This document shows, in pieces, positions 1-64,000 of a DNA stretch of 64,000 bases (positions within the stretch are counted from its first letter, which is position 1; each line of letters opens with the position of its first letter). Made by a program: the position numbers and the translations under genes. Location: positions 3,435,501 to 3,499,500 of the forward strand of contig NZ_CP020028.1 in the NCBI RefSeq assembly GCF_002240415.1. Direction: 5' to 3'. This DNA is from Paenibacillus kribbensis (lineage in GTDB: Bacteria > Bacillota > Bacilli > Paenibacillales > Paenibacillaceae). The notes below the pieces were generated by a model that was given only the letters and a program-made list of their open reading frames with translations, was not told where the DNA came from and did not search any database.

Positions 1-95
1 CGCCCGCCCTGCACGCAAAGATGAAAGATCACGTTGCAAGGCCTGAATTGCTTTTTGCATGCGCTCTTCAGCGCTTTTTTTCACGGATTGTGGCA

Positions 96-96
<1 letters not shown>
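1..96 (-). CDS. frr: Ribosome recycling factor, 5' part (cut by window edge)
   Basis: Only the first 32 codons are present; the reading begins MPQSVKKSAEERMQKAIQAL and continues toward SSLRAGR, which fits the N-terminal helix of ribosome recycling factor. RRF works with EF-G to split post-termination ribosomes in the cytoplasm. The ATG shares one base with the pyrH stop (TAATG), and its ribosome binding site AGGGAGTG lies inside the end of pyrH, so the two genes are probably translationally coupled. The order rpsB-tsf-pyrH-frr is the standard bacterial one and supports the call. The rest of the gene lies beyond position 1. Confidence 0.93.
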
Positions 97-845
<749 letters not shown>

Positions 846-858
846 TTATATTTTATGT

Positions 859-905
859 AACAGGATAAGTGTCCTGTTGCAAGAAAAGGAACACCGATGT
901 GTTCC
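859..905 (-). terminator. Two hairpins between tsf and pyrH, the first terminator-like
   Basis: Reading the minus strand, a 7-bp stem GGAACAC/GTGTTCC with an ATCG loop (888-905) is followed by TTTTCTTG, which looks like a weak intrinsic terminator. A second stem AACAGGA/TCCTGTT (859-878) follows directly. A third small hairpin (TAATTACC/GGTAATT) lies just after the tsf stop near 945. Together they probably attenuate read-through from tsf into pyrH-frr or protect the tsf transcript end. The function is inferred. Confidence 0.5.
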
Positions 906-944
906 ATTTCCGCTTTTCCATATTCAATTACCGCTCGTTGGTAA

Positions 945-1595
945 TTATTGTTTCACTTGAGACATAACTTCTTCGTAGAAGTTGTCTTCTTTTTTCTCCA
1001 GACCTTCACCCAGCTCAAAACGAACAAAGCGACGTACGGAGATGTTTTCACCAATCGTACTGATTTTCTCGTTGATCAGTGTGGAGATTGTTTTGTCTGG
1101 ATCTTTGATGAAAGATTGCTCCAGCAAGCAGAATTCTTCGTAGTATTTACCGATGCGGCCTTCAACCATTTTTTCAACGATTTTTTCTGGTTTGCCTTCG
1201 TTCAAAGCTTGTGCTTTCAGGATTTCTTTTTCTTTTTCAATCTCTTCTTGTGGCACTTCTTCGCGACGAACATAACGAGGGTTCGATGCAGCGATATGCA
1301 TTGCAATGTCACGTACAAAATCTTTGAACTGGTCTGTTTTCGCTACGAAGTCTGTTTCGCAGTTTACTTCTACCAGTACGCCGATACGGCCGCCAGCATG
1401 AATGTAGGATTCAACAACGCCTTCAGTAGCAATACGACCTGCTTTGTTGGCTGCAGCTGCAAGTCCTTTTTCACGCAGAACTTCAACCGCTTTTGTCAAA
1501 TCACCATTTGCTTCTTCAAGCGCTTTTTTACAATCCAGCATTCCTGCGCCTGTTTTTTCACGAAGCTCTTTTACTGCGCTAGCATTAACTGCCAT
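945..1595 (-). CDS. tsf: Translation elongation factor Ts
   Basis: Nucleotide exchange factor that regenerates EF-Tu-GTP. The N-terminal UBA-like module is clear ([23 protein letters not shown]) and the EF-Tu-contacting motif TDFVAKT is present. The start is the ATG at 1595 ([10 protein letters not shown]), preceded by GGAGGGAAATAAT. The protein is 216 aa, clearly shorter than the roughly 290 aa of B. subtilis or E. coli EF-Ts, so one subdomain of the core is missing or reduced. The C-terminal [17 protein letters not shown] tail typical of EF-Ts is intact, so this looks like a natural short form and not a truncation. It is cotranscribed after rpsB, with a possible attenuator between them. Confidence 0.95.
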
Positions 1596-1647
1596 ATTAT
1601 TTCCCTCCAAATTTGATTTTCAGTGGTATATACGAGCTTTATTCCTT

Positions 1648-1692
1648 AAAAAAAGGGTAGTGAGAGGTTATCCACCTGCCAACCACCCTTTT
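1648..1692 (-). terminator. Terminator or attenuator between rpsB and tsf
   Basis: On the minus strand an 11-bp stem, AAAAGGGTGGT paired with ACTACCCTTTT (one G-U pair), encloses an AGGT/ACCT inner helix and is followed by TTTTTTTAAGG. It lies 35 nt after the rpsB stop. It fits an intrinsic terminator with partial read-through, which would set the ratio of S2 to EF-Ts transcripts. Confidence 0.6.
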
Positions 1693-1727
1693 CATTTAAT
1701 TCGTATAGGTATTTCCTATCGGAAATA

Positions 1728-2426
1728 TTATGCTGTAGTTTCTTCGCCTTGGTTTGCTTCCATAACTGCATCAGCCATTTTACCAGTCAGCAATTTAACA
1801 GCGCGAATCGCATCGTCATTACCTGGGATAACATAGTCGATTTCGTCTGGATCGCAGTTAGTATCAACGATACCAACGATTGGGATACCCAATTTACGAG
1901 CTTCAGCAACCGCGATACGTTCTTTGCGTGGATCAATGATGAACAGAGCGCTTGGAAGGCCCTTCATGTTTTTGATACCGCCCAAGAATTTTTCAAGACG
2001 ATCTTTTTCTTTGCGAAGAATGATAACTTCTTTTTTAGGAAGAACTGCGAATGTGCCGTCCTCTTCCCAAGATTCCAACTGTTTCAAACGATCAATACGT
2101 TTTTGAATAGTTTGGAAGTTAGTCAATGTTCCACCCAACCAACGTTGGTTAATGTAGAATTGACCAGCGCGTTCTGCTTCTTCCTTAACGGAATCTTGCG
2201 CTTGTTTCTTTGTGCCTACGAACAGGATTGTACCATTCTCAGCTGCAATGCTTTTTACGAAGTTGTAAGCTTCCTCAACCTTTTTCACTGTCTTTTGCAA
2301 GTCAATGATGTAAATACCGTTTCTTTCAGTGAAGATATAACGATCCATTTTCGGGTTCCAGCGACGTGTTTGGTGACCAAAGTGAACCCCAGCTTCCAAA
2401 AGCTGTTTCATGGAGATTACTGCCAT
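1728..2426 (-). CDS. rpsB: 30S ribosomal protein S2
   Basis: Structural protein of the small ribosomal subunit. Family motifs are complete: [20 protein letters not shown] at the N-terminus, [23 protein letters not shown], and [30 protein letters not shown] with IPGNDDA near the end. The protein is 232 aa, a normal length. The start is the ATG at 2426 (MAVISMKQL), preceded by AGGAGGTGTGTGAAG. The longer in-frame extension upstream has no binding site. The gene is first in its operon, with its own promoter at 2550-2578 and a leader of about 117 nt. Confidence 0.98.
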
Positions 2427-2549
2427 CTTCACACACCTCCTAAGTTTGGTTTTTTGTGTGTCCTCCGCCGACATCATTTTTCATAAAGACTTTCTGTTGA
2501 AAGCACCCTTCACGAAATTAACCGACGTGCGTTTTTAACACCGTCAATT

Positions 2550-2578
2550 AATATACCATAACACTTGTATCGTTGCAA
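2550..2578 (-). promoter_or_regulatory. SigA-type promoter of rpsB-tsf-pyrH-frr
   Basis: On the minus strand a -35 box TTGCAA (2573-2578), a 17-nt spacer and a -10 box TATATT (2550-2555) with an upstream TGG extension form a good vegetative promoter. Transcription would begin near 2543 and give a leader of about 117 nt before the rpsB ATG. In that leader a CACAC/GTGTG pairing could partly cover the rpsB Shine-Dalgarno sequence, a possible S2 autoregulation site; that part is speculative. Confidence 0.7.
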
Positions 2579-2644
2579 CCAACTTTTCGACAATCATTGA
2601 ATCCGTGCCCAAAGTAACTGGGTGCTTCCGTCTGTCGAGCTTTT

Positions 2645-2694
2645 AAGAAAAGATAAAAGCCATCCACTTCCCGTACTGGTCAGTTGGACGGCTT
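2645..2694 (-). terminator. Terminator at the end of the fla/che operon
   Basis: A 10-bp stem, AAGCCGTCCA paired with TGGATGGCTT (one G-U pair), is followed on the minus strand by TTTATCTTTTCTT. The 5' arm overlaps the last codons of the upstream gene (stop at 2680). This marks the end of the long flagellar/chemotaxis transcription unit before the rpsB promoter. Confidence 0.75.
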
Positions 2695-3327
2695 CTTTGT
2701 AATTTTAGTAATGATAGAACCGAAATCCTCACCTTTGACAAACTGATAGGTGCCGGTACGAATTTTAGTATTGATTTTTTGAGCATTAGCCGCTGCCTCA
2801 AACGCATTGGCATCTGAAACAACGCCCGCCTTCTCCAAGCCGGATGCTACACTTCTCAAATTACTTCCCGATGCAATGCTATATTGCACTTGCGGAGCAG
2901 CAGGCTGCTTAGGGATAGCTGGAGTAGTCTCAGTACCAGATTCTTTCGCTTGCGGTTTATCCGGTCTTTTCGGTATAGACGTGCTGGCCGCAGGCTTGGA
3001 AGCAGTCGAAGGTGTGCTGTTCGCGGGTGCCTTTGGTGTTGATGGCGTTTGGGCTGGTTTTGCCTTTTGAGGTGCAGTCGGTGTTTTGCTGCCTTCCTTA
3101 ATCACCTTATTCCGCCATTCCTCTTCTGTCATCTTCGGATCAGAAGGGTCACTGATCTGAAGATTTAATCCAGCTGCTGCCTTCTCCAATTGCTCACGGG
3201 TCATGTTTTTCGGGTCTATTGAGGATGGCTGGGATTGTCCTTGACCGATCATTGCCAGTTGCAGCAGCAATGCGCCTGTTACAAGTCCGGTACCCATGCC
3301 TAGCATAAATGAACGATTTTTGATCAA
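2680..3327 (-). CDS. Membrane-anchored protein with MltG/YceG LysM-like domain
   Basis: Uncharacterised 215-aa protein. A short basic N-terminus and a hydrophobic helix (about residues 7-27) predict a single membrane anchor. Then comes a charged segment with two MTxEE-type repeats, a Pro/Ala/Thr/Ser/Lys-rich linker (about 80-150), and a C-terminal 65-residue domain (IASGSNLRSVASGLEKAGVV ... INTKIRTGTYQF) that resembles the LysM-like subdomain preceding the catalytic part of MltG endolytic transglycosylases. The catalytic domain itself is absent, so I infer a cell-wall-associated non-enzymatic role. The start is a TTG at 3327 behind GGGAGGA, overlapping the previous gene's stop by 4 nt (TTGA). 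It is the last gene of the fla/che operon. Confidence 0.8.
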   Translation of the reverse strand: MIKNRSFMLGMGTGLVTGALLLQLAMIGQGQSQPSSIDPKNMTREQLEKAAAGLNLQISDPSDPKMTEEEWRNKVIKEGSKTPTAPQKAKPAQTPSTPKAPANSTPSTASKPAASTSIPKRPDKPQAKESGTETTPAIPKQPAAPQVQYSIASGSNLRSVASGLEKAGVVSDANAFEAAANAQKINTKIRTGTYQFVKGEDFGSIITKITKKPSN

Positions 3328-3956
3328 TTTAGATCCTCCCGTTCTGCCAGTTGCAATATGAGCTGTACCTCGCCCCGCTGGATACCTGATTGCTTGGCTA
3401 TATAATCCACCGACTTCCCCTGCTCATAGAGCGTGAACAGCTCTTGATAACGATCACGGATGGATTCTGTCAACTGTTTGGTTTCAGGCTCTTGCAATGC
3501 TGGCTGCTCATCCCCAGCTACGTTGAGAGCGTCCGAAACAGGATGCCCTTCTTGTAAGGGCATTGCAGACTGCGGTCTGTGAAACTGGTCATAAGCAGCC
3601 GCTGCCTGTTGAGAAATACCTGTATAGCGTATTCCCCCAGATGTAGTCTCCACTTGTGCAGAGGCCGCAACAAGCACAGCCTGTCGCTCAAGCTCGACGA
3701 TACGGTTTCGCAGCTCAGCCACCTGCTCCTGTAATGCCGCCTGCTTAACTGCGTGTTCCTGCTTCATACCAGATACGAGTTCAATCAGCTCGTCATTATC
3801 GCTTTCAATATCGGCCATGTATTGCTCCAGTGTGGCCTCGACCTTTTGGACGACGGCCTCTTCTGTTCCCCGATCCGGCTGACGCTTAGGCAGCAGCCAG
3901 GCGTAGACAACAGCTGCAACGCCCAGCAGAACAATATAAATCCATGGTTGGTCCAC
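3324..3956 (-). CDS. SwrB-like / DUF6115 membrane protein
   Basis: 210-aa protein with a single N-terminal transmembrane helix (about residues 5-20), a coiled coil (about 35-95, heptads ending in QVAELRNRIVELERQ), a variable linker and a C-terminal small helix-turn-helix-like segment (LFTLYEQGKSVDYIAKQSGI then RGEVQLILQLAE). This architecture and its place downstream of sigD match B. subtilis SwrB, which promotes assembly of the flagellar type III export apparatus and swarming. The start is GTG at 3956 with AAAGGAG about 10 nt upstream. An ATG just upstream is out of frame. Orthology is inferred from layout and the C-terminal motif; overall identity is probably low. Confidence 0.72.
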   Translation of the reverse strand: MDQPWIYIVLLGVAAVVYAWLLPKRQPDRGTEEAVVQKVEATLEQYMADIESDNDELIELVSGMKQEHAVKQAALQEQVAELRNRIVELERQAVLVAASAQVETTSGGIRYTGISQQAAAAYDQFHRPQSAMPLQEGHPVSDALNVAGDEQPALQEPETKQLTESIRDRYQELFTLYEQGKSVDYIAKQSGIQRGEVQLILQLAEREDLN

Positions 3957-3998
3957 TGCCCATCGTCTCCTTTAATTATGCTCCTCCACCTGTTGTAA

Positions 3999-4319
3999 TC
4001 AGAGCGAAAAATCAATATGGTGTCCCTTATACGGATGCTCTGCTGGATGCTCTTTGGGCAGCTCGTTCTCACCAGATTGGGAACGGCCCTGCTGCGAAGA
4101 TTCCCTGCCCTGAGCTCCTGTTTGCCGTTCATCGACAAATGCTTCTGCAGACTCATCTACCGCACTGCTTCGCTGACGCAAGTTCTCCGTCTCCAGCGCG
4201 TTCTTTTGTCCTAGCAGTGCCTGGTCATTCATCGGCCGCTGCTGGAAATCACTTTGGTATCTACCTGCTTCACTGGTACGAGGTACGGCAATTTGCAATT
4301 CAACAGCTTTCAAGCTCAT
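3999..4319 (-). CDS. Small conserved protein of the sigD-distal fla operon (unknown function)
   Basis: 106-aa hydrophilic protein beginning MSLKAVELQIAVPRT and ending HPYKGHHIDFSL. The middle is rich in Gln, Glu, Ser and Arg and looks disordered. No enzyme motif, signal peptide or membrane helix is visible. The two conserved ends with a disordered middle suggest a binding protein, such as an adaptor or export substrate. The start at 4319 is preferred because AAAGGG lies about 9 nt upstream; an ATG nine codons earlier has no clear binding site. It sits between the FapA-like and SwrB-like genes in the same operon, so a role in motility or its regulation is likely but unproven. Confidence 0.68.
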   Translation of the reverse strand: MSLKAVELQIAVPRTSEAGRYQSDFQQRPMNDQALLGQKNALETENLRQRSSAVDESAEAFVDERQTGAQGRESSQQGRSQSGENELPKEHPAEHPYKGHHIDFSL

Positions 4320-4398
4320 TGGACCACGCCCTTTCCGATTGAGCATCCGTGTATGTCTTCCGAGGAATACAATGTCAAGTTAGAATCCGTATACCAAA

Positions 4399-5808
4399 TT
4401 ATACATAAGAGGACATGCTGATGTCTCCCTCATGATAATAAAACGCCATTCTTTCCACTGAATCTTTAATAAATTTCGTATATCTGCCGATAACTATTTT
4501 AGAGCCGCCGTAAATTATATTTTTTACTTCTACCCGTGCACGGCTCGTATCTTCCAATGTTCGTTCAATTTCCAGCATCCTGGACTTGGTTTCCAAAAGC
4601 TCATGCTCATTAGATTTTTTAGTAGATGTCAGCTTGATTCGCATGGCCATTCTTTCCGGTGCAAGCTGTCCAGTGGCAGCTAGCTGATCCAATATAGTGA
4701 GAGCCTTATTGGTTTTATCCTGACTGTCTGTCTGTTGCTTCAAACGTGCGCGCAGCTCTGTCAGCTCATTACGCAGTTCTGGAAGCACGCCCACTTCGAT
4801 AATGGTAGCTGTGGACATCGTGTTACCGATAGTACGCGCCACTACCTTTTCACCTGCTTGTACATTGCCACCCACGATGAGTCCTTTTGTCCCCTCGCAG
4901 ATCACATTTTTGCTCGCTTTAATCTGGGAATGCATAATGCTTTGGGATACGAGAATATCGCCTCCCGCAATGACGTTACCATCCTGTATAAAGGAGCATT
5001 TCACATTTTGTGCTGCTTTCACATAGCCCTTATGGTATCCAATAATGCCGCCACTGATTTCCACCGAACCTTCCGCTTCCAGTTCAGCACCTTCCACACC
5101 ACCGATAACACGGATGTCGCCAGCAGCCCGAATACGAAAACCTGTCAATACATTTCCACGAATGACGACGGTTCCAACAAAATCAATGTTACCAACACTA
5201 TAATCCACGTCTCCGTTTACTTCATATACAGGGAATACATTAAGCTTGCCCTTTTCAGTTGTAGTCACCAATCCATCAATAGCCGCATACATCGCAATGC
5301 CTTCCGGATGAACCACTACATTTTTTCCAATCTTAAAGCGGGCCTCTCTACCCGGAAGAAAAGGAATCTCCTCCCCAGTTACAGCAATACCCGGTACACC
5401 CGGCATAGGCTCAACTCGTTCGGCAATCAGCTGTCCACGCTTTACATTTCGCAAACGAGTTAATTCTTTATAGTCCACCCTGCCGTCAGCGGTTTCGAGC
5501 GGCTTATGTGAATAATCTCCGGTCACGATTTCGGCCAGATTAATTTTTCCGTCTTTGCCATGGATCGGCTGCTGTCCCTGAGCAATCAATAATTTGGTGA
5601 AGAAATGATCTTCTGGACGTGCCACAAATGTATGGATCGCATCAGTAATTAAACCATAAGATATTTTCTGGCTGCTCAGAAAACGCTCTAGTTCCTCGAC
5701 AGAACAGTTAAAGCCTTCTTCACGTTTCGCAAACTCCAAATAGGCGGTTTGTTTGTCAGGTGAGACAACCACTTTTAAAAACTGGTCCAAAGCATATTGC
5801 TTCTCCAC
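4399..5808 (-). CDS. FapA family (DUF342) protein
   Basis: 469-aa protein. The middle (about residues 170-330) is a run of short glycine-containing beta repeats (GDVDYSVGNIDFVGTVVIRG, then NVLTGFRIRAAGDIRVIGGV, then further GGDI- and GGNVQAG-type turns). This is typical of the right-handed beta-helix of FapA/DUF342 proteins. The C-terminus (about 345-430) is a predicted coiled coil. The N-terminal 100 residues form a separate domain. Related proteins bind FtsH or FlhF-type partners and affect flagellar placement or cell-surface sensing in Vibrio; the role here is not known. The start is GTG at 5808 behind GGAAGGAG. It follows sigD by 44 nt and belongs to the fla/che operon. Confidence 0.82.
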   Translation of the reverse strand: MEKQYALDQFLKVVVSPDKQTAYLEFAKREEGFNCSVEELERFLSSQKISYGLITDAIHTFVARPEDHFFTKLLIAQGQQPIHGKDGKINLAEIVTGDYSHKPLETADGRVDYKELTRLRNVKRGQLIAERVEPMPGVPGIAVTGEEIPFLPGREARFKIGKNVVVHPEGIAMYAAIDGLVTTTEKGKLNVFPVYEVNGDVDYSVGNIDFVGTVVIRGNVLTGFRIRAAGDIRVIGGVEGAELEAEGSVEISGGIIGYHKGYVKAAQNVKCSFIQDGNVIAGGDILVSQSIMHSQIKASKNVICEGTKGLIVGGNVQAGEKVVARTIGNTMSTATIIEVGVLPELRNELTELRARLKQQTDSQDKTNKALTILDQLAATGQLAPERMAMRIKLTSTKKSNEHELLETKSRMLEIERTLEDTSRARVEVKNIIYGGSKIVIGRYTKFIKDSVERMAFYYHEGDISMSSYV

Positions 5809-5852
5809 AAGGGTGCTCCTTCCGTTTAACTGTTACTGTAACCTCCCGTACG

Positions 5853-6641
5853 TTAATCTTTACGCATTAACAAATCCCGTTGTTTGTCCAATGTCGCTCT
5901 CAGGCGTAATATTGCCTTGGAATGCAACTGTGAAATTCTCGAAGGAGAGAGCGACATGACCTCAGCAATTTCACTGAGCGACAAATCCTCGTAATACAAT
6001 AAAGAAACAACGATACGCTCTTTTTCAGTCAATTTGTCAATGCCTTGTGCAAGGGCATCACGAAGTGTAAATTCATTGACTTTATGATCCGGATTTTTCG
6101 CCTTCTCGTCCACCAAAAGGGAAAGTCGTGTTTCCGACTCTTCTTCGCGGATCGGGTCCTCCAGTGAGACGATCGACATAACAGCAACTTCCTGAATCAT
6201 ATTTTGAAACTCTTTCTCGGAGACGTCCAAATAATGGCTCATCTCTTCATCGCTAACTGTACGCAAATATCTCTGTTCCAAATGCTGGTAGGCATCTTCA
6301 ATTTTTTTCGCTTTTTCCCTAACTGAACGAGGAACCCAATCCCCTTGACGAAGACCATCCAAAATCGCTCCACGAACACGCCAAGAAGCATAAGTCTCAA
6401 ACTGTAAACCACGTCCATAGTCAAATTTCTCCAAAGCATCAATCAAGCCCATGACCCCGTTACTCGCCAAGTCGTCTTTGGATACATTTTTAGGTAAGCC
6501 TACTGCAAGCCGACCCGACACATACTCCACAATATGAAGATACTTTTCAATTAACTGCTTTTTTGCTTCCTTGTCACCGTGTTCTTTCCATTGCTCCCAC
6601 AGCTCGGAATGGTTTAAATGAGCGGCTTTTCGCTCGTTCAT
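5853..6641 (-). CDS. sigD: RNA polymerase sigma factor SigD/FliA (motility)
   Basis: Sigma-28 class factor that directs RNA polymerase to late flagellar, chemotaxis and autolysin genes. Region 2 is complete (GLIDALEKFDYGRGLQFETYASWRVRGAI), followed by region 3 (DWVPRSVREKAKKIEDA) and a region 4 helix-turn-helix (LTEKERIVVSLLYYEDLSLSEIAEVMSLSPSRISQLHSKA). The length of 262 aa is normal. The start is the ATG at 6641, 9 nt after AGGAGG. A GTG at 6650 lies too close to that site. Being near the end of a 32-kb operon means its level would depend on transcript read-through, as in B. subtilis, where this controls motile versus sessile states. Confidence 0.96.
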   Translation of the reverse strand: MNERKAAHLNHSELWEQWKEHGDKEAKKQLIEKYLHIVEYVSGRLAVGLPKNVSKDDLASNGVMGLIDALEKFDYGRGLQFETYASWRVRGAILDGLRQGDWVPRSVREKAKKIEDAYQHLEQRYLRTVSDEEMSHYLDVSEKEFQNMIQEVAVMSIVSLEDPIREEESETRLSLLVDEKAKNPDHKVNEFTLRDALAQGIDKLTEKERIVVSLLYYEDLSLSEIAEVMSLSPSRISQLHSKAILRLRATLDKQRDLLMRKD

Positions 6642-6655
6642 CGGCTTCACCCTCC

Positions 6656-7069
6656 TTATTTGTCTGTCAGGTGACGAACGGCCTTGGCCAATTCTTCAGG
6701 GTTCTTGTTGGAAACCAGCTTAGGCGGGTTTAAAGGTGCGAAACCATGATCTCCCCCGTCCGTCTGCTCTGGCTTCGGCTTTAGCAATTCATTCAGATTT
6801 TCATTTTCGTCTGGTGTCATCAGGTCCAGATTCTCACCTACGCCATCTACCTGAGAGCTTGCCCGGCTTTGGGCATTCCCCAGATCTGGCCGCGCTACAA
6901 CACCAAGTGTCCAGCGCAGCACAAATGCAAGTAGGAACCAAAAAACGAAGGCGATCAAGCCACGAATTAAGCTCGTGGTCAGCAGATTGCTGCCAACGGA
7001 CAACACAAAAGTCAGAAAAAATCCGACTACTCCAGACCAAAGATTAATGCGTAAGCTGCCAAATAACAT
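6656..7069 (-). CDS. Small membrane protein between cheD and sigD (unknown)
   Basis: 137-aa protein with two hydrophobic helices in the first half (about residues 8-30 and 38-57) joined by a short polar turn, then an acidic, disordered tail containing ENENLNELLKPKPEQ and ending KNPEELAKAVRHLTDK. No catalytic motif is seen. The start ATG at 7069 lies two bases after the cheD stop, with AAAGGA upstream. B. subtilis has no gene at this position between cheD and sigD, so it is an insertion relative to that operon. The position suggests a motility-related membrane partner, but no function can be assigned. Confidence 0.75.
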   Translation of the reverse strand: MLFGSLRINLWSGVVGFFLTFVLSVGSNLLTTSLIRGLIAFVFWFLLAFVLRWTLGVVARPDLGNAQSRASSQVDGVGENLDLMTPDENENLNELLKPKPEQTDGGDHGFAPLNPPKLVSNKNPEELAKAVRHLTDK

Positions 7070-7071
7070 AA

Positions 7072-7569
7072 TTATAATTCCTTTACACCTTTTTGTACGC
7101 TTCGAATGTTCAAAACGCCGGTTTCACAGTCCAACTCAATCGTTCGTCCATAATTACCGCCAGTATCCTCCGCAATTAAAGGAATACCAAGATCTACGAG
7201 CATTTCCTTACATGATTCTACGTTGCGCGGACCAATCCGCATGGTATCTCCACTACCGGCAAAGGCGAACATCTGCGCTCCGCCTGCCATTTTGGCAATC
7301 AGTCTGCGGCGTTCGGCTCCCAATTTCAGCATCCGCTCAAATAGCTCCGGCAGTGCTGTATCCGCGTATTTGGCAATGTTCAATTGCCCTTCACGTGCAA
7401 TATCCGAGGACGGTAGCATCACGTGTGCCATGCCTGCCAGTTTCAAATGAGGGTCGTAGAGGGTCAATCCGACGCAGGAGCCAAGTCCTGTCGTGCGAAT
7501 CGAATTCGGATTGCTGGTTACATTTAAGTCTGCCATGCCGACTTTAATGATGCTTTTCTCCTCAATCAT
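7072..7569 (-). CDS. cheD: Chemoreceptor glutamine deamidase CheD
   Basis: Deamidates glutamines on methyl-accepting chemotaxis proteins and binds CheC to adjust adaptation. The catalytic set is visible: GLGSCVGL with Cys32, His49 in AGMAHVMLP and Thr27. The C-terminal part has GGAQMF, IGPRNVE and DTGGNYGRTIE as in the family. The length of 165 aa is standard. The ATG at 7569 overlaps the last 8 nt of cheC, so translation is probably coupled to that of its partner. Confidence 0.95.
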   Translation of the reverse strand: MIEEKSIIKVGMADLNVTSNPNSIRTTGLGSCVGLTLYDPHLKLAGMAHVMLPSSDIAREGQLNIAKYADTALPELFERMLKLGAERRRLIAKMAGGAQMFAFAGSGDTMRIGPRNVESCKEMLVDLGIPLIAEDTGGNYGRTIELDCETGVLNIRSVQKGVKEL

Positions 7570-8188
7570 CGTTCATCGGGACTCCTAACGACCTAAAAAT
7601 TTTCCCGAACGATTCTGGATCAGGAATAAGGAAAAATTGACCCTCAATCTGATTCTGACCTTCCAGAAACGATGTGTCAATCAATAAAGCCGCATCCCCC
7701 ATTTGCCCAAATTGGAGCAGCCCGTAGCTGAGAATTGCTCCCGCCATATCCAATGCCAGCGCAGGGACTGTCGGATACATAGACAAACGTGTGAAATCCG
7801 CCAGCGAGGACAGGTATGAGCCCGCTAAAATATTTCCAATCTCGGAGAGGGCTGAATGCTCCATTTCGTTAAAGCTGTCTTCGTCATCTGAAGGAATGTT
7901 CGCCAGACGGGACAGCAGACTTTTGGCCGCCTGAGGCTGCAATATAAAAAATAGATTACCTGGCGCTTCCCCTTCGACCCTAAAAAACACGGCAACAACA
8001 AGTTGCTCATCTCCACCGACTTTATCGGCAATTTCCTCAAAGGGCAGCATCTGTACTTTGGGCACACCCATATCAATCGGTTTATTGAGAAGCCGGGAGA
8101 GCGCTGTAGCAGCGTTCCCCGAACCAATGTTGCCAACCTCTTTCAAAACATCCAACTTGAAGTCTTCGAGATTCCTAAGATTCTCCAT
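7562..8188 (-). CDS. cheC: CheY-P phosphatase CheC
   Basis: Dephosphorylates CheY-P and is stimulated by CheD. Two phosphatase motifs of the CheC/FliY type are visible: D13-x3-E17-x2-N20 (LDVLKEVGNIGSGNA) and a second in the middle (HSALSEIGNILAGSY). The length is 208 aa, as usual for Bacilli. It lies 3 nt after cheW and overlaps cheD. Together with FliY this gives the organism two CheY-P phosphatases in one operon, in the Bacillus style, in place of CheZ. Confidence 0.95.
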   Translation of the reverse strand: MENLRNLEDFKLDVLKEVGNIGSGNAATALSRLLNKPIDMGVPKVQMLPFEEIADKVGGDEQLVVAVFFRVEGEAPGNLFFILQPQAAKSLLSRLANIPSDDEDSFNEMEHSALSEIGNILAGSYLSSLADFTRLSMYPTVPALALDMAGAILSYGLLQFGQMGDAALLIDTSFLEGQNQIEGQFFLIPDPESFGKIFRSLGVPMNDD

Positions 8189-8191
8189 ATA

Positions 8192-8653
8192 TTAGTCCTC
8201 TAAACCTTCCAGTTGGTTCATTTCACTTCGATTCAGAACTTCGGACAAGTTCAGCATGATCAACAGACGTTCTTCACCGATTTTAGCAACTCCACGCAGG
8301 TATTTAGCCTTGACTCCGCCAATCACTTCTGGTGGTGTCTCGATGTTGTCGGTATTCAGGTCGATAACGTCATTCGCCGAATCAACGATAAAGCCGACTT
8401 GCATCTCACCTACTGCAACGATAATGATACGGGTTTGATCCGTATATTCAGCTTCAGGCAATCCAAAGCGGCCACGAAGATCAATAACTGGGATGACTAC
8501 GCCTCTCATGTTGAATACGCCTTTAACAAAATCGTATGTTCTCGGAACCCGTGTAATCGGCACCATGCGTTCAATAGATTGGACTTTTTCTACTTCGACA
8601 CCGTATTCCTCTTCACCAAGCTTAAATACGATAACTTTAATTTCTTCTCCCAT
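8192..8653 (-). CDS. cheW: Chemotaxis coupling protein CheW
   Basis: Scaffold that links chemoreceptors to CheA in the polar arrays. It is a single CheW domain: FKLGEEEYGVEVEKVQSIE at the start, TRVPRTYDFVKGVFNMRG with the receptor-binding region, VIDLRGRFGL, and VGFIVDSANDV. The length is 153 aa. The ATG at 8653 has AAGGAGGG upstream. It lies between cheA (62 nt gap) and cheC (3 nt gap). Confidence 0.96.
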   Translation of the reverse strand: MGEEIKVIVFKLGEEEYGVEVEKVQSIERMVPITRVPRTYDFVKGVFNMRGVVIPVIDLRGRFGLPEAEYTDQTRIIIVAVGEMQVGFIVDSANDVIDLNTDNIETPPEVIGGVKAKYLRGVAKIGEERLLIMLNLSEVLNRSEMNQLEGLED

Positions 8654-8715
8654 GTCTAAAAACCCTCCTTATTGATGTCAGCAATCTCACATTTCTTTCA
8701 TTTTTAATGAAGACA

Positions 8716-10809
8716 TTATTTAATGAAAACATTCGGGTCAATGATCAAAGCAACCTGACCGTCACCCAAAATCGTGGCGCCTGAAATTCCTTGAATGTTT
8801 GGAAGGTACTTGCCCAAATTTTTAAGGACAATTTCACTTTGCCCCAAAAAGTCCTGCACAGAAAGTGCTGCCAGACGGTCTCCCTTGCGGATTACCACGA
8901 CCTCAGTCTCTTCTTCCTCATCTTCATTGAAGTCCGGTACCTCAAACAGCTGACTCAAGGAGATAAGCGGGATATGGGAATCGCGGAAAGCGATCATTTT
9001 ATTGCCATGTACCGAACGAATTTGTGTCCGTTTGACGATCGCGGTCTCCACAATGGATGACAAAGGAATTGCATATTTTTCAGAGCCAATCTGTATCATC
9101 ATCGCTGCAATAATGGACAAGGTCAGTGGCAATTGTACAGAGAAGTTGGTGCCTTTCCCCAAGGTAGAGTGAACGGTAACATTGCCACCCAAAGCCGTAA
9201 TTTTGGATTTAACAACATCCAGACCAACACCTCGTCCTGAGACGTCGGAAATAACCGCCGCTGTACTAAAGCCTGGAGCAAACAGTACCTGATAGGCTTC
9301 CTCGTCGGTCATGACGGCTGCCTGCTCTTCTGTCAAAATCCCTTTGGAAATAGCGCTGTTCAGTACCTTCTCACGATTAATGCCGTTCCCGTCATCCTCG
9401 ATCTCGATAAATACGTTGTTTCCGCTATGGAAGGCACGCAATTGCACCGTTCCTGTCTCTGGTTTGCCAGCGGCAATACGGTCGGCTACTGACTCAATTC
9501 CATGATCCACGGAGTTACGGAGCAAATGCACCAGAGGATCGCCAATTTCGTCGATAACGGTGCGATCCATTTCAGTTTCTGCACCAGTAATAACCAGATC
9601 CAGTTTTTTATCAAGTGATTTGGCCAGATCGCGTACCATGCGTGGAAAACGGTTGAAAACAGTATCGACCGGAACCATCCGCAATTTAAGCACAACGTTT
9701 TGCAAATCGCTGCTCACACGACTCATGTGCTCTACCGTTTCTGTCAATGCCGGATTGGAAGCTTCACTTGCCAGCTGCTCCAACCGTACCCGATCAATGA
9801 GCAGCTCGCTGAATAAATTCATCAGTACGTCCAGACGTTCAATATCGACACGAATAGTACGGTTATGTGTAGGTGCAGCTGCCTTGGCTGCTGGTGCTTT
9901 AGCTGCAGCTGGCTTAGCAACAGAGGCCGCAGCTGGAGACTGCGGCTGGGATGGAGCGGATTGTTGTACGGCAACAGCCTCCTGCACCGCAGCAGCCTCT
10001 GCCACTCCGGCAGTAACTTCGCTCATTTGTTTAAGAGATTCCTGATCCAGCTGTACTACGGAGACAGTTTCGATTTCGGAAATACTCGCGATTTCCTTTT
10101 CCAGCTCCCCGACTTCTTTCTGCGTTATGTAATATAACGAGAAGCTTTGTTCAAATTTCTCCTGCTCAATATCCTGTACGGACGGATAAGCTTTCACGAT
10201 TTCACCGGAGTTTTCCAGCGTGTTAAATACCATAAAAGCACGTGCCGCCTTCAGCTGGCTATCTGAGCTGATTGTCACTTGAATATAGTGAACACGATGC
10301 CCCTCGGAAATAGATTGCTCCAGTACAGAATACTGAAATTGATCCAGAACAAGCCCAGCACTATCGCTACGTTCCACTTTTTGGGCTGGAGAATCCACAG
10401 AAACAGCACCCGTACCGGACTTTTGGAAATCACCGCTCACAATGGATTGCAGTGAAGCTACAATGGAGGAAACATCCGCTTTTCCATCGCCGCCCTCTGT
10501 AATGTTCTGCACCATGGACTCCAGAGCATCCAATCCCTTGAACAAGGTATCGAATATAAATTCATGCATCGCCAGCTTGTTGTTGCGTACCAGATCAAGA
10601 ACGTTTTCCATTTGGTGAGTGAGCGATGCCAGATCTTCAAACCCCATCGTAGCGGCCATTCCTTTGAGGGTATGGGCAGAACGGAAAATCACCTGAACGA
10701 TGCCTAGATCTGTAGGGTTGCTTTCCAGTTGAAGCATATTTTCGTTAAGAGATTGCAGATGATCATTCGACTCATCAATAAACATGTTTAAATATTGGTT
10801 CATGTCCAT
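8716..10809 (-). CDS. cheA: Chemotaxis histidine kinase CheA
   Basis: Receptor-controlled kinase that phosphorylates CheY and CheB. The 697 aa carry an Hpt domain with the phospho-acceptor His46 (FRSAHTLKGMAATMGFEDLA), a P2 response-regulator-binding region (about 155-265), an Ala/Pro/Lys linker (about 275-320), the P3 dimerization helices, the P4 kinase domain with its N box (HLLRNSVDHGIE) and G boxes (EDDGNGI, GRGVGLDVVKSKI, GKGTNFSVQLPLTLS), and a C-terminal CheW-like P5. The ATG at 10809 has GGAGGTG 7 nt upstream. It follows cheB after 33 nt. Confidence 0.97.
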   Translation of the reverse strand: MDMNQYLNMFIDESNDHLQSLNENMLQLESNPTDLGIVQVIFRSAHTLKGMAATMGFEDLASLTHQMENVLDLVRNNKLAMHEFIFDTLFKGLDALESMVQNITEGGDGKADVSSIVASLQSIVSGDFQKSGTGAVSVDSPAQKVERSDSAGLVLDQFQYSVLEQSISEGHRVHYIQVTISSDSQLKAARAFMVFNTLENSGEIVKAYPSVQDIEQEKFEQSFSLYYITQKEVGELEKEIASISEIETVSVVQLDQESLKQMSEVTAGVAEAAAVQEAVAVQQSAPSQPQSPAAASVAKPAAAKAPAAKAAAPTHNRTIRVDIERLDVLMNLFSELLIDRVRLEQLASEASNPALTETVEHMSRVSSDLQNVVLKLRMVPVDTVFNRFPRMVRDLAKSLDKKLDLVITGAETEMDRTVIDEIGDPLVHLLRNSVDHGIESVADRIAAGKPETGTVQLRAFHSGNNVFIEIEDDGNGINREKVLNSAISKGILTEEQAAVMTDEEAYQVLFAPGFSTAAVISDVSGRGVGLDVVKSKITALGGNVTVHSTLGKGTNFSVQLPLTLSIIAAMMIQIGSEKYAIPLSSIVETAIVKRTQIRSVHGNKMIAFRDSHIPLISLSQLFEVPDFNEDEEEETEVVVIRKGDRLAALSVQDFLGQSEIVLKNLGKYLPNIQGISGATILGDGQVALIIDPNVFIK

Positions 10810-10842
10810 TGTGAGACACCTCCTCCATGAGTTACACTCCGA

Positions 10843-12384
10843 TTATTTCACAACTTGTACAAGCTTGGGGGCGATCTCCTGCATAGGCAGAAGGTGACGC
10901 ACACATTTTAACTCTACTGCTGAGCGGGGCATTCCGTACACGACACAAGTTTCTTCATTTTCAGCAAATGTGGACTGTACCCCAGCATCATAAAGCTTTT
11001 TCATCATTTTAGCTCCGTCGCTTCCCATGCCAGTCAACAACACTAGATGCCGTTCCAGCGAGGTTAACGGGAGCAAGGATTCGAACATCGTATCTACAGA
11101 AGGACGGTGACCATTACGAGCTTCTTCCGTCTTCAGTGAAACGGTGTATTTACCGCCCGCTCCTGGCACAATTCTTAACTGATATCCTCCTGGAGCGATG
11201 TAGGCGGTACCGGTCTCCAGCGTCATTCCCTGCTCTGCCTCCACTACTCGGAGAGGGCTCAACGTGTTCAGACGTTGTGCCAGCGAGCGAGTAAAGTTAG
11301 GAGGCATATGTTGAACGATGACGATGGGGGCAGGAAAATCCCCAGGAATGCGCTCCAGCAACGTCTTCAGCGCCCGCGGGCCACCTGTAGAGCATCCGAC
11401 CGCTACCAGCTTGCGAAAGTTGGATGTATGCACACCTTTTTTAAAAGACAGCCCCTTAGGTGGAGTCGGAATTGCAGGTGCCGTTACCGAAGGCGTAGCC
11501 GTTGAAGGAGTGGAAGAAGCCGATGAAGTTACGGTCTTCCGCTGCTCCGGCTTAACCAGTCCTGCCTTGTCCGTCCCCTGCAGCGATTTGGCAGCAGCCG
11601 TACCGGAAATATCCAGTTTCCTATTCTTTCGTTCCGTACCATTGGACGGTTCCTGCTTCGGCTGCGCAGCAGGTGCTTTCGCTGGCTTGCTCGGCTGAGC
11701 CGAGGATTGACCTTTGCGCTCACCAGTCACAGATGTTTCTGACTGCTTCCGTTTTGTTTCTGGCTTGGCAGCAGCCTGGACGGGTTTGCCAGCAACTCGC
11801 TTCGGCTGCGCCGATATAGCAGGTGGAGAAACTGGAGGAGTAATACGGGTCTTCTCTGTTGGTGCTTCCACTCGTTTCTCTGTCACAGCCTGTCCCTCTG
11901 GAGGGTTTTCCAGTGGCGTTTTATTTTCTTGCTCCAGTGCTGCTTTGCGCTCATTCGCTTCCTTCCGCTCCATACGGCTGCGCACTGCTTGCATAGCGGT
12001 ATGCATCTGCTCCAGCAGCGCCTTGCTCACCTGCCCAATGTCTTGCGCATGAGATATGGATGGCTTTCTTATAAAATCGAAAGCTCCTGCCTCCAGAGCC
12101 ATGATGGTCTCCTTCATGCCCTGCTCATTAATGCCAGACAACATAATGACAGGCAACGGATGGGCTGCCATAATCAGTGGCAATGCTTCAAGCCCATTCA
12201 TTTCAGGCATTTCGACATCCAGAGTAACCAGATCCGGCTGTAACTCCTTTACCTTCTCTACAGCCTCTTTGCCGTTGGCAGCTGTACCTACGATGGTGAA
12301 CGACTCATCCCTTACAATTAAATCTGAAATAATTTTGCGCATAAAGGCCGAATCATCTACAACCAGCACCCGGTAAGCACACAT
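10843..12384 (-). CDS. cheB: Chemoreceptor methylesterase CheB with long linker
   Basis: Response-regulator methylesterase that removes methyl groups from chemoreceptors. The receiver domain has D10, D11 and phospho-acceptor D56 (TLDVEMPEMNG), and a conserved KPS near 105. The C-terminal esterase domain shows VGCSTGGPRAL (Ser), VQHMPPNF (His) and TGMGSDGA (Asp). At 513 aa it is about 150 residues longer than typical CheB (about 350). The excess is a Pro/Ala/Lys/Glu-rich disordered linker, about residues 140-320. The start is the ATG at 12384 (MCAYRVLVVDD), 6-7 nt after AGAGGTG; a GTG three codons upstream is less likely. Confidence 0.95.
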   Translation of the reverse strand: MCAYRVLVVDDSAFMRKIISDLIVRDESFTIVGTAANGKEAVEKVKELQPDLVTLDVEMPEMNGLEALPLIMAAHPLPVIMLSGINEQGMKETIMALEAGAFDFIRKPSISHAQDIGQVSKALLEQMHTAMQAVRSRMERKEANERKAALEQENKTPLENPPEGQAVTEKRVEAPTEKTRITPPVSPPAISAQPKRVAGKPVQAAAKPETKRKQSETSVTGERKGQSSAQPSKPAKAPAAQPKQEPSNGTERKNRKLDISGTAAAKSLQGTDKAGLVKPEQRKTVTSSASSTPSTATPSVTAPAIPTPPKGLSFKKGVHTSNFRKLVAVGCSTGGPRALKTLLERIPGDFPAPIVIVQHMPPNFTRSLAQRLNTLSPLRVVEAEQGMTLETGTAYIAPGGYQLRIVPGAGGKYTVSLKTEEARNGHRPSVDTMFESLLPLTSLERHLVLLTGMGSDGAKMMKKLYDAGVQSTFAENEETCVVYGMPRSAVELKCVRHLLPMQEIAPKLVQVVK

Positions 12385-12414
12385 GTTAAACACCTCTGTT
12401 TCCTCTCATCAAAA

Positions 12415-13302
12415 TCAATGTACAGAACGTCGCAGCCATTTTTGCATAAAACCTTTAATTCCGCTCAATGTGCTAGATTGCGGAGCCTGCGGCATTGCTG
12501 CAAAACGGTGAGCCAGATTCAATACATCTCTGGAGGCCGCACATCCCGGAAAGGCAACCCAGAAAGGTACTTGCCTTTTGACTGCCTGTATGACATGTGT
12601 ATCATCACTGATATGTCCAAGCAACGGGATATCGATCTCCAAAAAACGTCTTGCAACAAGTGCAATCTTATCGGCAACTTGACGGGCCTCATTATCGTTA
12701 TCGGCACGATTGACTATAATTTTGAATACCGTATCCTTTTGCAAGCCGCTCACGACCTTGATTAGCGCATAAGCATCTGTTAAGGACGTCGGTTCCGGTG
12801 TGGTTACAACTATACATTCGTCAGCTGAAGTGATGAATTTAAGGTTTTCCTTGGACAAACCCGCACCGGTGTCAAACAAAATATAATCCATATTTGCTGC
12901 CATTTTTTCTACTTCATCGGCAAAATAATTCAGATCATCATCTGATAGCGCAAACAGCTCGCTCAAGCCCGATCCTCCGGCAATATAAGGCAGACCACCT
13001 ACACCCGTTTGAATAATTTCATCCATTGATTTTTCACGTTTTAGCAGGTGAAGAAGATTGTATTGTGAGTTGGCCCCCATCAACACATCAATGTTGGCCA
13101 TACCAATATCAGCGTCAAATACAAGTACCCTTCGACCAAGGGATTGCAGGGCCAAAGCAAAGTTGAGCGTGAAATTGGATTTGCCTACCCCGCCTTTACC
13201 ACTGGTGACCGTTACAATTTTCGCCTGGCGATCACGTGGGGGCAATCGGAATTTATCCAAGGCTGAAGCCATCTGTCTAAGTGATTGGGCTTGGTCGCTC
13301 AT
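12415..13302 (-). CDS. flhG: FlhG (YlxH/FleN) MinD-like ATPase
   Basis: MinD/ParA-family ATPase that controls number and placement of flagella together with FlhF. The deviant Walker A KGGVGKSN, FDADIGMANIDVLMG and DTGAGLS switch regions are visible. The N-terminal SDQAQSLRQM segment resembles the DQAxxLR motif that stimulates FlhF GTPase activity. The C-terminus has the amphipathic membrane-targeting character of FlhG (KGFMQKWLRR). The length is 295 aa. It overlaps flhF by ATGA, so the pair is coupled. Confidence 0.94.
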   Translation of the reverse strand: MSDQAQSLRQMASALDKFRLPPRDRQAKIVTVTSGKGGVGKSNFTLNFALALQSLGRRVLVFDADIGMANIDVLMGANSQYNLLHLLKREKSMDEIIQTGVGGLPYIAGGSGLSELFALSDDDLNYFADEVEKMAANMDYILFDTGAGLSKENLKFITSADECIVVTTPEPTSLTDAYALIKVVSGLQKDTVFKIIVNRADNDNEARQVADKIALVARRFLEIDIPLLGHISDDTHVIQAVKRQVPFWVAFPGCAASRDVLNLAHRFAAMPQAPQSSTLSGIKGFMQKWLRRSVH

Positions 13303-14729
13303 ATCAAATCTCCGCTATCTCCTGATAATGCTTTGGCTCCGAGCAGCATGCTTGTCACCATTTCTGTATCTGGATGAAGAAGATCATCAGGAACATTTTG
13401 TCCGTTAGTGATATAGGCTAGTTGCATCGGAAAATGATGCAATAGATTAAACATTCCTCCGCAGCTTCCCGTCTCATCCATCTTCGTAAATACAACCTTG
13501 CCAAGGCCGAACTTACTGAAATGGCCGGTGATATTGAGCATATCCTTGCTTTTGGACGTCATGCTGAGCACCAGATACGTCTCACTTTCCTTAATAGGTG
13601 AAAGCAGGCTTTGCAATTCGGAAACCAGCAGCTCATTCCGATAGTTTCGTCCCGCAGTATCCATGAGGATCAGGTCACAATGCTCCAGACGCTGAATGGC
13701 TCTGTGAACATCCCCGGGAGATTGCACAACCTCAAGCGGTACATTCAAAATCGTAGCATATGTACGCAGTTGCTCAACGGCCGAAATACGATACGTATCA
13801 GAAGTAATAAATCCAACCTTGCGTTGATGCTTAAACAACTGCTCTGCTGCCAGCTTGGCAATGGTCGTCGTTTTCCCTACCCCCGTTGGGCCTGCCACAT
13901 ACACAATTTTGGTATCTTTTGAGATGCCTTTGTCCAGTCTTGTCCGAATAAATTCGGCTACTTCTTCACGAAGGGCTTGTTCCCAATCAAAAGACTCTGG
14001 AGCAAAAAGGTGCTCACTACGTCGCTCATATACTCGTTCGAGCCAATACTCCAGCAGATCACGCTCCACTTCCTGTTCCAACAATCGTTCACAAATCTCT
14101 TGCAATGGCTCCGGCCAAGTACTTTCCAGCGAGGAGTTGCGGGAAAAGCGAGTCATCATAGCTTTCATTTCCCGTAATTCATTGAGCAGAGCCTTATTTT
14201 CCGCTGCGCCGCTCTTGTCTGGAACCCTTGGTTCCATTGGTTGCTTCAATAGTTCACTGGACGTTTCCATGTTCGAAAATAAGGCTTCATTCGTCAGGAG
14301 TTGAGCTATTGTTTCCGGACTATGATCAGACCCTGCAGATGAATGCTCCGAGGCTGATGCCGTTTGTTCCGAGCCGGCTGTTAAATCAGCCATTCCCTCT
14401 CTGGAACCGCCCGTCATCTGCGTTACACGCCGGTAAGCTTCTGGAGCGGCTTGTCTGGGAACTACAGGCGCCGATGGCACCTCCGGCTGTTCAGGTTCCT
14501 TTGCTATAGGAAAAGACTGTTGTCGTGGGGTTCCAATCCGCTGAGGCTTTTGAGGTTGCTTCTCCTCTACTGCAGCGACCACTTCGATTTTCTTTTTACT
14601 GAACATCCCCATAAAACCGCCGGCCTTGATTTCCTTCGTGCTTAAAATGACGGCATCCGTTCCTAAGTCACCCCTGATTTGCAGCATGGCTTCCGGCATG
14701 GTATCCACCACATATCGTTTCACTCTCAT
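13299..14729 (-). CDS. flhF: SRP-type GTPase FlhF
   Basis: Third SRP-family GTPase besides Ffh and FtsY; it marks the site of flagellum assembly. Domain order: N-terminal basic B domain with a long variable linker (1-215, starting MRVKRYVVDTMPEAM), N domain, and G domain with [32 protein letters not shown] and TKMDETGSCG. The length of 476 aa is longer than B. subtilis FlhF (about 366) because of the Glu/Pro/Ser-rich linker at about 65-200. The start ATG overlaps the flhA stop (ATGA). Confidence 0.95.
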   Translation of the reverse strand: MRVKRYVVDTMPEAMLQIRGDLGTDAVILSTKEIKAGGFMGMFSKKKIEVVAAVEEKQPQKPQRIGTPRQQSFPIAKEPEQPEVPSAPVVPRQAAPEAYRRVTQMTGGSREGMADLTAGSEQTASASEHSSAGSDHSPETIAQLLTNEALFSNMETSSELLKQPMEPRVPDKSGAAENKALLNELREMKAMMTRFSRNSSLESTWPEPLQEICERLLEQEVERDLLEYWLERVYERRSEHLFAPESFDWEQALREEVAEFIRTRLDKGISKDTKIVYVAGPTGVGKTTTIAKLAAEQLFKHQRKVGFITSDTYRISAVEQLRTYATILNVPLEVVQSPGDVHRAIQRLEHCDLILMDTAGRNYRNELLVSELQSLLSPIKESETYLVLSMTSKSKDMLNITGHFSKFGLGKVVFTKMDETGSCGGMFNLLHHFPMQLAYITNGQNVPDDLLHPDTEMVTSMLLGAKALSGDSGDLI

Positions 14730-16759
14730 AAGTTCACCACCCCGACACTTTGAATTTCAACGTTCGGCTCCAGTTCACTATACGACAGCACCGGGACATC
14801 CTGCATTGTCCGTTCCATCACTTGCCGCAAATACATACGAATCGTCGGTGACGTTAATACGATCGGCTGCTGTCCGGATTGAATGAGACGATTGATTTGC
14901 TCCATCATCTTCTGGTACACGGTTTGCGTTGACACCGGATCAAGGGCCAAATAGCTTCCTTGCTCCGACTGTTGCACACTTTCAGCAATTTTCTTCTCCA
15001 GTCCCGGTCCTACGGTAATGACACGCAACGTCTCGCCTTGCTGAGCAAACTGCTGGGTAATCTGACGGGACAACGCCTGACGTACATATTCAGTCAGCAC
15101 ATCGGGATCTTTTGTGTAAGTACCGTAATCAGCCAGTGTCTCGAAAATAGTAACCATATCCCGTATTGAAATTTTTTCCTTCAACAGCTTGGCCAATACT
15201 TTTTGTACATCTCCAATTGCCAGCACGGAAGGAATAAGGTCGTCCACCAGCACTGGATAATTTTCCTTGAGATTGTCGACCAACGAACGTGTTTCCTGTC
15301 TGCCAAGCAACTCATGAGCATGTTTCTTGATCGTTTCCGTCAAGTGAGTAGCTACGACTGAAGGTGGATCAACTACGGTATAGCCTGATAGTTCCGCAAC
15401 ATCCTTGGTGTTCTCATCAATCCAGAGCGCAGGCAATCCGAAGGCCGGTTCTGTCGTTTCGATCCCTGTAATGGAATCGTCGTCGTATCCCGGGCTCATA
15501 GCCAGATAATGATTCAACAGCAGTTCTCCGCCACCTACCGTATTGCCTTTAATTTTAATTACATATTCGTTAGGCTTGAGCTGAATGTTATCCCGTATAC
15601 GAATGACCGGTACAACCAAACCCAGCTCCAAGGCGCATTGACGGCGAATCATGATAATCCGATCCAGCAAATCCCCACCCTGCTGTGTATCGGCCAGTGG
15701 AATCAGCCCGTACCCGAACTCAAACTCAATCGGATCAACCTGAAGCAAATTAATGACACTTTCCGGACTACGTACCTCTTCAATTTGTTGTTCCTCTTCC
15801 AGCTGTTCATCGGCTATCTGCTTGCGTTCCATATTGCCCTGCATCCTGCGGGCCGCGAAAAATAGCAGAACGGCCAGCGGGAGAGTTGTAATGATATGGA
15901 TTGGCGTGAAAAAGCCCAATAATGCAATCGTGACAGCCACAATGTAGATCAATTTTGGATAAGAGAAAAGCTGTCCTGTCAAGTCCTCTGCCAGGTTTCC
16001 ATCCGATGTAGCTCGCGTAACAATCAAACCTGACGCTGTGGATATGAGCAGTGCAGGAATCTGGCTAACCAGTCCATCACCGATGGTGAGAACAGAATAA
16101 GTCGACAGTGCCTCTGCAAATCCCTTTCCTTGAACGGCCATACCAATGATAAAACCGCCAACCAGGTTAATAATCAAAATGATAATACTGGCGATGGCAT
16201 CACCTTTAACGAATTTACTCGCACCATCCATCGCTCCGTAAAAATCCGCTTCACGTTCGATTTTGCTGCGCCGCTCACGGGCTTGCTGCTCGTTGATCAG
16301 ACCCGCATTGAGGTCAGCATCAATACTCATTTGTTTACCCGGCATCGCATCCAATGTAAAGCGTGCGCCCACCTCAGCAACCCGCTCAGAGCCCTTGGTG
16401 ATAACGATAAACTGTACGACCACGAGAATCAGGAAGACCACAAAACCGACCGCAATTTGTCCGCCTGCAATCCAGCTACCAAATGTAGCCACGACTTCCC
16501 CTGCATGTCCCTCACCTAAAATGAGTTTGGTCGTGGAAATGTTAAGCGCCAAACGGAACAATGTGGTGATAAGCAGCAATGAAGGAAAAATAGAGAATTG
16601 TAAAGCTTCCTTCGTGTTCATAGAAACAAGTAGAATCATCAAAGCAATAGATATATTGATGACGAGTAAAATATCAAGCAGCCATGAAGGGATCGGGAGA
16701 ATCATCATTAGAACGATGCCGATGACGCCTGCAAGGACAGTTATTTCTTTCATTTTCAT
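14726..16759 (-). CDS. flhA: Flagellar type III export gate protein FlhA
   Basis: Forms the nonameric export gate of the flagellar secretion apparatus. The 677 aa have an N-terminal membrane domain with about eight helices, including LLVINISIALMILLVSM, FPSLLLITTLFRLALNISTTKLIL and the conserved FHIPEP-type cytoplasmic loop (about 150-210, DADLNAGLINEQQARERR). A large C-terminal cytosolic domain follows (from about 330) that docks export chaperones. The ATG at 16759 has GGAGG about 11 nt upstream. It overlaps flhF by 4 nt. Confidence 0.97.
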   Translation of the reverse strand: MKMKEITVLAGVIGIVLMMILPIPSWLLDILLVINISIALMILLVSMNTKEALQFSIFPSLLLITTLFRLALNISTTKLILGEGHAGEVVATFGSWIAGGQIAVGFVVFLILVVVQFIVITKGSERVAEVGARFTLDAMPGKQMSIDADLNAGLINEQQARERRSKIEREADFYGAMDGASKFVKGDAIASIIILIINLVGGFIIGMAVQGKGFAEALSTYSVLTIGDGLVSQIPALLISTASGLIVTRATSDGNLAEDLTGQLFSYPKLIYIVAVTIALLGFFTPIHIITTLPLAVLLFFAARRMQGNMERKQIADEQLEEEQQIEEVRSPESVINLLQVDPIEFEFGYGLIPLADTQQGGDLLDRIIMIRRQCALELGLVVPVIRIRDNIQLKPNEYVIKIKGNTVGGGELLLNHYLAMSPGYDDDSITGIETTEPAFGLPALWIDENTKDVAELSGYTVVDPPSVVATHLTETIKKHAHELLGRQETRSLVDNLKENYPVLVDDLIPSVLAIGDVQKVLAKLLKEKISIRDMVTIFETLADYGTYTKDPDVLTEYVRQALSRQITQQFAQQGETLRVITVGPGLEKKIAESVQQSEQGSYLALDPVSTQTVYQKMMEQINRLIQSGQQPIVLTSPTIRMYLRQVMERTMQDVPVLSYSELEPNVEIQSVGVVNL

Positions 16760-16782
16760 GGGTCTCTAGGCCTCCGATCCCT

Positions 16783-17871
16783 TTATTTCACTTTACCTTT
16801 TAATTTATATACATACGCCAGCACTTCGGCAACGGCCTGAAACAGGTCAGCTGGTATCGCATCCCCGATTTCGGCTCTTTGAAACAGCGCCCGCGCCAGC
16901 GGCTTGTTTTCCATCGTTATAACGCCGTTTTGCTTGGCAATTTCCTTAATTCGGAGTGCTACGTAATCTTGCCCTTTCGCAATAATCTGAGGGGCTTCCA
17001 TCTCCGAACCGTCATATTTCAAAGCCACAGCAAAGTGCGTAGGGTTGGTGATGATGACATCTGCATTAGGAACTTCCTGCATCATACGCTGCATGGCCAT
17101 ACGGCGCTGCCGTTCGCGGATTTTCCCTTTGATCAGCGGGTCACCCTCCATTTTCTTGTACTCATCCTTGATGTCCTGTTTGGACATTCTCAGGTTTTTC
17201 TCATGTTCATAGCGTTGGTACATATAATCCAATACCGCTAAAATGAACAGCACCACGCCAATTTTAAGCCCCAGTTCCATCGTTAATGAAGCCGTGAAGC
17301 TCAACATTTGATCACCGGACATTTCAGCCAGTTTGGGTAGGTCTGCCTTTGTTTTCCAAAGTACGCTGTACACCAGATAACCAATCACGGTCATCTTTAA
17401 AACTGATTTCAGGAATTCGACCAATGACCTCATAGAAAAAATATTTTTGAATCCTTTAATCGGATCAATCTTGCTAAACTTGGGCGTAATGCCCTCTCCG
17501 GTTAATAAAAAACCGATCTGCATGTAATTCGCCGCTATCCCGATGACAATAGCCCCAATAAAAATAGGAGCCAGCATAATGATGATTTGCACGCCATACT
17601 CACCCATCATCAGCAGCGTTGTGTTTGGTGTTACCTCCATATTGAGGCGATTCATAAATATATCCCGAAACAAGCGAACCGCATGATCCTTAAAATACCC
17701 GCCGAACATCATAAGGCAAAAAAACGTAGCCAGCAAAACACCGGAGGCGGGCAACTCCATGCTTTTGGCAACCTGCCCTTTTTGTCTTGCATCCTGTTTC
17801 TTTTTGGGTGTAGCTTTTTCCGTTTTTTCCCCTGAGAACAACTGCAGGTTCATAGCATATTTAAATGACAA
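16783..17871 (-). CDS. flhB: Flagellar export switch protein FlhB
   Basis: Export gate component that switches substrate specificity from rod/hook to filament proteins. It starts MSFKYAMNLQLFSGEKTEKATPKKK, has four membrane helices, and a C-terminal domain with the autocleavage motif NPTH (about residues 276-279) followed by FAVALKYDG. I chose the TTG at 17871 because GGAGG lies 8 nt upstream. An in-frame ATG at 17895 (overlapping the fliR stop as TAATG) has no binding site and would add eight residues not expected in the family. The length is 362 aa. A paralogue of its C-terminal domain is encoded at 48806-49105. Confidence 0.95.
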   Translation of the reverse strand: MSFKYAMNLQLFSGEKTEKATPKKKQDARQKGQVAKSMELPASGVLLATFFCLMMFGGYFKDHAVRLFRDIFMNRLNMEVTPNTTLLMMGEYGVQIIIMLAPIFIGAIVIGIAANYMQIGFLLTGEGITPKFSKIDPIKGFKNIFSMRSLVEFLKSVLKMTVIGYLVYSVLWKTKADLPKLAEMSGDQMLSFTASLTMELGLKIGVVLFILAVLDYMYQRYEHEKNLRMSKQDIKDEYKKMEGDPLIKGKIRERQRRMAMQRMMQEVPNADVIITNPTHFAVALKYDGSEMEAPQIIAKGQDYVALRIKEIAKQNGVITMENKPLARALFQRAEIGDAIPADLFQAVAEVLAYVYKLKGKVK

Positions 17872-17894
17872 ACTACGTTCCTCCAGACCAGACA

Positions 17895-18680
17895 TTAAGG
17901 GCGGGTGCCCATAATATCCAATAAGTTGCGCATGGATTCGAACATCACAGAAAACAATTTTTCGAATATAAAAGCAAAACTTGGCATGAGAAGCAGCAAC
18001 ATGAACAATCCCACAATAATTTTAAGCGGTACACCAATGACAAAAATGTTAAACTGAGGCGCTGTTTTTGCTAAAAAGCCAAGGCCCACATCCGTCAGAA
18101 AAGTAGCCACTACAATGGGAGCAGCAATTTGGAAGGCCAGCAAAAAGGATTCCGCAAAGGTGCGTACCAGGAATTCAGTTACACTGCCGCCATACAGTTT
18201 CACAAAAAAATCATTTGTCAGCGGTACCCAATCATAGCTATATAAGATTGCATTCAGCAGGTGATGGTGCCCATTGATACTTAAAAAGAACAACACAGCT
18301 ATGGCAAACTTGAAATTCCCTGTTAAAGGCGTTGAAGCGCCTGTCATGGGATCGAACACGCTGGCCATCCCAAAACCTACCTGTAGATCAATAAATGAAC
18401 CGGCGGTCTGGATCGCTGTCATAAACAAATATGCAGTAAACCCCAACAGCAACCCAATCAGCACTTCACGACCTACTAACAGCACATATACAACATCGGT
18501 TGGTACCTGTTGATGTGTACCGTAGGTAAGATACACGACCAAAGCCAGAAATCCTGAAATTCCAACCTTATAGATATTAGGTACTCCTCGGGTTGAAAAG
18601 ATAGGTGCTACTACAAAAAACGAGGCAATCCGACAAAAAATCAGCAGAAAAACAGGAAAACTCTGTAACACCATGTTCAT
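17895..18680 (-). CDS. fliR: Flagellar export gate protein FliR
   Basis: Membrane subunit that, with FliP and FliQ, forms the export gate in the MS ring. The 261 aa have six hydrophobic segments, the VAPIFSTRGVPNIYKVG loop after helix 1, and the conserved GFGMASVFDP and FLTDVGLGFLAKTAPQFNIFVIG stretches. It follows fliQ by 10 nt and precedes flhB. Confidence 0.96.
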   Translation of the reverse strand: MNMVLQSFPVFLLIFCRIASFFVVAPIFSTRGVPNIYKVGISGFLALVVYLTYGTHQQVPTDVVYVLLVGREVLIGLLLGFTAYLFMTAIQTAGSFIDLQVGFGMASVFDPMTGASTPLTGNFKFAIAVLFFLSINGHHHLLNAILYSYDWVPLTNDFFVKLYGGSVTEFLVRTFAESFLLAFQIAAPIVVATFLTDVGLGFLAKTAPQFNIFVIGVPLKIIVGLFMLLLLMPSFAFIFEKLFSVMFESMRNLLDIMGTRP

Positions 18681-18690
18681 AGCTTTCAGC

Positions 18691-18960
18691 CTAACCTATA
18701 TATTTGTACAAATTGTCCAGAATGTTATACGTAAAGTCCACTAAAGTGGTCAATATCCAAGGTCCGAACAAAAGCAACGCCAGCAATACGGCGACAATCT
18801 TCGGAACAAAGGCCAGTGTCTGCTCCTGAATTTGGGTTGTCGCCTGAAAAATGCTGATAATCAAACCCACGACTAGCCCCAAAATCAGCATCGGAGCGCT
18901 CACCTTGAGTACAATGTACACCGCTTGTCCAGCCAGGGAAATAATAAACTCCGAAGTCAT
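18691..18960 (-). CDS. fliQ: Flagellar export gate protein FliQ
   Basis: 89-aa protein with two membrane helices separated by the conserved loop SIFQATTQIQEQTLAFVPKI. This is the standard FliQ layout, and four copies join FliP and FliR in the gate. The ATG at 18960 follows AAGGAGGACG. It sits between fliP and fliR as in most flagellar operons. Confidence 0.97.
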   Translation of the reverse strand: MTSEFIISLAGQAVYIVLKVSAPMLILGLVVGLIISIFQATTQIQEQTLAFVPKIVAVLLALLLFGPWILTTLVDFTYNILDNLYKYIG

Positions 18961-18997
18961 TGCCGTCCTCCTTGATTGCTGTCCTTGCAGGAAATAT

Positions 18998-19753
18998 TCA
19001 TGTGTTAAAACTCAGAAGCAATGATTTGACGACCAAATACCAGCCATCTACAAGCACAAAAAGCAGTATCTTAAAAGGAAGTGAAATCATTACAGGCGGC
19101 AGCATCATCATCCCCATAGCCATGAGTGTACTCGACACCACAATGTCTATGACTAAAAATGGTATGAAAATCATAAAACCCATCTGAAATGCCGTTTTCA
19201 ACTCACTGATTGCATAAGCCGGGACCATCACTGTTAATGGAATTTCCTGATAATTTTTTGGTTTTTCCATCTTGGTGTACTTCATAAAGAGCAGTAGATC
19301 CTTCTCACGCGTATGAGAGAACATAAAAGTCTTGATCGGTACCGATGCCTTGTCCAGCGCCTGGGACTGTGTTATATCCCCCTTCAGATATGGCTGAAGC
19401 GCAGTTTCGTTCATAGCCGAGAACGTCGGGGCCATAATGAATAAAGTGAGAAACAAAGCCAGTCCGACAAGCACCTGATTGGGCGGCATCTGCTGTGTCC
19501 CCAGCGAGGTTCGCACAAATCCGAGCACAATCACAATTCGCGTAAAACTTGTCATAAGCATGAGCAACGCCGGCGCTACACTAATGACCGTTATAAGTAA
19601 AATAATAGACAGCGAGGTGGCACCGGGCTGTCCTTTGTCCGAATTGCCGACTTGAATATCAATGTTCGGAATCGGTTCTGCAGAGGCCGCCGTCACCGAA
19701 ATGAAGCTGAACAAGACAAGCAGCAAACATGCTAGTATAATCTTTTTTCTCAT
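18998..19753 (-). CDS. fliP: Flagellar export gate protein FliP
   Basis: Core pore subunit of the flagellar export gate. The 251 aa begin with a cleavable signal peptide (MRKKIILACLLLVLFSFISV, ending in a SAEP-type site). The conserved TSFTRIVIVLGFVRTSLGTQQMPPN region, the LLFMKYTK loop and GMMMLPPVMISLPFKILLFVLVDGW follow. It overlaps fliO by 4 nt (ATGA) and is followed by fliQ after 37 nt. Confidence 0.97.
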   Translation of the reverse strand: MRKKIILACLLLVLFSFISVTAASAEPIPNIDIQVGNSDKGQPGATSLSIILLITVISVAPALLMLMTSFTRIVIVLGFVRTSLGTQQMPPNQVLVGLALFLTLFIMAPTFSAMNETALQPYLKGDITQSQALDKASVPIKTFMFSHTREKDLLLFMKYTKMEKPKNYQEIPLTVMVPAYAISELKTAFQMGFMIFIPFLVIDIVVSSTLMAMGMMMLPPVMISLPFKILLFVLVDGWYLVVKSLLLSFNT

Positions 19754-20283
19754 GAATCTCCCGACCGATCTGTAGTATTCTCCTCATTGCGCAGCTTTTC
19801 AAGTTTATCCTTGCGATTTGGCATCTGCCGAAGCTTGGCTTCAAACATCTCGTGAAACGACGTTTCTTCTTCAGGCTGCTGCTGTACCGCGTTGTTCCGA
19901 CGAAGCTTGTCCGCGATTTTAGCGAACAGCGGGGCAATTGGGCCGCGCTGCAGAGAAGCTTCCTGCTCCAGTGCGGCCAAAATTTGCTCCACTTCTTCAG
20001 GATCGGATACTTTGTCAACAAGCCGGATATCTTCTCCTACACCAATGAGGTACACACTGCTACCAACTTCAACAAGCTGAAGGGATTTATTGGGGCCCAG
20101 CCCCACGCCTCCCAGTATGCGAACGGAGCGGTTGCTGAACCAGCTCTGATTTCTTTTACTCAAAAACCGTATCAAGTACACGATCAGTACGATGATCAAG
20201 ATTAGCACAAAAAGGACCCAGGCGATGTTGCCTATATTGCTGGATGTACTCAATGCGTCAGAGGCACCCTGTTTTGTATCCAT
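19750..20283 (-). CDS. fliO: Flagellar biosynthetic protein FliO (FliZ)
   Basis: 177-aa membrane protein with one transmembrane helix (about residues 17-40), followed by the conserved FliO cytoplasmic start (VRILGGVGLGPNKSLQLVEVG, then YLIGVGEDIRLVDKV) and a charged tail. FliO is an assembly chaperone for the FliP ring. Some Bacillus annotations call this gene fliZ. It lies between cheY (12 nt) and fliP (4-nt overlap), the normal position. Confidence 0.92.
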   Translation of the reverse strand: MDTKQGASDALSTSSNIGNIAWVLFVLILIIVLIVYLIRFLSKRNQSWFSNRSVRILGGVGLGPNKSLQLVEVGSSVYLIGVGEDIRLVDKVSDPEEVEQILAALEQEASLQRGPIAPLFAKIADKLRRNNAVQQQPEEETSFHEMFEAKLRQMPNRKDKLEKLRNEENTTDRSGDS

Positions 20284-20295
20284 ACCGGGTGCGCC

Positions 20296-20661
20296 TTAGA
20301 TACCCAGTGTTTTGTTAATGGCTTCGATAACCCGATCCGATTGGAAAGGCTTAACGATAAAATCTTTTGCACCAGCTTGAATGGCATCAATAACCATGGC
20401 TTGCTGTCCCATCGCAGAACACATAATAACCTTTGCGTTGGCGTCAATTTGTTTGATTTCCTTCAGAGCGGCAATGCCGTCCATTTCGGGCATCGTAATA
20501 TCCATCGTAATCAGGTCCGGACGAAGCTCCTTGAATTTTTCAATCGCCTGTGATCCGTCCTGGGCCTCTCCTACTACTTCAAATCCATTTTTGGACAGGA
20601 TGTCCCGAATCATCATTCTCATAAATGCAGCATCGTCCACGATCAAAATACGGTTTGCCAT
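20296..20661 (-). CDS. cheY: Chemotaxis response regulator CheY
   Basis: Single receiver domain that binds the FliM/FliY switch when phosphorylated by CheA. Acidic D9-D10, phospho-acceptor D54 (ITMDITMPEMDG), switch residue S82 and K104 (FIVKPF) are all in place over 121 aa. The ATG follows GGGAGG. It is located between fliY and fliO, as in B. subtilis. Confidence 0.97.
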   Translation of the reverse strand: MANRILIVDDAAFMRMMIRDILSKNGFEVVGEAQDGSQAIEKFKELRPDLITMDITMPEMDGIAALKEIKQIDANAKVIMCSAMGQQAMVIDAIQAGAKDFIVKPFQSDRVIEAINKTLGI

Positions 20662-20690
20662 CTGAAATAAATCCTCCCTAAATTATGCTA

Positions 20691-21977
20691 TTATTGTAAT
20701 TTTTGAATACGGTCCCATTGGCTTACAATATCTGTTACACGCACGCCAAAGTTCTCGTCGATCACGACAACCTCGCCCTTAGCAATCAATTTGTTGTTAA
20801 CTAGGATGTCGACCGGCTCCCCGGCAAGTTTGTCCAGTTCAATAATTGAACCTTGTGAGAGCTCCAGAATATCTTTAATTTGCTTTTGGGTCCTTCCTAA
20901 TTCTACGGTGACTCTAAGGGGAATGTCCATCAATAAATTTAAATTGTTTTCATCGACTTGCGCAAATGCACCAGACTGTAGGTTAGAAAATTGTACAGGC
21001 TGCACATTTACATTACGTCCCGGTACTGCACCGTAGTGATGAGGTGTCCCATAAGGAGCTTGCGGCGGTACACCAGCCGACATTCCATAACCCGGTGCTC
21101 CATAGCCTGAAGCTGCTGGCTGTCCATATCCCGGGTCTTGAGGATATGCTGGCGGCTGCTGTCCGTGGCCTGCATTCTGTGGCGCCTGAGCGGCTACAGG
21201 CGGCTGCTGCGGAGCCTTGGCTTGTTGCGGCACTTCCGGAGCCGCTGTTGCAGCTGTCTGCTGTGCTGAGGTTTGCGGCTGCTCTTCGTCCTCTCCGCCA
21301 TTCATCAGGATGCTTACCATCCTTTTGGCGAAGTTTACAGGTAACAGCTGCATCAATGTAGAGTCAATGAGTTCACCGATCAATAGACGGAAGGATACTG
21401 TGACAAGCGTCTCTTCATCTGGCAAGCTGGATACTCCATCTCCGTGCATCGGGTCTAAAATATCAATCCCCGGTGGAGAGATATTCACAAAACGGTTAAA
21501 CATGGTAGACATCGAGGTTGCCGACGAGCCCATCATCTGGTTCATCGCTTCCTGCACAGCGCTGATATGAATTTCATTTAATTCTTCATCTGCCGGATTT
21601 CCTTCACCACCAAGCATTAAGTCCGCAATAACCTGCGCATCGCGCTTTTTGATTACGAGCGAGTTAATACCTTCAAATCCATCGACGTAATTCACATGTA
21701 CTGCTACGTGCGGCTTTGGAAATGCCGTTTCAAATTCAGAACGGGTAATAATTGAAACCTTTGGTGTCGTAATGTCCACCTTCTGACCCAGCAGTGTGGA
21801 AAGAGCCGTCGCTGCGCTGCCGAACGTTATATTACCGATTTCCCCGAGAGCATCCTGCTCCAGAGAAGTCAGAAAATCGTCAACGGTCTTGCCTGCGGGA
21901 GTAGAATCCGTCCCCGCTTCAGACTGTTTCAGCAAGGCATCAATTTCCTCCTGGGACAAATAGTCTTTACTCGTCAA
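20691..21977 (-). CDS. fliY: Flagellar switch phosphatase FliY
   Basis: Switch-complex protein and CheY-P phosphatase of Firmicutes. The N-terminal CheY-binding peptide (LSQEEIDALLKQ) is followed by a CheC-like domain with two E-x2-N motifs (GEIGNITFGSA and QEAMNQMMGS), a Pro/Gln/Tyr/Gly-rich linker (about 225-330) and a C-terminal FliN/SPOA domain (MDIPLRVTVELGRTQKQIKDIL). The start is TTG at 21977 with AAGGAG 9 nt upstream, overlapping the fliM end by 11 nt. The length of 428 aa is slightly longer than B. subtilis FliY because of the linker. Confidence 0.95.
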   Translation of the reverse strand: MTSKDYLSQEEIDALLKQSEAGTDSTPAGKTVDDFLTSLEQDALGEIGNITFGSAATALSTLLGQKVDITTPKVSIITRSEFETAFPKPHVAVHVNYVDGFEGINSLVIKKRDAQVIADLMLGGEGNPADEELNEIHISAVQEAMNQMMGSSATSMSTMFNRFVNISPPGIDILDPMHGDGVSSLPDEETLVTVSFRLLIGELIDSTLMQLLPVNFAKRMVSILMNGGEDEEQPQTSAQQTAATAAPEVPQQAKAPQQPPVAAQAPQNAGHGQQPPAYPQDPGYGQPAASGYGAPGYGMSAGVPPQAPYGTPHHYGAVPGRNVNVQPVQFSNLQSGAFAQVDENNLNLLMDIPLRVTVELGRTQKQIKDILELSQGSIIELDKLAGEPVDILVNNKLIAKGEVVVIDENFGVRVTDIVSQWDRIQKLQ

Positions 21978-22965
21978 TTTCTTCAACTCCTTCGTTGACA
22001 ACTTCGTCAATTTGTACGGCAACACGATCTCTCACCATGCCGGGACTTCCCATAAACTTCAATTTCTCGCCTATCCGGATGGACAGTCCTTCCTTGACAG
22101 GTTTGTTCAATGAAATGACATCCCCAACCGAAAGGCCTAGAAACTCAGCCACATTTATCCGGGACTCACCTAGCTCGGCAACAATAGGAAGCTCTGCCTT
22201 GGTGACCCGTAATCTCAAGGCGTCAATCTCTTCAGGCGCCCTTGATTTCTTTTGGGATGTAAACCACTGGTGCGTGGACAGTCTAGCCATAATGGGCTCT
22301 AATACCACGTGCGGGATACAGAGGTTAATCATCCCCGTGGTATCACCAATTTTGGTACTGAGCGAAATCAGAGCAATCGTTTCATTCGGCGAAACAATCT
22401 GCATAAACTGCGGATTGGTTTCCATCGCCTCCAGACGCGGTTCAATGTCCAATACCGTTTTCCAAGCCTCTTGCAGGCTGTCAAAGGTACGACTGAAGAT
22501 CCGCTCCATGATTGTCGTCTCGATTTCCGTCAACGCGCTAACCTTGGGCGGCGCTGAGCCTGTTCCTCCGAGAAGCCTGTCCAGCATGGCATAAGCTACA
22601 TTCGGGTGAACCTCAAGCACCATTCGGCCTTCCAACGGTTCAGCTTCAAAAATGTTCAGAATGGTCATTTTCGGAATGGAGCGAATGAATTCATCATAAG
22701 GAAGCTGCTCCACCTGAACGACATTAATTTGGACAAATGTACGAAGCTGAGCTGAAAAATAAGTGGTCAGATACCGAGCAAAATTTTCGTGTATCCGCGT
22801 CAGACTCCGAATATGATCCTTGGAAAAACGAAGCGCCCTTTTGAAATCATAAGCGCGAACTTTCTTTTGGGTATCTTCCTTTTTAAGTTCTTCCGCATCC
22901 ATTTCACCGGACGAAAGAGCTGCTAAAAGGGCATCAATTTCCCCTTGTGACAGTACATCCACCAA
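21967..22965 (-). CDS. fliM: Flagellar motor switch protein FliM
   Basis: C-ring protein that receives CheY-P. It has the N-terminal CheY-binding helix (LSQGEIDALLAAL), the central CheC-like domain (including GGTGSAPP) and a C-terminal SPOA domain (GLSVGDVISLNKPVKEGLSIRIGEKLKF). The length is 332 aa. The start is a TTG at 22965, about 6 nt after GGGGGTGA; a GTG is the next codon. It overlaps fliY by 11 nt. Confidence 0.96.
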   Translation of the reverse strand: MVDVLSQGEIDALLAALSSGEMDAEELKKEDTQKKVRAYDFKRALRFSKDHIRSLTRIHENFARYLTTYFSAQLRTFVQINVVQVEQLPYDEFIRSIPKMTILNIFEAEPLEGRMVLEVHPNVAYAMLDRLLGGTGSAPPKVSALTEIETTIMERIFSRTFDSLQEAWKTVLDIEPRLEAMETNPQFMQIVSPNETIALISLSTKIGDTTGMINLCIPHVVLEPIMARLSTHQWFTSQKKSRAPEEIDALRLRVTKAELPIVAELGESRINVAEFLGLSVGDVISLNKPVKEGLSIRIGEKLKFMGSPGMVRDRVAVQIDEVVNEGVEEIDE

Positions 22966-23008
22966 TGTTATTCACCCCCTTACGTGTTCCTGACAAGTTC
23001 ACCTGGAA

Positions 23009-23482
23009 TCATATGGCTGCCAGTAAAAAGTCTGTAATTTTGGCGTTCCCCAGGTGACCTTCAGGGAGCGACTTGTTGATGAGATCCGTCAGCTTGTCAC
23101 TGAATTGGCTACGGCCTTTAGCCGTTCTGAGCTCATCAGGCTTGGTGTCTGCAAGTAATTGAATAACAATAGGCTTAATACTAATGTCTTTGATTTTTTC
23201 AAAAGCTTCTTTTGCTTTGGCATCGTTCAATTGGAAAGAAAGATTCATCTGTACAATGTAATCGGCGTCCGCTAAATTCGTTTTGATACCGGTAATTTCA
23301 GAACTCACTTCCACCAGTTCATCTGCTGACAATCTTGGAAGCTGTTCTGCTTGGGTGGCTTGCACATTCGGAGTGACTTCCGACTTCTTCCCGCTAAGCG
23401 CTGGTATAAGTACAAAGGCCGCGCCTGCAATCAAAGTAATCGCGAGTAAAATTGTAATGAGCCATGGCAGCATCTTCTTCAT
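23009..23482 (-). CDS. fliL: Flagellar basal body-associated protein FliL
   Basis: 157-aa single-pass membrane protein: an N-terminal helix (residues 5-27) and an extracytoplasmic domain with the FliL end (DELRTAKGRSQFSDKLTDLINKSL). FliL surrounds or stabilises the stator around MotA/B. It overlaps flbD by ATGA, with GGAGGAAG upstream. Confidence 0.93.
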   Translation of the reverse strand: MKKMLPWLITILLAITLIAGAAFVLIPALSGKKSEVTPNVQATQAEQLPRLSADELVEVSSEITGIKTNLADADYIVQMNLSFQLNDAKAKEAFEKIKDISIKPIVIQLLADTKPDELRTAKGRSQFSDKLTDLINKSLPEGHLGNAKITDFLLAAI

Positions 23483-23703
23483 TCGTCTTCCTCCATTTGT
23501 TGCACTTTTATCGTGGCGGCATGGATGCCGATTTCACGGCTGTAATCCTTGATCAAGGAGACGACATCTGCCGCTTTTTCCAATACAATCAACCGTTTCC
23601 CCGTCACCAAAGTGACGTATGTATCCGGTGTTTCCTCCACAGTCTCAATGAGCAGCGCATTAAGCCACATAGGCGAGCCGTTCAGCCGCGTCAACGGGAT
23701 CAT
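23479..23703 (-). CDS. flbD: FlbD family flagellar protein (SwrD-like)
   Basis: 74-aa protein starting MIPLTRLNGSPMWLNALLIETVEETPDT, the hallmark of FlbD/YlzI. The B. subtilis homologue SwrD increases flagellar torque. It lies between the hook gene and fliL, the same place as swrD. The AGGAGG site sits about 11 nt before the ATG. It is preceded by a perfect hairpin at 23728-23751. Confidence 0.92.
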   Translation of the reverse strand: MIPLTRLNGSPMWLNALLIETVEETPDTYVTLVTGKRLIVLEKAADVVSLIKDYSREIGIHAATIKVQQMEEDE

Positions 23704-23727
23704 CGTAACACCAACCTCCTGATAGGT

Positions 23728-23751
23728 GCGGAGGAGACTCTACTCCTCCGC
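23728..23751 (-). repeat. Perfect hairpin between the hook gene and flbD
   Basis: A 9-bp GC-rich stem GCGGAGGAG/CTCCTCCGC with a 6-nt loop lies 12 nt after the hook gene stop, with no U tract. It also contains an anti-Shine-Dalgarno-like CTCCTCC and a GGAGGAG. Likely roles are protecting the 3' end of the hook mRNA or limiting translation of flbD. Both are inferences. Confidence 0.7.
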
Positions 23752-23763
23752 GTTTAAATGAGA

Positions 23764-24573
23764 TTATCGTTTCAAGTTTACAACTTCCTGAAGCACTTCA
23801 TCCGAGGTCGTAATGATACGCGAGTTCGCTTGGAACCCACGCTGAGCCACGATCATTTCGGTAAACTCACCAGTCAGATCAACGTTGGACATCTCCAGTT
23901 GGCCCGCAATGATAGCTCCCAGACCATTAGCATTTGCTGCACCCGGCTCAATTGCATCAATGTTGGAGTTTACAGTAGTACGGTACAAGCTCCCGCCGAT
24001 TTTCTCCAAACCTTCCGGGTTAGTAACTCTAGCCACACCAATTTGAGTACCGTTATCAGTCGTACCATCATCCAATTGCTGTACAATCGTACCGTCCTGC
24101 GAGACAGAGAACGCAGTAACGTTGTCTGCAAGTGTGATTGGAGTTCCGCCTGTATCTACTACGAAAAATCCATCAGAGGTAACCAGATTTCGGTTCGCGT
24201 CTACGTGAAAATCACCCGCACGGGTCAGATAAGGGACCTCTTGTGCGTCATTCATTTTCACCAAGAAAAATCCGTCGCCGTTAATCCGCAAATCTGTCGG
24301 ATTATTGGTGGTCATTGCGCTACCTGGAAGATGCAGTGTGTCAATCGAGCTGACGGATACCCCTAGACCAACCTGCTTGGCATTTAGACCTGCAGTTGTC
24401 GTACCATCCGGTGCGCTTGCCCCCGAACTTGTTTGGCTCAAAATATCCTTGAACATGACCCGGCTGGATTTGAAACCTGTTGTGTTTACGTTGGCAATGT
24501 TGTTACCGATAACGTCCAGCTTTGTTTGAAAGCCCTTCATGCCCGATACACCTGAATACATTGATCTCAACAT
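23764..24573 (-). CDS. flgE: Flagellar hook protein (FlgE; often annotated FlgG)
   Basis: 269-aa rod/hook family protein. The N-terminus MLRSMYSGVSGMKGFQTKLD, then VIGNNIANVNTTGFKSSRV, and the C-terminus DLTGEFTEMIVAQRGFQANS, then ending EVVNLKR, closely follow the B. subtilis hook protein FlgE (264 aa, earlier called FlgG). The middle (INGDGFFLV, YLTRAGDFHVDANRNLVTSDG) is the shared FlgE/F/G beta domain. Location after flgD and a regulator supports hook over distal rod. Annotation pipelines often label such genes flgG, so the symbol is a choice between names, not between functions with certainty. Confidence 0.88.
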   Translation of the reverse strand: MLRSMYSGVSGMKGFQTKLDVIGNNIANVNTTGFKSSRVMFKDILSQTSSGASAPDGTTTAGLNAKQVGLGVSVSSIDTLHLPGSAMTTNNPTDLRINGDGFFLVKMNDAQEVPYLTRAGDFHVDANRNLVTSDGFFVVDTGGTPITLADNVTAFSVSQDGTIVQQLDDGTTDNGTQIGVARVTNPEGLEKIGGSLYRTTVNSNIDAIEPGAANANGLGAIIAGQLEMSNVDLTGEFTEMIVAQRGFQANSRIITTSDEVLQEVVNLKR

Positions 24574-24677
24574 TGAGTGTAAATCCTCCTCTGTTTGGTT
24601 GCTTCGTTAACCGCATCAGTCGATCCGCGGCTTTTTCATGGCTTTCCTGTTCGGGCCAGCCACTTCGTATACCATTT
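24574..24677 (-). other. 104-nt gap upstream of the hook gene
   Basis: This holds two small hairpins on the minus strand (GGCT...AGCC and CCGC...GCGG) and the hook gene's GAGGAGG binding site. A seven-codon reading beginning MKKPRID and ending in TGA is present but has no sign of being a gene. No terminator, promoter or riboswitch could be supported. Confidence 0.4.
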
Positions 24678-25058
24678 TTATGAAATAATTACGGCACTGT
24701 CTATTTGCGTAAATACGTTATCCTCCATGGACTGCTTGTCCATTGCTGTAACTACTGTCCGATTAGGCACACTTACAATCAAAGCCATATCCTGCATTAA
24801 AATCAATGATTCCTTGGCACCTTTGGCAGCCGCCTTATCGACAGCGGAGTTAATCTTTTCCATCTGATCGCTTCTCAACTCTATTCCTCGCTGCTCCAGC
24901 CGCTTGGCCGCATGATTGCTCAGCTTGACAACCTGTTCCTGCAGTACCTGATCGAATGGTTTGGCATTCTTCGGCACTGGATTAGTCCGGTTTTGCGGAA
25001 TCGCTGCCGGAGGAACATTGGCGGGAAAAAGGCGTCCAACCGTTATTCTGTCATTCAT
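24678..25058 (-). CDS. TIGR02530-type flagellar operon protein
   Basis: 126-aa protein with no known biochemical function, of a family found between flgD and the hook gene in many Firmicutes. The conserved segment is visible: PFDQVLQEQVVKLSNHAAKRL, then EQRGIELRSDQMEKINSAVDKAAAKG, then ESLILMQDMALIVSVPNRTVVTAMD. It is probably cytoplasmic and mostly helical. The start overlaps flgD by ATGA, with GGTGAG upstream. B. subtilis lacks it at this position. Recognition is by motif memory; a profile search would settle it. Confidence 0.8.
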   Translation of the reverse strand: MNDRITVGRLFPANVPPAAIPQNRTNPVPKNAKPFDQVLQEQVVKLSNHAAKRLEQRGIELRSDQMEKINSAVDKAAAKGAKESLILMQDMALIVSVPNRTVVTAMDKQSMEDNVFTQIDSAVIIS

Positions 25059-25588
25059 GAGTTCTCACCGCTTCCAGTAGAGGAAGAAGGTGTAGTATCT
25101 GACGTTGCTGTTGCAGGAGCTGTTGAGTTAGGCTGGCCTACCGATGTAACATCTTTTAATGCTACCTCGGACGATCCCATTTTGGCATACTGCACACCGT
25201 CGCGAATAACGATAGAATCTACGATTCCGCTTTTCGTCGTACCTGCGGCTGTTTCACCCGTCAGGGGATCTTTTTTACCTGCCTCAATCCAGCTAACTTC
25301 CTTCCCTATCAATCCGGAAGCTGTGCCCAAAGACTGTCCCAATGCAGTCAACTGCGTAGAAATGTTCATCAGTTGCTCCACCGAAGAAAACTGGGCCATT
25401 TGAGCGATAAATTCTTTATCCTCCAAAGGCTGCATCGGGTCCTGATTTTGCAGCTGGGTGATCAAAATTTTCAAAAATTGATCCTTACCCATCGTTTTGG
25501 TATCCTTGGCACTTGCTGTTTTGACATTATTCACATTGTAATTCGGCCAGACGTTACTGGTGGATACATTGTTGTCTGTAGTCGTCAT
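25055..25588 (-). CDS. flgD: Flagellar hook capping protein FlgD
   Basis: Hook-cap scaffold needed for FlgE polymerisation. The N-terminal signature is complete: MGKDQFLKILITQLQNQDPMQPLEDKEFIAQMAQFSSVEQLMN. The C-terminal half is the short Ig-like FlgD region, followed by a Ser/Thr/Pro tail. The 177 aa length fits Bacilli. The ATG at 25588 follows GGAGGTGAG. Confidence 0.95.
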   Translation of the reverse strand: MTTTDNNVSTSNVWPNYNVNNVKTASAKDTKTMGKDQFLKILITQLQNQDPMQPLEDKEFIAQMAQFSSVEQLMNISTQLTALGQSLGTASGLIGKEVSWIEAGKKDPLTGETAAGTTKSGIVDSIVIRDGVQYAKMGSSEVALKDVTSVGQPNSTAPATATSDTTPSSSTGSGENS

Positions 25589-25607
25589 AGTGTTCTCACC
25601 TCCATCA

Positions 25608-27065
25608 TTACGCTTGTGCTGTAAAGGAACCTGTCCGATTCACATCATCTGCGCGTTGTTCTGCTGTCCAGTTGCGCAGCTCTTCTGCCATTTCGGCTAC
25701 CTTCAAAGCATCCTCGTTCTCTTCTCTACTTTGAGCTTTGGAACGCTGGTTGGATTGCTGTTGTTGATTAGCACCGGAGCCGCGGCCATCCTGATACATA
25801 TGGGAGGAAAGTGATTCATTATGTGTTACTTCCACCTTATCAACCTGAATGCCCTGGCTTTGCAGGCTGGTACGCAGCTGCGACATTTGCTGTTCCAGCA
25901 AATCTTTCGCTCCGCTATGCTCTGTCATGAATTGGGCGACCAGATGACCATTCTGCATCGTCAGCTTAACTTCCAGCTGACCCAGATGTTCCGGACGAAG
26001 CATGATCGTAGCTTCCGTTAAACCGGAATGCTTTACAATATCAAGCTTCTGCACTACAAATTCAGTCATTTCCTTGGCAAATTGTCGTACATGCACAACA
26101 GGTTGGGCCGGAGCCGAAGGTGCTGTTCCTTGCGTCTGTACCGAAAGCTGTCCTGCAGTCGTGATCACTGGAGTCTGATTGTCAGTTACTGCCGGGTCTG
26201 CTTGCTCAGTTGCATCTACGAATGTACTAGATTCATCCGTTGCAGTCGCTTTAACTGCAGATTGAACATGCAGATTAGTGGATGAACGTTGTCCTTCTGA
26301 GCCTTGTTGACTCGTTCCACCTTGACTCGCTTGCTGCTCAGGAGCAACAACCTGTTTGTCAGTAGAAGCTACTGTCAATGTCTGAGTACCATTAGCACGA
26401 TTTGCAGAAGGCTGAGCAGCTTGTGAATCTCCAGCATCAGCGAGTTCCACAGCTTTCATCACACCATTCCACTGCTCATCGGAAATAGTTCCCGTACCAG
26501 CTGTCACGCTTTGAAGCGATTGTAGCAGCTGTGTCACCTGGGACTTTTGTTCTCCTGAAGCCTGCTCTGCTACATTAGCAAGCTGTGACAAAGCGTCCTG
26601 CAATGCAAATCGAAGAGTAGCCGGATTAGCTGCCAAAGCCGTTAAGCCTGTTGCCTCTGTCGTTTCTCCACCATCTGTCTGTTGGTTAGCTCCGCCGCCT
26701 TGCAAAAACTGTTGAACTTGCTGAATCCATGATTGCAGAGCTGCAAGCAAAGCAGGATCAGAAGCTACCTGATCATCCAGCTGCTCAAGATTTTGCAGCA
26801 AAGGAGCCAATGTTTCGACAAGCGGCTCGGATGGAGCTTCCAGAGATTCTCCAGCTGCAATAAGTGGAAGTACCATAACTAATGGAGAACCGTTAGCATC
26901 TGCCCCGGCTGAGCCCGTTTGCCCGCCTGTCATCATTTGCGTAAGTGTTTGATTAAACGCACCGTTTGCTGCTCCAGCTGCTGCTGTATTCGTTGTTGAT
27001 GCTGACGTCGTGCTACCCGCTGTCTGACTGGAACCAAGAGATACACTTTGAGAAATAAGGGTCAT
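25608..27065 (-). CDS. fliK: Flagellar hook-length control protein FliK
   Basis: 485-aa molecular ruler that measures the hook and triggers the FlhB switch. The N-terminal two thirds are low-complexity and rich in Gln, Thr, Ser and Ala, as expected of a secreted extended ruler. The C-terminal Flg_hook domain (about 350-440) shows LTEATIMLRPEHLGQLEVKL, then GHLVAQFMTE and LRTSLQSQGIQVDKVEV. The ATG at 27065 follows AAAGGAGGTGA. It lies between a MotE-like gene and flgD. Confidence 0.94.
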   Translation of the reverse strand: MTLISQSVSLGSSQTAGSTTSASTTNTAAAGAANGAFNQTLTQMMTGGQTGSAGADANGSPLVMVLPLIAAGESLEAPSEPLVETLAPLLQNLEQLDDQVASDPALLAALQSWIQQVQQFLQGGGANQQTDGGETTEATGLTALAANPATLRFALQDALSQLANVAEQASGEQKSQVTQLLQSLQSVTAGTGTISDEQWNGVMKAVELADAGDSQAAQPSANRANGTQTLTVASTDKQVVAPEQQASQGGTSQQGSEGQRSSTNLHVQSAVKATATDESSTFVDATEQADPAVTDNQTPVITTAGQLSVQTQGTAPSAPAQPVVHVRQFAKEMTEFVVQKLDIVKHSGLTEATIMLRPEHLGQLEVKLTMQNGHLVAQFMTEHSGAKDLLEQQMSQLRTSLQSQGIQVDKVEVTHNESLSSHMYQDGRGSGANQQQQSNQRSKAQSREENEDALKVAEMAEELRNWTAEQRADDVNRTGSFTAQA

Positions 27066-27091
27066 TTATTTTTCACCTCCTTTCATGTACA

Positions 27092-28078
27092 TTACTTGCT
27101 GCCCATCAGCTTGTTCAAAATTTTTGCGGTCTGTCCTGCATCCTTGGCAGACATATTTTGCAGTAAAGAAGCACGTGTTGAATCATCTACTGTATTTAAT
27201 ATGTTTAACGCCTTGTCCGGACTGATTTTATAAGTTTGTAAAATAAGTTCAGCACCGCTTTTCTTGTCCATGGAAGCAAATGTGCTGCTGATTTGAGTGT
27301 TTTGCAAGCTTTTACTCGTCGATCCCGCTGTACTGCTTTGATCCTTTTTCAGACGGGACTGCAACGCAGCTACTGACAAATCCGTGGATGGTGTAATATT
27401 TTTCAGAGCCATGGTAATATCGGCTGCCTTTTTGGCATCCATCTTTTGCAGGATTTTCGCACTGTTTGCAGGGTCCATGTAGCTTAACAGTTGTACAGTT
27501 TCTTCCGTAGTCAGGTTTTCCATGATCGGTGCCGCCTTGCTTGCTGTCATTCCTTCATACATGGAAGCGAGATCCTTCGCCTGCTTTACATATGGATCTT
27601 CATTCGCTGTTCCGCTAGCAGTAGCACCTGCGGCTTGCGTGCCTGTCTGTCCCTGCTGACCGGCCTGTGTCTGTTGCATTTGCAGCGAATTGACTTGATT
27701 CTGCAGTTCTGTAACCTTTTTATCCTGGGCCGTTTTGGCAGCGGAAGCCTTTTTAAGCTCCTCCGTCTGTTTGGCCAAATCTGTCTTTAACTGCTGTATG
27801 GTTGCTTCAGAACTTTCAGACTGGGCCTTCTGATCTGCCTCTTTCGTCTGAGCAGCCTTATCTTTTGATTCAGGAAGCCAATTTTTCACAATTGGAATTT
27901 TGTTCCCCAATGAAATCATTTCGCTTCTGAAATCCATATTGAACAGTGTAAGCAGGACCCCGACCAGAACGATTGTGAAAACAATCGGAATCAGGAAAAA
28001 CATAAACCGTTCAAATCCCCCGCCTGATTCTTTTTCTAAATCCATATCCAGTTCATTATCTGCTAACTTCTGTGCCAT
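27092..28078 (-). CDS. MotE-like membrane protein with MgtE N-terminal-like repeats
   Basis: 328-aa protein at the ylxF position. It has a cytoplasmic N-terminus, one membrane helix (about 26-46), a coiled coil (about 85-135, LKTDLAKQTEELKKASAAK then KVTELQNQVNSLQ), a Gln/Gly/Thr linker, and a C-terminal region with two MgtE_N-like units (SMYEGMTASKAAPIMENLTTEE ... ILQKMDAKKAADIT and MDKKSGAELILQTYKISPDKA). MotE relatives couple to the stator or act as FliG-like scaffolds; the MgtE_N fold resembles FliG armadillo repeats. A role in motor function is inferred. Confidence 0.82.
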   Translation of the reverse strand: MAQKLADNELDMDLEKESGGGFERFMFFLIPIVFTIVLVGVLLTLFNMDFRSEMISLGNKIPIVKNWLPESKDKAAQTKEADQKAQSESSEATIQQLKTDLAKQTEELKKASAAKTAQDKKVTELQNQVNSLQMQQTQAGQQGQTGTQAAGATASGTANEDPYVKQAKDLASMYEGMTASKAAPIMENLTTEETVQLLSYMDPANSAKILQKMDAKKAADITMALKNITPSTDLSVAALQSRLKKDQSSTAGSTSKSLQNTQISSTFASMDKKSGAELILQTYKISPDKALNILNTVDDSTRASLLQNMSAKDAGQTAKILNKLMGSK

Positions 28079-28125
28079 CGTCTTCCTCCTCAGGCAGCTG
28101 ATATGCTTATCCTGTGACTTTCCGC

Positions 28126-28569
28126 TTACCGGGCTTTCATGGCAAATCGCACGGAAGCCATTTCATCCAGCTCGTTCTGCTCGCGCAGGAGCATTTCCTG
28201 TTGGAATTTCACGTTGGCCTTCTCTCTCGCTTTCAGCCAAACCTGTTCATCCAGCATTTTATCGGTCAAAACGGTTTGTTTGCTTTGCACATTTTGCTGC
28301 GCATATTGAACGTCTTTATGCTTGCGTGTAATACATTGGTCCAGATGATTAACATAAGCTTGTAATTCCTGAATAGTAGAGAGTGGCGCGCAATCCTCGG
28401 CAGCCTTTTGAATGGCTGATATGACCCGATTCCTTTCGCCTACAAGCTGTAACAACGTCTGCTCTTCAGCCTGCAATTGTCCAACAGCACTGGAAAGCAA
28501 CCATTCGGCCTGTGACTTTTCGTTCGTTTTCAAGTCTACAACTTTCTGAAAGGAATACTGAAATCTCAT
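28126..28569 (-). CDS. fliJ: Flagellar export chaperone FliJ
   Basis: 147-aa, almost wholly coiled-coil protein beginning MRFQYSFQKVVDLKTNEKSQ. FliJ links the FliI ATPase to the FlhA gate and recycles chaperones. It lies 10 nt after fliI, the invariant position. Sequence is weakly conserved in this family, so the call rests on coiled coil, length and context. Confidence 0.92.
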   Translation of the reverse strand: MRFQYSFQKVVDLKTNEKSQAEWLLSSAVGQLQAEEQTLLQLVGERNRVISAIQKAAEDCAPLSTIQELQAYVNHLDQCITRKHKDVQYAQQNVQSKQTVLTDKMLDEQVWLKAREKANVKFQQEMLLREQNELDEMASVRFAMKAR

Positions 28570-28579
28570 CGTTCAACCT

Positions 28580-29899
28580 TCATCTCCTCGTAAATTCAGA
28601 AATCAAACGTTCCCGTACCTCATCCAGCTCAGTCTTTTCATCTGTTCTTTGTCTTGTAAAATCCCATATATCCCGTATGCGCTCTATGGATTCGTCAATT
28701 TCTGCATTTGAACCCTGCTGATAGGCCCCAATGTTAATCAGGTCCTCCGAATTTTTGTAAATGGCCATCAAACGCTTAATGTTCTCGGCAGCTTCAATCT
28801 GATCACGCGGTGAAATGTCCTTCATGACCCGACTTATGCTCGCTAACACATCAATTGCAGGAAAATGCCCTTTGTGAGCAATCCCCCGGTTCAATACAAT
28901 ATGTCCATCCAAAATTCCGCGCACCGCATCCGCGATGGGCTCGTTCATGTCGTCACCATCGACCAGCACTGTATAAAAGGCAGTTATGGAGCCGGTAGGC
29001 CCCGTTCCTGCACGCTCCAACAGCTTCGGTAAGCTGGCAAACACGGAAGGGGTGTAACCTCTCATTGCTGGCGGCTCCCCTATGGCCAGTCCTACTTCAC
29101 GCTGAGCCATAGCATACCGGGTAACGGAGTCCATCATCAGCATGACGTTCAACCCGCGATCCCGAAAATACTCTGCGATCGTCGTCGCAATGAGTGCACC
29201 CTTAATGCGAATCAATGCAGGCTGGTCGGAAGTAGCCACAATGACTACAGAACGTTCGAGACCCTCCGGGCCCAAGTCCCGTTCGATAAAGTCCAGTACC
29301 TCGCGTCCACGTTCTCCGATCAGCGCAATTACGTTGACATCGGCCTCCGTATTACGTGCAATCATTCCCATCAGGGTACTCTTGCCTACACCAGATCCTG
29401 CAAAAATACCAACCCGTTGTCCTTTACCAATGGTTAGCAATCCATCGATAGCCCGCACTCCGATGCTGATCGGTTCCTGCACACGCGGACGATTCAGCGG
29501 ATTGGAAGGAATATTGAAGGTCGAATATCTCGCCATTCTCGAAGGAATCAACGAACCATCCAGCGGCTGACCCAGACCGTCCAGCACTTTGCCTAACAGC
29601 TCTGATCCTACCTGCACATTGAGTGGTTTCCCGGTTCCTACGACATCACAACCGGGACCAATGGATTGTAATTCTCCCAGCGGCATCAGAAGTACCTTGT
29701 TGTCTCTGAAGCCCACAACCTCCGCCTGCAGTGGTTTGGCCGTTTTGCCCGGATAAATGTAACAAACGTCCCCAATGCTGGCATCCGGACCTTCCGATTC
29801 CACCATCAAACCGATAACCTGTGTAACCTTGCCGTTTACCCGAACCGGGTCCAGCTGTCGCAAATGATCCATGTAGCGCTGTGCATTAAGCCCCTTCAT
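28580..29899 (-). CDS. fliI: Flagellum-specific ATPase FliI
   Basis: F1-beta-like ATPase that energises the flagellar export apparatus. Walker A GSGVGKSTLMG, Walker B region VMLMMDSVTRYAMAQREVGLAIGEPPAMRGYTPSVFA and the end YQQGSNAEIDESIE are intact. I chose the ATG at 29899 (MKGLNAQRYMDHL, 439 aa) because GAGGAG lies 7 nt upstream; seven extra codons upstream are open but unsupported. The gene overlaps the fliH end by 14 nt. Confidence 0.96.
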   Translation of the reverse strand: MKGLNAQRYMDHLRQLDPVRVNGKVTQVIGLMVESEGPDASIGDVCYIYPGKTAKPLQAEVVGFRDNKVLLMPLGELQSIGPGCDVVGTGKPLNVQVGSELLGKVLDGLGQPLDGSLIPSRMARYSTFNIPSNPLNRPRVQEPISIGVRAIDGLLTIGKGQRVGIFAGSGVGKSTLMGMIARNTEADVNVIALIGERGREVLDFIERDLGPEGLERSVVIVATSDQPALIRIKGALIATTIAEYFRDRGLNVMLMMDSVTRYAMAQREVGLAIGEPPAMRGYTPSVFASLPKLLERAGTGPTGSITAFYTVLVDGDDMNEPIADAVRGILDGHIVLNRGIAHKGHFPAIDVLASISRVMKDISPRDQIEAAENIKRLMAIYKNSEDLINIGAYQQGSNAEIDESIERIRDIWDFTRQRTDEKTELDEVRERLISEFTRR

Positions 29900-30722
29900 G
29901 TCTTCGCTCCTCATTCTCATGTGCCAGACGCAGCAGTTCTTTTTTGATTTCCGCTAATTGCGTATCAACTCGTGCATCCACGCTTCCAAAGGAAGAACGG
30001 ATCACACAACCGCGATCTTTCACGGTACCATCAGGAATAATTTGCAGTTCTGCCTGTGAATCAACAGTTAATGACAGTTCTTCGCGCGCGCCTTGCACAA
30101 ATGCGAAATGCTGAGGCGACACACACAACGTGATAGTTCCTTTTTCCCGCTTGCGAGCCAAATTTTTGCGAATGAGCTCGATCGTATATTCCGGCTCAAG
30201 ACTAAGCTGCTTTTCAATGACTTTCTCAGCAATAGCGCTACTCAATTCGACCAAAAACGGCTCAGCTTCCTGAATCAGCTGCTCTTTAATCTCATAAGCC
30301 TGACGCAGAATTTCCTGTGCTTCTTCCATCATCTGCTCCGATTTTGTCTGGAGCTCTGCCTCAGCCAGCTTCTGACCTTCTTCATAGCCTTGCTGGAAGC
30401 CATCGGCTTTTAACGACTGGGTTAATTGATCGTCATTCTCACGTCGTTCCTGCCACCAGTCTTCAATCTGCTGCTGTGCTTCCTGAAGCATCCGTTCCGC
30501 TTCTTCAGCCGCCTCACGAACCTGCCGTTCGGCAAAATCCTTGGCATCATTCAGCATTTCATCCCGGAGCCGCTCAGCCTCATAATCTCTTTGGGGCTCC
30601 GGCTCCATATATTCAGTTGTGACTTCCTCGTCCGTCGTTTCTGGCGCATATGCATGTGCCACATCAATCGTTTTCAAAGCCTCTACAGGCACATATTGGA
30701 AAGATTTGATCAAGTTAGACAA
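29886..30722 (-). CDS. fliH: Flagellar export regulator FliH
   Basis: Stator-like regulator of FliI. The 278 aa show an acidic N-terminus, a long charged coiled coil (about 50-150) and a C-terminal domain (SAIAEKVIEKQLSLEPEYTIELIRKNLARK, then LCVSPQHFAFV) as in FliH/YscL. The start is the TTG at 30722 (MSNLIKSFQYVPVEAL), 9 nt after GGAGGAG. An ATG three codons upstream touches the binding site directly and is less likely. It overlaps fliG by 8 nt. Confidence 0.93.
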   Translation of the reverse strand: MSNLIKSFQYVPVEALKTIDVAHAYAPETTDEEVTTEYMEPEPQRDYEAERLRDEMLNDAKDFAERQVREAAEEAERMLQEAQQQIEDWWQERRENDDQLTQSLKADGFQQGYEEGQKLAEAELQTKSEQMMEEAQEILRQAYEIKEQLIQEAEPFLVELSSAIAEKVIEKQLSLEPEYTIELIRKNLARKREKGTITLCVSPQHFAFVQGAREELSLTVDSQAELQIIPDGTVKDRGCVIRSSFGSVDARVDTQLAEIKKELLRLAHENEERRHEGA

Positions 30723-31731
30723 TGATGTCATCTCCTCCGCCGCGTGCGATTATAATCTCACCGGCCTCTTCCAATCTGCGGATCGTGGATACGATACGTG
30801 TCTGTGCTTCTTCCACATCACGCAGCCGCACCGGTCCCATGTACTCCATTTCCTCTTTGAAGGTCTCTGCCATACGTTTCGACATATTTCGGAAAATCAC
30901 ATCGCGTACTTCTTCACTGGATACTTTAAGCGCCAACTGCAAATCCGAGTTGTCGATATCGCGGATAATGCGTTGAATGGAACGATTGTCGATATTGACA
31001 ATATCCTCGAATACGAACATTCTCTTCTTGATTTCCTCAGCCAGTTCAGGGTCCTGAATTTCAAGCGAGTCGAGAATGGTACGCTCGGTTCCGCGGTCTA
31101 CGCCATTCAGAATTTGAACAATGGACTCGATACCGCCTGCATTCGTGTAATCCTGTGTTACGGTTGCTGACAGCTTTTGTTCCAGCACACGTTCCACTTG
31201 TGAAATAACTTCCGGAGATGTGCTATCCATGACAGCAACACGCCGGGCCACATCTGCCTGCTTCTCCTGTGGCAGGGACGACAGAATAACCGCCGCCTGC
31301 TCGAATTGCAAGTACGAAAGCACGAGAGCAATCGTCTGTGGATTCTCATTTTGTATAAAATTCAAAATCTGGTTTGGATCAGCTTTGCGGGCAAAATCGA
31401 ATGGTCTTACCTGTAGCGTTGCCGTCAGGCGGTTAATGACTTCGACCGCTTTTTGCGATCCGAGCGCTTTTTCCAATATTTCTTTCGCGTAATTGATACC
31501 GCCTTGGGAAATGTACTCCTGAGCCAGACAAATTTGATGAAATTCGGCCATAATGGAGTCTTTTTCAACGGCATCGACCTTTCGCACATTGGCAATTTCC
31601 AATGTAAGTTGCTCGATCTCCTCATCACGCAAATGTTTGAATATTTGAGCAGATACTTCTGGCCCCATTGTGATCAGAAGAATAGCTGCTTTCTGTCTTC
31701 CCGTTAAACCTTGACTGCTTGCCTTTGCCAA
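30715..31731 (-). CDS. fliG: Flagellar motor switch protein FliG
   Basis: Rotor protein that contacts the stator and bridges the MS ring and C ring. The 338 aa include the N-terminal FliF-binding part (LTGRQKAAILLITMGPEVSAQIFKHL), the EHPQ-like ENPQTIALVLSYL, and the C-terminal torque helix with charged residues (FVFEDIVNIDNRSIQRIIRDID). The start is TTG at 31731 (MAKASSQGL), 8 nt after AGAGG. A GTG nine bases upstream is closer to the site than usual. It follows fliF by 11 nt. Confidence 0.96.
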   Translation of the reverse strand: MAKASSQGLTGRQKAAILLITMGPEVSAQIFKHLRDEEIEQLTLEIANVRKVDAVEKDSIMAEFHQICLAQEYISQGGINYAKEILEKALGSQKAVEVINRLTATLQVRPFDFARKADPNQILNFIQNENPQTIALVLSYLQFEQAAVILSSLPQEKQADVARRVAVMDSTSPEVISQVERVLEQKLSATVTQDYTNAGGIESIVQILNGVDRGTERTILDSLEIQDPELAEEIKKRMFVFEDIVNIDNRSIQRIIRDIDNSDLQLALKVSSEEVRDVIFRNMSKRMAETFKEEMEYMGPVRLRDVEEAQTRIVSTIRRLEEAGEIIIARGGGDDIIV

Positions 31732-31742
31732 TGAACTCACCT

Positions 31743-33326
31743 CTATTCGTCAGCCAGCCATGTACGAAGCAGATTGACGAATTCGTCGGGTTTCTTTTTC
31801 GCCAGACTTTCAAGCTGTTTACGCACTTGGCTTTCATTTGTCACACTTTCCATGGTAATAGACGGGAACTCCGTCGGCGTTGGCATGAGTTCCAAATCTT
31901 CCTCTAGATCTTCTTCCTGTTTACGACGACGACGCACGATCAGGAAGATTGCACCCGCCAACAATGCCAGGACTGCAGCTCCGATGCCCCAAACCCACGG
32001 ATTGGAAGCCGAGAAGAATGTGTTGGTGTTCGCTGGCGCCGGGACAGTTTGAGAGAAAACTGAAACCTTTTTGGCCAAATCAGCGTCTGTAAAGGTAGTA
32101 CCGGAATTCGCCAACGAAGCTCTTACAATATTAACCAAGATATTTTGAATTGCTGTCTGAGTTGCAGTATCCAACGTTTGTTGTCCTGTTGGTGGTTCAA
32201 CCGCCACATTAATGGTTAAATCTTTTACAACGTACGGACTTTGGATAATATCTCTCGCAATTCGGTTAACTTCGTAGTTAATTGTACTCGAGCTCTTATC
32301 TGAGCTGGTGTTGCCGGAATTGGCTCCTCCAGGGTAACCTGGAATATCCTGCGTTCCTGTTCCTGCAACTCCTCCGGTTTGTCCACTGCTGCCCGTATAG
32401 CTTTCCTGAATTTGTTGAGCACTGATTTCAATGCCCTTCATTTTCGCCTGGTCAACAGGTGTGACCATTTGTTCCTTAGATGTTACTTTGTCAAAATTCA
32501 GCTGGGACATGACCAGTACATTCACCTTGTCATCCCCAACAATTTTCGACAAAAATTGTTGAACATTATTCCTTACATCGCTCTCAAACTTCTTCTGTAG
32601 AGCCATGTTTTCCTGAACACCACTAGTGAGTCCTCCTTGGCCGCCCTTGGCTGTTGGAATCAACTCATATTCCTTATTGGTGATTGTAATGTTCTCCACT
32701 GGCAAATTCGGCACAGCCGTTTTCACCAGATTAAAGTAGCCATCAATGGCTTGTTGATTTGGCGTGAAGCCAGGTTCAAATTCCATTTGCACTGAAGCAG
32801 AGGCTTTGTCCTTCTCTTCAAGGCCGGCAAAAATGTTTTCCTTCGGCATATTAATGACAACTTTAGAGCTTTGGACACCATCCATCCGTTCCAACAGCTG
32901 CTGTACTTCGCCATTCAATGCGTTATTATACTTCACATTGAACTCGTTCTCCGTCATACCAATTGCCGAGGAAGACTGGTCAAAAGCACTCATGCCGATT
33001 GAGCCCTTTTGAATCAGGCCTTGAGACCCAACGTCTACCTTTGCCTTATCCGCACTTGCAGTTGGGACTGAGATTTGCGTCCCACCAGCGTTGAGCTGAT
33101 ACGGTATACCCGCTGAATCGAGATATTTAATGACTCCGGCAGCATCGTTTGCATTCAAGTCCCGGAAAGCCACTTCATACTCGGTTTTAGTAAACTGCAT
33201 CGTTAGCACTACAATTGCAATAATAATGAATGCTAATGTCGAAACAAGTAGTATCTTCTGTTTTTTGCTGAAATTATTCCAATACCCGGCAATTTTATCC
33301 CGATATTGGGCGATTCTCTCGTTCAC
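31743..33326 (-). CDS. fliF: Flagellar MS-ring protein FliF
   Basis: Forms the membrane ring on which the motor is built. The 527 aa have two membrane helices (about 25-44 and 440-460). The periplasmic-side YscJ-like domains lie between (YEVAFRDLNANDAAGVIKYLDSAGIPYQL, then NVKYNNALNGEVQQLLERMDGVQSSKVVI). A Gly/Ser/Thr linker (about 310-350) and a C-terminal FliG-binding tail (EFVNLLRTWLADE) complete it. The start is GTG at 33326. Length and order after fliE are standard. Confidence 0.97.
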   Translation of the reverse strand: MNERIAQYRDKIAGYWNNFSKKQKILLVSTLAFIIIAIVVLTMQFTKTEYEVAFRDLNANDAAGVIKYLDSAGIPYQLNAGGTQISVPTASADKAKVDVGSQGLIQKGSIGMSAFDQSSSAIGMTENEFNVKYNNALNGEVQQLLERMDGVQSSKVVINMPKENIFAGLEEKDKASASVQMEFEPGFTPNQQAIDGYFNLVKTAVPNLPVENITITNKEYELIPTAKGGQGGLTSGVQENMALQKKFESDVRNNVQQFLSKIVGDDKVNVLVMSQLNFDKVTSKEQMVTPVDQAKMKGIEISAQQIQESYTGSSGQTGGVAGTGTQDIPGYPGGANSGNTSSDKSSSTINYEVNRIARDIIQSPYVVKDLTINVAVEPPTGQQTLDTATQTAIQNILVNIVRASLANSGTTFTDADLAKKVSVFSQTVPAPANTNTFFSASNPWVWGIGAAVLALLAGAIFLIVRRRRKQEEDLEEDLELMPTPTEFPSITMESVTNESQVRKQLESLAKKKPDEFVNLLRTWLADE

Positions 33327-33361
33327 TCCGTCACCCCATCCGAAACTTTGCTAGACCCTCT

Positions 33362-33676
33362 TTACATCTGTGTACGCATGATCTCCTGATAGGCTTCGAT
33401 CGCTTTGTTTCGGACCTGTGTCGTAAGCTGCAGGGAAAGCAGTGCTTGCTGAGAAGTGATCATGACTTGATCCACATCAACTTTGCCTGCCATGAATTGG
33501 TCGGACATCTGGTGTGTAGCGGCTTCCTGCTGCCCTACTTCATTGAGAGCATCCTTCAGGAAAGAACCAAAATCCTTTAAGGATTCGGAAGGTGTCGCTT
33601 TCGTCAACTCATTGTTAGGCGATTGAATCTGCTGTATTACCGGTGTCTGTACATTAAACATGGCGTTTTGAATCAT
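33362..33676 (-). CDS. fliE: Flagellar hook-basal body protein FliE
   Basis: 104-aa protein joining the MS ring to the rod. The C-terminal motif is clear: FLKDALNEVGQQEAATHQMSDQFMAGKVDVDQVMITSQQALLSLQLTTQVRNKAIEAYQEIMRTQM read as consecutive segments. It lies between flgC (39 nt) and fliF (35 nt). Confidence 0.96.
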   Translation of the reverse strand: MIQNAMFNVQTPVIQQIQSPNNELTKATPSESLKDFGSFLKDALNEVGQQEAATHQMSDQFMAGKVDVDQVMITSQQALLSLQLTTQVRNKAIEAYQEIMRTQM

Positions 33677-33715
33677 GCTTTACTCTCCCTATTCAATAGT
33701 TAGTAGTCCTGGAAC

Positions 33716-34168
33716 TTAGCGACCGATTTCAAGCGCTTTGGAAACCATCGCTTTTGATGCATTCAGAGCTGTTACATTGGCTTCGTACGAGCGTGTTGCA
33801 GAAATCATGTCAACCATTTCTTTCATAATGTCTACATTAGGCATATATACATAACCATCTTTATCAGCGTCCGGGTGACCCGGATTGTACACAGGCTTCA
33901 AAGGTGACTGATCTTCCTGAATTTGCGCAACCTTGACGCCAGCGGAACCCGTACCATTTCCTTCCATTTGAGCTTTCAAAACATCGGCAAAGCCAGATTG
34001 GTTCGGCTCCAAAACAACCGTTTTTCTCCGATATGGAATTGCTTGTCCATTCTCCACTTTGGCCCGAGTTGTCTCTGCGTTCGCGATGTTACTTGATATA
34101 ACATCCATCCGCAACCGTTGGGCCGTAAGTGCAGATGCGCTAATATCAAAGCCGTTGTTAATCTTCAC
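33716..34168 (-). CDS. flgC: Flagellar proximal rod protein FlgC
   Basis: 150-aa rod protein with the N-terminal FDISASALTAQRLRMDVISS, then NIANAETTRA, and the C-terminal MPNVDIMKEMVDMISATRSYEANVTALNASK, which are diagnostic of FlgC. It lies 6 nt after flgB. Confidence 0.97.
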   Translation of the reverse strand: MKINNGFDISASALTAQRLRMDVISSNIANAETTRAKVENGQAIPYRRKTVVLEPNQSGFADVLKAQMEGNGTGSAGVKVAQIQEDQSPLKPVYNPGHPDADKDGYVYMPNVDIMKEMVDMISATRSYEANVTALNASKAMVSKALEIGR

Positions 34169-34174
34169 CTAATC

Positions 34175-34582
34175 CTATCTCCCTTCTACCGCTGTTCTCA
34201 TCATTTTGATACGTTCATTAATTTCTTGGATGTAGGCATTATATCTTAGTTGATTTTCAGCCATAAGACTCATTTCTCTGTCGACATCGACGTTGTTCAT
34301 ATTATTGTTCATGACTGAGTACCCATCTTTGGTGACCATAGCGTCCGGAATAGAGTTCACAGGTCCTATTTGAAAATGTCTTGCATTGGTAACTTTTCCA
34401 CGCAGTGGCGTTACATCACCGTCCATTTGCTGCTGAAGCAATTCTTCAAATGAAACCTCCGAACGCTTAAAATACGGGGTATCCACATTGGAAATGTTGT
34501 TGGCTATCACACGTTGTCTCGTATTGGCCGCCTGAACACCTGCCTGAAGCTTTTGAAAGCTAATATCACCCAGCAGATTCAT
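34175..34582 (-). CDS. flgB: Flagellar proximal rod protein FlgB
   Basis: 135-aa rod protein and first gene of the fla/che operon. N-terminal ANTRQRVIANNISNVDTPYFKRSEVSFEE and C-terminal MNNVDVDREMSLMAENQLRYNAYIQ are typical. GGGAGGAG precedes the ATG. The upstream 408-nt gap contains the previous operon's terminator and presumably the operon promoter. Confidence 0.97.
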   Translation of the reverse strand: MNLLGDISFQKLQAGVQAANTRQRVIANNISNVDTPYFKRSEVSFEELLQQQMDGDVTPLRGKVTNARHFQIGPVNSIPDAMVTKDGYSVMNNNMNNVDVDREMSLMAENQLRYNAYIQEINERIKMMRTAVEGR

Positions 34583-34667
34583 TTAGCTCCTCCCTTCCAG
34601 CGTCTACTCCAAAGTAAGATTCAATAAAACAAGATTTTTCACTTTTTTTCGACAATTTAATTTCATA

Positions 34668-34673
34668 ATTATA
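34668..34673 (-). promoter_or_regulatory. Possible -10 box of the fla/che operon
   Basis: TATAAT on the minus strand, 85 nt upstream of the flgB ATG, in an AT-rich stretch. No good -35 hexamer lies 16-18 nt upstream, so activity may need an activator, or this may be a chance match. Confidence 0.25.
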
Positions 34674-34756
34674 CATTTCTCTTAGGTCTTAAGTAGAAAA
34701 TAATTGCTTTCTGTCATATATTCTAAGTTTCGTAGAGTTGGGACCTAATTACAATA

Positions 34757-34794
34757 AGAAAAAAGCCCTATCTTTTTTAAAAAAGAGGGCTTTA
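34757..34794 (-). terminator. Terminator downstream of hslU
   Basis: Minus-strand stem AAAGCCCTCTTTTTT paired with AAAAAAGATAGGGCTTT (2-nt bulge), followed by TTTTTTCTTATTG. It separates the hslVU transcript from the fla/che operon. It lies about 200 nt past the hslU stop, leaving a long untranslated tail. Confidence 0.75.
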
Positions 34795-34990
34795 GATGCA
34801 TAAAATGTTAAATTTTTCAGGTTTTTTTCGAGAAAACGAGCTTTTTTTTAGCACTTTACACCTGTAAAAGATTACACGTCCTACTTTTGGAATAGACAGA
34901 AAAATCATCAACTTAACTTTTAACTAGGTCTATTTAACGGTGCAAGATAGTGTTATTCTGGACCACACACCCTATTTTTAGAAACCCTAT

Positions 34991-36391
34991 TCATAAAATA
35001 TACTGACTAAGGTCCCTGTTTTGGGCAATATCACCCAGCTTCTCACGAACATATTCAGGCGTAATGATCATACGATCCAATGTAAGCTCAGGAGCTTCGA
35101 AGGATAAATCCTCCAGCAGCTTTTCTAAAATAGTATGCAAACGGCGCGCGCCGATATTTTCCGTGTTTCGATTTACGGACTCGGCAATGCTGGCAATCTC
35201 ACGGATCGCATCCGCTGAAAATTCAACTTCGATCTCTTCAGTGCGGAGCAGATCCGTATATTGCTTGGTCAGCGCATTTTTAGGCTCCGTCAATATCGAT
35301 ACAAACTCATCCAGGGTCAAACTGCTCAGCTCTACACGGATGGGAAAACGGCCTTGAAGTTCAGGGATAAGGTCAGACGGCTTGGCGACATGAAAGGCCC
35401 CTGCAGCAATAAACAGAATGTAATCCGTTCTTACCGGACCATATTTGGTCATAATGGTAGAGCCCTCGACAATAGGCAAAATGTCACGCTGGACGCCCTC
35501 TCTGGAAACGTCAGGACCATTCCCCTTGCCCTGGCTGGCAATCTTATCTATTTCATCGATGAAAATAATACCGGACTGTTCAGCACGTTTCACAGACTCC
35601 TGAATTACATCATCCATGTCGATCAGCTTGGCGGCCTCATCCTGAATCAGAACCTTACGGGCCTCCTTCACGGATAACTTGCGCTTTTTAGTCCGCTTGG
35701 GCAGAAAACTTCCGAACATCTCCTGCATATTCATACCCATTTGTTCATTTCCTTGCCCGGCAAACATATCGAGCATATTGGGTGCGGTATCCTCCACATC
35801 AATCTCTATGATCTCATCCTCAAGCTTACCGGACAGCAAATCAAATTTGACCTTGCGTCTTTTCTCCGTCAAGGAAGCGTCCTGTTGTGGTTGTTCTTCT
35901 TCTACCGCAGCACCCGGGTTGTTACCGAACAGCATTTCAAAGGGATTACGCTGCGATTTGCCCGACTTCTCCGCAGGTACAAGAATGTTGACAATCCGTT
36001 CATTGGCCATGTCCTCCGCTTTGTCCTTCACATTCTCTGTTCGCTCCGCCTTCACGATGCGTATGGAGGTTTCCATCAGATCACGTACCATGGACTCCAC
36101 ATCACGACCAACGTAGCCCACTTCTGTGAATTTGGTCGCTTCAATCTTGACAAAAGGAGCCCCCACAAGCCGTGCAAGTCTACGCGCAATTTCCGTTTTA
36201 CCCACACCTGTCGGCCCGATCATCAAAATATTTTTAGGCACAATCTCATCCCGGACATCATCCGGCAACTTACTGCGACGATAACGGTTGCGCAAGGCAA
36301 CAGCAACAGATTTTTTAGCCTGCTTTTGTCCGACAATATACTTATCCAGCTCGGATACAATTTGTCTGGGCGTCAACGATTGATTCTTCAT
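34991..36391 (-). CDS. hslU: HslU (ClpY) ATPase of the HslVU protease
   Basis: AAA+ unfoldase that feeds substrates to HslV. Walker A GPTGVGKT (residues 59-66), Walker [12 protein letters not shown], sensor and the HslU C-terminus ([14 protein letters not shown]) are present, with an acidic I-domain insertion (about 125-240). The start is the ATG at 36391 ([16 protein letters not shown]), 7 nt after GTGGAGGA; five upstream codons are unsupported. The length of 466 aa equals B. subtilis ClpY. It lies 36 nt after hslV. Confidence 0.96.
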
Positions 36392-36427
36392 TTTGCATTC
36401 CTCCACCCTTGAATACTCAGAGCCGAT

Positions 36428-36970
36428 TTACAGTTCTTCCACGATAATCTGATTGTTTGTATACACGCATATTTCTGAAGCGACCTCTAAAGCTTCCCGC
36501 GCCATATCCTTTGCATCCATATCAGTTCCATGACGTTTGAACGCTCGAGCAGCCGCCAATGCAAAATTACCACCTGAGCCAATCGCAAGTACATCATCGT
36601 CTGGCTCGATAATTTCCCCGCCTCCGGAAATGAGTAGCATGCCGGAGGTATCCATCACAATCATTAGCGCCTCCAGCTTGCGCAGAATACGATCCTGTCG
36701 CCAGTCCTTGGCCAGTTCTACGGCAGCCCGTTGCAGATTGCCGTGATGTTCCTCCAGCTTGCTTTCAAACTTTTCAAATAATGTGATGGCATCAGCCACC
36801 GAACCCGCAAATCCCGCAACGACTTGCCCACGATACAATCTACGTACTTTTTTAGCAGTTTGCTTCATAACAACACTGTTGCCGAACGTTACCTGTCCAT
36901 CACCCGCAATAGCTCCTTTGCCATTGTGGCGTACAGCGCAGATGGTGGTAGCATGAAAGGACATATCCAT
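36428..36970 (-). CDS. hslV: HslV (ClpQ) peptidase of the HslVU protease
   Basis: Proteasome-like peptidase of 180 aa. Core motifs: [55 protein letters not shown]. The chosen ATG at 36970 gives [10 protein letters not shown], 8 nt after AAGGAGG. A second ATG at 36964 would give MSFHATTI, which leaves Ser as N-terminal residue after Met removal, as described for B. subtilis ClpQ. Which start is used decides whether an N-terminal nucleophile can form without proteolysis. It follows trmFO and precedes hslU. Confidence 0.95.
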
Positions 36971-36996
36971 AACGCGCTCCTCCTTTTCCTTCATCC

Positions 36997-38337
36997 TTAT
37001 GCCTGTACTTCAGCTGTCATAACTCCTGTTTCATCGATGTAACGACGCAAGCTTTCCAGTGCGCGATTCGCGAGCGCTTCGTTCTTTTCCTTCTTATTGC
37101 GGATCCGCTTCTCCAGCTTTGGCAGCAGACCGAAGTTTGCATTCATCGGCTGAAAATGCTTGAAATCCGCGGTCGTAATATACCGCGCCATACTGCCTAG
37201 TGTCGTTTCCGCAGGGAATACAAACAATTCCTGTCCCTGCGCCGCACGCGCCGCATTCATTCCCGCAAGCAAGCCTGAAGCTGCTGATTCCACATACCCC
37301 TCTACGCCGGTCATTTGCCCAGCAAAGAACAAATTGCTTCTCCCCTTGAATTGATAGGTTGGTTGAAGCTGCTGAGGAGAATTAATAAAGGTATTACGAT
37401 GCATCACACCATAACGTACAAACTCTGCCTTTTCGAGACCCGGTATCATAGAAAATACACGCTTTTGCTCCCCCCATTTGAGGTGAGTCTGGAAGCCAAC
37501 CAGATTATACAGCGTGCCTGCAGCATTATCTTGACGAAGCTGAACAACTGCATACGGCAGCTCGCCTGTATGTGGATTTACTAACCCAACTGGCTTCATG
37601 GGTCCGAACAATGCAGTCTGTTTCCCACGCTGCATCATCACTTCGATAGGCATACAGCCCTCGAAATAGATTTCTTTTTCAAATTCCTTAACTTGTGCCA
37701 CCTCGGCCGTAATCAAGGCCTCATAAAAAGCGTCAAATTCCGCTTCATTCATCGGACAATTCAAGTAAGCCGCTTCTCCCTTATCATAACGGGAGGCCAG
37801 GTACACCTTGCTCATGTCAATGGAGTCCTTTTCAACAATCGGGGCTGCAGCATCGTAAAAGTAAAAATACTCCTCTCCCATCAGCGATTTAATCTGTTCT
37901 GACAAAGCCGGAGAAGTTAAGGGCCCTGTTGCAATGACCACAATGCCATCCTGTGGAATTTCCTGAAGCTCTTCATTCACGACCTCAATCAGCGGATGCT
38001 GATGAAGTGTATCTGTAATATGGCCGGAAAATCCGTCACGATCCACTGCCAACGCACCGCCAGCTGGAACAGCATGACGATCTGCTGCGCTCAAAATCAA
38101 GGAATTCAGCATTCTCATTTCTTCCTTCAGCACGCCCACTGCATTTGTTAGACCGTTTGCTCGCAAGGAATTACTGCACACCAGTTCAGCAAATTTATCT
38201 GTATGATGTGCCGGTGTTTTTACTACCGGCCTCATTTCATATAACTTGACAGGTACTCCACGGCTTGCAATTTGCCAGGCAGCTTCGCTGCCCGCCAAAC
38301 CTGCTCCGATGACCGTTACCTTTTGCATTTCACTCAC
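36997..38337 (-). CDS. trmFO: tRNA U54 methyltransferase TrmFO (FADH2/folate-dependent)
   Basis: Uses methylene-THF and FAD to form ribothymidine at position 54 of tRNA. The FAD Rossmann motif [13 protein letters not shown] is at the N-terminus, followed by [17 protein letters not shown] (catalytic Cys region), ATGPLTS and the C-terminal [16 protein letters not shown]. The length is 446 aa. The start is GTG at 38337 with GGGGGA about 8 nt upstream. It follows topA by 27 nt. In B. subtilis codV lies between this gene and clpQ; here hslV follows directly. Confidence 0.96.
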
Positions 38338-38364
38338 GTATAAATCCCCCTGCTATTGTTGTTC

Positions 38365-40467
38365 TTATGAAGTCTCTACACCCTCATCGCTCTCTTCCAG
38401 CATTTCGCTGTGATCACAGACGGTACAATTGAGCTTCGTTCCCTGTTTTGTTCGTTTTTCGACCATTAGACCGCTACAGCTTGGACAAGGCTTAATGGAC
38501 GGTTTATCCCAAGATACAAAATCGCATTCCGGGTAGCGGTCACAACCGTAGAAGACACGTCCTTTTTTACTCCGTCGTTCGACGACATGACCCTCACCGC
38601 ATGTAGGACAAGTGATCCCGATATCCTTGACAATTGGCTTAGTGTTGCGGCAATCCGGGAAGGCAGAGCAGGCCAGAAATTTACCAAAGCGACCTAGCTT
38701 ATACACCATTGGGCTGCCACATTTATCACAGATGACATCAGACACTTCATCCTTGATCTCAATTTCCTTCATTTCTTCCTCTGCCACTTCCAGACGCTTC
38801 TCAAATGACTCGTAAAAGTCACTTAAGACTTTAACCCAATTTCCTTCTCCATCTTCTACATGGTCAAGATCATCTTCCATATTGGCAGTAAACTCCACAT
38901 TCAGAATCTCAGGAAAGAACTCCTCCATTTGTTCAATGACCAATTCTCCCAGCTCTGTAGGGAAGAACTTCTTTTCCTCAATGGCGACGTAACCACGCTT
39001 CTGAATGGTCTCCAGCGTAGGAGCATACGTACTCGGGCGCCCTATACCCAATTCTTCCAGCGTTTTGACCAGTCTTGCTTCTGTATAACGAGGAGGCGGT
39101 TGTGTAAAATGCTGCTTTGGTTCAACCGATTCTTTTTTCAGCTTATCGCCCGGTTGAAGTGGCGGCAGCAGCTTATCTTCTTCGGTTTTACCGTCGTCAT
39201 TCCCCTCCACATACACTTTCATAAAGCCTGGAAAACGAACTTTAGAACCGGCTGCGCGGAAAATCGTCTCACCTGCTTCAATATCAACGGACAGGGTATC
39301 CATAATAGCGGAAGCCATCTGGCTCGCCATAAAACGTTCCCATACCAGTTTGTACAACCGGAACTGATCCCGGCTCATAAACGGCTTAACGGTTTCTGGA
39401 TCACGCAAGGCAGAGGTTGGACGAATCGCTTCATGTGCATCCTGAGCATTGGCCGATTTTTTGGAATACTGACGAGGACTTTCAGGTACAAAATCTTCGC
39501 CATATTTTTGAATGATAATTTCCTTTGCTTCCTCTTGAGCCGAAGCGGCGATCCGTGTGGAATCCGTACGCATATACGTAATTAGACCCACGGTCCCTTC
39601 CTTGCCTAAATCCACGCCCTCATATAGCTGCTGAGCTACAGACATCGTTTTGGATGCACGGAAGTTGAGCTTCCGAGCTGCCTCTTGCTGTAAGGAACTT
39701 GTTGTAAATGGTGGAGAAGGATTGCGAAGACGCTCTTTCTCCTTCACATCTTGTACCTTGTAAGACGATTTGCCAATCGCCTTCAATACTTCCTGCACGT
39801 CTGCTTCACTGGAAAGCTCTTTCTTTTCGCCGCGCAGCTTGTGGAATTTCGCTTCAAAGGTGCTATCCTTAATAGCTAGCTTGGCTGTAATCGTCCAGTA
39901 TTCTTCCGGTACAAACTCACTGATCTCGGTCTCCCGATCCAAAATAATTTTCACCGCAACGGACTGCACGCGACCTGCGGACAGACCTTTTTTTACCTTT
40001 TTCCACAGAAGCGGACTGATTTTGTAGCCAACAAGCCGATCAAGTATGCGTCTGGCCTGTTGGGCATTGACCAGATCCATATTGATTTTGCGTGGTGTTT
40101 TAAAAGCATCCTTAACAGCCTGCTTCGTAATTTCATTAAATACAACACGGCAATCTGCTGTATCATCCAGTTCCAGCGCATGTGCCAGATGCCAAGCAAT
40201 AGCCTCGCCTTCGCGATCCGGGTCAGCCGCCAGATATACTTTTTTTACTTTTTTCCGGGCATCCTTTAATTCTTTTAGAATTGAGCCTTTACCTCGAATG
40301 GTAATGTATTTGGGATTAAAATCATTTTCGACCTCTACGCCGATCTGACTCTTCGGTAAATCCCTGATATGACCCATGGAAGCCTTGACGATATATTTGC
40401 TGCCTAAGTATTTGCCGATCGTCTTCGCCTTGGAAGGCGATTCCACGATGACGAGTGAATCCGCCAT
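38365..40467 (-). CDS. topA: DNA topoisomerase I
   Basis: Relaxes negative supercoils. Toprim domain at the N-terminus ([17 protein letters not shown] and [15 protein letters not shown]), active-site Tyr in [13 protein letters not shown], and three C-terminal zinc ribbons ([65 protein letters not shown]). The length of 700 aa is normal for Bacilli. It is preceded by the 200-bp palindrome at 40509-40710, which ends about 40 nt before its start codon. Confidence 0.97.
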
Positions 40468-40508
40468 AGGCTCTTCCTCCTCTCGATTGCATACATGAAT
40501 ATGATAGT

Positions 40509-40710
40509 CTTCCTGAAATGTGGTGAGCTATAGCGCGAGACGCTCCACAATGGATTTGATTCTACAATCGCTGTTGTAACGGAATTCTTAGATTTTATAA
40601 AACCTTCGATAAGGTTAGAATTCCATTACAAAGGCGAACGCTATCGCTTTTCCGAATTCAAATCCCTTGCTGCGCTACTGCGAGCTATAAAGTCAACACA
40701 TTTCAGGAAG
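40509..40710. repeat. 202-bp imperfect palindrome between dprA and topA
   Basis: The outer ends CTTCCTGAAATGTG and CACATTTCAGGAAG are exact inverted copies, and pairing continues inward with interruptions: TAGC/GCTA, GGATTTGA against TCAAATCC, GGAATTCT against AGAATTCC, and a final AACCTT-CGAT-AAGGTT hairpin centred at 40608. The whole element can fold into one long hairpin on either strand. It resembles a MITE-like or REP-like intergenic repeat, but no target-site duplication is visible. It would also lie in any dprA-topA read-through transcript. The rest of the 366-nt gap holds only a short direct repeat (ACTTTGC twice, near 40800). Confidence 0.85.
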
Positions 40711-40833
40711 TGGGGAGGGAATAGGAATCCGCAGTGCGAATGAATATCCTACTTCCCTTCACCTGATGTTTAAAATTGAATTTGTGCAATTACTAACTAA
40801 AGACTTTGCCTAAGGACTTTGCAAAAACAACTA

Positions 40834-41952
40834 CTAAATAAGCTTGTATTTTGTGCCCGCCAGCTGGGCGATCCTTTTTTTTATGATTAACGATAACAGA
40901 ACTGCGTGTAAAAGTCCAAAATCCCATGCAGTGGCTTCAAGCAGTTCATCCAAAGTCAGGGTCCCCTGCTCCAGTAACAGCACAATACGATTCTCCTCGG
41001 AAGTTTCACTTTCTGGCGCTTTCAAGACCTCCCTTACATCGCGACCCTGCTCTCTATTGTATGAAGAAACATCCCTTGTACGCAAATCAGTTGCATACTC
41101 TTCAATAATATCCGAAGCTTCAGTGACCGTTTTGGCTCCTTGCTTAATCAGACTGAGCGTACCTCTACTCTTAGGTGACGTAATCGGTCCGGGAACAGCA
41201 AACACATCTCGATTTGCCTCCATTGCAGCATCAGCTGTAATGAGAGAGCCACTTCTTGCATCTGCTTCGACGACAAGCGTTCCCTTCGTCAAGCCGGCAA
41301 TAATCCGGTTACGCTGCGGAAACATTCCTGGATGAGATCTCGTGCCTGGTGGATACTCCGATACGATCAAGCCTCTGCTTGCCATCTCTGCAAATAAAGA
41401 CGCATTTTGAGGCGGATAAATTTGATCAATCGCGGTTCCGAGCACACCAATTGTGTTTCCTCCCTGGCGCAGCGCTGCTTCATGGCAAATACTGTCGATT
41501 CCTCTTGCCAATCCACTAACCACCGTAATCCCAGCACGACATAATCCCTCTGTTAGTATCTCCGCTGCTCTGCGTCCATACGCAGTGGGAACGCGAGTTC
41601 CTACCATGGCTACAGCGCATGTATGCAAAAGTGATTTATCCCCTTTTGTATAGATTACCCAAGGAGGATCAACTGTTTCCTTCATTAATAGGGGATAATC
41701 CTCGTCTACATAAGTTATCGTTCCAATATCACCGGATTGAGCTCGCTGATATCGTTCATGAACCCATTCTTCGTTGTAACACTGTGCCGCTAGGCGAGCC
41801 TGAGCAGAACTTAATCCAATCTCCATCCATTTCTGCTCACTAAAATGCAGCAGCTCGTGCAGTCGATAATCACTCGACCAAATACGCTGAATGGTCTTTC
41901 TTCCGATTCCCTCTAATTCATGTAAACCTAACAAAAGCCATCTTTCTTCCAA
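40834..41952 (-). CDS. dprA: DNA processing protein DprA
   Basis: Binds incoming single-stranded DNA and loads RecA during transformation. The Rossmann-like core shows VAMVGTRVPTAYGRRAAE, GLARGIDSICHEAALR, GVLGTAIDQIYPP, SEYPPG, FPQRNRIIAGLT and EADARSGSLITA. A C-terminal winged-helix-like domain follows (LTLDELLEATAWDFGLLHAVLLSL). The 372 aa length and the N-terminal HhH-like segment (LHELEGIGRKTIQRI) are typical. The start is TTG at 41952 behind GGGGGAAC. It lies downstream of the sucCD terminator, so it probably has its own promoter in 41953-42050, which I could not identify. Confidence 0.95.
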   Translation of the reverse strand: MEERWLLLGLHELEGIGRKTIQRIWSSDYRLHELLHFSEQKWMEIGLSSAQARLAAQCYNEEWVHERYQRAQSGDIGTITYVDEDYPLLMKETVDPPWVIYTKGDKSLLHTCAVAMVGTRVPTAYGRRAAEILTEGLCRAGITVVSGLARGIDSICHEAALRQGGNTIGVLGTAIDQIYPPQNASLFAEMASRGLIVSEYPPGTRSHPGMFPQRNRIIAGLTKGTLVVEADARSGSLITADAAMEANRDVFAVPGPITSPKSRGTLSLIKQGAKTVTEASDIIEEYATDLRTRDVSSYNREQGRDVREVLKAPESETSEENRIVLLLEQGTLTLDELLEATAWDFGLLHAVLLSLIIKKRIAQLAGTKYKLI

Positions 41953-42049
41953 ACTGCGGTTCCCCCATTCACGGGAAGAGTAAACCCTCCCTTATTTTGT
42001 GGCACATTGCACTATTTTGCAAGCGTTTCCCTGACAAACCTGTCTCAAC

Positions 42050-42102
42050 GCAAAAAAAGCAACCTTTTCATCCCCTGTTACAGAAGATAAAAAGGTTGCT
42101 TA
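42050..42102 (-). terminator. Terminator of sucCD
   Basis: Minus-strand 12-bp stem AAGCAACCTTTT/AAAAGGTTGCTT with a loop of about 21 nt, followed by TTTTTTTG, about 80 nt after the sucD stop. Confidence 0.85.
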
Positions 42103-42179
42103 CCTTTCTTTCATTATACACTAAAAGGCAGCAAATTTCGATTTAATTTACAGCCTGTATATTAATGTAGAAACACGAC

Positions 42180-43109
42180 TTAATGTGTCGTACACAAATT
42201 CAGAATACCGCGTTCCTCCAGCACACTCACCAGCGTCGAGCCCATTTCGGAAGGAGTCGGTGCTACCTTGATCCCGCAGGCTTCAAGCGTAGCAATTTTC
42301 TCCTTGGCTGTCCCTTTTCCACCGGAAATAATGGCGCCTGCGTGCCCCATTCGTTTGCCTGCAGGTGCAGTCACACCGCCGATAAAACCAACCACCGGCT
42401 TGGTCATATGATCCCGAATCCACTCGGCAGCTTCCTCCTCGGCTGTACCACCGATTTCCCCGATCATAATAACAGCGTGAGTTTTGGGGTCCTCATTGAA
42501 GCGCCGCAAAATATCAATGAATTCCGAGCCTTTAACAGGATCACCGCCAATACCGACCGCAGAAGATTGTCCTATGCCCCGGGTTGTCAGCTGATGCACT
42601 GCCTCATAGGTCAACGTACCACTACGTGACACAACACCTACATGACCTGGCAAATGAATGTAACCAGGCATGATGCCGATTTTACACTCACCCGGCGTAA
42701 TAACACCCGGACAGTTCGGACCGATCAGAACCGTCTTTTTACCTTCCATAAAACGTTTGACCTTGATCATATCCAGCACCGGAATACCCTCGGTAATACA
42801 AATTACGAGGTCTAACTCCGCATCCACAGCTTCCAAAATGGAATCCGCTGCAAAAGCCGGCGGCACGTAAATCACGCTTGCTGTTGCACCCGTAGCTTCT
42901 TTTGCTTCACTCACCGTGTTAAACACCGGCAGCTTAACCTGTTGTCCGTTCTCCAGCGTAATTTCCACCTCTGTGCCGCCTTTGCCCGGAGAGGTGCCTC
43001 CTACCATTTGTGTGCCGTAATCAAGCGCACCCTTGGCGTGAAACAACGCCGTTTTTCCCGTAATCCCCTGTGTAATCACCTTTGTATGCTTATCGACCAA
43101 AATACTCAC
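42180..43109 (-). CDS. sucD: Succinyl-CoA synthetase alpha subunit
   Basis: ADP/GDP-forming succinyl-CoA ligase alpha chain of the TCA cycle. CoA-binding Rossmann start ([19 protein letters not shown]), [32 protein letters not shown], and the phospho-His region [14 protein letters not shown] are present. I chose the GTG at 43109 ([15 protein letters not shown]), because GGATGTG lies 6 nt upstream and family proteins begin here. A GTG three codons upstream overlaps that site. The length is 309 aa. It forms an operon with sucC (49-nt gap). Confidence 0.96.
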
Positions 43110-43158
43110 GATCTTCACATCCCCTATCGTTTATTCGGCATATCGGAATGCAAACAGG

Positions 43159-44319
43159 CTATTGAACAAGTTCAACGATTTTTTGGGCGCCATCCGCCAT
43201 GGAATCGGCAGCCACGATATTTAACCCGGATTCCGCTAAAATCTGCTTGCCCAACTCGACATTCGTCCCTTCGAGACGGACAACAAGCGGACGAGTCAGC
43301 CCCAACTGCTTGGCAGCCTCCACAACGCCGTTCGCAATGATGTCACACTGCATAATCCCGCCGAAAATGTTCACGAAAATACCTTTTACCTTCGGATCGG
43401 CCAAAATGATTTTAAACGCTTCGGTCACCTTTTCCGTCGTCGCACCGCCCCCTACGTCCAGGAAGTTGGCCGGATCGCCACCGTAATATTTGATAATATC
43501 CATGGTTGCCATCGCCAAGCCTGCACCATTGACCATACAGCCAATATTTCCGTCGAGGGCAATATAGCTTAGATCGTATTTGGATGCCTCAATTTCCTTC
43601 TCGTCCTCTTCATCCAAATCGCGCAATTCCAAAATATCTTTGTGGCGGAACAACGCATTAGAATCAAAATTCAGTTTGGCATCCAGTGCCAGTACATTTC
43701 CATCACCTGTAACGACTAGGGGATTAATTTCTGCAATCGAACAGTCCTTGTCCACAAAAGCCTCGTACAACGCCAGCATAAATTTGACCGCTTTGTTTAC
43801 CTGCTCATTAGGAATGTTAATGTCATAAGCCAGCTTGCGAGCCTGATACACCTGAAGCCCAATCGCTGGATCAACGACCGCTTTAAAAATCTTCTCTGGA
43901 GTAGCCGCAGCTACCTCTTCGATTTCCGTACCGCCTTCTTCCGAGGCCATGATCACGATACGTCCGGTTGCACGATCTACAACAACGCCGACGTAATATT
44001 CTTTACGAATGTCGCAGCCTTCCTCTATCAAAAGGCGTTTGACTTCTTTACCTTCAGGTCCGGTCTGATGCGTCACCAGCACCTTTCCCAAAATTTCAGA
44101 GGCATAAGTTCGCACCTCTTCCAAGCCTTTGGCTACCTTCACGCCACCCGCTTTACCGCGTCCACCAGCATGAATTTGTGCTTTTACCACCGTAACAGCG
44201 CTTCCAAGCGATTCTGCCGCAGCAACGGCTTCCTCCACCGTATAGGCAACCTTACCGTTCGGTACAGCCACTCCGTACTGCTTTAATACTTCTTTACCCT
44301 GATATTCATGGATATTCAT
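43159..44319 (-). CDS. sucC: Succinyl-CoA synthetase beta subunit
   Basis: ATP-grasp beta chain, 386 aa, starting [20 protein letters not shown]. Nucleotide-binding and metal sites include [32 protein letters not shown], and [19 protein letters not shown], with the C-terminal [16 protein letters not shown] and [15 protein letters not shown]. It is first in the sucCD operon with a candidate promoter and catabolite-repression site upstream (44390-44417). Confidence 0.97.
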
Positions 44320-44389
44320 TCTGGAATCCTCCTATCAACATGACTGCAACAAGGGCGGTTCACAAGGAAATCTATACTAAACCTACATC

Positions 44390-44417
44390 ATTGTAACATG
44401 TTTTTAAAACGCTTTCC
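44390..44417 (-). promoter_or_regulatory. Candidate sucCD promoter with overlapping cre-like site
   Basis: Minus strand: an extended -10 box TGTTACAAT (TACAAT at 44390-44395) lies about 70 nt upstream of sucC without a good -35. The sequence GGAAAGCGTTTTAA (44404-44417) matches the CcpA cre consensus TGWAARCGYTWWCA at 12 of 14 positions and covers the -35 region. CcpA repression of sucCD is therefore plausible but inferred. Confidence 0.45.
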
Positions 44418-44528
44418 TTATAATTTAACCTCATGAATTACAGTATTTTGATATCATTATCATTCCCAAAATCGAATGTTTGGATATTAATGGGTATTTA
44501 CTTTTGATACATTTTTATACAATGGTAC

Positions 44529-44580
44529 GCAAAAAAGCACCTCTCAGAATGGAGTTACAACCCACCACGAGAGGCACTTT
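44529..44580 (-). terminator. Terminator of ohrR
   Basis: Minus-strand stem AAGTGCCTCTC/GAGAGGTGCTT (two G-U pairs) followed by TTTTGCG after the closing TT. It lies about 75 nt after the ohrR stop, upstream of sucC. Confidence 0.75.
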
Positions 44581-44653
44581 ATGTCATCAGGCATTCTTTT
44601 TTCAGCCAAGAACGACTTGGGCAATCAGATTGTAGCGTAACTGAAAGTGCCTA

Positions 44654-45124
44654 TTATGATTTTTCAATCTTCACATTCGCTTGATGGACACGGTCCAGCA
44701 GATCATTGAACTGCAGCAGAAGCGAACCAAATTGATCTTGGGTCATACTCGTTTTTTCCTGAATACATCCTGGTACAGATAGAGCTTTTTCTCGTAATGC
44801 ACTTCCCTCTGTCGTCAGAGAAATCAGCACTTTGCGCTCATCCTGAGTCGAACGCTTGCGATCAATCAATCCGGCATTTTGCAATCTCTTTAATAGCGGA
44901 GTCAGTGTACCGGAATCCAGGTACAACGCTTCACCCAATTCCTTCACCGTACATTCTTCACGCTCCCAGAGCACGATTAGCACCAGGTACTGTGAATACG
45001 TCACACCAAGCTTATCAAGATAAGGCTGGTACAGCTTCGTAATCTCTCTCGAACACGCATATATGGCAAAACATAACTGGTTATCAAGTTTTAATGCTGC
45101 ACCTTCGTTATGACTATGGTCCAT
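44654..45124 (-). CDS. ohrR: MarR-family organic peroxide sensor OhrR
   Basis: Represses ohr until an organic hydroperoxide oxidises its sensor cysteine. Cys18 (LDNQLCFAIYA) aligns with B. subtilis Cys15, and Tyr32 and Tyr43 align with the Tyr29/Tyr40 that hydrogen-bond it. The winged helix is ECTVKELGEALYLDSGTLTPLLKRLQNAGLIDRKRS, read as consecutive segments. Extra cysteines at 24, 58 and near 120 could give disulfide (two-Cys) chemistry in place of the one-Cys mechanism. The length is 156 aa. It is divergent from ohr, with an operator between. Confidence 0.94.
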   Translation of the reverse strand: MDHSHNEGAALKLDNQLCFAIYACSREITKLYQPYLDKLGVTYSQYLVLIVLWEREECTVKELGEALYLDSGTLTPLLKRLQNAGLIDRKRSTQDERKVLISLTTEGSALREKALSVPGCIQEKTSMTQDQFGSLLLQFNDLLDRVHQANVKIEKS

Positions 45125-45217
45125 GTTGTCAGATCACCTACTTTCGTCACTATTTTAGCACATTATATAGCAAAATACATGCTAATTGCACAAAATACTT
45201 TACAAACAATAATTATT

Positions 45218-45250
45218 TTGTTAAATTAAATTGTATAAAATATAAATTGA
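45218..45250 (+). promoter_or_regulatory. ohr promoter overlapping OhrR operator
   Basis: -35 TTGTTA (45218-45223), 17-nt spacer and -10 TATAAA (45241-45246) sit 26 nt before the ohr start. Positions 45221-45250 match about 23 of 30 bases of the B. subtilis OhrR operator as I recall it (tandem AATTAAATTGTA-type units). Repressor bound here would cover the promoter, the known mechanism for ohr genes. Confidence 0.7.
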
Positions 45251-45271
45251 GCGAGAGGCAGTGATTGAATT

Positions 45272-45700
45272 ATGATGACCATTCAACAAAAAATGTATGA
45301 AACATCAGTAAAAACGGTTGGTGGACGTAACGGTTATATCGAGTCTTCCTCCCCTGAGCTTCGTTTAAATATTGATATGCCAAAAGAAATGGGTGGCGCA
45401 GGCGGTGCAGGAACGAATCCCGAGCAATTGTTCGCTGCAGGATATTCCGCCTGCTTTGACAGTGCTTTAAATATGGTTGCCCGTATGCAACGCGTTAAGC
45501 ACGAAGGTACTGAAGTAACAGCCACAGTCCAATTAGGTAAAGTGGAAGACGGCGGCTTCGGAATTGGAGTAAATCTGGACGTACTGGTAAAAGGTGTAGA
45601 TCATGAGACAGCAGTAAAACTGGTGGAAGGTGCACATGAGCAATGTCCATACTCCCGCGCTACCCGCGGAAATATTGAAGTGAAGCTGAACGTCCTGTAA
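45272..45700 (+). CDS. ohr: Organic hydroperoxide resistance peroxiredoxin Ohr
   Basis: Thiol peroxidase of the OsmC/Ohr family that reduces organic hydroperoxides. Catalytic Cys61 (GYSACFDSAL) and the resolving Cys near 125 (EQCPYSRATRGN), with Arg19 and Glu51 (NPEQLFAAGY), are all present in 142 aa. The only plus-strand gene in the window. Two adjacent ATGs (45272 and 45275) are possible starts; the binding site GAGAGG is about 13 nt upstream. It is followed by a strong terminator. Confidence 0.96.
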   Translation: MMTIQQKMYETSVKTVGGRNGYIESSSPELRLNIDMPKEMGGAGGAGTNPEQLFAAGYSACFDSALNMVARMQRVKHEGTEVTATVQLGKVEDGGFGIGVNLDVLVKGVDHETAVKLVEGAHEQCPYSRATRGNIEVKLNVL

Positions 45701-45804
45701 AACTACTATACCTTCCAACAAGTAACATGGTAGATGATGCATAATCGTATATACGAAAGTGATATACTCATAGTATAATCACATTGTCATAATCTTTTTT
45801 TCTT

Positions 45805-45835
45805 CTCCAGAACTTTGCGTCTGGAGCTTTTTTTT
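45805..45835 (+). terminator. Terminator of ohr
   Basis: Plus-strand stem CTCCAGA/TCTGGAG with an 8-nt loop followed by eight T residues, about 105 nt after the ohr stop and just before the convergent end of comM. Confidence 0.9.
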
Positions 45836-45849
45836 GCCCTTATTTCATA

Positions 45850-47586
45850 TCAGCCCTCGAGAAGATTGGCGCTAGTCCTGTCCATATTGCGATATTGAAT
45901 AGCTTCAGCAACATGCGAAGCCTTGATTTTTTCTGACTCATTTAAGTCCGCAATCGTGCGAGACAGCTTTAGAATTCGATCATATGCGCGCATGCTTAAA
46001 CCAAGTGCATCCATCGTCTGATTGAGCAGCTTAGCCGCGTTTTGTTCCAATACCGCATATTTACGCAGCATCTGCCCGGACAATTCACTATTCCATGAAA
46101 AGGGAAGCTTGCCGTATCTATGGATTTGTATCGCTTGTGCAGCCAGCACCTGCCTTCGCATTTCAGCCGACGACAGGGATTCTTTTTCCTCTCGCCAATC
46201 CTTCGGCTGCGATACTTCAAGTTGGAGATCAATCCGATCCAGCAGCGGACCGGAAATACGCGAACGGTAGCGGGTTACAGCCGCAGGTGAACAGGTACAG
46301 CGCTGATGTTCCATATCGCTGCCGAAAAAGCCACAGTGACATGGATTTAAGGAGGCAGCAAGCAAAAAGTGCGCCGGATATTTAAAAACAGCACGCGAAC
46401 GGCTGATTGTAACATTGCGGTCCTCCAGCGGCTGACGCAGCACCTCAAGCACATGGCGGCTAAACTCAGGCAGCTCATCCAGAAATAAAATTCCCCGGTG
46501 GGCAAGGCTGATTTCTCCCGGCTTGGGTATACCTCCCCCTCCCACCAACCCAGCAGCAGAAATCGTATGATGAGGAGAACGAAATGGTCGAATGTTCATC
46601 AGATGGGGAGATGACTCCTTCCACTTCCCGGCGGCACTGTATATTTTAGTCACTTCTAGTGCCTCCTTTTCAGTCAAGGGCGGCAGGATGGAAGGCAGCC
46701 TGCGGATAAGCATCGTTTTTCCGGCACCTGGTGGTCCCATAAGAAGGATATTATGCATTCCAGCCGCAGCGATAACCAACGCACGTTTGGCGTGCAGCTG
46801 ACCAAGCACATCGCTATAATCCTCCATGCTGCTGATGATCTCTTTTTCCTCACGCAGCGGTACATGCTCTGCCTGAGTTAAATGGTCATAGGAATGGATT
46901 ATGACCTGTTGTCTAGCTGTATGCTTTTCTTGACTAGGCTTTGCAGTGTGATTCATAGCTGTATTGGAGACAGAATCTATCATCTGATTTGCGACTTCGT
47001 TCATGGACTGATCGTAAGCTGGAAGAGGTACAGGATTAGAACTTAGATCGGTCGGTTGCTCTCCACCAGTGTATTGTGCATGATCTTTAACCGGAATGAG
47101 ATCTGTCAGATGACGAATAGCGTAAATACGTATATCTGTGATCAGACGGGCCTCCCTCGCATTTTCCTCAGGAAGCAGCACCGAATGAAACCCTTCTCGC
47201 TTTGCCAGATCCACCATGGATAGCACTCCGTTCACAGGTCGAATGCTGCCATCCAGCGCCAGCTCGCCAATAAACAGTGTCCGTTCCCCATCTGGTAGAA
47301 CAACCTGTCCACTGGTTGTCAGCAGCCCTAAAGCGATAGCAAGGTCAAAAGATGAGCCTTCTTTCCGCAAATCAGCAGGGGCTAAATTTATCGTTACACG
47401 CTGGGACGGATATTTGAAGCCACAATTCTTGATTGCTGCCCGTACGCGCTCCACGGCTTCCCGAATCGCCGAATCGGGCAATCCGATAATGGCAGTCTGA
47501 GGCAGGCCATTGGACAAATCCGTCTCCACCTCAATCAGGACACCATCTATTCCATACAGACAAGCTCCGTGTAATTTTCCATACAT
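45850..47586 (-). CDS. comM: ComM/YifB family magnesium-chelatase-like AAA+ ATPase
   Basis: Hexameric helicase that promotes branch migration of integrating DNA during transformation. It has the N-terminal chelatase-like domain (GLPQTAIIGLPDSAIREAVERVRAAI, read in segments), Walker A GPPGAGKTMLIRRLPSILPP, Walker B region GILFLDELPEFSR, the Cys cluster NPCHCGFFG...CTCSP, and a C-terminal helical domain. At 578 aa it is about 65 residues longer than usual because of a polar insertion at about 175-245. The start ATG at 47586 has GAGAGGTG upstream, inside the terminator of the preceding gene. Confidence 0.93.
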   Translation of the reverse strand: MYGKLHGACLYGIDGVLIEVETDLSNGLPQTAIIGLPDSAIREAVERVRAAIKNCGFKYPSQRVTINLAPADLRKEGSSFDLAIALGLLTTSGQVVLPDGERTLFIGELALDGSIRPVNGVLSMVDLAKREGFHSVLLPEENAREARLITDIRIYAIRHLTDLIPVKDHAQYTGGEQPTDLSSNPVPLPAYDQSMNEVANQMIDSVSNTAMNHTAKPSQEKHTARQQVIIHSYDHLTQAEHVPLREEKEIISSMEDYSDVLGQLHAKRALVIAAAGMHNILLMGPPGAGKTMLIRRLPSILPPLTEKEALEVTKIYSAAGKWKESSPHLMNIRPFRSPHHTISAAGLVGGGGIPKPGEISLAHRGILFLDELPEFSRHVLEVLRQPLEDRNVTISRSRAVFKYPAHFLLAASLNPCHCGFFGSDMEHQRCTCSPAAVTRYRSRISGPLLDRIDLQLEVSQPKDWREEKESLSSAEMRRQVLAAQAIQIHRYGKLPFSWNSELSGQMLRKYAVLEQNAAKLLNQTMDALGLSMRAYDRILKLSRTIADLNESEKIKASHVAEAIQYRNMDRTSANLLEG

Positions 47587-47587
47587 A

Positions 47588-47660
47588 ACAAAAAAGCACC
47601 TCTCCTCATACTGAAATGTCTCCCAAAAGGAATCATTGCATATATGAAAAAAGGTGCTTC
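47588..47660 (-). terminator. Terminator of the nitroreductase gene, overlapping the comM binding site
   Basis: Minus-strand stem AAGCACCT/AGGTGCTT, extendable by AT and G-U pairs to CATA/TATG, followed by six T residues. The U tract ends just before the comM start codon, and the 3' arm contains GAGAGGTG, the only apparent comM Shine-Dalgarno sequence. Confidence 0.7.
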
Positions 47661-47701
47661 CAAATTTTCATAAGCCTTAATTAAGATTATCTGACCACAG
47701 A

Positions 47702-48253
47702 TTATTTGTCAAACAGGGTCAGCTTATCAGCTGCCGATGTACGTGGCCTTGGTTCAGGAATGACCTCAGGATAGCCTGCATATATCATCCCAATTACCTT
47801 TTCACCCGGTTGAATTCCCAGGGGTTCACGGAATTTAGGCGAGTACAAAAATGGTTTTGTCACCCAAAACGTTCCGATTCCCTTACTCCATGCAGCAAGC
47901 ATAAAGTTTTGCACAAGAGCGCTGACTGCTGCAAAATCTTCATCCCAAACCGCTTGACGCGGATCTTCTTCCAGTACAACTAAAAGCTGAATGGGGTTGT
48001 GCAAAATACCGCTCTCAAACTTGTTATCCTTGCCCACATCGGCTGCGATGGCTTCTGCAAGCTTTTTCCGTCCTTCACCAGCAAACAACAAAAAACGCCA
48101 CGGTTCACGCATTTTATGATTAGGGGCCCATACAGCAACGTCCAACAGTTCTTTGATGGTGTCTACCGGAATGGAATCAGCTTTGAATTTTTTAATGGTG
48201 CGACGTTCCTGAATTACATCTATGACATGTTCACTAAAGGTTTGCTTTGTCAC
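47702..48253 (-). CDS. Nitroreductase family FMN oxidoreductase
   Basis: 183-aa protein of the nitroreductase superfamily: FMN-phosphate-binding ERRTIKKF near residue 16, AVWAPNHKMREPWRF, AVSALVQNFMLAAWSKGIGTFWVT and a C-terminal GYPEVIPEPRPR. It probably reduces flavin-accessible substrates (nitro compounds, quinones or ferric complexes) with NAD(P)H; the physiological substrate is not readable from sequence. A near-perfect Fur box in its promoter suggests expression under iron limitation. It is a single-gene unit with its own terminator. Confidence 0.9.
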   Translation of the reverse strand: MTKQTFSEHVIDVIQERRTIKKFKADSIPVDTIKELLDVAVWAPNHKMREPWRFLLFAGEGRKKLAEAIAADVGKDNKFESGILHNPIQLLVVLEEDPRQAVWDEDFAAVSALVQNFMLAAWSKGIGTFWVTKPFLYSPKFREPLGIQPGEKVIGMIYAGYPEVIPEPRPRTSAADKLTLFDK

Positions 48254-48290
48254 GTATATCCTCCTTCATAGGTACAACTTCCAAATGTCC

Positions 48291-48319
48291 ATTATATGAT
48301 GAAAATGATAACCATTATC
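48291..48319 (-). promoter_or_regulatory. Fur box and promoter of the nitroreductase gene
   Basis: The 19 bases at 48301-48319, GAAAATGATAACCATTATC, match the classic Fur consensus GATAATGATAATCATTATC at 17 of 19 positions. Directly beside it on the minus strand is a TATAAT (-10, 48291-48296), with TTGATA about 19 nt upstream inside the box. Fur-Fe2+ bound here would block the promoter. Confidence 0.62.
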
Positions 48320-48422
48320 AATAAAATATACCTTTAGCTTTCCTTCCTGTCAACCTGTACATATAGAAATTCAGTTCGCTTGCTTCCCTTCAAAAAGGTT
48401 CTCGCTCTTTTTAAATCCCATT

Positions 48423-48806
48423 TTAAAACGCATTGATGAAATGGTCCGTAACAACAGCCGCTTCGTCGGTTAATCGTACAGCAAGCATATCAAAACGAAT
48501 TGGAGCATCTCCAATCCCGTTCATATGCAAATATACGGAGGCTGTTTGGCGAACCTGGGTTATTTTACGCGCGGTGACCGATTCTGCTGGCGTTCCATAC
48601 TTGGAGCTGCTTCGACTACGTACTTCAATAAACACAAGTGTGTCCTCCTGCTTGGCAATCAAATCCAGTTCACCACTGCGGCAACGCCAATTACGCGCTA
48701 TGATTTGATAACCCAGCTCCTCCAAAAATAAAGCCGCTGCCTGTTCACCCATCGTCCCTTTAGCTTTCCGTCGATCCTTGCCTCCGGTCCTCATTTCATT
48801 TCCCAT
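48423..48806 (-). CDS. yraN: YraN / UPF0102 endonuclease-fold protein
   Basis: 127-aa protein of the UPF0102 family with a restriction-endonuclease-like fold: GEQAAALFLEELGYQIIARNWR, GELDLIAKQEDTLVFIEVRSRS with the D...ExK-type catalytic motif, and RKITQVRQTA. The nucleic acid substrate is unknown. The start is uncertain: GTG 48809, ATG 48806 (sharing a base with the ylqH stop) or an ATG four codons later. It ends a ylqG-ylqH-yraN transcription unit. In B. subtilis this gene is not at this locus. Confidence 0.9.
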   Translation of the reverse strand: MGNEMRTGGKDRRKAKGTMGEQAAALFLEELGYQIIARNWRCRSGELDLIAKQEDTLVFIEVRSRSSSKYGTPAESVTARKITQVRQTASVYLHMNGIGDAPIRFDMLAVRLTDEAAVVTDHFINAF

Positions 48807-49105
48807 CACCTGTCATCCATCGGAGCAAGCCTGTCCATTTGATATATATAGGTAAGCACCTCTGCTACCAAATGATAGAGCTCTGCCGGAATTTGCTCGT
48901 CCAAATCCAGCTTGGACAATACCTCAACCAGCGCGGCATCCTCCTGTACAGGAACACCATGCTCTTTGGCTTTTTCTAAAATGCTTTCCGCAACGCGGCC
49001 GCTCCCCTTGGCAACGACAATCGGGGCTTCGTTCTCACCGGGCGTATATTTGAGGGCGACTGCCTTCTTCCTGGAAGGAGAGGGAGCTTCCAACGGCTCT
49101 TTCAT
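48806..49105 (-). CDS. FlhB C-terminal-domain-like protein (YlqH family)
   Basis: 99-aa cytoplasmic protein equivalent to the part of FlhB downstream of the autocleavage site. It has KAVALKYTPGENEAPIVVAKGSG, then ESILEKAKEHGVPV, then DLDEQIPAELYHLVAEVLTYIYQMD, which line up with the FlhB of this genome from AVALKY to AEVLAYVYKL. The NPTH motif and the membrane domain are absent. Such orphan FlhB-like proteins are conserved beside a FliK-like gene but have no proven function. It overlaps ylqG by 4 nt, so the pair is coupled. Confidence 0.88.
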   Translation of the reverse strand: MKEPLEAPSPSRKKAVALKYTPGENEAPIVVAKGSGRVAESILEKAKEHGVPVQEDAALVEVLSKLDLDEQIPAELYHLVAEVLTYIYQMDRLAPMDDR

Positions 49106-51222
49106 ATTTTAAGATCGACTCCTTTATACGGCTGAGGTACATAGCTTTGTACCTCAGAAGAAACGGTGCTGTCCGGTTCAGTCCTAATCGGCATAGACTC
49201 GGTACGAAGCGATAGAAGCTGGTATCCTAATGACTCCAAAGCCGTATTTAGGGATTCACGTCCGCTGGTTAACAGCGAAGCGACCCACTCCTGATCATTA
49301 TGGAGCTTGAGACTCACAATTCGGTCCACGACTTGTACGTCCACCAACGTCGGTCCAAGCCCCTTCATGTCCAGATCAAACCAAAGACGACAATTGGATG
49401 AATCCAGCTCCCCTCGTTTGCCACGACGAGACTGAATCTGAATGGTAGCTGTTTCACGACCGTCCGGTCCGACAAACGGAATAAACATGTGTACTTGTGC
49501 AAAAGGGGCCGTGCGATCGGTATTTAGCAGCAGCTGCTGACCCGTCAGGTGCTGTACGACCTGCTGGGCCGCCTCTTTCAAAGCGGGTGGCAGGTCATCG
49601 CTGCTCATCAGCTGGAGCAGCGCCCCTTTTACGGTGTCTGCATCTGCCGACACCGTGCCGCCTGCCGCAGCTGCTAACCCCGGCAGCGGCTGCGGCGCTC
49701 CCTCCGGCGGCTTCGAAGCTGCCGCCGCCCCTTGCGCGGGTTGTGCAGCCGCGCGGTGTACCTGCTGCTCGTGCTCTGCACCGAGCAGCTTTAGCACGCG
49801 GCCCACCCACGCGGCCTCCGTGGGGGTGAGCTGCGTGCTGGACGCTACAGACGCCGCGGGCTGCGAAGCAGCGGTGTCTGTAGCCCGCGGAGCGCTCGCG
49901 GCCAGCTGCGACGCTTCCGCCGCGGGCTGCTCCGGCGCAGCCGTGCCCAGCGCAGGAGGCACGGCTGCGCGCAGCTCTTGCAGCAGCGTGCGCAGCCGCT
50001 GGAGCGGTGCCTCTGCCGCAGCGGCGTTGCCCGCCGCGGATTGCGGCACAGGGCCGCCAGCCGGCTGTGCAGCTGCGCGTTCAGCTGTAGCAGCGGTTGC
50101 CGCTGGCTTCACGTCGGTAGCCTCTGTCGTTGCCGCTGCTGAAGCGCCACCAGCATCCTTAAGCTGCGTGGCTGTCGTGACACCCGGCTGTTCCGCTTTG
50201 GCACGGGAGCCGCTTAATGCGTCAGCGCCCGATTCAGGCGCATTTGCGCCAGCGTCCGAAGCAACTGTCGCTCCACGCCCCTTAGCTGCCTCCGCTTCTT
50301 CTGGAGCAGTCCCTAGCGCCCGAGCTACAGCCCCGGTCGGAGCATCCGGTTCAGTAGCCACAGCATCCGCTTCATTCCCCGCAGCAGCAGCAAGGTTGGC
50401 TGCTTGAGTCCCTTTCAGCAATTCCTTGCCTCCTGCTGCTTGTCCGGCTTCTGCCTGCTTAGCAGCAGCAGAGGCATCCTTGGACAATACAGGGGCCTGG
50501 GCTTCCGGTGCATCTGCTATCCCTGTGCTGGAAGCACCTGCTGAACTAGCTGATGCTTGGTCAGCTCCCTTTACCGCTGTTGCTTCCCTCACTGGCTGGT
50601 CTGTAGATGTTGCTCCTTGTCCTAGCTGCTTTAATACCGTTTCAAGCTCCTGCTCCAGCGATGACAGCAAATTATTTAAAGGAGGACCAAACATCGCTTG
50701 CCGCAAGCCGTTAATGCTTTCAGCCGTCAATGGAAGTCCCCGCTGAAAAGCAACCGCCGCCGCCTGTACAAACGTTCCTAATTCTACATTGCCAGGTTGC
50801 TTTGCCAAGGCATTTTGCAAAGAAGAGGCATTTTCCGATGTCAATGGCACACCATTTTTTTGCATGGCCTGGATAAGCGCTCTGTTCTGAACTGTATCCG
50901 GCAGTCCCACCGATTCCAATACATCTGCGAGAGCTACGGTTTGCTGTGGTGCATTAGCTGCATCGTTCAAAGGTTTAAGCACCGTCATTCCACTGGGCGA
51001 AGCCGGTTGTACCTGAAATGTTGTAGTCTGTCCAGGCTGAAGAGGGGTTTCCAGCTTTGCCCTGACTTGAGAGCCTTGTATTTGCAGCACAGCCTCACCA
51101 CCGTCCTCAGACACCTTTAATACGACGCCCCTTACGACTTGACCTGGCTGCATATCGAGCTTTTTGACCTCTCCCGCCTTCACATCACCAAGTAATCCAC
51201 GAAATACAGATCCGATGTTCAT
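49102..51222 (-). CDS. Orphan FliK-like protein (YlqG family)
   Basis: 706-aa protein. The N-terminal 75 residues form a small beta domain (LDMQPGQVVRGVVLKVSEDGGEAVLQIQGSQVRAKL, in segments). The middle (about 190-540) is very Ala-, Gln- and Pro-rich with markedly high GC and looks disordered. The C-terminal 140 residues are a Flg_hook/FliK-like domain (VHMFIPFVGPDG, CRLWFDLDMKGLGPTLVDVQV, ESLNTALESLGYQLLSL). It differs from the operon fliK in length and N-terminus. The start ATG at 51222 follows GGAGGGG; seven codons upstream are unsupported. It is coupled to the FlhB-like gene. Confidence 0.85.
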   Translation of the reverse strand: MNIGSVFRGLLGDVKAGEVKKLDMQPGQVVRGVVLKVSEDGGEAVLQIQGSQVRAKLETPLQPGQTTTFQVQPASPSGMTVLKPLNDAANAPQQTVALADVLESVGLPDTVQNRALIQAMQKNGVPLTSENASSLQNALAKQPGNVELGTFVQAAAVAFQRGLPLTAESINGLRQAMFGPPLNNLLSSLEQELETVLKQLGQGATSTDQPVREATAVKGADQASASSAGASSTGIADAPEAQAPVLSKDASAAAKQAEAGQAAGGKELLKGTQAANLAAAAGNEADAVATEPDAPTGAVARALGTAPEEAEAAKGRGATVASDAGANAPESGADALSGSRAKAEQPGVTTATQLKDAGGASAAATTEATDVKPAATAATAERAAAQPAGGPVPQSAAGNAAAAEAPLQRLRTLLQELRAAVPPALGTAAPEQPAAEASQLAASAPRATDTAASQPAASVASSTQLTPTEAAWVGRVLKLLGAEHEQQVHRAAAQPAQGAAAASKPPEGAPQPLPGLAAAAGGTVSADADTVKGALLQLMSSDDLPPALKEAAQQVVQHLTGQQLLLNTDRTAPFAQVHMFIPFVGPDGRETATIQIQSRRGKRGELDSSNCRLWFDLDMKGLGPTLVDVQVVDRIVSLKLHNDQEWVASLLTSGRESLNTALESLGYQLLSLRTESMPIRTEPDSTVSSEVQSYVPQPYKGVDLKI

Positions 51223-51278
51223 ATCGCCCCTCCTCTCCTTCATCCCTCTATCAAAAGGGTCTATTTTATTGGGTATAC

Positions 51279-51308
51279 ATTATATCGGCATAGTCCCGTT
51301 TCGTAATA
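51279..51308 (-). promoter_or_regulatory. Candidate promoter of ylqG-ylqH with SigD-like -10
   Basis: Minus strand: GCCGATAT (51282-51289) is an exact copy of the SigD/FliA -10 consensus, 60 nt upstream of the ylqG ATG. At the N15 position upstream lies TATT, a poor match to TAAA. The same bases also contain TATAAT (51279-51284), a SigA -10, with a weak TTACGA -35. Either or both sigma factors could use it. Confidence 0.45.
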
Positions 51309-51313
51309 AGGCT

Positions 51314-51982
51314 TTACAGATCAAACAGCGTCGGCTGCTCTGTCAGCAAATTGCCCAAAAAACTGCGTCTATGCATCTCCGTAGGTCCTAGCGCCAAAAT
51401 TTGTTCCCTATGCAGCTTAGTAGCATAGCCTTTATGTATACCGATTCCGTATTCAGGATACTTTGCATCCCATTCGCCTCTGCACAGCCGATCACGGGTA
51501 ACCTTCGCGATAATAGAAGCCGCCGCAATAGATTGGCTGTTCGCATCTCCCTTAATGATGGACAGCTGAGGAATGGGGACATCCACCTTCTCAGCATCCA
51601 CAAGCAAATAATCAGGAGATACAGACAGAGCCTCAATAGCCTGCTTCATAGCCAAACGAGCTGCCTGTTTAATATTGATCTCATCAATCGTCCGCGCATT
51701 TACATAGCCTACTCCTACAGCAATGGCCTTCTCCATAATCAACTCGTAGTATGCTTCTCTCTTCTTGTCCGTCAGTTTTTTGGAATCATCCACGCCCTCC
51801 AGCAGCTCACCTACTGGTAAAATAACGGCTGCAGCCACGACATCCCCGAACAAACAGCCTCGGCCTACCTCGTCAATACCAGCGATTCGCTCGCAGGATT
51901 GCTCCCAGCACTTTTTTTCATAATGCAGCATGTCCTTCACCACTACCTCTTTGTCTTCCATCCTCAATACCTGCCCATCCAT
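51314..51982 (-). CDS. rnhB: Ribonuclease HII
   Basis: Removes RNA from RNA-DNA hybrids and single ribonucleotides from DNA. Acidic active-site residues are in GIDEVGRGCLFGDVV, LLVDAEKVD and KVTRDRL; PEYGIGIHKGYATKLH is also typical. The full open frame gives 222 aa. The true start is uncertain: the GTG at 51940 (MKDMLHYEKKC) with AGAGGT close upstream is a good alternative, while the ATG at 51982 has no visible binding site. It lacks the extended N-terminal substrate domain of B. subtilis RnhB. Confidence 0.93.
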   Translation of the reverse strand: MDGQVLRMEDKEVVVKDMLHYEKKCWEQSCERIAGIDEVGRGCLFGDVVAAAVILPVGELLEGVDDSKKLTDKKREAYYELIMEKAIAVGVGYVNARTIDEINIKQAARLAMKQAIEALSVSPDYLLVDAEKVDVPIPQLSIIKGDANSQSIAAASIIAKVTRDRLCRGEWDAKYPEYGIGIHKGYATKLHREQILALGPTEMHRRSFLGNLLTEQPTLFDL

Positions 51983-52082
51983 ATGTAGTTTACATGCCGT
52001 AGCTCTGTATGATGTAATTCAGCTTACCACAGACCCGCACCGTCCAAAACCCTTTTCTACCTACCTTTACATACCAAAACAC

Positions 52083-52130
52083 ATAACAAAGAACCTTCCT
52101 CCTCTCCGGAGAGATGGGGAAGGTTCTTCC
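52083..52130 (-). terminator. Terminator downstream of rbgA
   Basis: Minus-strand stem AAGAACCTTCC/GGAAGGTTCTT with an inner CTCTCCGGAGAG helix, followed by TGTTATG. The U tract is short, so efficiency is uncertain. It lies 45 nt after the rbgA stop. Confidence 0.68.
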
Positions 52131-52174
52131 TTGCCGCAATTTGCTATGTTCTGTCTTGGGCACACCGACCACAA

Positions 52175-53035
52175 TCAGTAAGGGGCTTCCAAACTAAAAC
52201 GTCCCAGCTTCCCTGCACGCAGCTCGCGCAAAATAATTTTTGACGCCTTTTCGAGATCTACACGTCCGCCACTAACAATACAGCCACGTTTACGTCCGAT
52301 AGCCTCCATAACGCTGACAACATCATCGGGATTTTCTGTATCCTCAGGACGTTCGGTAAGCTCAAAACGCTCTGCCATGGCATCCCAATAATATTGGACA
52401 AAATATTTTGTTGCGAAAAAGGCGATATCCTCTACATTCAGAATTTCTTCCTTGATCGCTCCTGTAACTGCCAGACGATAGCCAACGTTCTGATCCTCAA
52501 ATTTAGGCCACAAAATGCCCGGTGTATCCAGCAACTCAATTTCTCCGGTCTTGATCCACTGCTGTGCCTTCGTTACCCCCGGACGGTCACCTGTAGCTGC
52601 AATATTACGTCCTGCCATTCGGTTGATCAGTGTCGATTTGCCGACATTCGGAATACCGACAATCAAAGCACGTATAGGACGCGGATTCATTCCTTTGGAA
52701 ATCTGCCGATCTATTTTTTCCTTAAGCAACAGCTTGGCCTGAACCGGAATTTCCTTCATCCCTGTCCCTGTCGTAGCATCCACCTGAAAGGCTACATGGC
52801 CCTGCTCCTTAAAATAGGCAATCCACTGCTGCGATACTACCGGGTCCGCCAAATCTGCCTTATTCAAAATAATCATTCGCGGCTTTCCTTGCAGAATATC
52901 ATCAATCATTGGATTTCGGCTCGAAAGCGGCAATCGAGCATCAATCAGCTCAATTACCAAATCAATCAGCTTTAATTTTGCTTCAATTTGGCGGCGCGCT
53001 CTGGTCATATGACCAGGAAACCATTGAATCGTCAC
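52175..53035 (-). CDS. rbgA: Ribosome biogenesis GTPase RbgA (YlqF)
   Basis: Circularly permuted GTPase needed for late 50S assembly. G4 NKAD comes before G1 GIPNVGKST and G3 [10 protein letters not shown], the permuted order. The C-terminal helical domain ends [14 protein letters not shown] and [16 protein letters not shown] chose the GTG at 53035 ([17 protein letters not shown], as in B. subtilis) because GAGGTG lies 6 nt upstream. An ATG two codons upstream touches that site. The length is 286 aa. It lies between lepB and rnhB. Confidence 0.95.
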
Positions 53036-53122
53036 CGTCATCACCTCATTGATCGCAATTCCTGCCCTTGCCTTTTAGGCTCCGCCAGAGAATTACGGCA
53101 GCTATGCTGCATATTAGTTGTT

Positions 53123-53749
53123 TTAGTGGTTAATCCACTTCATATCCTTCGCTGGCCAGAAAATAACGTCAGCCCGGCCCACGACTTCCTTCAAATCAAC
53201 ATATCCAATCATCCGGCTGTCTGTGCTATTGGAACGGTTATCGCCCATAACAAAAATATGCCCTGCCGGAACTTTTCCATCCTTAAACTTCTCATTTGGA
53301 AAATTGGTAAATTTGTTGTAAAGCTCGCCATTTTGATGCGCTTCTGCCAAAGGAGCCTTGAGATAAGGTTCCTGAATCGGCTTGCCATTCACTGTAATCG
53401 TGTCACCATCTACCTTGACCGTATCACCCGCAACGGCAATGACGCGCTTGATGAAGTCTCTTCCTTCCTCCGGAACATGGAACACAATCACTTCACCCGG
53501 TTTAGGGTCACGAAAATCATATAAAATCTCATTTACAATGACACGTTCTCCCGTATGAAAGTTAGGCTGCATCGACGGTCCATCCACAATAAACGGCTTA
53601 AAGAGAAGCCAACGGATTAAAAAGACAAGCACTAACGCAATAATGATGGCCTTTAGCCACTCAAAAATTTCATTTTTTGGTTTACGCTTGGGCGTACCAT
53701 CCTGATCGGTTGGCTGCTGCACAGCTCCTTGTCCTACTTCTTGCTCCAT
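53123..53749 (-). CDS. lepB: Type I signal peptidase
   Basis: Cleaves signal peptides of exported proteins outside the membrane. One N-terminal membrane helix (about 32-50), catalytic Ser59 (DGPSMQPNF) and Lys101 (FIKRVIAVAGD), and the C-terminal GHIFVMGDNRSNSTDSR box. The 208 aa length is of the Bacillus Sip type. The N-terminal cytoplasmic segment (1-28) is polar. The start ATG at 53749 has AGAGGA 9 nt upstream. It is placed between rplS and rbgA, separated from rplS by a strong terminator. Confidence 0.96.
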   Translation of the reverse strand: MEQEVGQGAVQQPTDQDGTPKRKPKNEIFEWLKAIIIALVLVFLIRWLLFKPFIVDGPSMQPNFHTGERVIVNEILYDFRDPKPGEVIVFHVPEEGRDFIKRVIAVAGDTVKVDGDTITVNGKPIQEPYLKAPLAEAHQNGELYNKFTNFPNEKFKDGKVPAGHIFVMGDNRSNSTDSRMIGYVDLKEVVGRADVIFWPAKDMKWINH

Positions 53750-53800
53750 AGCTCACTGTCCTCTCTTTACGGTCAATAATCCACAGTTCCCTATGTACGT

Positions 53801-53840
53801 AGAAAAAACGAAAGGAGCTTGTAACCAAGCCCCTTTCGTT
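53801..53840 (-). terminator. Terminator of rplS
   Basis: Minus-strand stem AACGAAAGGGGCTTG paired with CAAGCTCCTTTCGTT (one mismatch or G-U), tight 4-nt loop, followed by TTTTTCTACG. It lies 10 nt after the rplS stop. Confidence 0.87.
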
Positions 53841-53850
53841 ATTCGTTGTA

Positions 53851-54195
53851 TTAACGACGAATTTCTTTAATTCTCGCTGCTTTACCGCGCAGTTCACGAA
53901 GATAATAAAGCTTCGCACGACGCACTTTACCACGGCGAGCCACTTCGATTTTATCGATTTTTGGGGAATGAAGCGGGAAAGTTCTTTCCACACCTACACC
54001 GTAAGAAATTTTACGAACTGTAAAAGTCTCACTGATTCCACCACCACGGCGCTTAATTACTACACCTTCAAACAACTGGATACGCTCACGAGTTCCCTCG
54101 ATAACTTTCACGTGCACTTTCAAAGTGTCACCAGGACGAAAGTTAGGCAGATCCTTACGCAGTTGTTCTTCAGTGATCGCTTGGACGATATTCAT
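53851..54195 (-). CDS. rplS: 50S ribosomal protein L19
   Basis: 114-aa large-subunit protein: [59 protein letters not shown] and [19 protein letters not shown] are the L19 signature. GAAGGAGGG precedes the ATG. Two promoters and a structured leader lie in the 226-nt gap to trmD, and a terminator follows, so rplS can be expressed on its own. Confidence 0.98.
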
Positions 54196-54297
54196 CTATG
54201 ACTCCCTCCTTCCGTACAGGTGTTCATGTTTCTTCTGGAAACACATCCGTTTCCTTCATCATCCACAGAGGACCACCGTATTACACACAACAGAATT
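54196..54297 (-). promoter_or_regulatory. Probable L19 leader (autoregulatory 5' UTR)
   Basis: The roughly 95 nt between the downstream rplS promoter and the start codon can form several short helices (for example GGTCCTC with GAGGAT-like partners and GGAAAC/GTTTCC). Firmicute rplS mRNAs carry an L19-binding leader. Location and structure fit, but I cannot confirm a consensus match by eye. Confidence 0.35.
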
Positions 54298-54399
54298 ATT
54301 GTATCATGGAGGTTACCGTATTGCAACAACAAAAAGGGATTTGACCAAACATTTATTTAATTTGACTTCATTATAGAACAGGTTGCTACCTGCTTTCAA
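54298..54399 (-). promoter_or_regulatory. Two SigA-type promoters in tandem upstream of rplS
   Basis: Upstream promoter on the minus strand: TTGAAA (54394-54399), 18-nt spacer, TATAAT (54370-54375). Downstream promoter: TTGCAA (54321-54326), 17-nt spacer, TACAAT (54298-54303) with an upstream TGA extension. Both point at rplS and lie within the 226-nt gap after trmD. Confidence 0.65.
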
Positions 54400-54421
54400 A
54401 TCCACTTATGACTAAAGCACT

Positions 54422-55240
54422 TTAACGCTTGTTCTCCGAACAGTCCGGTTTGCAATGCTCCTCAATCCACGCGCGCTCCTTGCCTGTCAGCTCAGCCTTC
54501 TCCAGCAGGTCAGGTCGGCGTTCCAACGTACGGCGCAATGCCTCCTGTCTTCTCCATGCATCAATATTAACGTGATGCCCTGACAGCAGCACATCAGGCA
54601 CTTTCCAGCCCCTAAACTCAGCAGGCCGGGTATAATGCGGGTACTCTAAAAGCCCCGTGCTAAATGAGTCTGTAATTGCACTTGTTTCATTGCCCAGCAC
54701 TCCCGGCAGCAGCCGTGTCACACTATCAATAACAGTCATCGCTGGCAGCTCTCCGCCAGTCAGTACATAATCGCCGATAGAAAGCTCATCCGTCACCAAA
54801 TGCTCGCGAATCCGCTCATCATAGCCCTCATAATGTCCGCATATAAAAATAAGATGGTCCTCTCGGGCCAGCTCCTCCGCTTTCTTTTGCGTAAAGGTCT
54901 CACCTTGTGGACACATCAAAATGATACGCGGAGCTTTCAAATCAGCGTTTCCTTCGCTCTTCTCTTGATGGACGACTCCATCGGCAGCCTCTAATATGGG
55001 ACGCTCTGATTCATCCAACAACGCTTCCACCGCGGCAAAAATAGGGTCGGGCTTTAATACCATCCCGCCCCCACCGCCATAGGGCGTATCATCTACCTGT
55101 CCATGCTTGTTACCGGCATACTGGCGAAAATTAACCGCTTGCAGTGAAACTATTCCCTTATCCCTTGCTTTTCCCAGAATACTTGCACTAAATACACCAT
55201 CAAACATTTCAGGAAACAGGGTCAGCACATCCACCCGCAT
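54422..55240 (-). CDS. trmD: tRNA (guanine-N1-)-methyltransferase TrmD
   Basis: SPOUT methyltransferase that forms m1G37 in tRNA and prevents frameshifting. [67 protein letters not shown] and [13 protein letters not shown] mark the trefoil knot and active site. At 272 aa it is about 30 residues longer than B. subtilis TrmD; the excess is an insertion at about 75-103. The ATG shares one base with the rimM stop (TAATG). Confidence 0.96.
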
Positions 55241-55755
55241 TATAGCAGTCCTTCCATCAACCGTACCGTAGCCCGCTTTTCACGCACGTTTACATTCAAA
55301 ATAACACTCTCTATATATGGCAATAGCAGTTCCTTGCCATTAGGCATTTTGATTACCCATACATCATTGGCTCCCGGAGTCAAAATTTCTTTAACCACAC
55401 CAAGCTTTTCTCCGTCTTCTGTAATGACTTCCAGGCCGATAACTTCATGAAAATAGAATTCATTTTCTTCTAGCTCGCCTAGACGTTCAGCAGATACCTT
55501 CAACAAAGTACCTTTGTATTTTTCAACATCATTGATATTGTGATATTCCTTAAATTTGACGATGACCATATTTTTTTGAAAACGCGCTGTCTCGACAGTT
55601 ACGGGAACCGGTGCTTTACCATCCGCCGGAACAATCAATAGCTCGCTGCCTTTGGCAAAACGATCCTCTAGAAAATCAGTAGTCGTTAATATTTTAAGCT
55701 CGCCGCGAATTCCATGGGTATTCACAATTTTCCCGACATTAAACAATTGCTGCAT
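55240..55755 (-). CDS. rimM: Ribosome maturation factor RimM
   Basis: Assists 30S head assembly by binding S19. N-terminal barrel [18 protein letters not shown] and C-terminal PRC-like domain [45 protein letters not shown]. The start is the ATG at 55755 ([11 protein letters not shown]), 6-7 nt after AGGAGG; a 16-codon extension upstream is unsupported. The length is 171 aa. It lies behind a terminator-like hairpin and overlaps trmD by one base. Confidence 0.96.
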
Positions 55756-55806
55756 CGTGTTCCTCCTGCACATAATCGGTCCGCTCCATATCATCTTCAT
55801 CATGTA

Positions 55807-55838
55807 CGAAAAAGGGTTAGGACATACATCCTAACCCA
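55807..55838 (-). terminator. Terminator or attenuator between the KH gene and rimM
   Basis: Minus-strand perfect 9-bp stem GGGTTAGGA/TCCTAACCC with a 6-nt loop, followed by TTTTTCG. It lies 14 nt after the KH-protein stop and 50 nt before rimM, dividing rpsP-ylqC from rimM-trmD. Confidence 0.75.
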
Positions 55839-55851
55839 CTTTCGTATATCT

Positions 55852-56082
55852 TTAAGATATGATGTCTACGGTAACCCGTTTATCCATCTTAACGGCTGCT
55901 GATGCAACCACAGTGCGAAGCGCCTTGGCGATACGACCCTGCTTGCCAATGACTTTACCTACATCCTCAGGATGCACACTAAGCTCATATACAACAAGCC
56001 GATCCTTCTCCAAGGTCTTCACGGTTACATCATCCGGATGATCGACTAAAGCCTTAGCAATGATTATCACTAATTCTTCCAT
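55852..56082 (-). CDS. khpA: KH-domain RNA-binding protein (YlqC/KhpA)
   Basis: 76-aa single KH domain: VHPEDVGKVIGKQGRIAKALRTVVASAA contains the GxxG loop (GKQG). KhpA acts with KhpB as an RNA chaperone affecting cell division and small RNA function in Firmicutes. It lies 23 nt after rpsP, as in most Firmicutes, with GGAGGG upstream. Confidence 0.93.
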   Translation of the reverse strand: MEELVIIIAKALVDHPDDVTVKTLEKDRLVVYELSVHPEDVGKVIGKQGRIAKALRTVVASAAVKMDKRVTVDIIS

Positions 56083-56105
56083 GGTTGACCCTCCGTATCA
56101 GCACC

Positions 56106-56378
56106 TTATTTCTGTGTTTTAAGCTCATGAAACTTTTTCATCACACCCGCTTTGCTAAGCAAGTTGCGAACAGTGTCGGATGCTTGTGCACCATCTTGCA
56201 ACCATTTCAGCGCTTTATCTTCATCAATTTTTACAACCGCTGGTACTGTAATAGGGTTGTAATAACCGATTTCTTCGATAAAACGACCGTCACGCGGGGA
56301 ACGGGAATCAGATACCACGACGCGATAGAAAGGAGCTTTATGTGCACCCATACGTTTCAGACGAATACGAACTGCCAC
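56106..56378 (-). CDS. rpsP: 30S ribosomal protein S16
   Basis: 90-aa protein beginning [31 protein letters not shown] with EEIGYYNP, the S16 signature. The start codon is GTG (56378), 7-8 nt after AAGGAGGTG. It lies between ffh and khpA in the conserved ffh-rpsP-khpA-rimM-trmD-rplS order. Confidence 0.98.
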
Positions 56379-56443
56379 GAAAATTCACCTCCTTCAAAAA
56401 GTAGACTGTATATGTTATCCTTCATTCCAACGGCCCAAGAGCC

Positions 56444-57820
56444 TTAACGGAAAGGAAACTTCAAGCCCTTACCCATACCTTTCAACTGCTTCAGAGCCTT
56501 GTTTTTGCCGCCTTTAGGCCCCATCATATCTGAGAACTGCTTCATCATACGGCGCATTTCGTCAAATTGTTTAATCAAACGATTTACCTCAGCCAACGAC
56601 GTTCCACTGCCTACAGCAATCCGTTTGCGCCGACTATGATTAATCATGTCCGGGTTTTGTTTCTCCTGTGTGGTCATTGAATGCACGATAGCCTCAATAC
56701 GGCCCATCTGCTTATCATCCACTTTGATATCTTTCATTTGCTTCATGTTGCCCATACCGGGAATCATATCAAGAATCTGATCAATCGGGCCAAGCTTTTT
56801 AACCTGATCCATCTGCTCCAGAAAATCTTCGAAAGTAAACTCGGCATTGCGCATTTTCCGTTCCATTTCCTTCGCTTTGTCAGCGTCGATATTGGACTGC
56901 GCTTTTTCAATCAGGGACAGCATATCGCCCATACCCAGAATCCGTGAAGCCATCCGTTCCGGATGAAACGGCTCCATCGCATCCAGCTTTTCACCCAGTG
57001 TAGCAAACTTGATCGGGCATCCCGTCACAGCCTTAACTGACAAGGCCGCACCACCACGAGTGTCGCCATCCAACTTCGTCAGTACAACCCCCGTTAGCTC
57101 CAGGCTACTGTTAAAGTGCTCTGCAACGTTAACTGCGTCCTGCCCCGTCATGCTATCTACCACCAACAGAACTTCGTCCGGCTTGACGTTAGCATGAATC
57201 TGGCGCAGCTCTTCCATGAGTTCTTCATCAACATGAAGACGACCAGCAGTGTCTATAATAACGTAATCGTTACCGTTATCCTTGGCATGCTGCAGACCCT
57301 GCTTTGCAATCTCCACCGGGCTTGTCTGATCTCCGAGGGTAAATACAGGTGCATTGATCTGTTCGCCGAGAATCTGGAGCTGCTTGATCGCGGCCGGTCT
57401 GTAGATATCACCAGCTACAAGCAACGGACGATGATTTTGCTTTTGCAGCAGCTTCGCCAGTTTGCCAGACGTCGTCGTCTTACCTGCACCCTGGAGACCC
57501 ACCATCATAATGACTGTAGGCGGCTTGTTAGCTTTGGCAAGCTTGGCCTGGCTGCCACCCATCAACTCGGTCAATTCCTTGTTCACGATGTCGATAATGA
57601 CCATACCTGGCGTAAAGCTGTCCATTACTTCCTTACCAACGGACTTCTCTTTCACCTTGGCAATAAAGTCCTTTACAACCTTGAAGTTAACGTCCGCCTC
57701 AAGCAAAGCCAATCGTACTTCACGCATCGCCTGAGCTACATCATCCTCAGACACTTTCCCTTTGCCGCGCAGTTTACTGAATACATTTTGCAAGCGAGTC
57801 GATAATCCTTCAAATGCCAT
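56444..57820 (-). CDS. ffh: Signal recognition particle protein Ffh
   Basis: SRP GTPase that binds signal sequences with the 6S/4.5S-like RNA. NG domain: GLQGAGKTTTSGKLA, DIYRPAAIKQL, DTAGRLH, TKLDGDTRGGAAL. Methionine-rich M domain: SRRKRIAVGSGTSLAEVNRLIKQFDEMRRMMKQ (in segments) and a GKGLKFPFR tail. The length is 458 aa, slightly longer than B. subtilis (446). The start has AAGGAGGTG upstream. Confidence 0.97.
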   Translation of the reverse strand: MAFEGLSTRLQNVFSKLRGKGKVSEDDVAQAMREVRLALLEADVNFKVVKDFIAKVKEKSVGKEVMDSFTPGMVIIDIVNKELTELMGGSQAKLAKANKPPTVIMMVGLQGAGKTTTSGKLAKLLQKQNHRPLLVAGDIYRPAAIKQLQILGEQINAPVFTLGDQTSPVEIAKQGLQHAKDNGNDYVIIDTAGRLHVDEELMEELRQIHANVKPDEVLLVVDSMTGQDAVNVAEHFNSSLELTGVVLTKLDGDTRGGAALSVKAVTGCPIKFATLGEKLDAMEPFHPERMASRILGMGDMLSLIEKAQSNIDADKAKEMERKMRNAEFTFEDFLEQMDQVKKLGPIDQILDMIPGMGNMKQMKDIKVDDKQMGRIEAIVHSMTTQEKQNPDMINHSRRKRIAVGSGTSLAEVNRLIKQFDEMRRMMKQFSDMMGPKGGKNKALKQLKGMGKGLKFPFR

Positions 57821-57872
57821 ACTTTCGCACCTCCTTGTCTACCAGGGTTGTTTATTTACTCATTTATATGAC

Positions 57873-58241
57873 CTACAATTCCTGCAGGCGATTTACAATT
57901 TGATGAACATGCAGCAGAGTGCCTTCATGGGGCTCGCCCATCTTACCGAATGCCTCCTGCAACGCTGCATTTAGCTCTTTCAGATCTTGGCTTCTGCGTT
58001 CATGCTTGCTCAGCAATCCAAGCTTTTCCTCATACATTTCCAGTACCTGTTCAGCACGTTTAATATGTTCATACACTGCCTGACGGCTAATTTCAAATTC
58101 CGAAGCAATTTCTCCCAGAGAAAAATCATCATGGAAGTAATATTTCAAAAACATCTGTTGCTTCTCCGTAAGCAGAGGTTCATAGAAGTCAAACAGTCGG
58201 TTAATTCGGTTTGTCTTTTCCAGCCGATTCTCCTGACTCAT
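57873..58241 (-). CDS. ylxM: YlxM family SRP-associated DNA-binding protein
   Basis: 122-aa protein with a sigma-region-4-like helix-turn-helix: YEPLLTEKQQMFLKYYFHDDFSLGEIASEFEISRQAVYEHIKRAE read as consecutive segments. In streptococci YlxM modulates SRP assembly and Ffh activity. I chose the ATG at 58241 (MSQENRLEKTNRINRLFDFYEPL), 7 nt after GGAGGT; 19 upstream codons are unsupported. It is placed directly before ffh. Confidence 0.93.
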   Translation of the reverse strand: MSQENRLEKTNRINRLFDFYEPLLTEKQQMFLKYYFHDDFSLGEIASEFEISRQAVYEHIKRAEQVLEMYEEKLGLLSKHERRSQDLKELNAALQEAFGKMGEPHEGTLLHVHQIVNRLQEL

Positions 58242-58354
58242 CACCAATACCTCCATTGCCTCCATCGTCAAGGAAAAACACTTTACAGTTCTTTTCAACG
58301 TTCCTTATCATACATAAAAGAAAAGAAGATGTCAAGCGTTATCCCTTGTCAACC

Positions 58355-58401
58355 AAAAAAAAGCCGATCCACAACCCTTGAATGGAATTACAGATCGACT
58401 T
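58355..58401 (-). terminator. Terminator downstream of the hemolysin III-like gene
   Basis: Minus-strand stem AAGTCGATC/GATCGGCTT (one G-U) with a 23-nt loop and eight T residues after it. It partly faces both ways, since T residues also follow on the plus strand. It lies just past the stop at 58417. Confidence 0.77.
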
Positions 58402-58416
58402 TTTTCTTCCTGTTCC

Positions 58417-59067
58417 TTAAACCCTGACTGGAGTAAGATACAGCAGAATTGCCAGAAAATGAAGTATGCTGCCTGCCAAAACAAACAGATGCCAGATTGC
58501 ATGATGATACGGGAATGCCCGCCATACATAGAAAATCGTGCCCAACGTGTACAGAAGACCACCTACGAACAATAACGTCATCCCTCCAGCCGGGACTACC
58601 GCCACCAGAGGATTCCAGGCAATGATGATGAGCCAGCCCATCACAATGTAAAACACGGTGGACATGAACAGAAAGCGTTTGGTGAAGAACGCCTTGAACA
58701 GCACACCGACCAAAGCGATTCCCCATACCACTCCAAACAGCGTCCAGCCTAAAGTCCCTCGCAATGCAACAAGCATAAACGGGGTGTAGCTGCCTGCAAT
58801 GAACAGGTAAATGCAAGAATGATCGAATATTTCGAACAAATCCTTCAATTTCCCTTCACGGAGGCTATGAAGCAACGTGGAATTGGTGTACAACAGCAGC
58901 ATGGTTATCCCATAAATCGTAAAGCTGACGACATGCCAAGCTGTCCCTTTTAAGCTGGAAAAAACAATGAGCAGCACAAGCGCCGCCACACTTAAAACGA
59001 CTCCAATTCCATGTGTAATGGCGTTGGCTACTTCCTCCCGTCGGGAATAAGTATAGGTGTTCACCAT
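58417..59067 (-). CDS. Hemolysin III / PAQR family membrane protein (YqfA-like)
   Basis: 216-aa protein with seven predicted membrane helices. Family motifs are visible: SRREEVANAITHGIGVVLSVA, STLLHSL, FEIFDHSCIYLFIAGSYTPF, and the C-terminal PYHHAIWHLFVLAGSILHFLA. The conserved Ser, Asp and His residues form the metal site of this superfamily. Despite the name, haemolytic activity is not established; family members affect membrane fluidity or act as hydrolases. It is inserted between ftsY and ylxM relative to B. subtilis and has its own terminator. Confidence 0.92.
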   Translation of the reverse strand: MVNTYTYSRREEVANAITHGIGVVLSVAALVLLIVFSSLKGTAWHVVSFTIYGITMLLLYTNSTLLHSLREGKLKDLFEIFDHSCIYLFIAGSYTPFMLVALRGTLGWTLFGVVWGIALVGVLFKAFFTKRFLFMSTVFYIVMGWLIIIAWNPLVAVVPAGGMTLLFVGGLLYTLGTIFYVWRAFPYHHAIWHLFVLAGSILHFLAILLYLTPVRV

Positions 59068-59144
59068 CGGTTCTTCACCCGGCTTTCTGTAATTTTTTTT
59101 ATATACAAAAATATATATCCGACATCGACAGACCCGTTGCTCTC

Positions 59145-59173
59145 ATTATATATCTCTACGATATATATCTCCA
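59145..59173 (-). promoter_or_regulatory. Possible promoter of the hemolysin III-like gene
   Basis: Minus strand TGGAGA (59168-59173), 17-nt spacer, TATAAT (59145-59150), about 80 nt upstream of the ATG. The surrounding 207-nt gap (59068-59274) is very AT-rich, with repeated GATATATATC-like words that could be a regulator site or chance. No other gene is supported there. Confidence 0.35.
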
Positions 59174-59274
59174 CCACCTCGAGCAGCAACAGGCCAAGTC
59201 CAAGCCCCGAGCCTGATAGACTAGGCGATTGCAAGACATCCTCCAAACTTCCAGGCCATCCTGTACAACCTAAA

Positions 59275-60291
59275 TCAGCGCTGCTCTTCCTCTCCAGCAG
59301 CAGTTGCTTCACCAGCCTCTTCCTGAATCAAGCCCGCAAACAATGCATGAACGAATTGCTCAGAATCAAACGGTTGAAGGTCATCCATTTTTTCGCCTAA
59401 GCCCACCAGCTTAACAGGCAAATTCAACTCTTGGCGGATTGCTACAACAATTCCGCCCTTTGCTGTACCATCCAACTTCGTCAGCACCAGCCCGGTTACG
59501 CCGCTTTTCTCTCCAAACAGCTTGGCCTGGTTCAGTGCATTCTGTCCGGTCGTGGCATCAAGTACCAGCAGCACTTCGTGAGGAGCGTCCGGGATTTCAC
59601 GCTGGATAACACGGAAAATTTTGTTCAACTCCTCCATCAGATTGCTTTTATTCTGAAGACGTCCTGCAGTATCACACAGCAAAACATCTACCTGACGCTG
59701 CTTTGCAGCCTGTACGGCATCATACATAACCGCAGCCGGATCGGAACCGGATTGCTGCTTGATAACCTCCACACCTGCTCGTTGACCCCATACCTCCAGC
59801 TGTTCAATCGCACCGGCACGGAACGTATCTCCGGCAGCCAGCAGCACTTTTTTACCCTCTTGTTTAAAACGGTGAGCCAGCTTGCCGATCGTTGTTGTTT
59901 TGCCGACACCGTTGACCCCGACGAATAGTATGACTGTAATGCCGTTAGAGCTCATTTGGAGCTGACTATTGTCATTGCCTCTCAGCAGCTCGGATAGCTT
60001 TTCCGACAATACAGGCTGAAGCTCGGATGCATCCTCGATTTTGCGTTTTTTCACTTCTACCCGCAGGTCTTCAATGAGGTTCATCACCGTGTTGACACCT
60101 ACGTCCGCTCCGATCAGAATTTCCTCCAGTTCCTCATAAAACTCCTCATCAATCTTTTTGCGACGAATCATCAAATCCGTTACTTTTTCAACAAATCCTT
60201 TTCTTGTTTTTTCCAGGCCGTCCTTGAACTGTTTTGTGACGGATTCTGTTTTGCTTGCAATGCTTTCCTTTAATTTTCTAAAGAAACTCAT
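59275..60291 (-). CDS. ftsY: Signal recognition particle receptor FtsY
   Basis: Membrane-associated GTPase that docks SRP-ribosome complexes at SecYEG. N-terminal helix MSFFRKLKESIASKTESVTKQF, then G domain VGVNGVGKTTTIGKLA, GDTFRAGAIEQL, DTAGRLQNKSNLM, TKLDGTAKGG, GLGEKMDDLQPFD. The length of 338 aa is typical of the short Bacillus type without an acidic A domain. It follows smc by 38 nt. Confidence 0.97.
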   Translation of the reverse strand: MSFFRKLKESIASKTESVTKQFKDGLEKTRKGFVEKVTDLMIRRKKIDEEFYEELEEILIGADVGVNTVMNLIEDLRVEVKKRKIEDASELQPVLSEKLSELLRGNDNSQLQMSSNGITVILFVGVNGVGKTTTIGKLAHRFKQEGKKVLLAAGDTFRAGAIEQLEVWGQRAGVEVIKQQSGSDPAAVMYDAVQAAKQRQVDVLLCDTAGRLQNKSNLMEELNKIFRVIQREIPDAPHEVLLVLDATTGQNALNQAKLFGEKSGVTGLVLTKLDGTAKGGIVVAIRQELNLPVKLVGLGEKMDDLQPFDSEQFVHALFAGLIQEEAGEATAAGEEEQR

Positions 60292-60329
60292 AAGTTCCCT
60301 CCGTTGACTTGAAAGTATGTTATTGGATA

Positions 60330-63300
60330 TCAGGCAATCTCGGCTTCGTCACTGTCCAGCTTGACAGATACGAGCTTGGAAACCCCGCCTTCCTCCATCG
60401 TAACCCCGTACAGCACGTCGGATTCTTCCATTGTGCCCTTGCGGTGAGTAACTACAATGAACTGTGTCTGCTCCGAGAATTCCCGTAAATACTGTGCAAA
60501 ACGCACCACGTTGGCTTCGTCCAATGCGGCCTCTACTTCATCGAGCACACAGAATGGAACAGGTTTAACATGTAAAATGGCAAACAGCAGCGCCATCGCC
60601 GTTAACGCCCGCTCACCGCCCGACAGCAGCTGCAAGTTTTGCAGTTTTTTGCCCGGTGGCTGAGCTACAATGTCAATTCCCGTCTCCAGCAGGCGTTCCG
60701 GGTCAAGCAGTACCAGATCAGCCCGTCCGCCTCCGAACAGCTTGGAGAAAACCGTACCAAATTCACGCCGAATGGCATCGAACGTAGATTTGAAACGTTT
60801 GGACATTTCATCATCCATTTCACGAATAACCTGATAGAGCGTGGTTTTGGCCTCCACCAGATCAGATTTTTGCTCATCGAGAAACGTATAACGTTCATGC
60901 ACACGCTGATATTCCTCAATCGCACCCAGATTGACCTCGCCCAGCCCGGAAATACCGCGTTTGAGCCTTTGCACTTCAGCCTGCGTACCTTCAATATCCT
61001 CCGGCACCGGGTAGCGCTGCTTGGCCAGCTCGTAGCTGAGTTCATAATCATCGCTTAATTTTTTGAGCACATTTTCCAGCTCTACATCAAGCCGATTCAC
61101 TCCAATTTCCGTTTGACGAAGCTGCTCTTCAACCGATTTAAGCTGGATTCGCTGCTCTTTTGTCTCGTTCTCGGCCAATTCCAGCTTTTTGGACAAGCTG
61201 CTGCGTGCAGCCCGCTTGAACTCCAACTGCTGCGAGGCTTCTTCCTTTTTCAAACGGTATTGATTGAGATTTTCAATTTGCTTTACGCTCTCCTGCTCAT
61301 TGGTCAGCAGATCAGCTTCGATGGAAGCCAGCAGGGTTTTATTCTGTCTCGAATCCTTGCCAAGAGTATCATAATCTCCACGCAATCTGCGCAGCTGCTC
61401 TTCCAATGAAAAGCGCTCCTGATCCAGCTTACCTTCTCTAACCTTGAGATTGGTAAGTTCACCTTGCAGCTGCTCTTTGGCAGATTCGTTGGCTTTACGA
61501 GCAAATTCGGCAGCGTGGATGGCTTGATGGGTTTTCTTCTCTTCCTCTTCCAGCGCAGCCAACTTGGCCAACGCTTCTTCACGTGCAGTTTCCAACTCTT
61601 TTATCTCCTGGTCGAAGCCCTTTTTCTCCTGACTAGACGCAGCCACCTGTTCCAACACATGACGCAGTTCATGCTCCAGCTGCTTGAGCTCCATTGCGGT
61701 CTGCTGCTCTTCGCCGCGCTTCACATCTCCGGCCTGACGCAGCTCCTCCAAACGGGTCTGTGTCTCCTCCAGCTGGCGTTTGGTATCCACGGCGCTTTGA
61801 CGCAATCTCGCAATTTGCTGCTCCGTATCTAAAATGTCTTGATCCAGCTGATCCAGCTGACGTTTGCGCCCAAGCAGATTGGCATTTTTCTTAAACTGGC
61901 TACCACCAGTCATGGAACCACCTGCATTGACAACGTCGCCTTCCAGCGTCACGACACGATATCTATACTGGCAACGGGCGGCAATCCGGTTCGCATCTTC
62001 CAGCGTACACGCTATGACCACATTCCCCAAGAGGCTGCCTACAATTCCGGCATACCGCTCATCATACTGAACAAGATCCGCACCGATTCCGATAAAGCCC
62101 TCAGCACTTTCCGCAATTTGGCGCTCCCCCGCACCGATTTGGCGCGGTCGAATGACATCCATAGGCAAAAAAGTCGCTCTACCCAATTGACGCTGCTTCA
62201 AAAAACTGATCGCCTGTCTGGATACCGATTCATTTTCCATGACGATATGCTGTACGGAAGCGCCCAAAGCCGTTTCCATCGCCTGCTCCAAATGCTCAGG
62301 CACCCGAATCAGCTCCGCCACCGCTCCGTGTACACCGTGCAAGGTTCCTTTGCGCGCAGCCTTCAATACTTCCTTGACACCCAGCATAAAGCCGTCAAAG
62401 TCATCCTGCATTTCCTTCATCGTATCTCGGCGTGAAATTTGCGCCTCACGTTTTTGTTCCCATTTACGAATGGTGCCTTGACTTTCTTCCAGCAGCTTTT
62501 GCAGCGCCTGGTACTTTTCACTCCCCTGAATATACCCACTGCGCAGACTACTGATTTCCTGTCCCAGCTTCTGAATAGCAGCTTCCAATCCCTTTTTGCG
62601 CTGATCCAGCTCGACTTTTTGTGCTTCCCATTTACCGGATTCGTCACTTACACGGTTCACCCGCCGCTCAAGCGCTTCCTTCTGCTGGTCGGTATAACGG
62701 ATTTCGTTGCGCGCCTGTGCCATTTGGTTCATCAGCTCCAGCAGGTTACCTTTAAGGCTTTCCTCCTGCTCCTGGCTGATGCCGCCTGTGACGCCAATCA
62801 GCTTGGCCTCTTCATCAGATAGCCTCGCACGCAGCTCTTCAAGCTCTACAATTAATGCAGACAGCTTTTCATTCAGCTGATCCAGTTCATTTTTGCGATC
62901 GGAATGCCTTGCCTCGCTCGTGCTGAGCGATAGAATAAGCTGTTCCCGGTTAGCCTGCAGATTGCGTGTACGCTCTTTCAGCAATTCACCGTAGCCCTCG
63001 CTCTTTTCTGTAGCCTCACTGTACTGCAGCAAATCACTTTGCAGGCGCTCGACTTGCTCCTCAAGCTGACGCAATTCATTACGCTCACTCTCCAGCATCG
63101 CGTCGTGGCGGGATACCACCGTAGACAACTGAAGCTGCTCCTGCTGCAGCAAGGCTAGCTTGGAAGTCGCATCGCTCCACGAAGTATGAATTTGTTCAAT
63201 TTGATGGACGTACATCGAAATCTCTTTTGATTTCAACTCACTACGCAGCTCTTTATAATGAATCGCCTTTTCCGATTGCTCCTTAAGCGGGCCGATTTGA

Positions 63301-63899
63301 TCCTCCAGCTCGCTGACCAAATCGTGAATGCGCAGCAAATTTTGCTCCGTGTCATCCAGCTTGCGGACTGCCTCTTTTTTACGTGATTTATATTTTACGA
63401 TACCCGATGCTTCCTCAAAAATACCTCGACGGTCCTCGGATCGGGTACTCAAAATCTCTTCAATGCGCCCTTGCCCGATAATGGAGTAAGCCTCTTTACC
63501 AATCCCTGTATCCATAAACAACTCGGTAATATCCCGAAGTCTGCATGACTGTCGGTTAATGAAATATTCACTATCGCCACTCCGGTGCACACGGCGAGTT
63601 ACCGTGACTTCGCCAAAATCCAGAGGCAACGCCTGATCTTCATTATCCAGCGTAAGCGATACTTCGCCATAATTAACAGCCTTGCGAGCATCACTGCCAG
63701 CAAAAATAATATCCTCCATTTTGCCGCCACGCAGTGATTTGGCGCTCTGTTCGCCCAGCACCCAGCGAATGCCATCGGAAATATTACTTTTTCCGCTTCC
63801 GTTAGGCCCGACGACTGCCGTAATGCCGCGGACAAATTCCATTTCCGTTTTATCTGCAAACGATTTGAAGCCCGCCAGCTCAATGCGCTTTAAAAACAT
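60330..63899 (-). CDS. smc: Chromosome segregation ATPase SMC
   Basis: 1189-aa condensin subunit that compacts and segregates chromosomes with ScpA and ScpB. Walker A GPNGSGKSNISDGIRWVLGEQ, long coiled coils, a hinge domain at about 515-640 (VKEVLKAARKGTLHGVHGAVAELI and GGSMTGGSQFKKNANLLGRKR), ABC signature LSGGERALTAMALLFAI and Walker B FCVLDEVEAALDEANV. The start is the ATG at 63899 (MFLKRIELAGFKSFADKTE), with AGAGGTG about 9 nt upstream. A further 28 in-frame codons upstream are unsupported. Confidence 0.97.
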   Translation of the reverse strand: MFLKRIELAGFKSFADKTEMEFVRGITAVVGPNGSGKSNISDGIRWVLGEQSAKSLRGGKMEDIIFAGSDARKAVNYGEVSLTLDNEDQALPLDFGEVTVTRRVHRSGDSEYFINRQSCRLRDITELFMDTGIGKEAYSIIGQGRIEEILSTRSEDRRGIFEEASGIVKYKSRKKEAVRKLDDTEQNLLRIHDLVSELEDQIGPLKEQSEKAIHYKELRSELKSKEISMYVHQIEQIHTSWSDATSKLALLQQEQLQLSTVVSRHDAMLESERNELRQLEEQVERLQSDLLQYSEATEKSEGYGELLKERTRNLQANREQLILSLSTSEARHSDRKNELDQLNEKLSALIVELEELRARLSDEEAKLIGVTGGISQEQEESLKGNLLELMNQMAQARNEIRYTDQQKEALERRVNRVSDESGKWEAQKVELDQRKKGLEAAIQKLGQEISSLRSGYIQGSEKYQALQKLLEESQGTIRKWEQKREAQISRRDTMKEMQDDFDGFMLGVKEVLKAARKGTLHGVHGAVAELIRVPEHLEQAMETALGASVQHIVMENESVSRQAISFLKQRQLGRATFLPMDVIRPRQIGAGERQIAESAEGFIGIGADLVQYDERYAGIVGSLLGNVVIACTLEDANRIAARCQYRYRVVTLEGDVVNAGGSMTGGSQFKKNANLLGRKRQLDQLDQDILDTEQQIARLRQSAVDTKRQLEETQTRLEELRQAGDVKRGEEQQTAMELKQLEHELRHVLEQVAASSQEKKGFDQEIKELETAREEALAKLAALEEEEKKTHQAIHAAEFARKANESAKEQLQGELTNLKVREGKLDQERFSLEEQLRRLRGDYDTLGKDSRQNKTLLASIEADLLTNEQESVKQIENLNQYRLKKEEASQQLEFKRAARSSLSKKLELAENETKEQRIQLKSVEEQLRQTEIGVNRLDVELENVLKKLSDDYELSYELAKQRYPVPEDIEGTQAEVQRLKRGISGLGEVNLGAIEEYQRVHERYTFLDEQKSDLVEAKTTLYQVIREMDDEMSKRFKSTFDAIRREFGTVFSKLFGGGRADLVLLDPERLLETGIDIVAQPPGKKLQNLQLLSGGERALTAMALLFAILHVKPVPFCVLDEVEAALDEANVVRFAQYLREFSEQTQFIVVTHRKGTMEESDVLYGVTMEEGGVSKLVSVKLDSDEAEIA

Positions 63900-63971
63900 G
63901 CTCAATTTCACCTCTAACATTTCAAATATGCTTGTACAACACCGATTACCTGATGGGCATGAATTATCCCT

Positions 63972-63980
63972 ATTGTAGCA
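63972..63980 (-). promoter_or_regulatory. Possible extended -10 promoter of smc
   Basis: TGCTACAAT on the minus strand (TACAAT at 63972-63977) about 70 nt upstream of the smc start; the -35 region (TTTATC) is weak. If real, smc-ftsY can be transcribed separately from the gene upstream, which lies beyond the window. Confidence 0.3.
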
Positions 63981-64000
63981 CAAGACTACTTTGGATAAAG

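Follow-up and report, generated by a model that had tools for sequence, protein, structure and literature searches.

A FliK-type and an FlhB-type gene outside the flagellar operon

The window (the whole 64,000-nucleotide stretch of Paenibacillus kribbensis DNA that was analysed) encodes a minus-strand pair of genes, presumably ylqG and ylqH, with an RNase HII gene on one side and a UPF0102 gene on the other (Table 1). Pfam matches and open reading frames give the order ribosomal protein L19, signal peptidase, GTPase, RNase HII, ylqG, ylqH, UPF0102, nitroreductase and Mg-chelatase-like protein (we take the neighbours to include rplS, lepB, rbgA, rnhB, yraN and comM). ylqG lies among these housekeeping genes, outside the flagellar operon. 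From the start of the pair it is 22 kb to fliK and 31 kb to flhB, in keeping with the 15-33 kb from the fla/che operon given in the first-pass annotation. The 4-nt overlap of the two genes, also reported there, is the ATGA at the ylqG stop and ylqH start, and an overlap of this size recurs in 14/67 loci with scored spacing; ylqH and the downstream UPF0102 gene also share 4 nt (48806-48809). The open frame for ylqG in the ORF list is 49102-51243 on the minus strand (713 aa). We prefer the start at 51222, and with it the 706 aa first proposed, because a strong ribosome-binding site precedes it and the closest database protein is 706 aa long; the top-ranking protein matches come from P. kribbensis. 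An opposite-strand open frame of 257 aa (49634-50407) spans the Ala-rich linker region of ylqG and is probably a mere by-product of GC-rich codons.

Table 1. Features of the ylqG-ylqH locus and comparison genes, in window coordinates
Feature	Position	Strand	Remarks
ylqH-like gene	48806..49105	-	99 aa; FlhB C-terminal cleavage domain (FlhB-CCD) as a protein of its own
FlhB-CCD domain of YlqH	48845..49063	-	residues 15-87; early-substrate pocket A, P, A, L kept
ATGA overlap	49102..49105	-	ylqG stop / ylqH start
ylqG-like gene	49102..51222	-	706 aa; paralogue in the FliK family, with a different N-terminus
Conserved C-terminal tail of YlqG	49105..49122	-	GVDLKI
FliK-type switch domain (T3S4) of YlqG	49195..49506	-	residues 573-676
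Ala-rich linker of YlqG	49633..50604	-	residues 207-530; disorder predicted for most, pLDDT mostly <50
Helical domain of YlqG	50608..50931	-	residues 98-205; weak DUF6240 similarity
OB-like barrel of YlqG	50941..51159	-	residues 22-94
Sigma-D-like promoter element	51282..51308	-	exact -10 GCCGATAT, weak -35; 59 nt from the end of the -10 to the ylqG ATG
True FlhB gene, for comparison	16783..17895	-	NPTH site present
True FliK gene, flagellar operon	25608..27065	-	C-terminus TGSFTAQA, tail motif absent

YlqH matches the Pfam FlhB family Bac_export_2 with E = 5.6e-21 (75.6 bits, above the curated cut-off of 24.4), and the genome as a whole has two matches to this family, FlhB and YlqH. The match covers only positions 262-335 of the 335 in the profile and leaves the membrane half unmatched, which bears out the original description of the protein as the C-terminal part alone. 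With neither the membrane half nor the NPTH autocleavage site (found in 0/196 YlqH sequences), YlqH is not a full FlhB or SctU. It shares fold, start point and early-substrate pocket with the cleaved FlhB-CCD, and its pocket residues are near-invariant, but it is a protein of its own, lacks the beta1 strand that precedes NPTH in FlhB, and has altered charges. The position of E. coli FlhB R319 is E in 112/196 sequences and that of K350 is D in 104/196, and because of these two reversals YlqH may not fit the FlhB seat.

Free FlhB C-terminal domains are already known, and relatives of YlqH have been named FhlB domain, flhB_rel or FlhX. The NCBIfam model TIGR00789 (flhB_rel), which we take to correspond to COG2257 and to be YlqH-type, matches residues 12-91 at 109.6 bits, below its curated cut-off of 117.35. 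Matches above the cut-off occur in just 3/398 Bacillota genomes, and the frames among the matches listed are 84-163 aa long, with the single exception of one of 362 aa (G320). In H. pylori, a free FlhB C-terminal homologue reportedly acts as a spare part, in work by Wand et al. from 2006. FlhX (HP1575) of Campylobacterota resembles YlqH in that a C-terminal FlhB domain occurs by itself alongside a complete FlhB, but it differs in that the accessible sources describe no OB-domain partner for it (a comparison by published description). The part of one paper available to us lists FlhX among export proteins and places flhX-fliK outside the main cluster in Nitratiruptor (PMC9321776).

YlqG shares with FliK the C-terminal tail and probably the switch domain, but it has its own OB-like and helical N-terminus, adjoins YlqH, and is encoded away from fliK and flhB. 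Its match to the FliK family Flg_hook is weak (18.9 bits; cut-off 29.8), but of 33 aligned proteins 19 reach E <= 0.01, the strongest 4e-13. The predicted structure of YlqG matches the switch domains of FliK and PscP; the whole model had no match in the PDB at E <= 0.001. Together with the Bac_export_2 match and the presence of separate, true FlhB and FliK genes, this confirms that a FliK-like and an FlhB-C-like protein are paired here. The N-terminus had been described as a novel beta domain. The beta domain is an OB-like barrel, and profiles of the OB and helical domains matched 0/84 operon FliK. Conservation over 19 aligned rows is as high in the last eight residues (majority fraction 0.78) as in the barrel (0.74) and the switch domain (0.77), while the linker is poorly conserved (0.30).

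In databases, the name 'DNA ligase' is attached to many proteins related to YlqG. We rejected this name, since no ligase family in Pfam or NCBIfam matched YlqG at E <= 0.1; it is apparently an annotation error that has spread between entries. The helical part of YlqG and a TIGR02530 flagellar protein (24678-25058) both weakly match DUF6240 (PF19753), with the matches in the window below the family cut-off. The accessible part of a swarming evolution experiment records P457Q in ylqG in several B. subtilis clones, beside other mutations (PMC11523185). In the literature outside most subscription papers, we found no function for ylqG or ylqH, and no description of the conserved pair, the OB-like domain, the FliK tail or the tail exchange discussed below. 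Within this literature the earlier remark that relatives of undescribed function exist in Firmicutes holds as to function; the relatives extend to other phyla, and those of YlqH are already named.

Distribution and upstream elements

The ylqG-ylqH pair is widespread and common in flagellated bacteria, and is no peculiarity of one genome. It is also ancient: an ORF lies just upstream of ylqH at 112/116 Bacillota loci, and partners resembling FliK are found again in Nitrospirota, Desulfobacterota and other groups. The first-pass view of a coupled, matched pair is supported by the recurrence of the order ylqG-ylqH in Bacillota and in other phyla. Two long frames that could be natural YlqG-YlqH fusions (L210 and L220, among 80 multi-phylum loci that are the best of at least 582 matches) were rejected, as they overlap a separate upstream ORF.

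Of 398 Bacillota genomes, 330 have Bac_export_2 matches (by hand count, one match in 93 and two or more in 237) and 68 have none. Three of the 93 single-match genomes (G024, G220, G323) lack a full FlhB match. A second FlhB-family match is found in 237/327 FlhB-positive genomes, and a free CCD in 1/71 genomes without a full FlhB match (G323, an assembly in ~510 contigs), so that profiling against flagellar genes, the check proposed at the outset, ties the family to FlhB. Four genomes with two or more matches and a weak best one (G023, G116, G119, G341) probably have broken FlhB genes. In a class sample of 151 genomes, again counted by hand, 114 have a match (one in 14, more in 100) and 37 have none. 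The pair is dispensable for flagella, since 93/330 genomes with a match have only one.

The sigma-D consensus is given as TAAA-N15-GCCGATAT in the accessible part of a published study (PMC5200910). If up to two mismatches are allowed, the window has 10 occurrences of this pattern where 5.1 are expected, and the site upstream of ylqG therefore proves little by itself. Exact copies of GCCGATAT number 5 in the window against 1.6 expected, and one of them, on the minus strand at 27417-27424, falls within the ORF directly upstream of fliK. Among the 30 best-matching family loci, 11 from five genera, the window included, have CCGATA[AT] within the last 120 nt before ylqG, compared with a mean of 0.55 (maximum 3) in shuffled sequences and with 1.4 predicted from its frequency further upstream. 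One locus (L398) has 12/12 consensus positions with a spacing of 16. The element is missing in 19/30 relatives, including 7/8 of the window's genus, and a family-wide sigma-D promoter was rejected on these counts (just 11/30 loci, 1/8 in the genus). The string 'ylq' is absent from the main text of a B. amyloliquefaciens SigD study.

The C-terminal tail of YlqG and FliK

YlqG ends in GVDLKI, much as E. coli FliK ends in GVDIFA. For FliK, the last five residues and residues 301-350 are described as important for switching in the accessible part of PMC10965912. We defined the tail as [VILFMY][DN][VILFYWMT]x[VILAM] at the C-terminus. All 111 YlqG relatives of at least 550 aa, among those listed, have it. 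The 81 ylqH loci of the window and 80 Bacillota yield 78 upstream ORFs (three loci have none), and 67/78 of these end in the motif, versus 2/175 other open frames on the same strand. A multi-phylum set was also assembled, a non-random sample of 80 named loci, Bacillota included, that are the best of at least 582 matches. Here an upstream ORF is present at 73 loci, and 42/73 have the motif versus 4/609 others. Some of the 31/73 upstream ORFs without it in these loci, the best 80 of at least 582 matches, are other genes. Flg_hook matches 50/66 of the longer upstream ORFs in the same best 80 of at least 582, and a few of the non-matching ones are clearly other genes.

The tail (h-D-h-x-h) also resembles FlhB beta1, ADV[VI][IV], though all that the two have in common is a pattern general to strands and a single Asp. 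Directly before NPTH, FlhB reads ADV[VI][IV]T in 59/61 frames and ATVVVT in the other two, with some genomes counted twice.

Which protein has the tail differs between families. In the window's family it is found in 0/12 operon FliK and in YlqG at 3/3 loci, in f2 in 0/3 FliK and 3/3 YlqG, and in f148 in 1/6 FliK and 7/7 YlqG. FliK is mixed in f158 (4/10; YlqG 6/6). The reverse pattern is seen in f144 (YlqG 0/10, FliK 7/9) and f35 (YlqG 0/2, FliK 5/5). In the 51 genomes where both genes were read, 20 have both tails, 20 only that of YlqG, 8 only that of FliK and 3 neither, so that at least one tail is present in 48/51; the exchange is non-significant over these genomes (Fisher p = 0.31). We also considered 20 genomes that are flagellated but have just one FlhB-family match, and so no YlqH (9 of the 14 single-match genomes of the class sample and 11 of the 93 of the phylum sample). 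FliK was found in 19 of these and has the tail in 13; by the rule it is tail-less in 6/19, one of which, ending VDCVA, comes near. Pooling them with the paired genomes leaves the result non-significant (p = 0.14). A further genome outside this count of 20 (G356) keeps the FliK tail. Five genomes (L352-L356; families f161 and f157) have FlhB, no second FlhB-family match and no FliK tail, and thus neither is strictly needed. We rejected strict complementarity, with at least one tail per genome, on the non-significant tests and the f161 and f157 genomes. From the sequences, the exchange of tails between FliK and YlqG would seem to be a family-level pattern, unproven as a rule.

One account of this pattern is that in Bacilli like the present one YlqG has taken over the FliK-type trigger tail from the ruler; YlqG would then eject FlhB-CCD, with YlqH as a decoy that holds YlqG until the hook is done. 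The families with tail-less FliK and tailed YlqG (the window's, f2 and, mostly, f148, with f158 mixed), the inverse families and the presence of at least one tail in 48/51 paired genomes agree with it. Against it stand the non-significance over genomes, the FliK that fail the rule where YlqH is absent, and the 20/51 genomes with both tails. Mutants of fliK in B. subtilis make polyhooks, which indicates that FliK is still the switch in that species and counts further against this account. We regard it as possible but rather unlikely.

A possible satellite of the flagellar export switch

Judged by sequence, the ylqG-ylqH pair probably acts on the hook-to-filament export switch. According to the accessible part of a 2026 paper, FlhB-CCD holds the export gate in early mode and FliK ejects it (PMC13344023). 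We tentatively favour the reading that YlqG-YlqH is a satellite of this switch, with YlqH a spare FlhB-CCD supplied in trans and YlqG its FliK-derived handler. YlqH has the fold of the cleaved FlhB-CCD and keeps the docking pocket for rod and hook subunits. YlqG would bind it via the switch domain and the tail, and the complex would bring YlqH to export gates, where it would replace the FlhB-CCD that FliK had ejected. New or prematurely emptied gates would then remain in, or go back to, hook mode. A free FlhB-CCD with an intact pocket, beside a FliK-type domain and tail, fits such a resupply or reset device, in which the contact between the two proteins and their function are inferred. The same components would also suit YlqG as a trigger with YlqH as its brake, and a second switch and a modulator of the export gate, both put forward in the first-pass annotation, could each apply. 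The YlqG tail may also occupy the place of FlhB beta1 as a donated strand, given that it resembles the beta1 before NPTH that YlqH lacks. Against the favoured reading count the dispensability of the pair, the reversed charges of YlqH, the tail-less YlqG of f144 and f35, the upstream ORFs without the motif in the multi-phylum set (the best 80 of at least 582 matches), the generic nature of the likeness to beta1 and the lack of the sigma-D-like element in 19/30 relatives.

A bolder version builds on strand exchange throughout. The FliK tail would mimic beta1 and pull FlhB-CCD off the gate. YlqG-YlqH, a duplicate of both halves present in many bacteria, would be preformed as a donor-strand complex and resupply the domain, and the YlqG tail would act as trigger where FliK is tail-less. 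We consider this version unlikely; if it were true, ruler and trigger would be two proteins in Bacilli with tail-less FliK.

The OB-like barrel and the adjacent genes for L19, signal peptidase, GTPase, RNase HII and UPF0102 might instead point to a non-flagellar role, for example in binding RNA or DNA, tied to the ribosome and RNase genes. The neighbourhood is mostly not kept, though. A tblastn match to RNase HII was found at just 12/56 loci longer than 9 kb from the best 80 of at least 582 matches in the multi-phylum set (11 in Bacillota and one in Calditrichales). Co-occurrence with FlhB also speaks against such a role, which we hold to be very unlikely. A non-flagellar secretion role, as first suggested, is likewise disfavoured by this co-occurrence, the early-substrate pocket and the FliK-type tail, and by the sigma-D-like element in part of the family.

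With its switch domain and long disordered linker, YlqG could be taken for a second, secreted ruler or hook-length protein. A tape-measure role is unlikely, however, given N-terminal domains not found in FliK and an open-frame length that varies widely, unlike that of a ruler (153-856 aa over 112 loci, where the shortest frames may be partial), and we rate a second ruler as highly improbable. That the pair consists of decaying paralogues without function is barely credible, for although it is dispensable in some flagellated lineages, the YlqH pocket is near-invariant, the tail is kept in every listed YlqG relative of at least 550 aa, and the YlqG N-terminus is present in 78/78 genomes of the window's family.

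It has long been asked how FliK flips FlhB, and the accessible part of the 2026 paper (PMC13344023) puts forward that FlhB-CCD is ejected. A free FlhB-CCD that occurs naturally with a FliK-like partner of its own offers a soluble model of the ejection step in harmless and tractable bacteria. If the YlqG-YlqH pair acts at the gate, the switch may be reversible or resupplied, and this would matter to cells in which numerous flagella are assembled at different times.
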